22,473 nt of DNA, from positions 1 through 22,473 of IMG/VR virus record IMGVR_UViG_3300035126_000377; one strand, written 5' to 3'. This document shows positions 1 through 22,473 of this stretch, one piece after another. Origin of the DNA: a virus. A model generated the notes under the pieces. The model had not been told where the DNA came from. It made no database searches and worked only from the letters and a program-made list of their open reading frames with translations. The first letter of the stretch is position 1; every line of letters starts with the position of its first letter. Made by a program: the position numbers and the translations under genes.

Positions 1-1
1 A

Positions 2-778
2 ATAAAAACTATTGGTTTGCCCACCGGGTTCACCAGATTGGATAAGTACATTGGTGGGTTTGTACCCGGTGAAAATGTTGTGGTCGCAGGTCGGCCCGGT
101 ATGGGTAAAACAGCATTCGCAGTCAGCATCGGGATTGCTCATGCAAAGCTGGGGGGAAGGGTTATAATGTTTAGTATGGAGATGAGTAAAGAACAACTCG
201 CAGACCGCATACTTTCATCCCTTGGCCGGGTGGACAACCTGAAAGTGAGAAACGCTGATGTGAATGAATTTGAACTTGAAAACATCGCACGTGAATTACT
301 GCTGATTGATTACAAATTTCAAATCGAAGACAGCACAATGCTTGACATTGCCCAAATAAAAACCCGAATTAAGACCATGAAGGTAAAGCCAACGCTGGTA
401 ATCATTGACTATATGCAGTTGGTCAAAAGCACAGGCGGTAAAAACCGGGAGCAGGAAATAGCCAACATATCCCGGCAATGCAAACTTATTGCCAAAGAAT
501 GCGGATGCACCGTGATGCCATTGTCTCAACTTAACAGGGGAACAGAGGAAGGCAATAGCCGCCCAAAATTGGCAAACCTACGAGAGTCCGGTGCAATAGA
601 ACAGGATGCAGACACGGTGTTATTCCCATACCGGCCCGATTACTACGAAGCCCAAAAGAATGGCGGCAACCCTCCTGAACTTGAAGATGCTGAACTCATT
701 ATTAGCAAGTGCAGAAATGGCATGACCGGAACGCTGCAATGCAATTTTATTGGAAAAACAGTTGAATACATTTTTTAA
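2..778 (+). CDS. dnaB: DnaB-type replicative helicase, C-terminal part (5' end outside window)
   Basis: ATP-dependent 5'-3' helicase expected to unwind phage DNA at the fork. The frame is open from base 2, so the TTG at 17 is not taken as the start. The residues before it (IKTIG) fit the DnaB lead-in to LPTGFTRLD. Visible RecA-fold motifs are Walker A GRPGMGKT at bases 89-112, FSMEMS near 170, Walker B LVIIDYMQL around 390-420, and the C-terminal SQLNRGTEEG..RPKLANLRESGAIEQDAD segment with the glutamine and arginine positions expected of DnaB H3/H4. The 259 codons seen cover the C-terminal ATPase domain; the N-terminal DnaG-binding domain, if present, lies outside. The gene is followed by an early promoter and the methyltransferase, as in a phage replication module. 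Family assignment is secure; the full domain content is not visible. Confidence 0.93.
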   Translation: MKTIGLPTGFTRLDKYIGGFVPGENVVVAGRPGMGKTAFAVSIGIAHAKLGGRVIMFSMEMSKEQLADRILSSLGRVDNLKVRNADVNEFELENIARELLLIDYKFQIEDSTMLDIAQIKTRIKTMKVKPTLVIIDYMQLVKSTGGKNREQEIANISRQCKLIAKECGCTVMPLSQLNRGTEEGNSRPKLANLRESGAIEQDADTVLFPYRPDYYEAQKNGGNPPELEDAELIISKCRNGMTGTLQCNFIGKTVEYIF

Positions 779-802
779 TTAAATATAAATAACTATATTT
801 GC
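771..802 (+). promoter_or_regulatory. Bacteroidota-type promoter of the methyltransferase gene
   Basis: TTTT at 771-774, 19 bases, then TATATTTGC at 794-802, matching the Bacteroidota -7 consensus TAnnTTTG; the -33 element is imperfect (TTTT for TTTG). The -7 element ends three bases before the ATG at 806, so transcription should start at or next to the start codon. Two other genes in the window have the same arrangement. Confidence 0.75.
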
Positions 803-805
803 ACC

Positions 806-1612
806 ATGAGACACGGCAGTTTGTTTTCAGGCATCGGTGGGTTTGATCTCGCTGCCGAATGGATGGGATGGGAGAATGTATTTCATTGCGAGTGGATGGA
901 GTTTCCACGAAAGGTATTGGAATACTATTGGCCGGAAGCAGACAGCCACATTGATATATGCAAAACTGATTTCAAAAAATATGAAGGAACAATTGATGTT
1001 ATTTCCGGTGGCTTTCCATGTCAGCCATTTTCACTCGCAGGAAAGCGAAAAGGAACAGATGATGAACGCTACTTGTGGGGCGAAATGCTACGAGCAATAC
1101 AAGAAATTAAGCCCACATGGGTCATTGCAGAAAATGTCTTTGGTATCACAAATATTGATGGCGGACTGGTTTTCGAGCAGGTGTGCCTTGACTTGGAAGC
1201 TGAAGGGTACGAAGTTCAACCGTTTGTTATTCCAGCTTGTGCCAAAAACGCACCGCACCGAAGGGATAGATGCTGGTTTGTTGCCTACTCCAACCGTGAT
1301 GGATCAAACCAATGCAACGGCAACGATGAAGTCAACGCAAGTAAAGGAAGGCAGTATGCACTCGGTTACGTTAAATCGATACCTTCAAACTTCCAAAACT
1401 TCCCAACTCAATCCCCGATTTGTGGCGGAGATGATGGGCTTCCCGCCGAACTGGACGGAATTACCTTTTCAAAGTGGAGAAACGAAAGCATCAAAGGATA
1501 TGGTAATGCCATAGTACCACAAATAGCATACGAACTTTTTAAAATAATAGAACATGAGAATAAAAATCAAAGCACCACAGCACAACAGCCGGACAACATT
1601 TCGCCAAAGTGA
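806..1612 (+). CDS. DNA (cytosine-5) methyltransferase
   Basis: Transfers a methyl group from S-adenosylmethionine to C5 of cytosine, probably to protect phage DNA from host restriction. C5-methyltransferase motifs appear in order: motif I LFSGIGGFDLAA (residues 6-17), motif IV GGFPCQPFS with catalytic Cys72, motif VI ENV (109-111), motif VIII RRDRCWFVA (152-160) and motif X GYGNAIVPQ (231-239). At 268 aa it is short for the family; only about 50 residues separate motif VIII from the segment leading to motif X, so the target-recognition region is compact. No partner endonuclease is seen, so it is likely an orphan phage enzyme. ATG 806 follows a leaderless-type promoter. The 3' end overlaps the next gene by 59 bases. 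A second conserved frame is embedded in the gene (981-1514). The recognition sequence cannot be read from the DNA. Confidence 0.93.
   Translation: MRHGSLFSGIGGFDLAAEWMGWENVFHCEWMEFPRKVLEYYWPEADSHIDICKTDFKKYEGTIDVISGGFPCQPFSLAGKRKGTDDERYLWGEMLRAIQEIKPTWVIAENVFGITNIDGGLVFEQVCLDLEAEGYEVQPFVIPACAKNAPHRRDRCWFVAYSNRDGSNQCNGNDEVNASKGRQYALGYVKSIPSNFQNFPTQSPICGGDDGLPAELDGITFSKWRNESIKGYGNAIVPQIAYELFKIIEHENKNQSTTAQQPDNISPK
981..1514 (+). CDS. Nested +1-frame protein inside the methyltransferase gene
   Basis: This frame (+1 relative to the methyltransferase) is open from a GTG at 837 to TAG at 1512-1514, 225 codons. ATG 981, after an A-rich stretch, is the first ATG and gives 177 aa. Its translation carries segments I recognise from phage methyltransferase-associated proteins: SPHGSLQKM, RCALTWKLKGTK..RLLFQLVP (about 1180-1240), GLLPTPT (1275-1295), STQVKEGSMHSVTLNRY (about 1330-1380) and LNPRFVAEMMGFPPNWTELPF (about 1408-1470). 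In other phages such LPTPT...LNPxFVExMMGxPxGWT segments occur in frame within methyltransferases or as separate proteins; that is from memory. Here the same bases also encode methyltransferase motifs VI, VIII and X. Function is unknown; it may assist target recognition or bind the enzyme. How it would be translated is not evident, as no clear ribosome site is visible. Confidence 0.6.
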   Translation: MKEQLMLFPVAFHVSHFHSQESEKEQMMNATCGAKCYEQYKKLSPHGSLQKMSLVSQILMADWFSSRCALTWKLKGTKFNRLLFQLVPKTHRTEGIDAGLLPTPTVMDQTNATATMKSTQVKEGSMHSVTLNRYLQTSKTSQLNPRFVAEMMGFPPNWTELPFQSGETKASKDMVMP

Positions 1613-2009
1613 AATCGACAGAATGAAAGAAGTAATCAGACACCAGCAAATCCGCATCAGGGAATTGGAAACCGTGCTGAAAGTACAGGACATTGACAAG
1701 GATGATGAGCATATCAAGGCCACACACCTTGCAATCAGGTCAGTATTTCCGTACTATCAGCCCGAATTTATCAAGGTGAAAGCCCGTAAACGTGAGGTGT
1801 TGGAATTGCGGCAGATATTCATTTGGATTTTGCGGCATAAAACCTCGTTATCGTTGAAGAAAATCGGTCAATTATGCGGTGGCCGTGACCATAGCACCGT
1901 GATACACAGCGTTGAAACGGTGGACAACCTGATGACTTTTGATAAATCATTTGCCCGTAAGGTGGAAGCGGTGAAAAATGCTTATCAAACATTTGCAGAA
2001 CAGATTTAA
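1554..2009 (+). CDS. DnaA domain IV-like DNA-binding protein
   Basis: Small helix-turn-helix protein resembling the C-terminal, DnaA-box-binding domain of the initiator DnaA. The DnaA signature is clear: GGRDHSTVIHSV at residues 109-120, preceded by RQIFIWILRHKTSLSLKKIGQLCG, the usual helices before the signature. No AAA+ ATPase domain is present; the first 60 residues are charged and partly coiled-coil-like, so this is not a full initiator. It may bind the phage origin or recruit the helicase encoded just upstream; this is inference. ATG 1554 overlaps the methyltransferase 3' end by 59 bases; ATG 1623 would also keep the whole DNA-binding domain and cannot be excluded. Confidence 0.8.
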   Translation: MRIKIKAPQHNSRTTFRQSEIDRMKEVIRHQQIRIRELETVLKVQDIDKDDEHIKATHLAIRSVFPYYQPEFIKVKARKREVLELRQIFIWILRHKTSLSLKKIGQLCGGRDHSTVIHSVETVDNLMTFDKSFARKVEAVKNAYQTFAEQI

Positions 2010-2023
2010 TTTACTATATTTGC
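1992..2023 (+). promoter_or_regulatory. Bacteroidota-type promoter of the SSB-like gene
   Basis: TTTG at 1992-1995, a 19-base spacer, then TATATTTGC at 2015-2023: both elements match the Bacteroidota sigma factor consensus. The bases ACTATATTTGCACCATG are the same as those before the methyltransferase gene. The -7 element ends three bases from ATG 2027, predicting a leaderless transcript. The promoter overlaps the last codons of the upstream gene. Confidence 0.85.
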
Positions 2024-2026
2024 ACC

Positions 2027-2293
2027 ATGTTAATACTCGATATATGTTTAAGTGACCTGCCCAGTGAGGCAATCACTACCGGAAAGAACGGCAAGAAGTA
2101 CATCAAGCTCGTATGTGCTGAACGTAAAGCCGAAGGAAAGTTCGGAGAAACCCATTACATTGCCCTGTCGCAAAGCAAAGAAGAACGGGATGCGAAGAAA
2201 CCTGCAACGTATGTTGGGGGTGCTAAAAATGTAAGTTACAAAAATGTAACATCCGAGCCGAAAGTAAGTGCAACCGATGACCTACCATTTTGA
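2027..2293 (+). CDS. Small SSB-like protein with acidic DDLPF tail
   Basis: Protein of 88 aa. The visible features are a beta-strand-rich first half (KKYIKLVCAERK, THYIALSQSK) and a C-terminus of TDDLPF. The latter closely resembles the acidic DDIPF tip by which single-stranded-DNA-binding proteins recruit replication enzymes. The length is less than a full OB-fold SSB (usually more than 110 aa), so it may be a minimal SSB or a protein that mimics the tail. Its position between the DnaA-like gene and the recombination genes fits a DNA-replication role. It has its own leaderless-type promoter. The stop TGA overlaps the next ATG (TGATG), which suggests coupled translation. The SSB role is inferred from the tail and context only. 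Confidence 0.55.
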   Translation: MLILDICLSDLPSEAITTGKNGKKYIKLVCAERKAEGKFGETHYIALSQSKEERDAKKPATYVGGAKNVSYKNVTSEPKVSATDDLPF

Positions 2294-2640
2294 TGCAGAA
2301 CAAAATCATTGAAACCTGCGACCAAATCTGCTCAATGTTGGTGGAAAAGAATGTCAAGTATGGAAACTCCGCACTAGATCCGGTGCGAGTTTTCAGCAAG
2401 GCATCCACCACAGAGCAGCTTCTTGTCCGCATTGATGACAAGTTGAGCCGCATCAAAACAACCGGGATGGAAGCACCTGATGAAGACACACTCAATGACC
2501 TTATCGGGTATCTTATCCTGCTGAAAATTGCAACCAAAAATGAAAACAACACAGAAGATAAAAATACTTATGAAGTTGATAAGTTAATGACCGAATTTGC
2601 AAATCACATAATAAACAAAAAAAATGACACACGAAGATAA
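2293..2640 (+). CDS. Nmad1/DUF1599-like protein, putative DNA-modification role
   Basis: Protein of 115 aa. The core KNVKYGNSALDPVRVFSKAS, EQLLVRIDDKLSRIK, then DEDTLNDLIGYLILLKIA matches my recollection of the DUF1599 family, called nucleotide-modification-associated domain 1, common in phages. These conserved acidic and tyrosine residues suggest an all-helical nucleotide-binding protein; a biochemical activity is not established from sequence. With the methyltransferase upstream, a role in modified phage DNA or nucleotide metabolism is plausible. ATG 2293 overlaps the previous stop (TGATG) and is preferred over the TTG one codon earlier. The 3' end overlaps the next gene by 17 bases. Confidence 0.65.
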   Translation: MQNKIIETCDQICSMLVEKNVKYGNSALDPVRVFSKASTTEQLLVRIDDKLSRIKTTGMEAPDEDTLNDLIGYLILLKIATKNENNTEDKNTYEVDKLMTEFANHIINKKNDTRR

Positions 2641-2809
2641 ACGCAAACACTTTATTGCACACGCACGTAAAGGAATGAAAATGCAGGTGGTCGATGCCTG
2701 TAAAGGTGTGGCAAGTTATGCCACCGTGATAAAAGCCCTGAACAGCCCCAGCAAGTACAAAAGCAAAAAGGAGCAGCAGGTAATTGACACGGCTTTTGCG
2801 TTGCTATGA
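2624..2809 (+). CDS. Small unknown protein, possible helix-turn-helix
   Basis: Protein of 61 aa, basic at the N-terminus (HEDKRKHFIAHARKG). The segment QVVDACKGVASYATVIKALNS has the spacing of a short helix-turn-helix, followed by a basic stretch (KYKSKKEQQ). It could be a small DNA-binding regulator, but no family is recognised. It is tightly packed: it overlaps the upstream gene by 17 bases and the downstream one by 4 (ATGA), so it is likely translated in the same operon. Confidence 0.5.
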   Translation: MTHEDKRKHFIAHARKGMKMQVVDACKGVASYATVIKALNSPSKYKSKKEQQVIDTAFALL

Positions 2810-2988
2810 CAACGGAAGACCGGGGATATAAAACGGTTGTGTATTGGAAAGACCAGATGATGTCTTTTGAACCAGTGCCTGATGAGGAACTTGAAAAAAC
2901 CCTGAAAAAATATCGGAAGAAAGGATTTAATGCTGAACCGATATCGGATGACCTGATAAAAAAAATTGCAGAAAGTTTGAAAATATAA
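2806..2988 (+). CDS. Small hypothetical protein
   Basis: Protein of 60 aa, highly charged, with a lysine-rich helix (EELEKTLKKYRKKGF) and a second helix at the C-terminus (DLIKKIAESLKI). No signal peptide, membrane segment or known motif is visible. It starts at an ATGA overlap with the preceding gene, which supports genuine translation, and its last codons overlap the promoter of the next gene. Function unknown. Confidence 0.5.
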   Translation: MTTEDRGYKTVVYWKDQMMSFEPVPDEELEKTLKKYRKKGFNAEPISDDLIKKIAESLKI

Positions 2989-3007
2989 AAATCTATACTA
3001 TATTTGC
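2976..3007 (+). promoter_or_regulatory. Bacteroidota-type promoter before the 74-aa gene
   Basis: TTTG at 2976-2979, 19 bases, TATATTTGC at 2999-3007. The -7 element ends three bases before ATG 3011, in the sequence ACTATATTTGCATCATG, differing by one base from the two upstream copies. Predicted leaderless start. Confidence 0.85.
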
Positions 3008-3010
3008 ATC

Positions 3011-3235
3011 ATGGAAACACAAATAAAAGTCACACACACAGGCAGCTATTCTGCCAAGTTCGAACACGATGATGTCATCTACAACATTGATTGGGAAGAT
3101 GACAGCAACACCATTTATTTCATTCAGGAATTTGCACCCGGTCAAGATGGCCGCAAATGCGTGAGCATCCCGGCTGAAATTCTGCCGACACTCATCCGTA
3201 TTTTCGGCACAATCCACACCGAAAATTTAAAATAA
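3011..3235 (+). CDS. Small hypothetical early protein
   Basis: Protein of 74 aa with no recognised family. It appears beta-rich and acidic in the first half (KFEHDDVIYNIDWEDDSNTIYFI), with a helix near the end (SIPAEILPTLIRIFGTI). No membrane or signal sequence is visible. It heads its own transcription unit from a strong leaderless-type promoter, upstream of the Rad52-like gene (40 bases away), so it is probably expressed early. Strongly expressed small early phage proteins often act on host functions, but nothing in this sequence says which. Confidence 0.6.
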   Translation: METQIKVTHTGSYSAKFEHDDVIYNIDWEDDSNTIYFIQEFAPGQDGRKCVSIPAEILPTLIRIFGTIHTENLK

Positions 3236-3275
3236 CAAGGCAAAAACTAAACTAACACTTTAAAATTCCAAGGAC

Positions 3276-3737
3276 ATGAATGAAATTTTAACCGCACCTA
3301 TTCAGCCAAACGAAATCGAATGGCGAGTGCAATCAGTCACCAGCACAGGCAAAATGATTGTCGTGCCGTACATCAACAATCGCTGTGTAATGCAACGCTT
3401 TGACGCTGCCTTCGGGCCGACAAATTGGACTTCCGAGTTCAGGGAGATAGGCAATGGCTTTATTTGCCGCCTTACTGTGAACGTAGATGGTCAAACAATA
3501 TACCGGGAAGATGGTGCATCCAAGACAAACATCGAACCTGAAAAGGGCGGTATCTCGGATGCAATGAAAAGGGCTGCGGTGCAGTTTGGTTTGGGCCGCT
3601 GCCTGTATGATTACCCAAAAGTATTCATTGAATGCAACGACAAGTATATCCCGGACTGGGCGCAGGACAAACTGACCAAGCTGGTTGAGTGGGTAAATCT
3701 CGGTAACTTCAAGGAAGTAATAATTTTGAAGCCATGA
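3276..3737 (+). CDS. Rad52-family single-strand annealing protein
   Basis: Phage recombinase that anneals complementary single strands in replication-linked recombination, resembling the Rad52/Rad22 family (Sak-type phage proteins). Diagnostic stretches are IEWRVQSVTSTGK near the start, VPYINNRCVMQRFDAAFGPTNW, the DGASKTNIEPEKGGISDAMKRAAV block and QFGLGRCLYDYPKVF. At 153 aa it covers the conserved annealing domain only, as is common in phages. ATG 3276 is the first in frame; AGGA directly before it is too close to act as a normal ribosome site. The stop overlaps the next ATG (ATGA), so the following gene may be a recombination partner. Confidence 0.85.
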   Translation: MNEILTAPIQPNEIEWRVQSVTSTGKMIVVPYINNRCVMQRFDAAFGPTNWTSEFREIGNGFICRLTVNVDGQTIYREDGASKTNIEPEKGGISDAMKRAAVQFGLGRCLYDYPKVFIECNDKYIPDWAQDKLTKLVEWVNLGNFKEVIILKP

Positions 3738-4138
3738 TGGGCATCGTGAATTTATTATTTGATGTTGAGGAAGGCAACGCATCCGCTTTGGATGCGTTCT
3801 GCCACCTCACCCGCATTGAAAAGCAAATCAAAGCCGCCAAAGAGCAGATACAATCCCAAGCCATAAACGAAGCGCAGTTGCACGGCAAGACCTTTCAGCA
3901 CATGGGCTTTGAAATCCAATGCCGTTCCGGTGCAGGTCGCTGGAAGTTTGACCACATTGATGAATGGGCATCTGCTAAAATGAAGATGAACACCATTGAA
4001 GACCTTGCTAAATGGGCATACAAGTCGGAAGAAAAAGGAGTGATGCCCGTTACCGATGGCGGAGAGATTATTACGGCTGCTATCTATGTGGCAGGAAGTG
4101 ATACCATTGCATTAAAGGAGATTGGTCATGCTGAATAA
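3734..4138 (+). CDS. Hypothetical protein coupled to the Rad52-like gene
   Basis: Protein of 134 aa. Residues about 25-50 form a charged helix likely to be a coiled coil (LTRIEKQIKAAKEQIQSQAI), followed by a compact segment with GFEIQCRSGAGRWKFDHIDEW. No catalytic motif or named family is recognised with confidence. It starts inside the stop of the Rad52-like gene (ATGA) and ends inside the next gene, so the three are probably one translational unit. It may be an accessory to the annealing protein; that rests on position only. Confidence 0.6.
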   Translation: MMGIVNLLFDVEEGNASALDAFCHLTRIEKQIKAAKEQIQSQAINEAQLHGKTFQHMGFEIQCRSGAGRWKFDHIDEWASAKMKMNTIEDLAKWAYKSEEKGVMPVTDGGEIITAAIYVAGSDTIALKEIGHAE

Positions 4139-4310
4139 ACGTGAAATCCCGAAGTCAATAGAACAATGGCTGCCACCATGCGAGGATGAAATCATTGAAG
4201 CACAGCCATACAACTATGCTGATATGCCTGATGATATCCCCAGCGTAGATGATTGGTTCAAAATCAGGGTATGGCAGGATGAATTGAACGGGGTTGCCTT
4301 AACCGGATAA
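4128..4310 (+). CDS. Small acidic hypothetical protein
   Basis: Protein of 60 aa with many acidic and proline residues (PPCEDEIIEAQPYNYADMPDDIPSVDDW) and no recognised family. ATG 4128 is chosen over the TTG at 4122 because a clear ribosome site AAAGGAG (4114-4120) lies seven bases upstream; strong Shine-Dalgarno sites are uncommon in this window. It overlaps the previous gene by 11 bases and is the last gene before a 190-base regulatory gap. Confidence 0.55.
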   Translation: MLNKREIPKSIEQWLPPCEDEIIEAQPYNYADMPDDIPSVDDWFKIRVWQDELNGVALTG

Positions 4311-4387
4311 TCACATCAAAATGTGGATTACGCATAAAAAACAACCTTCTATTATTGGAGTAATGTTAAAACCACAGTATAATGTGA

Positions 4388-4418
4388 TTGCACTATGTTA
4401 GCACTCGGATTAGTTTTG
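4388..4418 (+). promoter_or_regulatory. Probable promoter of the phosphoesterase unit
   Basis: TTG at 4388-4390, a 20-base spacer, then TAGTTTTG at 4411-4418, a match to TAnnTTTG. Transcription would begin at about 4422-4425, where the leader hairpin begins. Unlike the three early promoters, this one leaves a leader of about 75 bases before ATG 4501. Confidence 0.55.
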
Positions 4419-4424
4419 TATATT

Positions 4425-4485
4425 GCCCCTGCCTTGTTAGCATTCATCGACTTTTTGGTGGATGTTAGCAATCGCAGGGGCTAAC
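4425..4485 (+). promoter_or_regulatory. Structured 5' leader with two competing stems
   Basis: GCCCCTGC (4425-4432) pairs perfectly with GCAGGGGC (4474-4481); inside, CATC can pair with GATG around a T-rich loop. GCTAAC (4480-4485) can instead pair with GTTAGC at 4436-4441 or 4464-4469; these would compete with the long stem. The octamer TGTTAGCA occurs three times (4396-4403, 4435-4442, 4463-4470). This could be a regulatory leader RNA or a protein-binding region. No known riboswitch class is recognised. Confidence 0.45.
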
Positions 4486-4500
4486 TACTTTTATAGATAG
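4485..4500 (+). promoter_or_regulatory. Start-adjacent element CTACTTTTATAGATAG
   Basis: CTACTTTTATAGATAG directly abuts ATG 4501. It is the only good copy on the + strand of an element also found before several late genes (consensus about CTACTTTTATAAGTAG). TACTTTTA within it differs from the TAnnTTTG promoter consensus only in the last base, so it may be a promoter variant or an operator. Confidence 0.45.
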
Positions 4501-5508
4501 ATGACTAAAATTGAAATCGTCAAATCTATCATGCAGCAGCACATGCTCGATGGGCAGCTGATGTTGCCAAAACAAACACTCGCCAAACTTATTTACGAAC
4601 AAAACCCCGGTGTATGGCCGAACGTGGATGCGGTACGAAAGCAAATAAGAGCAGCCACAGGTTCAATGGGTAGTAATTCGTACGCAAAAAAACACAGCGA
4701 AAATATGCCCGGTAAATCTACCATCGAAGAAGGCCTGAAAAAGTTTGGCCTTTACACAAAGCTACCAGTCCGCAAAGATGTAGTGCTGCCATCAGGAAAA
4801 TACCTTGTGATGTCCGACATTCACTTCCCTGAACATGATCCACTTGCAATCCAAGCATCACTTGAATATGGAAAAGAAAAAGGCATCACAGGCATTGTGC
4901 TGAACGGTGACATAATTGATATGTACATGGTGAGCAGATTTTTGCAGGAAACCAAACGGCCAAGCATCCGTGAGGAATTGATAATGACAAGAAACTTCTT
5001 TCAGTTGCTACGTGAGGAATTTCCAACCATTCCGATTTGGTACAAGTTCGGTAACCACGAAGAAAGGATGCGCCATTATTTGTTAAGCAATGCCCGTGCC
5101 ATTGAAGATTTGGATGGTATCACCCTTGAAGAACAACTGCACCTGAAAAAGTACGATATAAAAGTTGTGTTTCGGGAAAGGATAAAAGCAGGAAAACTTG
5201 ACATCCTTCACGGACATGAATTTCAAAAGTCAATCATGGCTCCGGTTAACCCGGCAAGGGGTGCATTTATGAGGGCAAAATCTTCGCTGCTTATCGGCCA
5301 CCACCACCAAACATCAAGCCACCACGAAAACAACCTGAAAGGTGATGAGATTGTTTGTTTCTCTACCGGTTGTCATTGCACACTTACACCCGAATACAAC
5401 CCCTACGGCTACATCAAACAAAATCATGGGGGTGCTATCGTGACCGTATTACCTAACCGAAATTTCCACGTAGAAAATTACCGCATAATAGAAGGGAGAG
5501 TTTACTAA
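4501..5508 (+). CDS. Calcineurin-like metallophosphoesterase
   Basis: Two-metal phosphoesterase of 335 aa; the substrate (nucleic acid, nucleotide or other phosphoester) is unknown. All metal-binding motifs are present: DIH at 106-108, GD at 136-137, GNHE at 184-187, HGH at 237-239 and GHHH at 266-269. The first 95 residues precede the catalytic domain and contain helical sequence that may be a nucleic-acid-binding region (TLAKLIYEQNP...DAVRKQIRAATGS). The gene is set apart from the early operon by its own promoter and leader and precedes the convergence point, so timing may differ from the replication genes. A role in DNA processing is a guess from context. Confidence 0.88.
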   Translation: MTKIEIVKSIMQQHMLDGQLMLPKQTLAKLIYEQNPGVWPNVDAVRKQIRAATGSMGSNSYAKKHSENMPGKSTIEEGLKKFGLYTKLPVRKDVVLPSGKYLVMSDIHFPEHDPLAIQASLEYGKEKGITGIVLNGDIIDMYMVSRFLQETKRPSIREELIMTRNFFQLLREEFPTIPIWYKFGNHEERMRHYLLSNARAIEDLDGITLEEQLHLKKYDIKVVFRERIKAGKLDILHGHEFQKSIMAPVNPARGAFMRAKSSLLIGHHHQTSSHHENNLKGDEIVCFSTGCHCTLTPEYNPYGYIKQNHGGAIVTVLPNRNFHVENYRIIEGRVY

Positions 5509-5771
5509 TGTTTCACACTCCTTTATGTTTGGAAGTAATTGCAGGGGATGAAATGGAAGATGCGCTTTATGAAATGGGTATTGCACCTTCGGAAGTTGAT
5601 TTGTATCAAGAGCCGACATTTCCGGTATGTTTGTACAAAATTGATTGCATGATGCCTGACAATCGCAGCACACCAAAAAAGCCGCTGACCATTATAGTGT
5701 GCGGTGAGTTGACTTACATTGTCAAGTTTTCAATAGAGCATTTGATTAACTTGGTGGATGTCCACCGATAG
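5508..5771 (+). CDS. Small hypothetical protein, last gene of the + arm
   Basis: Protein of 87 aa, acidic in the first half (AGDEMEDALYEMGIAPSEVDLYQE), with a beta-rich centre (LTIIVCGELTYIVKF). No family is recognised. It starts one base inside the previous stop (TAATG) and has a good ribosome site, GAAGGGAGAG at 5491-5500, so it is probably co-translated with the phosphoesterase. The hairpins at 5784-5820 follow. Confidence 0.6.
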   Translation: MFHTPLCLEVIAGDEMEDALYEMGIAPSEVDLYQEPTFPVCLYKIDCMMPDNRSTPKKPLTIIVCGELTYIVKFSIEHLINLVDVHR

Positions 5772-5783
5772 TTTTTACGCAAA

Positions 5784-5820
5784 GCATTGAGTGATTTTGC
5801 TCAATGCAATGAGCAATTTT
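5784..5820 (+). terminator. Terminator region between convergent arms
   Basis: Two overlapping perfect stems: GCATTGAG/CTCAATGC (5784-5791 with 5800-5807) and TTGCTCA/TGAGCAA (5797-5803 with 5810-5816), the second followed by TTTT. They are mutually exclusive. They lie between the ends of the + and - operons and probably terminate both, though the T-runs are short. Confidence 0.6.
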
Positions 5821-5832
5821 ACAAAATTTTGC

Positions 5833-6462
5833 TTATCCGAATGTGCAAAATAGGGTGAAATCTATGGTTTGCCCTGCGTTAAATCGCTTCACAATCTCAA
5901 ACCAGTGTTTATCAGGTACAACCTGACACCCTGCCGACCACTTATTTACCCAGTCCCCAAGCCCGGCACGGTGGAAGTTTATCCCAAACAACCCGAACTG
6001 CGTTACTTTTTGGTCAAGTTGCCTGTCTTTTGTACCATCCCGGTAGATGGTTATAGGCAAAATCTGCTGAAAATAAGGCGCACCAAGCCACAAATTTGAC
6101 CATTTTGCACCCGTTACAAAGCGGTGTGAACCGACAATCTGCTGTTCAGCGGCTACCGCAGTACCATTTATCCCACCAACGGTGAGAGGATTGTACACAT
6201 AGAAGTCACCAGCGGTGGTGGAAGCAGGACAAACATAGACAATTTGGCCGTATTTGTACACCACGCAGAAGTCATCGAACTTATTTGTCAGCTTATCATC
6301 TGTGCGAAGCCATACAATCCCATGATATTGCGGCAACCACTTGCGTTTTTTCAATTCGTTGGCTATGTAATTGGCCAGTGCTTCGGTTGTTTTCGGGCCG
6401 ATAACCCCATCCGCTTTCAGGTTTGCCCCGTTTTTGTTCAGTAGTTCTTGTAGTGCTTTCAT
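5833..6462 (-). CDS. Putative endolysin: peptidoglycan-binding plus L,D-transpeptidase-like domain
   Basis: Cell-wall-acting lysis enzyme of 209 aa. Residues 1-30 (MKALQELLNKNGANL..DGVIGPKTTEALANYI) resemble a peptidoglycan-binding repeat. The C-terminal part has NFH (His164) followed by WSAGCQV with Ser176 and Cys179, the His...SxGC arrangement of YkuD-type L,D-transpeptidases, so a cysteine-based catalytic site is likely. That family normally makes or exchanges cross-links; in a phage lysis cassette it more likely cleaves peptides, which is inference. ATG 6462 gives an ATGA overlap with the upstream spanin-like gene and starts at the conserved MKALQ; the longer upstream frame would run back into that gene. 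A purely structural binding protein is the alternative. Confidence 0.72.
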   Translation of the reverse strand: MKALQELLNKNGANLKADGVIGPKTTEALANYIANELKKRKWLPQYHGIVWLRTDDKLTNKFDDFCVVYKYGQIVYVCPASTTAGDFYVYNPLTVGGINGTAVAAEQQIVGSHRFVTGAKWSNLWLGAPYFQQILPITIYRDGTKDRQLDQKVTQFGLFGINFHRAGLGDWVNKWSAGCQVVPDKHWFEIVKRFNAGQTIDFTLFCTFG

Positions 6463-6965
6463 TTGGCTATGAATAATAATGATGATAAGATTGCGATATT
6501 TCGCCACATATTTCTTTTGCTACGCATTTTATTGTTATCTGTGGCACATTGTACCAACTGCTCACTTTGAGTGGCTCTAATGGCTTCTAAATGCATTATC
6601 GCACTATCCTGTAATTTTATGACTTCCTCTTGGCTGTAAATTACCACGCTGTCATCACTGATAATCTCCCAGCATAGGCGGTTTTCATCAATCAGTGCGG
6701 CAAGTTTTATCGTGTCCTTTTGCAGTTCTGTAATAGTCAGCGTATCGTGGACATATTTTGTCCTAATTTCACGCACCCTTTTTACCTTTTCAGGTCGGTT
6801 GATCAGCAGAACAGCATACTCATTTTTTATGCTGTCAATTTCGGCTGTCAGCGAGTCAATCAGTCCTGTGTCTGCCTGTGGTTTTTGTTGTGTCGGGCAA
6901 TGCCCAAAGACAAGCACAATACCAAGTACACCACAAAGCACAAAAAGCCAATCACTTCTTTTCAT
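6459..6965 (-). CDS. Membrane-anchored coiled-coil protein, spanin-like
   Basis: Protein of 168 aa from ATG 6965. Residues about 5-22 (DWLFVLCGVLGIVLVFGHCP) form a membrane anchor ending in a cysteine. Long charged helices follow, and a second hydrophobic stretch lies at the C-terminus (NIAILSSLLFIA). The layout, between a holin-like gene and the lysin, fits an Rz-like inner-membrane spanin that helps disrupt the outer membrane of a Gram-negative host. The C-terminal hydrophobic segment is unusual for that family, so the assignment is tentative. It overlaps the holin-like gene by 14 bases; ATG 6965 is chosen over a start 48 bases upstream because the membrane anchor begins there. Confidence 0.5.
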   Translation of the reverse strand: MKRSDWLFVLCGVLGIVLVFGHCPTQQKPQADTGLIDSLTAEIDSIKNEYAVLLINRPEKVKRVREIRTKYVHDTLTITELQKDTIKLAALIDENRLCWEIISDDSVVIYSQEEVIKLQDSAIMHLEAIRATQSEQLVQCATDNNKMRSKRNMWRNIAILSSLLFIAK

Positions 6966-7140
6966 CCTCCGCAAAGAAATTGGTAACGAATTTACCGACC
7001 GCACCGCATACACCTGAAATCAGCATCAACTTGGGATGGTCAAGGTTAAGCCCGGCAACGAATAAAGATGCAGCCGCAATGCTGTCTCCCAAAACACGGA
7101 AACGCTTGGGAGTGGGTTGGAAGTAGTTTTTAAGTTTCAT
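6952..7140 (-). CDS. Holin-like small membrane protein
   Basis: Protein of 62 aa starting MKLKNYFQPTPKRFR, a basic N-terminus followed by two hydrophobic segments (VLGDSIAAASLFVAGL and LMLISGVCGAVGKFVTNFF) and a charged tail EDEKK. The size and layout fit a class II-like holin, and similar MKLKNYF-PTPK proteins occur in Bacteroidota phages (from memory). ATG 7140 forms an ATGA overlap with the preceding 39-aa ORF. A GTG at 7230 would add 30 charged residues in the frame overlapping that ORF and is less likely. Holin function is inferred from size, topology and position. Confidence 0.6.
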   Translation of the reverse strand: MKLKNYFQPTPKRFRVLGDSIAAASLFVAGLNLDHPKLMLISGVCGAVGKFVTNFFAEDEKK

Positions 7141-7256
7141 CTTCCTTGACCTCGGTATGGTTTTGCTGACTTGTGTTTGTTCGCTGACTTCGTGTGTCTG
7201 CCCAGTTTGCTTTTGCTTTTCGGTTGCCACTTGATTACTTCTTTACTTTTTGCCAT
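7137..7256 (-). CDS. Tiny basic protein (39 aa) in the lysis cassette
   Basis: A 39-codon ORF reading MAKSKEVIKWQPKSKSKLGR, then a His/Lys/Asn-rich stretch and ending KPYRGQGR. About a third of the residues are Lys or Arg. The stop overlaps the holin-like ATG (ATGA) and the start overlaps the upstream 52-aa gene by 14 bases, the tight coupling seen across this operon. I recall small Lys/Arg-rich proteins ending in YRGQGR in other Bacteroidota phages, which argues that it is real. Function unknown; it could bind nucleic acid or phospholipid. Short length leaves real doubt. Confidence 0.5.
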   Translation of the reverse strand: MAKSKEVIKWQPKSKSKLGRHTKSANKHKSAKPYRGQGR

Positions 7257-7401
7257 GTTTGAAAAACTTGTAAATGCCTATGCATGATAAAACAAGGGCA
7301 GCTGTGAAAGACAGGAATTGAATAATCGGGAGCAACTTTGCAGCAGCCCCAGCTAACCATAAAAGCCAACTACCTACGATGGTTTCAGTTTCGTGTTTCA
7401 T
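7243..7401 (-). CDS. Small membrane protein (52 aa), possible second holin or antiholin
   Basis: A 52-codon ORF: a short polar start (MKHETETIVGS), two hydrophobic segments (WLLWLAGAAAKLLPIIQFLS and FTAALVLSCIGIYKFF) and a basic tail KHGKK. The start ATG overlaps the preceding stop by one base (TAATG). Two-helix membrane proteins with charged tails next to a holin-like gene are often antiholins or companion holins; which of the two is the pore former is not visible. No family name can be given. Confidence 0.6.
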   Translation of the reverse strand: MKHETETIVGSWLLWLAGAAAKLLPIIQFLSFTAALVLSCIGIYKFFKHGKK

Positions 7402-7652
7402 TAGGGAAAGGGCGGTGCAGGTTTAGGAACGTATGGAATAAGCGGTAGGTTTTGCACCCACATACACAATGGATTTTCGCATTGGTCGATTTCTTCAACG
7501 GAGATTACCCACCTATCGTCATTGTCTTGAATGGGGTTGAAGTAGCTATCATCCATGTACCATTGGCCGATGAGTAAATCTTTGTCAGTTTCAGTCAACA
7601 GCCCTACATATTGGCTGTAATTTTCGGGTGCTATTTCGGATAGTTTATACAT
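7401..7652 (-). CDS. Small hypothetical protein before the lysis genes
   Basis: Protein of 83 aa, acidic (DNDDRWVISVEEIDQCENP), with a proline-rich C-terminus ending LIPYVPKPAPPFP. There is no membrane segment. Proteins with a similar ending occur between appendage and lysis genes in Bacteroidota phages, by recollection only. It overlaps the appendage gene by 8 bases and the next membrane protein by 1. Could be a virion decoration or an appendage chaperone; neither is shown. Confidence 0.6.
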   Translation of the reverse strand: MYKLSEIAPENYSQYVGLLTETDKDLLIGQWYMDDSYFNPIQDNDDRWVISVEEIDQCENPLCMWVQNLPLIPYVPKPAPPFP

Positions 7653-8457
7653 TGCGAGAAAGTGTAGTTTGGTATGCTTGTACTACGGTGTAGAAATTAG
7701 CGGCTTCGGTGTCGGTTAGGCCATCACCGATAGATGCAAAGGCACATTGGCGATTTGAAAAAAATATTGATGATGAATTTCTATTTGCTGCTCCCAAATA
7801 AAGTGAAGATGTTGGTAAAGTACCTGTATTTGTTGTGGTTCTTGAACCAAATTCAGAGCTATTTTTATATACTTTTAGATCAGTTGATGAAATTCTTATA
7901 CTTTGATAAAATCCTATGGAGTTAGAATTAGAAATACTAATCCTTTGACCAACAGCATAATGGTCGACAATTAATGATCCTGATAAATTTATAATTAAAC
8001 GCAACCTTGATGGATCGCTTGGGTCTACTTCATTTGTAACGACTGACAAGTCATCAATTCCAGTTGTATTGTCAGTTCTTGAATAATAACTAACTGATGT
8101 ATTGTTTAAACTTAATGATGAATTTGGTGTTAATTTCGTGTCAGCATAAGCATTAGTTCCATTAGGCAATGCCCCTGTTGAACTATGTGTCCATCCACCT
8201 GAAAAGACCAATCTAAAAGCAGCATTCAAGTCCCTTGGGTCTTTCAAGTTCCATTTGTGAGTTGATGCAGTACCACCAACAAAAGGATAGATTGCTTTCA
8301 TCTTTGTCCAAATGCCGTACGCTTTCAAATCAACCACCAAAGTATTGATGGCACTCTGCTGGGTAGCATTTGTTATTCCAGCAGCTATGATAAATGCAAT
8401 TGCATCAGCATCATTGCCAGCACCTGCTACAAATGAGCGAACACCAATCCTTATCAT
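7645..8457 (-). CDS. Lectin-like tail appendage or receptor-binding candidate
   Basis: Protein of 270 aa. A conserved-looking N-terminal part (residues 1-95: AIAFIIAAGITNATQQSAIN, LKAYGIWTKMKAIYPFVGG, KWNLKDPRDLNAAFRL) leads into a Ser/Thr/Asn-rich beta-strand region resembling concanavalin/LamG-type sugar-binding domains (SLYLGAANRNSSSIFFSNRQ, FASIGDGLTDTEAANFY). This suggests a surface appendage that contacts host glycans. The coding DNA of the variable part (about 7740-8200) is visibly more AT-rich than neighbouring genes, consistent with module exchange. It overlaps the previous gene through ATGA. Receptor binding is inferred. Confidence 0.6.
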   Translation of the reverse strand: MIRIGVRSFVAGAGNDADAIAFIIAAGITNATQQSAINTLVVDLKAYGIWTKMKAIYPFVGGTASTHKWNLKDPRDLNAAFRLVFSGGWTHSSTGALPNGTNAYADTKLTPNSSLSLNNTSVSYYSRTDNTTGIDDLSVVTNEVDPSDPSRLRLIINLSGSLIVDHYAVGQRISISNSNSIGFYQSIRISSTDLKVYKNSSEFGSRTTTNTGTLPTSSLYLGAANRNSSSIFFSNRQCAFASIGDGLTDTEAANFYTVVQAYQTTLSRNV

Positions 8458-8723
8458 ACGTTATACGCTACGATGCTGCCGATTGTCAGTGTGATGCTGC
8501 TGAAATAGTCACCTTCGGGCAAGGAAATAAAAGTGCCTTGTTTCAGGGTGATGCCTGTCAGTCCAAGGGTTGTCATTACACTTGCCGCATTTTTGTCAAG
8601 GGCTGCGGAAACAACCGCATCTGCGTTAACGACAAAACCCTGCCAACGGCCAGTGTTTGCGCCTGTTCCTGATAATACCTTGCAGCCAGTGAAGCCGCTC
8701 ATAAATTCTGTTGCTGTACTCAT
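8454..8723 (-). CDS. Small structural protein of unknown function
   Basis: Protein of 89 aa, rich in Gly, Thr and Ala, predicted mostly beta (FTGCKVLSGTGANTGRWQGF, ITLKQGTFISLPEGDYFSSI). Low charge and beta-rich composition suggest a virion or appendage-assembly protein. It lies one base after the putative tail terminator's stop and overlaps the lectin-like gene by ATGA, so it is probably co-translated with the appendage. No family recognised. Confidence 0.55.
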   Translation of the reverse strand: MSTATEFMSGFTGCKVLSGTGANTGRWQGFVVNADAVVSAALDKNAASVMTTLGLTGITLKQGTFISLPEGDYFSSITLTIGSIVAYNV

Positions 8724-8724
8724 T

Positions 8725-9189
8725 TTATTCTATTGTTGGGAATGTTAAATTGTTATTGGGGGTGTCGCAGTAATCTCTCAAATTTGGGCAATGATATTCG
8801 ATAACGGCTGCAACTCCGCTAACGATGTCCGTTTGGGCGTCATAAAATGGGGTAATGCTGTCGTTGATTACCCATGTTCCTGCGATGTTGTTTCGGTACA
8901 CATAACGTAGCATTGAGTAAATGTCCAGCATGACCGTGTGCATATCGCTGATGCGCTCTACCGCATCGGTAAAATCTTCTCTGTGCCTGTCAGCAATGGC
9001 AATCGCAAAGCGATAAATCACCTTGTCAACGGTCACCTGACTGCCATCAGGAAAAATCCGCATCAACGGATAAAGCTGCTCACCGCTTGTATTGATATTC
9101 GGCTCAATATTTACGATGGTTGCCTTTATCTGCTTGTGGTTGTTTCCCGCAGTTTCGAGTGCTTCCAGTAGTTGGTTGATTGTTACCAT
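8725..9189 (-). CDS. Putative tail terminator / head-tail completion protein
   Basis: Protein of 154 aa. An alpha/beta pattern with IYRFAIAIADRHREDFTDAVERISDMHTVMLDIYSMLRYVYR and a C-terminal beta-rich segment (DIVSGVAAVIEYHCPN) resembles the small completion proteins found after connector genes in siphoviruses. These cap the tail tube or join it to the head; the specific role here is inferred from position after portal and connector. The ATG at 9189 is preceded by CTACTTAA, a partial copy of the start-adjacent element. Confidence 0.5.
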   Translation of the reverse strand: MVTINQLLEALETAGNNHKQIKATIVNIEPNINTSGEQLYPLMRIFPDGSQVTVDKVIYRFAIAIADRHREDFTDAVERISDMHTVMLDIYSMLRYVYRNNIAGTWVINDSITPFYDAQTDIVSGVAAVIEYHCPNLRDYCDTPNNNLTFPTIE

Positions 9190-9234
9190 TTAAGTAGATT
9201 TTCAGTTTGTTTTCGTTTTTTGTCCTGACTTTAT

Positions 9235-9786
9235 TCATGAAAAGAAACCACGTAAAAATTTATAGTCATCATCTTCGCCCAGATAAAACCCACCAAATAA
9301 GTACTGGTTTTGTGGATTGATTACATCCAAGCCACTTGCAGGGTTTTGGTATTCGGGGAAAAGTGTATCATTTTCAGCCAAGTACAGGCGCAGTCTTTCA
9401 GCGTAGTATTCTGCCTTATTTTGGTAACGCTGCTCAATCATGCGAAGTTGGTCAACATCCACAGCGTTTGCATTTTCTGCGCCACGACTTGCCGCTGACT
9501 TGTTCATCATTTTGTAGGTCAATGGAAGCATTGAGTCCAAAATCACATAATGATAAAGGCAAGGTGCAACGTATTTGTTGACCAATGTCAGGTAGTTACC
9601 ACCAAGCCCAGCCCCGTTGATGTCATCACAAATCTTGTCGTATAGGGTGCTTCCCAAAATATCACGGATGTACACATCCTGTGCGGTGCGCATGGCTGTT
9701 TGAAGCAACTTACTATCGACATTCTCATCGATAGGGGTGTTCTTCTTTACATCCTGCTCACTTACGAAGTATGCGAAATTAGCCAT
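9235..9786 (-). CDS. Head-tail connector-like protein
   Basis: Protein of 183 aa. The N-terminal segment (SEQDVKKNTPIDENVDSKLLQTAMRTAQDVYIRDILGSTLYDKI) matches the helical start of Bacteroidota phage connector/adaptor proteins that bind beneath the portal (DUF6712-like, by recollection). The rest is helical (IEQRYQNKAEYYAERLRLYL). Position directly after the portal supports the call. A ribosome site AAGGAG lies eight bases before ATG 9786, and the start overlaps the portal 3' end by 8 bases. Confidence 0.55.
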   Translation of the reverse strand: MANFAYFVSEQDVKKNTPIDENVDSKLLQTAMRTAQDVYIRDILGSTLYDKICDDINGAGLGGNYLTLVNKYVAPCLYHYVILDSMLPLTYKMMNKSAASRGAENANAVDVDQLRMIEQRYQNKAEYYAERLRLYLAENDTLFPEYQNPASGLDVINPQNQYLFGGFYLGEDDDYKFLRGFFS

Positions 9787-11698
9787 TGTTTCTTCTCCTT
9801 ACTATTCTTTGCTTCCATTCATGCCGACAATGCGGAATGTGTAAAGGTGGTTCGCTTTCAGGCACGGTGTACCACCCACCCCGGCGAAGCCATACGCTAT
9901 AACCTAAAATTGCACTCATCTGGTCGATTTCTTCACGGGTGTAAAGTTTACCCATGTCCACCATACGAAGGCAAAACTCACGACTTTTTCCACCGGGTTG
10001 CAACGGCAACGCATCAGGATCTAAATCGTACTTGTAACGCAGTTCCAACTTTGGAAGTTCGGTGTCTGCAATCTCTCCACGGCCAATGTCGGTGATTTTG
10101 ATTGCATTGTTTGTCCAGTTTATCTTGCCGCTGTCCTGCAAAGTTTTCAAAATCTTGATAACTTCTTCTTCTCCTATTTTGGTGGCGGTGGAAATGTCTT
10201 TCAACGTGGCTTTTTCATCGGAATTTACCACAGCCAACACACGCTTTTCTTTGGTGGTCAGTTCAAATGTGAGTTTCACTTCCTCAAATTCGGACTCATC
10301 AGCCCCAAATTTGGCAAAAACTGACAAGTCATTGTCTGACCATTTGTGAAATTCGCAACCCTGATGGCTAAAATTTTCGGGAGTTGCTGTTTCTGTTGGT
10401 GCAGTTGCCAACGCATCACCGCCCGGTATAGGTGGAAGCCCTGCCAATGCACGTTTTTCATTCACGGTCATGTTGGCAAGTACGTTATTTGCTACAAGTG
10501 GCGACAAGCTGTTAATGTTTTCAATCACTTTTTGTGCGCTATCTACAACTGTCTGGGTAGCTTCACCCAATCCGAGTGCTGTACGGGCTTCCTCTACGGT
10601 CACAATTCCAGCCCCATGCAATGCAACGTAATCAACTCCCAGAAAATCGCTGTCTTTGGTGGTTAACTCGATGCCGGGATAAACGCTTTCAAGTGTATGT
10701 TGTAGGCAAGTGTCAACTTTTACTTGACGCTTGTTAACGTATGACTTATGGAACAACTCATATGCTTCAATCATTTCATTACGCTGACCAAGTGCGCCTT
10801 CGGTTGCGTAACCGAGCAGAATTTTCGGAAAGTTGTGGCCGATAAAGATTTCATCCTGCACGGTTTCATTCAGTTGCAGGAATTGTTTGTCCATGTCGGA
10901 AGGTTGCAGGTGTGCAATCTCCGCAGACTTTTCGTTCATCTCATTGAACTGAATAAGCACACCACCTGCGTTGTCCGTGCCTGTGGTTTTCTGCTTGAAC
11001 TTCCTCTCAAAGTTAAAGGCAATTTCTTCGGTAGGTTGACCTTTGAACAACTGAACCAGTGTGCCGTTGGCAAACCCATTGCGGATGTTGTTATTGTGGA
11101 AGTTGGCTATCTCAACATCAATTTCAATATACTGCAAACAATGCTGATATGGGGGCAACGGATAAACACCCAAGGCAGGTGCATATTCTCGGAAGTAGTA
11201 CAACTGCACTTCCATTGGTTGGGCCTTTTTCGGGTTAAAAGGTGCATAATGCTTCATGTCCTCATGCTTTGCCTTTTTCCAATCCTCTGCATACATATAG
11301 ATTTCGTGGTCAAGTGTCCGAATGTTGCTGAAATCTACGTGATACAAAGCAGAAATTTGCCCCACTTTGTTGTAGTGTACCTCATAGGCAAATCCGTTGA
11401 ACAATTCATAATCCAGAGCTAACTTATTTTTGAACTCCTGAATACCCTCATAAGGGTTAACGTAGTCAATTACCTTAACTGCGCTGGGGTTGCCATCCAC
11501 AAGGGTTTCTTCACCTGCAACAAAACGGGCTTTCTGCCTTACAATAGCCCCATGTTTTGGGCTTCTGTTGTAAAATTCAAGTAACGTATCGGGAAAATCG
11601 TTCTTTTCCCCATAGGTAACGATGCCTTTATTCTTGTTTTCCTTGAATTTAGGCAACTTTGACTCGGTAAAATTTATGCGTAATAGGTCGAAACTCAT
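9779..11698 (-). CDS. Portal protein with C-terminal extension
   Basis: Protein of 639 aa forming, by family role, the dodecameric ring at the capsid vertex for DNA packaging. The first about 440 residues have portal character: VTYGEKNDFPDTLLEFYNRS, KHGAIVRQKARFVAGEE, a long helical middle with HLQPSDMDKQFLQLNETVQDEIF, and a LPPIPGGDALA end. Beyond it is an extension of about 190 residues with a winged-helix-like part (TTKEKRVLAVVNSDEKATLKDISTATKIGEEEV..) and a Cys/His module: SREFC (Cys576), YTREEIDQM, WLRRGGWY and CRHEW (Cys624-Trp628). MuF-type morphogenesis proteins also end in Cys/His motifs, so this could be a fused head-morphogenesis domain. ATG overlaps the previous stop (ATGA). Confidence 0.82.
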   Translation of the reverse strand: MSFDLLRINFTESKLPKFKENKNKGIVTYGEKNDFPDTLLEFYNRSPKHGAIVRQKARFVAGEETLVDGNPSAVKVIDYVNPYEGIQEFKNKLALDYELFNGFAYEVHYNKVGQISALYHVDFSNIRTLDHEIYMYAEDWKKAKHEDMKHYAPFNPKKAQPMEVQLYYFREYAPALGVYPLPPYQHCLQYIEIDVEIANFHNNNIRNGFANGTLVQLFKGQPTEEIAFNFERKFKQKTTGTDNAGGVLIQFNEMNEKSAEIAHLQPSDMDKQFLQLNETVQDEIFIGHNFPKILLGYATEGALGQRNEMIEAYELFHKSYVNKRQVKVDTCLQHTLESVYPGIELTTKDSDFLGVDYVALHGAGIVTVEEARTALGLGEATQTVVDSAQKVIENINSLSPLVANNVLANMTVNEKRALAGLPPIPGGDALATAPTETATPENFSHQGCEFHKWSDNDLSVFAKFGADESEFEEVKLTFELTTKEKRVLAVVNSDEKATLKDISTATKIGEEEVIKILKTLQDSGKINWTNNAIKITDIGRGEIADTELPKLELRYKYDLDPDALPLQPGGKSREFCLRMVDMGKLYTREEIDQMSAILGYSVWLRRGGWYTVPESEPPLHIPHCRHEWKQRIVRRRNNG

Positions 11699-12072
11699 CC
11701 GATGTGGTGTTGTTTAATAGTTGTATTGACCTCGTGGTCGTTAAATGCGGTATGCGATGCGGTAACATAAGCCAATCCCCGGTCAACTTCCTGCGATGCA
11801 AGTAATGGGTTGGTATTGGTGGGGGATGTTTGTGCGTATAATGCCCAGTAATGCGTTCCTACCGCCAATGTTTTTGCTGCACTGCTGCCCTCTACAAATG
11901 AAAATAGCTGGTATCTGTTGGGTGCTGTGCTTGTATCGGTTACAATAAATGCCTTTTGTTCCTGGGACATTTCGGACTCAAACACCAACAGATAATACAC
12001 GGGAGAAACGGTCACCTTTTCTCTGCCTGTGATTATCAATTCGGGTGTTCCTGCTTTGGTTATGTACAGCAT
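11695..12072 (-). CDS. Small virion-associated protein, unknown
   Basis: Protein of 125 aa with predicted beta strands (VSPVYYLLVFESEMSQEQKAFIV, RYQLFSFVEG, AVGTHYWALYAQTSPTNTNP). It resembles small structural proteins that sit next to portals in Bacteroidota phages, by recollection; the role is unknown. It follows a strong terminator (12105-12134), so it must rely on readthrough or its own promoter. A palindromic element (12073-12090) abuts its ATG. The stop overlaps the portal start. Confidence 0.6.
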   Translation of the reverse strand: MLYITKAGTPELIITGREKVTVSPVYYLLVFESEMSQEQKAFIVTDTSTAPNRYQLFSFVEGSSAAKTLAVGTHYWALYAQTSPTNTNPLLASQEVDRGLAYVTASHTAFNDHEVNTTIKQHHIG

Positions 12073-12090
12073 CCTACTAATATAAGTAGG
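12073..12090 (-). promoter_or_regulatory. Start-adjacent palindrome CCTACTTATATTAGTAGG
   Basis: CCTACT, six bases, AGTAGG: a perfect inverted repeat directly abutting ATG 12072 and downstream of the 12105-12134 terminator. It could be a promoter/operator for a new transcript or an RNA hairpin controlling the start. Related copies precede several other genes. Confidence 0.5.
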
Positions 12091-12104
12091 TCGGTTTCAT
12101 GTTA

Positions 12105-12134
12105 AACAAAAAAGGTGGTCAATGACCACCCTTT
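12105..12134 (-). terminator. Rho-independent terminator after the putative tail-tube gene
   Basis: On the - strand GGTGGTC/GACCACC (12114-12120 with 12124-12130) makes a seven-base stem with a three-base loop, followed by TTTTTT (12113-12108). A classic intrinsic terminator placed between two co-directional late genes. Confidence 0.85.
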
Positions 12135-12157
12135 CTGCATGAAAACACTATGAAAAA

Positions 12158-12670
12158 TCAAAGACCCAGCGAAGTTACAACAGCGGCCTGAACTTTCAAA
12201 GGTAAATCGGTCTCTTTGTGGAGAAAATTTAATACATGACCTTTGAAATCACCGAACGCTTGTCCGAAGTTGGTTTCACTCTGCTGCAACTGAACACCAT
12301 AGTCAGCACCCAGCAGCCAGTAGTCACCACTTGCATCAAGGGCAATGGCCAACATCCTGTTTTGAGCAAGGAGTTTAATCTCGTTGCGCTGTGCAGTGGT
12401 AACTTTGTGCAGACGTGCAACAAGGTCAGCTTCGTAAAACACGGTTCCGTTTTCAGTTGAAGGAATGGTTCTCCAAGTCATGGAGCCAGTTTCCTTTTCC
12501 AACTCATATTTGAAGTAGCTTTTGCCACCACTCAAAGTGTGGGCAGAAACTTCTCCGCTTGATTTGGTTAGAGTAGATTTGGCGTCGAACTCAACGAGCC
12601 AAATATTTTTGATACCTGCGGCTGCGGTTTTGCAGTCCAAGGTAAATCCAGTTGTTAATACACAAGCCAT
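12158..12670 (-). CDS. Putative major tail tube protein
   Basis: Protein of 170 aa starting MACVLTTGFTLDCKTAAAGI. It has a beta-rich pattern with LVEFDAKSTLTKSSGEV, KSYFKYELEKETGS, and a conserved-looking C-terminal stretch (NRMLAIALDASGDYWLLGAD, FGDFKGHVLNFLHKETDLPL). I recall similar MACxLTxGxxLDC proteins as tail tube candidates in Bacteroidota phages; size also fits a tube protein. It lies between two strong hairpins, just after the capsid gene, as expected of another abundant subunit. A different abundant virion protein cannot be excluded. Confidence 0.6.
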   Translation of the reverse strand: MACVLTTGFTLDCKTAAAGIKNIWLVEFDAKSTLTKSSGEVSAHTLSGGKSYFKYELEKETGSMTWRTIPSTENGTVFYEADLVARLHKVTTAQRNEIKLLAQNRMLAIALDASGDYWLLGADYGVQLQQSETNFGQAFGDFKGHVLNFLHKETDLPLKVQAAVVTSLGL

Positions 12671-12689
12671 ATTATTTTTTTAAATTAAA

Positions 12690-12716
12690 GGGGGGTAGGG
12701 TTTTTCCCCACCCCCC
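12690..12716 (-). terminator. GC-rich hairpin after the capsid gene, terminator or attenuator
   Basis: On the - strand GGGGGGTGGGG and CCCTACCCCCC form an 11-bp stem (one G-T pair) with a five-base A loop, followed by TTTAATTT. The downstream run is interrupted by AA, so it may reduce rather than stop transcription, or protect the capsid mRNA 3' end. It lies between the capsid stop at 12745 and the next start at 12670. Confidence 0.7.
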
Positions 12717-12744
12717 GGGTTAAACTTTCTCTATTCGGTTAAAA

Positions 12745-13692
12745 TTAGAGTGTGAAAAGAACAACTTGCTCAGGGTAAGCAACCTGACATCCGTATTTGA
12801 AAGCGGTGTGGAATTGTACTCTGCGCTCGAAAGGATTGAAGATAAATTCAAACTCTTCTTCTTCGTTCATCATGTCAGTACCCAAAAAGAAATTTGACCA
12901 CAGACCAGCAACGATTTTGTTCGTTCCGTTCATGCCATGCAGACCGTAAATCTTGATGCCAGTGATAGGGTCAACAATCTCCATCTCTGCGATTTCGTTT
13001 GCAGGGTAGTGGAACAGGTTAGCAGTTACCAACCACTGTCTGTAAAGACGGAAAGTATCTGTACCCATAGCAATCATCAGGTCAGGTTTTCCAAGCAGTT
13101 CAGCAGGGATAACGCTGTAAATGGTAGTGATGATGTCATCGATGTTGGAAGCAGTGATAGAAGCGTAAGCGTTAGCCACGTTACCTTTGATAGGGTCACC
13201 TGCACCACCGAAACCGAGGTCTCCGAGGATAGTCAGGAAGCCATCCCAGTAACCCAAGTTGCCAGCACCGCCTGTGGTATCACCCTGCCAAATTGAAGTT
13301 TCGATAGCTTCGGCAATTTTGGCAGCTTTTTCAGCTCCGATTTGCTCGGTGAATACACCCATGTCGATAGCTTCACCTGCGGCAAGAGCTTTCTGTGTGT
13401 ATTTGGTTTCAAGGTCTTTGGGGCACAAAGTTTCCTGAACCTTAACTTTTCCAACGGTCAGTGTGCGCTTGGACAGGGTAGTGTTACCGCTTGTCTGATA
13501 AGAGCAGCTGTCAGATTGGAAGTAAACGTCTGAATACAGCAAAGGCAGTATTTCAGCAGATTTGATACCGGGGAGAACCTGTCCAGCACCCTGCAACAGA
13601 CGTGCAGTTTTGGCGGTGAACATCGCTTTGGTCAGAAGGTTTAAGCTCTCTTCTTTGGTGTAATTGGTGAGACCTGTTACGTCAAATGCCAT
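12745..13692 (-). CDS. Major capsid protein
   Basis: Protein of 315 aa that would form the capsid shell. It begins MAFDVTGLTNYTKEESLNLL, without an obvious long delta domain. The middle and end look like a HK97-fold coat protein of Bacteroidota phages: SYQTSGNTTLSKRTLTVGKVKVQETLCPKDLE, EKAAKIAEAIETSIWQGDTT, PDLMIAMGTDTFRLYRQWL, and NPFERRVQFHTAFKYGCQVA near the C-terminus. Position after protease and scaffold genes and in front of a strong hairpin supports the call. The separate scaffold gene fits the missing delta domain. The DNA appears rather uniform and codon-optimised, as in abundant virion genes. Confidence 0.85.
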   Translation of the reverse strand: MAFDVTGLTNYTKEESLNLLTKAMFTAKTARLLQGAGQVLPGIKSAEILPLLYSDVYFQSDSCSYQTSGNTTLSKRTLTVGKVKVQETLCPKDLETKYTQKALAAGEAIDMGVFTEQIGAEKAAKIAEAIETSIWQGDTTGGAGNLGYWDGFLTILGDLGFGGAGDPIKGNVANAYASITASNIDDIITTIYSVIPAELLGKPDLMIAMGTDTFRLYRQWLVTANLFHYPANEIAEMEIVDPITGIKIYGLHGMNGTNKIVAGLWSNFFLGTDMMNEEEEFEFIFNPFERRVQFHTAFKYGCQVAYPEQVVLFTL

Positions 13693-13701
13693 GATTTTAT
13701 T

Positions 13702-14268
13702 TTATTTTTTGATTGATTTGATTGCGGAAACAAAGCCAAAGAAATTTTCCTCTTTTTCGGGTTTAACTGAACCGAATGGCTTTTTGGTCGGCTCAGGGGT
13801 GGTGGCTGCGAACTTTTCAAACACGCTGAAAGTTTCTTCAACTTTGCCCAGTATGTTTACAAGTGCAGTTTCAAGGGTAGCGATTTTCGCTGCCAGTTCT
13901 TCGTTAGCGGCACGGAGTGCGTCGAACTGCTCAACGGATGCAAACTGATTTTCAACCTCAACTTCCTCAACGGGAGTTTCTTCTTTGGTTTCAATCATTT
14001 CAACCACACCATCTTTGGTTGTCACCAAAAGACCAGTGGTAGTTTCATGCACTCCATCGGGAGCAGGAACGATACCTTCTTCGCCTTTAACATTCAATAG
14101 CATTCCAGCGGCAAGTTCCTCACCTTCAAAAACTACGATAGTGCCATCGACCAAAGTCAACTCACCAAACGCAGCAGGGATGGCTTCTTCGCTGAAACGC
14201 TGCTTCACTTCTGACATAAATGCCATCAGCGATGCTTTCATTTCGGCTAATTCTGATTTAAATTCCAT
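13702..14268 (-). CDS. Putative scaffolding protein
   Basis: Protein of 188 aa, strongly acidic, with helices at the start (EFKSELAEMKASLMAFMSEVKQRFSEEA), a compact beta-rich insert (LVDGTIVVFEGEELAAGMLL...TTTGLLVTTKDGVVEMIE), a Glu-rich linker, a coiled coil (DALRAANEELAAKIATLETAL) and a short basic end (SAIKSIKK). This layout and its place immediately before the capsid gene suit an internal scaffold removed by the upstream protease. ATG 14268 is preferred to the upstream start at 14304, which would lie inside the protease gene; a related start-adjacent element (CTACCTTTTAAG) precedes it. It ends nine bases before the capsid start. Confidence 0.65.
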   Translation of the reverse strand: MEFKSELAEMKASLMAFMSEVKQRFSEEAIPAAFGELTLVDGTIVVFEGEELAAGMLLNVKGEEGIVPAPDGVHETTTGLLVTTKDGVVEMIETKEETPVEEVEVENQFASVEQFDALRAANEELAAKIATLETALVNILGKVEETFSVFEKFAATTPEPTKKPFGSVKPEKEENFFGFVSAIKSIKK

Positions 14269-14296
14269 ATATCTTAAAAGGTAGATTGATTTTAAC

Positions 14297-15448
14297 CTAT
14301 GCAAAATTTTTCAGCATGGCGGTTATTTCACGCATCATTTCAAGGACTTCATCCTGTTCTTCCATGTCAAAAAGCCCCTCAACGCTGAAACCTTTCCATT
14401 CGCCATCCTTAACTTTTGCCCATATTTCCTCATTGTCTATTAAATAGGTCAGGAACCAACTGCCATCCTTTGCATCTTCGTACCCGGTAGGTGGCATCAC
14501 ACCACGTTTGCGGTCAATGAAGTAACTCTCAATCATGTGGACACCCTCTTTCACGGGGTTGGCATGGTCGGTATTCACTGCTTTGTAGGCGTCATTGCGG
14601 ACAAATTTCTTTGCAATTTTCCAAATGGTGTCAGCATCGAATGTCACATAGTATTCACCCCTGATGTCATCGTAGCGGTAAATGGGTAAATCTGCCAACA
14701 TTGCCGGGCCTGTCACGATTCGTTTTTCTTCGGATTGAACCGAGTATGCCTGTCGCATATCTATCTGTTGCAATTTACGACTTGCCCATTCGATACCCTC
14801 ATCACCACCCCAAGCCAACCACATCAGGCGGCCACATCCATCCCCAAGTTCTTTGTCGCTGTTCTGCCTGTGCCTTTCAAACCCTGCCATCCTTGCAATA
14901 GTGTCACGGGTAATGGCTTCACCGTTAGCTAACTGATTAGCCCTGATTTTACCGACCGCTGTTCCGCAGTCACCCCATCCGTTTTCTTCTGCCCAACGCA
15001 AAGCAACCTTTGCATTTTCTTTGGCGGCTTCGGGGTAGTCATCGTAGCTTTCAAATTTCTGCAATTCGTCTTTGTGGTATAGGTATTCACTATCTGCTGT
15101 ATGTGTTGCGCCAGTCATTAACCTACCATCGGCATCTTTATGCGTTGGCCCTTCATACAATTTACCATCTTTGGTATAATGTGGCATACCTTCTGCAAAT
15201 TTATCTTTGCTGCTCCATTTGGAATAACACACGGCTGCGGCTTGGTCTTGCTCCATGCCTTCGCCAATCATTACCGGGATGCAACGGCTGATAAATTCAT
15301 CTTCGGTTTCGTTTGCTGTCGGATCAACGAATTGGTCTTTGAATAGCATGAAGTCTTTTTGTATGGCTGGGCGGTCAACTAACGAAACAAAGTCCACCCC
15401 TGTTTCGTCATCATCATTGACCACAATTTTGTACACTGGTAATTCCAT
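14297..15448 (-). CDS. XkdF-like prohead protease with inserted domain
   Basis: Serine protease expected to process scaffold and capsid, 383 aa from ATG 15448. The C-terminal half carries XkdF/S78_2-type sequence: RIVTGPAMLADLPIYRYDD, YYVTFDADTIWKIAKKFV, NTDHANPV with likely catalytic His295, and KGFSVEGLF with likely nucleophile Ser355. In front sit a DEFISRCIPVMIGEGMEQDQ segment and a module of about 100 residues (YDDYPEAAKENAKVALRWAEENGWGDCGTAVGKIRANQLANGE..GCGRLMWLAWGGDEG) that I recall in other phage head proteins but cannot name. ATG 15448 avoids an overlap with the tape measure gene and follows a start-adjacent element; the GTG at 15475 is less likely. Confidence 0.8.
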   Translation of the reverse strand: MELPVYKIVVNDDDETGVDFVSLVDRPAIQKDFMLFKDQFVDPTANETEDEFISRCIPVMIGEGMEQDQAAAVCYSKWSSKDKFAEGMPHYTKDGKLYEGPTHKDADGRLMTGATHTADSEYLYHKDELQKFESYDDYPEAAKENAKVALRWAEENGWGDCGTAVGKIRANQLANGEAITRDTIARMAGFERHRQNSDKELGDGCGRLMWLAWGGDEGIEWASRKLQQIDMRQAYSVQSEEKRIVTGPAMLADLPIYRYDDIRGEYYVTFDADTIWKIAKKFVRNDAYKAVNTDHANPVKEGVHMIESYFIDRKRGVMPPTGYEDAKDGSWFLTYLIDNEEIWAKVKDGEWKGFSVEGLFDMEEQDEVLEMMREITAMLKNFA

Positions 15449-15463
15449 AATTATAAAAGTAGG
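15449..15463 (-). promoter_or_regulatory. Start-adjacent element CCTACTTTTATAATT
   Basis: CCTACTTTTATAATT abuts ATG 15448 of the protease gene. The CTACTTTTATAA core is the same as at 22208-22220 and matches 11 bases of the + strand copy at 4485. It overlaps the last codon of the tape measure gene. The right arm of the palindrome is degraded. Confidence 0.45.
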
Positions 15464-15464
15464 T

Positions 15465-17648
15465 TTAAACGACACTTGTATTTCTTAACCTGCGAACCCT
15501 TGTCTGCGTTTTGGTGATGTCACCTTCAAGAACGTACACTCTGCCCATGCCACCGAACTGACCTTCTTCGGGTAGGGCACCGCCTGTGAGTGGGGTCATT
15601 GGTGAAGGAGCAGCACCTACCGCACCCATTCCGCCACCGCCACCGCCACCACTTGCACTACCGCCACGCAAAATATCCCTTGCACGTTTTGCGTTACTTA
15701 ATACCATTGCCAATCCTGATGCGTATACGGCAGCACCTGCAATCTGTGGGCCGGGAGCAGGAACACCCATTGCCGTCATGTTTCGTGCGGTGTTACGTGC
15801 TTCAACTATTGTGGATGAAATCGCCTTTGCTGTATCGGCTGCAATGGCTGCGATTGCGAATGCCTTTTGTGCATCACTACCCTCTTTCATAAGCCCTGCC
15901 ATTGCATTAAGTACATCGGATGCAGCTTGTAATCCTTGCATACGGATATCATGCAACGCTTGTTCTTTGCGCTTTTCATCCTCAACTTCCTTGTCTTTTA
16001 TGTCCTTTCGCTTTTGGGCAAGTTGCAATTCAAGGGCAGCAACTTCCTCTCCATTTTCTTTGCGGATGCGGATTTCATCCTTTAACCTTTTTACTTCTAA
16101 ATCTGCTGCGGCTGCGTTCAGTTCTTCGGTTGTGAGATTTTTGTCATATAGTGCCGCTTCCTGTTTTTTGTAGAAATCGTTTAACGCTGTAATTTCTTTG
16201 TCATTGGCTTGTTTTTTCCACGATGCTAAATCTTCTTCCGATTTCTTATCTTCTGCTGCTTTTTTTGCATTGGCATCTTTGGCTATTTTGGCAATTTCAT
16301 CATTGAATATTTTTTCGGCTGCAATATATTCAGCAGAACCCTTGTTAAATCCTTTGACACTTGCTTTAAATCTACGTTCGGCAATTATTTCAGCACGTTG
16401 AACCTCGGTTTTACCCACCAATTCCGCATCCAATATCAGTTGTTCGGAACGCTTTTTCAATTCATCTTGCCTTGCCTTTTCATCCTGTGCTGCTTTGGCT
16501 GCTGCTGCGTTTGCATCGTCTTGGGCTTTTTTTCTTTTTTCGATTGCAGTCTTTGCCTTTTCCTGATTTTCCAACGCCTTCGCTTCATTTGGAAATCCTG
16601 CCTTTAATTGCTTGTCGTAAAGACCCTGCGCTTGGGTAACTTCCTGCTGTGCGGTTTGCAGATTTTTCAAACCCCTTTTCCCTAATTCCTGCGCACCTTT
16701 GTCTATGCCCATTAACGCACCAACTGCCCCAGCGTAAAAGTTATCCCATGAAGAAGTCTGCTCGTCAAGGTCGCTGTTTTGCAGCTCCAATAAACGCTTA
16801 GTTTTTTCCTGTAATATTTGGGCTGCTGCCTCTGTCCTTGCCCTTTGTGCAATTACCAATATATTTTCTTTGGTGCGGTCAGTCAATGTTTTCATTGAGT
16901 CCGCATTGTCAAGGTTTATGTCATTGGTTTCAATCCCTGCTTCCTTTAACTTTTCAAGAGCAAACTTCCTTTCGGCTTCCGATTTGGTGGTGTCCTGAAC
17001 TATGCTATTGTAGAAGTTTAAATCATTTGCTTGGGTTCTTGTGGCCTGACCAGCGATGTTGATTTGGTCATTCATCTTCTCCATTTCGGACTTGGCAAAT
17101 CCAAGCGAAACGGCAATCTCATCCCAGTATGCGGCAACGGTTGCAAGTCCTGTCAAAAGCAATCCAAGCCCGGTAGCCATGAAAACCTTGGATGCGGTGG
17201 TCATTTCTTTGAATGCCTTTACTGCATCTTGACCAAGGGTTGTGAATTGTTTTTTTGCCGCATCCAAACCTTCCAATCCCTGTGCGAATGCCATTGCACC
17301 CTGCACTTTTAAAAGGGCTTTTTGCACATCTTCGCTTTCAGCACCAAACAAAGCCATCGCACCTTGTGCAGCTTGGAAGCCATTTGCAACACCTTTGGCA
17401 ATGGTGTTTATTCGGTTGAATTTGTCGGGGTGCAATGCCTGAATTTTCTCATTCAGGTCATCCATTTGGTCTTTCAGGTCTGCAACCCTTTTGGCTGCTT
17501 CAAGTGCCTGTGGTGAAAACTCCCCAAACTTCTGCGACATCGCTGCCGCTTCTTGGGTTGCTTCCCTGATTTGTGCTTTCAGCGATTTAACGCTATCCGT
17601 GCCTTTGGTTTTGGCCTCTAAATTTATTGCTACTGTGGTTGTTGCCAT
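15465..17648 (-). CDS. Tail tape measure protein
   Basis: Protein of 727 aa that would set tail length and occupy the tail lumen. It is nearly all helical and Ala/Lys/Glu/Gln-rich with long coiled-coil stretches (residues about 20-70 and 340-560). One hydrophobic segment near residues 150-170 (FMATGLGLLLTGLATVAAYW) and another helical hydrophobic part (SDVLNAMAGLMKEGSDAQKAF..AIAAIAADTAKAI) resemble the membrane-active parts of tape measures. The C-terminus has a run of seven glycines. At about 0.15 nm per residue it predicts a tail near 110 nm, a siphovirus. It starts one base after the stop of the upstream tail gene. Confidence 0.85.
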   Translation of the reverse strand: MATTTVAINLEAKTKGTDSVKSLKAQIREATQEAAAMSQKFGEFSPQALEAAKRVADLKDQMDDLNEKIQALHPDKFNRINTIAKGVANGFQAAQGAMALFGAESEDVQKALLKVQGAMAFAQGLEGLDAAKKQFTTLGQDAVKAFKEMTTASKVFMATGLGLLLTGLATVAAYWDEIAVSLGFAKSEMEKMNDQINIAGQATRTQANDLNFYNSIVQDTTKSEAERKFALEKLKEAGIETNDINLDNADSMKTLTDRTKENILVIAQRARTEAAAQILQEKTKRLLELQNSDLDEQTSSWDNFYAGAVGALMGIDKGAQELGKRGLKNLQTAQQEVTQAQGLYDKQLKAGFPNEAKALENQEKAKTAIEKRKKAQDDANAAAAKAAQDEKARQDELKKRSEQLILDAELVGKTEVQRAEIIAERRFKASVKGFNKGSAEYIAAEKIFNDEIAKIAKDANAKKAAEDKKSEEDLASWKKQANDKEITALNDFYKKQEAALYDKNLTTEELNAAAADLEVKRLKDEIRIRKENGEEVAALELQLAQKRKDIKDKEVEDEKRKEQALHDIRMQGLQAASDVLNAMAGLMKEGSDAQKAFAIAAIAADTAKAISSTIVEARNTARNMTAMGVPAPGPQIAGAAVYASGLAMVLSNAKRARDILRGGSASGGGGGGGMGAVGAAPSPMTPLTGGALPEEGQFGGMGRVYVLEGDITKTQTRVRRLRNTSVV

Positions 17649-17649
17649 T

Positions 17650-20406
17650 TTATTTGTTTGTTAATGCGTACCATTCTGTTCCATCACATACTAAACAAGC
17701 CGTTCCGTAATGATTATTTATTGTGTAATTTGCTACCCCGTCAATCAACTGGTCTGCGTATGCGTCAATGGTGAGTGTTCCCTGCGCACCTTTTTTTACA
17801 ATCCAATATAATTTGTTGGATGCGGTTGATGCGTCAGGTAATGTCAATGTGTGGTTTCCTGTTCCAAGCGAAATAATTATATCATCATGTAAGTCAATAT
17901 TATAATTGTTAGGTGGGAAAGCAAAACGATTTGTGCCGAAATTATTTGCTGTCATCAACTGCCCTTGCAGCCACACTTCGTCAGCCCCTACATTCTGCAC
18001 ACCCTCACCAATAACCACGCTGCGTTCACTATTTGGTAAAAAGGTAGTTCCACTTGTCGCAAAGGCAGCATTTGCCCTACCAAGGTTAGTCACTGCATCC
18101 CCAGTTACTACACCGCTTCCAATGTTGTTGTATTGACCTACTGAAAATCCTTTGTTTTGAATAACCCTTCCCGGTAAATTACTACCATCGTATGGGTCTC
18201 TTTCAAATTCTTGGGTATCACCACCGCCACCACTTGACTGCGTACCGCCACCGCCAACGGTTCCTGTGGTTGCTGTGAATGTGGGCCCGGTTTTGAGGAA
18301 CAAAAACTCACAGATATTTACCGATGGGTTAATCGGGTCGTAGTCCTCAATTTTATTCAGGCGGAAGTAATTGCCGTCAAAGAAATAAAGATCACGGAAA
18401 GACAATTTTTCCATGTCAGCCGGGGTCAGGTAGAAATTACCCTTTACCAACTTGCTGTCTTTGTCCACTATTTCATTGATGTATTTTCTCCAATAAGCAT
18501 TATACAGGTTGTTGTTGGTTACTGGTGTTCCACCGGGAAGTCCAATATATTGAGGAAGTCCAAAATTTATATCAGTAGTGGATGCCAATGGATCGCTCAA
18601 ATGACCCATGTATGGGTAGTTTGTTTTTGTTGTGGTGGTTGGTGAAGATACGGGTGTTGCTTTGCCATAGTGAATTGTGTATGTTTTGCAACTCATGTAC
18701 TTGTATTGCAGTAACCTTAATTTACCAGCTTTTCCATCCTGATTGTCAGTTGAATTACCCGGCAGATATTTATCATCAAAACCAACATTGATTAGTGTTG
18801 TTGGCTGGAAACCAACTTCGATTTTCTTTTCGTCTTTTATGAAGTCATTGTTTATCGTTATCTGTCTGTCTCCATAAACCCTGTCAAAGTCTTGTTTGTA
18901 TGCCTTGTTATCGTCATCGTCACCTTCGGAGTATGTGAATAGATATTTACCTGCATCCAATTCACCCATTGGTGTTATGTCCAATGGCTGTGACAAGTCC
19001 CTTTTTTCTGTCCAATCCTGTACCGTATTTGTGTAGAAATCATCACGTGGCAATACCAACAATGTTTTATTCATGTCTGTTGCTTCCACGTACAGATTAA
19101 ACATCGTAAAAAGCCACTTCATAAATTCACGCTGTTTTGTTTCTCCCTGAAAAAACCCACCGAAATCTATGGTTTCGTCATAACCCCATGTTGTTGGTTT
19201 AATTTCATTAAAAATTCCACTGCCTGTTTTTTGATTATATGTCCACCCTGTCAATGGGGTAGTAAAACTGCTGTCAAAAATATTCTCTAATCGTATTTCA
19301 ATAGTATCATTTCTGTTCAAATAAACATTGTAAAAATCAACTAATTGGTCAAGTGTTCCCGAACCTGATGGCCCAGCAAAACCCTGTTCACTGATGCCGA
19401 CATTGAAAATATTGCCATTGATATAAATTCCGTATACAGCATAAAACACGGTCGATGGTGTAATACCTGACACGGTTGCATTGTTATCAATAAAAATATT
19501 GTAATCTCCCGAATACTGACAAGTGTAAACTCCGGTTGTGGTGTTGTATTGGTTTGATGGATCAGTTATTTCATTATTAAAAATCAATTTATTACCAGCT
19601 GTAACCGTTACATCTGTTGACCTTTCAGCTTCAAAATATCTTAATGCCACATCATCCTCGCCCAATATCGGAAATCTTGTCGGGCATGGAATAACAAGTC
19701 GCTTGAACTGCGCTGAATTGAAAAACGAACCACTTGAATAGCTGTAACCTGCACCGCTGAAAATCTTATCTACTACCGTTTTCGCATACATATAAACGGT
19801 CATGTTATCAACATTTAGATTTTGATAATCTTTGTATGTGCCATTGTCCATCCATCCATAGACATAACCCTCACCAATGGGTGCGCCACCGCTGAAATTT
19901 ACATAACCGCTTGAACCATTTTTTACAATCGAAGTGTCCCATGAATTGAATATATTGGTGGCATTCAGCACGTGGTTGTATTCGGTAAAATCTAAATCTT
20001 GAAGTTTACCATCCGAAATCTTTGCGAATAGATCAGCCAACTCCCCGTGCATTGAGCATTCGTACTCGATTTGGTTCAGGTCGTTAACCTTAATCGACAA
20101 CAAACGGATAAAACCTTCTATTTGCGTGACTTCATCCACGGTCAACAGCGCATCGGCTTTCAGGTTAGGATTGAAATCAGGACTGAAATTGGTGGATGTC
20201 GTGTTGCGGATGGACAAGTTCAAATCAAACAAGTGGGTGAACAGCTTGTTATTTGTTTTTGTACCGGGCAGGGTGAACGTCTTTGTCCAGTCCGATGACC
20301 TGCTTTCAGGTTCACGAATGTCAGCAATGCTCTTGTTTATCTGTATTCCAAAATCGGTGGGCAGGTCAACGCTGTACCCACCGCATACTAATCTTACGTT
20401 GTTCAT
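17650..20406 (-). CDS. Large tail protein with modular C-terminal tip
   Basis: Protein of 918 aa, tail tip or baseplate component. The N-terminus (VDLPTDFGIQINKSIADIREPESRSSDWTKTFTLPGTKTNNKLFTHLFDL) is typical of large tail proteins of Bacteroidota phages. The body is beta-rich. Around bases 18225-18265 a Gly/Ser hinge (VGGGGTQSSGGGGDTQ) separates it from a C-terminal module with YadA-like turns (ANAAFATSG, NSERSVVIGEGVQ) and an end domain (ISLGTGNHTLTLPDASTASN..WYALTNK) of a kind seen on phage fibres. The tip domain may bind host polymers. ATG overlaps the previous stop (ATGA). Confidence 0.7.
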   Translation of the reverse strand: MNNVRLVCGGYSVDLPTDFGIQINKSIADIREPESRSSDWTKTFTLPGTKTNNKLFTHLFDLNLSIRNTTSTNFSPDFNPNLKADALLTVDEVTQIEGFIRLLSIKVNDLNQIEYECSMHGELADLFAKISDGKLQDLDFTEYNHVLNATNIFNSWDTSIVKNGSSGYVNFSGGAPIGEGYVYGWMDNGTYKDYQNLNVDNMTVYMYAKTVVDKIFSGAGYSYSSGSFFNSAQFKRLVIPCPTRFPILGEDDVALRYFEAERSTDVTVTAGNKLIFNNEITDPSNQYNTTTGVYTCQYSGDYNIFIDNNATVSGITPSTVFYAVYGIYINGNIFNVGISEQGFAGPSGSGTLDQLVDFYNVYLNRNDTIEIRLENIFDSSFTTPLTGWTYNQKTGSGIFNEIKPTTWGYDETIDFGGFFQGETKQREFMKWLFTMFNLYVEATDMNKTLLVLPRDDFYTNTVQDWTEKRDLSQPLDITPMGELDAGKYLFTYSEGDDDDNKAYKQDFDRVYGDRQITINNDFIKDEKKIEVGFQPTTLINVGFDDKYLPGNSTDNQDGKAGKLRLLQYKYMSCKTYTIHYGKATPVSSPTTTTKTNYPYMGHLSDPLASTTDINFGLPQYIGLPGGTPVTNNNLYNAYWRKYINEIVDKDSKLVKGNFYLTPADMEKLSFRDLYFFDGNYFRLNKIEDYDPINPSVNICEFLFLKTGPTFTATTGTVGGGGTQSSGGGGDTQEFERDPYDGSNLPGRVIQNKGFSVGQYNNIGSGVVTGDAVTNLGRANAAFATSGTTFLPNSERSVVIGEGVQNVGADEVWLQGQLMTANNFGTNRFAFPPNNYNIDLHDDIIISLGTGNHTLTLPDASTASNKLYWIVKKGAQGTLTIDAYADQLIDGVANYTINNHYGTACLVCDGTEWYALTNK

Positions 20407-21593
20407 GCGTTTTGTAACCTTTCGGGTTCGGTATATTCAACTGTGATTTGCAGGTTGTTCGGGCCATCAATGTAGTCAAATACCTCGTAGCTTGTGTCGG
20501 TTATGTTGACCGGAATGTTGCCGAGAAAAACCACCGGGGATGCAATCAAATCTTGCAGCCACTCAAATTCGGTTTCTGTCAACCAATTTGTGTTCAGCAC
20601 CACTTGCTTTGTCTTTTCGGTTGCATAGGAAGTCATCCCGTGCTTACTGGTGTCGTACACATACTGCACTCCGCTGATGCCGTAATTGTTCCGCTTAAAT
20701 TGTTTGCGAGTGACGTTGTATTTATCTCGTGACATCATGCTGCACCGCACCGTTTCAAAGCCACCCAATGGGTTCAGGAAGTACAAATATTGTGGGCTGT
20801 ATTTACTGCATTCTTCTACCACATCAAACCGATACGCTTCCGTTCCGGGGGCAAGTGATCCGTTTACGACTTGCACCGTGTAGTAACTTGTATTGGCAGG
20901 AACAACACTCCCAGACGTTCCGCTGATTAAGGAACCCTGTGCGATAAGGTTCAGGTTGTTAGGCCCGGCAGCCACACGGAGCAAATATTCGGACTTGTCG
21001 GTTGTGGTGTCAAAGGTGTTATTGATTACCGATGTGGTTGTAGAACCTGCGCTGTCATAAGCAACAACCCGAACATCACAGGCATTGTCACCTCGCAAAA
21101 AGTAAAGGTAGTCATTTTGCCCTATTGTAACCCTGCGACTACGGACACGGGTCAGGAATTTACTGCTACCGCCCACAAAGTCAATTTCATAATCAGTCAC
21201 CTGCTCACTTCCGTACAAATAATAAAGCCCATTCCAGCAATATTTGCCCGTGTCGGATGTCAGGTTCAGGTATTCCGTGCCGCCATATTCCTCGCCAAAT
21301 TCAACTGAATAAGCAATATAAGAATTGGCACATTTTGCAGGGGCTGCCAATCCAAGTGTAAAATCATACGTCACATAATTCTGCAATATCCGTGACAAAT
21401 CAAACACCCCATAGTTGGTAGTGCCGTAGAAAATAGGTGCTTTCAGTTTGGCTATGATTGTACCGGCTGCGTTTTTTACGACAGCCACAAACTTGAAATT
21501 CGTTTGAGTGTAGTTATTTGAGGACACAACATAAGCAACGGGTGAATATACCGGGCTTATGTCGTTCGGTTCGGTTTCGATTGTAATTGCCAT
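20403..21593 (-). CDS. Tail protein, probable distal-tail or baseplate subunit
   Basis: Protein of 396 aa, beta-rich with many Tyr, Asn and Thr residues. Segments such as MAITIETEPNDISPVYSPVAYVV, APIFYGTTNYGVFDLSRILQNYV, GGFETVRCSMMSRDKYNVTRKQF and TNWLTETEFEWLQDLIASPVV suggest a structural tail component conserved among Bacteroidota phages. No enzymatic motif is visible. It is preceded by a terminator-like hairpin and a start-adjacent element, which suggests a separately regulated unit that includes the following large tail gene and the tape measure. Confidence 0.65.
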   Translation of the reverse strand: MAITIETEPNDISPVYSPVAYVVSSNNYTQTNFKFVAVVKNAAGTIIAKLKAPIFYGTTNYGVFDLSRILQNYVTYDFTLGLAAPAKCANSYIAYSVEFGEEYGGTEYLNLTSDTGKYCWNGLYYLYGSEQVTDYEIDFVGGSSKFLTRVRSRRVTIGQNDYLYFLRGDNACDVRVVAYDSAGSTTTSVINNTFDTTTDKSEYLLRVAAGPNNLNLIAQGSLISGTSGSVVPANTSYYTVQVVNGSLAPGTEAYRFDVVEECSKYSPQYLYFLNPLGGFETVRCSMMSRDKYNVTRKQFKRNNYGISGVQYVYDTSKHGMTSYATEKTKQVVLNTNWLTETEFEWLQDLIASPVVFLGNIPVNITDTSYEVFDYIDGPNNLQITVEYTEPERLQNA

Positions 21594-21609
21594 CTACCTA
21601 AAAAAGTAG
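21594..21609 (-). promoter_or_regulatory. Start-adjacent element CTACTTTTTTAGGTAG
   Basis: CTACTTTTTTAGGTAG directly abuts ATG 21593. Its left half also forms the 3' arm and T-run of the hairpin at 21600-21623, so the palindrome and that hairpin would compete. It is one of five good copies of this element in the window. Confidence 0.5.
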
Positions 21610-21623
21610 GTTTGTGCCTACCT
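21600..21623 (-). terminator. Terminator-like hairpin after the gp10-like gene
   Basis: On the - strand AGGTAGG, six bases CACAAA, CCTACTT (7 bp with one G-T pair) followed by TTTT and A. It starts at the stop codon of the upstream gene and would end its transcript. It is weaker than the two hairpins at 12105-12134 and 12690-12716. Confidence 0.5.
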
Positions 21624-22206
21624 ATGTAGTGGCAATCTCACTTGTAACGTATGCCGTGATGGGTTTACCCAAGGCATCTCCCAAGTGCTGTGCGATTGCA
21701 TCTATATTGGCAGGGGTCAGCACATCGTCAATAAAGTTAGCACCCTTGTAACCAAATCTTTTTATCGTTCCTTTGGATGCTATTTTGCGAGATATAGCAA
21801 TCGCAAATGACCTGACCGCTTCATCCATTGTTTGCCCTTCCTTTGGCTTCACCTTTGCATACACCGTTCGTTTGTTTCTTATCCAATTTTCAAGCGACTG
21901 AATTGGTGGTTTGTTTCCGGGCCTTCTGCCTTGGTCAACATACAGATAATATTTTGACATCATAATCGGCACGGTCACTCCGCTTGGTGTTTCAATGAAA
22001 TCACCCACACCCGTTTCCGCAATCAAGTTGCCTGTGGACTTCAAGTCCTTTCGTTCCATGTCCTCACGGATGGCATCAATTAAACGCTGTGCAACTCCAA
22101 TAACAAGGTCAGCAAGTAATGAATTAGGCATAGGGCTGTCGGGTATCCCGAACTTATCCAGCAACCCTTTGTTGATTGCATCCAGTTGCGCTTTGGTAAT
22201 GTTCAC
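21622..22206 (-). CDS. HK97 gp10-like tail completion protein
   Basis: Protein of 194 aa. The centre SKYYLYVDQGRRPGNKPPIQSLENWIRNKR and the later AVRSFAIAISRKIASKGTIKRFGYKGANFIDDVL match the HK97-gp10 / virion-morphogenesis type of protein, which sits at the head-tail joint or tail end. The GTG at 22206 is the start: the next Met would remove 25 helical residues, and a CTACTTTTATAAGT element lies just before it. The gene's position ahead of tail genes, far from portal and connector, is unusual. Confidence 0.68.
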   Translation of the reverse strand: MNITKAQLDAINKGLLDKFGIPDSPMPNSLLADLVIGVAQRLIDAIREDMERKDLKSTGNLIAETGVGDFIETPSGVTVPIMMSKYYLYVDQGRRPGNKPPIQSLENWIRNKRTVYAKVKPKEGQTMDEAVRSFAIAISRKIASKGTIKRFGYKGANFIDDVLTPANIDAIAQHLGDALGKPITAYVTSEIATT

Positions 22207-22220
22207 ACTTATAAAAGTAG
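22207..22220 (-). promoter_or_regulatory. Start-adjacent element CTACTTTTATAAGT
   Basis: CTACTTTTATAAGT abuts the GTG start at 22206 and lies right after the hairpin at 22221-22246. The left arm CTACTT and AAGT(G) form the partial palindrome of this element family. Confidence 0.5.
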
Positions 22221-22246
22221 AAACCCCGACACAATGGCCGGGGCTT
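22221..22246 (-). terminator. Hairpin after the tRNA-like element
   Basis: On the - strand CCCCG (22243-22239) and CGGGG (22228-22224) pair around a ten-base loop, followed by TTTCT. It probably ends transcription from the right, after the tRNA-like element. It is bidirectional in form but the T-run is short. Confidence 0.55.
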
Positions 22247-22331
22247 CATCCGTATGGGATTTGCACCCATGTCCTCACAAAGTGAGATGCTACTCAAAGG
22301 CAGTATTCATTCCTGCTTACACCAACGGTAT
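22247..22331 (-). other. Degenerate class II tRNA-like element
   Basis: The - strand has a clean T-arm-like hairpin, ATGGG TGCAAAT CCCAT (seven-base loop as in tRNAs). Before it, CTCAC TTT GTGAG resembles a long variable arm, and 5' of that GTGT...GG...ATAC resembles a D-arm. ATACCGT (22331-22325) and ACGGATG (22253-22247) pair in four of seven positions as an acceptor stem. The length, 85 bases, fits a serine or leucine tRNA, but no proper anticodon stem with U33 forms. It may be a decayed tRNA, a tRNA mimic or an attachment site within tRNA sequence. Confidence 0.3.
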
Positions 22332-22338
22332 TTCAAAC

Positions 22339-22473
22339 TTACAACATTTCTTGCAAAAGTGCAATCTTGTAAACGGTGCTATCTTTGGCAGACTTTGCCG
22401 ACTGCGCTGCGGTGTTTAATCGTTCTGTCCTTGCCCTGTCCTTTTCTGTTTGGAAACTGACTGCGTTTAAAAA
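22339..22473 (-). CDS. C-terminal fragment of an unknown protein (starts outside window)
   Basis: The - strand is open from the window edge to TAA at 22341-22339, giving the last 44 residues of a protein. They form a charged helix (SFQTEKDRARTERLNTAAQS..KDSTVYKIALLQEML). This is too short to identify, and the start is beyond the window. It belongs to the late strand, upstream of the gp10-like gene and separated from it by the tRNA-like element and a hairpin. Confidence 0.55.
   Translation of the reverse strand, partial: FLNAVSFQTEKDRARTERLNTAAQSAKSAKDSTVYKIALLQEML

Follow-up and report, generated by a model that had tools for sequence, protein, structure and literature searches.

Two reading frames at one methyltransferase locus

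The window analysed here is a 22,473-nucleotide fragment of a virus record, and one locus within it is read in two overlapping frames of the plus strand. The main frame (806–1612) encodes a methyltransferase of 268 amino acids, which we call alpha. The second frame is shifted by +1 and is open from a GTG at 837 to position 1514 (225 amino acids); we call the gene within it beta. A sequence-only reading of the window had reported both frames with these limits, and every peptide it quoted is indeed present. Judged by eye, the surroundings are those of a tailed phage. A DnaB-like helicase and a probable single-strand-binding protein lie beside the methyltransferase (1–778 and 2027–2293), and structural genes, likewise named by eye from their translations, occupy the opposite strand at 9779–22206. 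The features of alpha are the following.

806–1612, plus strand: alpha, C5-cytosine DNA methyltransferase, 268 amino acids (PF00145, phrog_363, TIGR00675, AlphaFold/Foldseek)
821–850, plus strand: motif I, LFSGIGGFDL (translation; invariant alignment columns)
1007–1033, plus strand: motif IV, GGFPCQPFS, with the catalytic cysteine (translation; invariant alignment columns)
1127–1138, plus strand: motif VI, AENV (translation; E109, N110 and V111 invariant)
1229–1288, plus strand: motif VIII region, IPACAKNAPHRRDRCWFVAY (translation; H151, R153 and R155 invariant)
1496–1540, plus strand: motif X, GYGNAIVPQIAYELF (translation; G233, N234 and A235 invariant)

Alpha has the marks of a C5-cytosine methyltransferase: a Rossmann-type core together with motifs I, IV (PCQ), VI (ENV), VIII and X, which had already been assigned to the main frame and which translation bears out. 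It matches the families phrog_363 (PHROG) and TIGR00675 (NCBIfam), and its AlphaFold model resembles M.HhaI over about 165 residues (Foldseek E=6e-16). The match to the Pfam family PF00145 is strong (E=2.7e-42) and covers residues 1–173 only. Motif IX is absent from the alpha chain, in which PF00145 ends at residue 173, and was located in beta only. The features of the +1 frame are these.

837–980, plus strand: open +1 frame ahead of beta, probably untranslated (synonymous diversity 0.72–0.83 of expectation; closed in several homologues)
980–982, plus strand: tyrosine codon TAT of alpha that gives the beta ATG (TAT-G; TAT and a following G in 65 of 65 aligned loci)
981–1514, plus strand: beta, nested gene in the +1 frame of alpha, 177 amino acids from ATG 981 (phrog_1008; ATG kept in 70 of 74 loci; onset of constraint; purifying selection)
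1182–1247, plus strand: predicted hairpin of beta, CALTWKLKGTKFNRLLFQLVPK, overlapping the lead-in to alpha motif VIII (AlphaFold strands 69–76 and 82–89, pLDDT about 80; alpha synonymous diversity 0.16–0.19 of expectation)
1278–1295, plus strand: LLPTPT element of beta, start of a variable, presumed target-recognition stretch (repeat number varies among aligned homologues)
1407–1454, plus strand: motif IX of beta, LNPRFVAEMMGFPPNW, in the +1 frame of alpha (profile comparison; synonymous diversity 0.03–0.14 of expectation)

Beta matches phrog_1008, a family labelled "DNA methyltransferase" (E=4e-23), in agreement with the earlier impression that the +1 protein is methyltransferase-associated. 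Searches with beta gave no significant match in Pfam or NCBIfam and no sequence match in the PDB. Its AlphaFold model is weak (pLDDT 58) and matches no PDB structure; poor prediction of beta alone would be no surprise if beta acquires its fold on a partner subunit.

ATG 981 is found in all but four of the 74 distinct homologous loci and nearly always lies 175 nucleotides after the alpha start. The tyrosine codon that provides it is invariably TAT, while the other tyrosine codons of alpha divide into 289 TAC and 198 TAT; the 65 loci aligned here are mutually related and do not represent 65 independent events. A start at GTG 837 was considered and rejected. Because 837–980 is unconstrained, and because several homologues have the +1 frame closed a few codons upstream of 981, the beta gene most likely spans 981–1514 and starts at ATG 981. 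Of the extent of 837–1514 given for the +1 gene by the sequence-only reading, the larger part stands, and 837–980, although open in the window, has to be given up. A strong Shine-Dalgarno sequence precedes the beta start in phages N15 (GGAGG, eight bases ahead of the ATG; locus 1189), Harrison and Diva. Bacteroidota-type loci have an A-rich stretch there instead of a GGAGG-type ribosome-binding sequence.

Both frames are under selection

The +1 frame is open over 182 to 379 codons in all 74 distinct loci, a set to which searches with the main-frame protein also contributed; the +2 frame of the same loci contains 17 to 39 stops. IMG/VR holds at least 598 relatives found through the +1 protein (tblastn-confirmed) and 205 found in a separate search with the main-frame protein. 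When the alpha codons of the window are shuffled such that the alpha protein and its codon usage are kept, 981–1514 acquires about five stops on average and stays stop-free in about 0.1% of cases. The claim that the +1 frame is no random shadow is borne out by these numbers.

An open frame is only part of the evidence. Synonymous diversity in alpha is 0.72–0.83 of expectation at 806–955 and 0.38 at 956–985, the bin that holds the beta ATG. It is 0.16–0.34 at 1106–1255 (lowest, 0.16–0.19, at 1166–1255) and 0.03–0.14 at 1406–1465, and it returns to 0.60–0.72 at 1466–1555. The drop thus falls exactly at the start of beta and the recovery near its end. At four-fold sites that encode the same amino acid, 48–56% of pairs differ before beta and 21–29% inside it. 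We also sorted substitutions by their effect in both frames, as raw counts with no correction for multiple hits and over pairs that are not independent. On this basis dNN/dNS is 0.53 in beta. The +1 frame ahead of beta gives 0.88, and the +2 frame of the beta region, taken as a control, gives 1.46; dNS/dSS in alpha is 0.22. Substitutions that are silent in alpha and change beta fall from 0.57 per site upstream to 0.31 in beta. Neutrality of substitutions with respect to the +1 frame, which had been named beforehand as the pattern that would speak against a gene, is clearly not what dNN/dNS and the four-fold sites show.

Could the +1 frame nevertheless be a noncoding shadow, held open by base composition and by the conserved sequence of alpha? 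Long shadow frames are common in phages of high G+C content. Beta also overlaps the most conserved part of alpha, hence some of its apparent conservation is inherited. We nevertheless give this explanation next to no chance, for the following reasons. First, the probability of a stop-free frame is about 0.001 per locus. Second, the synonymous constraint is localised and bounded by the beta ATG, at which all 65 aligned loci have TAT. Third, purifying selection acts in beta and not in the +2 control. Fourth, beta is conserved in A+T-rich and G+C-rich phages alike.

It is also highly improbable that the constraint on codons reflects conservation of the DNA or RNA itself with no beta protein, for example because recombination exchanges recognition cassettes whose flanks are conserved. 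Such a process would fit the observation that synonymous diversity is lowest on both sides of the variable stretch (1166–1255 and 1406–1465). It does not fit a beta protein that is conserved across phyla after the third positions of alpha have diverged, nor a conserved start codon and substitutions that favour beta-silent changes. The locus has what characterizes overlapping genes, namely purifying selection in both frames and synonymous constraint confined to the overlap. We therefore regard it as virtually certain that the DNA of 806–1612 is truly dual-coding and specifies two conserved proteins from overlapping frames, as the sequence-only reading had proposed.

Motif IX and a probable two-polypeptide methyltransferase

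The most conserved stretch of beta is LNPRFVAEMMGFPPNW, and its best placement within the whole canonical methyltransferase profile is motif IX (MTPREWARLQGFPEDF). The match comprises 16 residues and its absolute score is modest, at 23.8; column-shuffled controls score 10.5 ± 1.9, and none of 200 scored as high. A pattern search for beta-like motif IX returned 80 viral loci. In about 50 of these the motif lies in the +1 frame of alpha, and in about 26 it shares the frame of motif X. Within the second group, at least 14 carry motif I in that frame as well and are full single-chain enzymes, one of which is spanned end to end by PF00145. Single-chain phage C5 methyltransferases such as L283 and L308 have, like beta, a motif IX of the form (N/S)PRFVEW(M/L)MGLP at the same distance from motif X; unlike alpha and beta, they carry all motifs in one frame and one chain. 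The distance between motifs IX and X is 89 nucleotides across the two frames of the window and 87–93 nucleotides in most single-chain enzymes that have this motif in frame, and therefore motif IX of beta sits exactly where a one-chain enzyme has its own. Between motifs VIII and IX, which is the place of the target-recognition domain in single-chain enzymes, beta carries LLPTP-type elements whose number varies; such elements also occur in L308. From their position, those of beta probably contribute to target recognition.

The collinearity of the +1 motif IX with motifs VIII and X of alpha at canonical spacing, and the existence of true single-chain enzymes with an in-frame beta-like motif IX, could also be taken to suggest programmed frameshifting. 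Ribosomes would leave the alpha frame for +1 and later return to it, making one canonical chain (motifs I–VIII, target-recognition domain, IX and X), and there would be no separate beta. We consider this unlikely. Two shifts would be required. The conserved ATG 981, the TAT bias and the onset of constraint at the ATG would have no explanation, and neither would the constraint on the N-terminal part of beta over alpha motifs IV–VIII or the Shine-Dalgarno sequence ahead of the beta start of N15 and Paenibacillus phages.

A division of one enzyme over two polypeptides has precedents. Lee et al. reportedly described in 1995 that the gene for the small polypeptide of M.EcoHK31I, of about 176 amino acids, lies within that for the large polypeptide and uses a different frame. 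This is the layout of beta, which has 177 amino acids. By motif layout, alpha and beta share the split of the YGGCCR methyltransferases M.EcoHK31I and M.EaeI: the large subunit of M.EcoHK31I has motifs I–VIII and X and the small subunit motif IX (PMC3404938). M.EcoHK31I belongs to a bacterial restriction-modification pair, whereas alpha and beta belong here to a phage, and no restriction gene was seen next to them. M.AquI also divides the motifs of one enzyme over two polypeptides, with motifs IX and X and the distal target-recognition domain in the small subunit (PMC3404938). It differs from the present pair, in which motif X remains in alpha (1496–1540) and beta is nested in the +1 frame.

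The explanation that we favour, with a probability of roughly 80%, is that the locus encodes a two-polypeptide C5-cytosine methyltransferase built like M.EcoHK31I from overlapping frames. Alpha would supply the AdoMet-binding and catalytic core (motifs I–VIII) and motif X. Beta would be translated independently from its own start inside alpha; it would provide motif IX, would probably furnish some of the target-recognition region, and would take part in DNA recognition. Alpha and beta would assemble as a heterodimer, which would be the active enzyme. Phage methyltransferases modify DNA in a way that evades host restriction, and this is the likely use here too. The earlier idea that the second frame supplies a target-recognition or partner domain is the one that we prefer on this evidence.

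Beta could also be a real protein whose function is separate from catalysis by alpha; it might, for instance, inhibit host restriction or act as a regulator. It has no recognisable fold, and in seven Bacteroides and Parabacteroides loci it is open where alpha contains two or three in-frame TGA codons (never TAA or TAG). We think a separate function very unlikely all the same: beta carries the motif that alpha lacks, in the loci examined it accompanies every alpha-type enzyme and was never found without alpha, and M.EcoHK31I offers a precedent for the pair. The TGA codons fall mostly at conserved tryptophan positions of alpha (AAE*MGW, FRG*RG, SR*RQ, the asterisk marking TGA). Either TGA is read as tryptophan in these loci or alpha is decaying. 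In the B. xylanisolvens locus the neighbouring genes are not TGA-recoded, and no tRNA was found within 40 kb. For the TGA loci, a strict two-subunit model must invoke either read-through of TGA or another use of beta.

Spread, annotation and origin of the nested gene

The architecture of M.EcoHK31I has been known since the 1990s; what is notable here is how widely it is spread and that annotation lacks it. Alpha and beta occur in phages and genomes of Bacteroidota, Bacillota, Pseudomonadota, Actinomycetota and Cyanobacteria. The phages include those of Bacteroides, Porphyromonas, Paenibacillus, Lactobacillus, Escherichia (N15, Kagunavirus), Salmonella, Bordetella, Pseudomonas, Xanthomonas, Acinetobacter, Klebsiella, Mycobacterium and Synechococcus. 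Beta is in the +1 frame of alpha in 19 of 19 phage or plasmid records examined (among them N15, SEN4, Lc-Nu, Diva, a mycobacteriophage and a cyanophage). The same is true of all 51 intact pairs among 67 loci of bacterial and archaeal genomes that were found with the beta alignment, and at these loci alpha and beta always overlap. When ten genomes, picked for holding at least one beta locus each, were searched by Pfam family alone, all alpha-type methyltransferases had beta in +1 and all seven canonical single-chain ones were without it. An apparent exception among the ten has a beta of 175 codons with PTPTLFRLIQGFPQNW, as read by eye.

Homologues of beta outside the overlap, which the sequence-only reading had regarded as decisive, exist in one form and not in another. 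The motif IX segment is found in frame within single-chain methyltransferases; no free-standing beta gene was found, and in the loci examined beta was never met without alpha. One apparent fusion of alpha and beta was caused by a masked stretch of N in the sequence. Of three similar loci in Sphingobacterium genomes, two have frameshifts that disrupt the frames; they are possibly decaying prophage copies or sequence errors.

The nested frame is unannotated in N15 (gene 58), SEN4 (SEN4_42), PHB09 and Haboob. It is annotated in Paenibacillus phage Diva as an "internal gene" (DIVA_50), and also in Rani, Sitara and others. These and the PHROG 1008 entries are labelled merely "hypothetical" or "DNA methyltransferase", with no mechanism proposed, and most records omit the frame. 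Our literature search found no description of nested C5 methyltransferase subunits in phages. A nested gene of about 180–330 codons under dual selection, carried by phages of at least five host phyla, thus usually goes unannotated, N15 included. Its presence accounts for the truncated appearance of many phage C5 methyltransferases in Pfam. Codon-optimised expression from the annotated frame would lose half of the enzyme. The loci also form a large natural data set on the evolution of dual coding.

How the arrangement arose can be answered only tentatively. One possible history, which we hold to be rather less than an even bet, is an ancient frame swap, in which the recognition and motif IX segment of a single-chain enzyme moved to the +1 frame and the enzyme was split into nested subunits. 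The layout would have been kept in phages of many host phyla since the exchange of a recognition cassette by recombination changes both subunits at once, and therefore phages could acquire a new target specificity in one step. Motif IX is collinear with the motifs of alpha and yet lies in the other frame; for this reason the C-terminal part of beta may preserve the original frame, the reading of the same DNA by alpha being newer. The N-terminal part of beta, over alpha motifs IV–VIII, looks overprinted.

Among single-chain phage methyltransferases, the variable stretch that separates motif VIII from motif IX is of the LLPTP type in some (L289, L308 and L323) and of an ADADG/AADTD type in others (L281, L283 and L303), and the latter resembles what similar DNA would give in the other frame. 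Recognition cassettes may work in whichever of the two frames they are read. L289 appears to change from one type to the other within its variable stretch.
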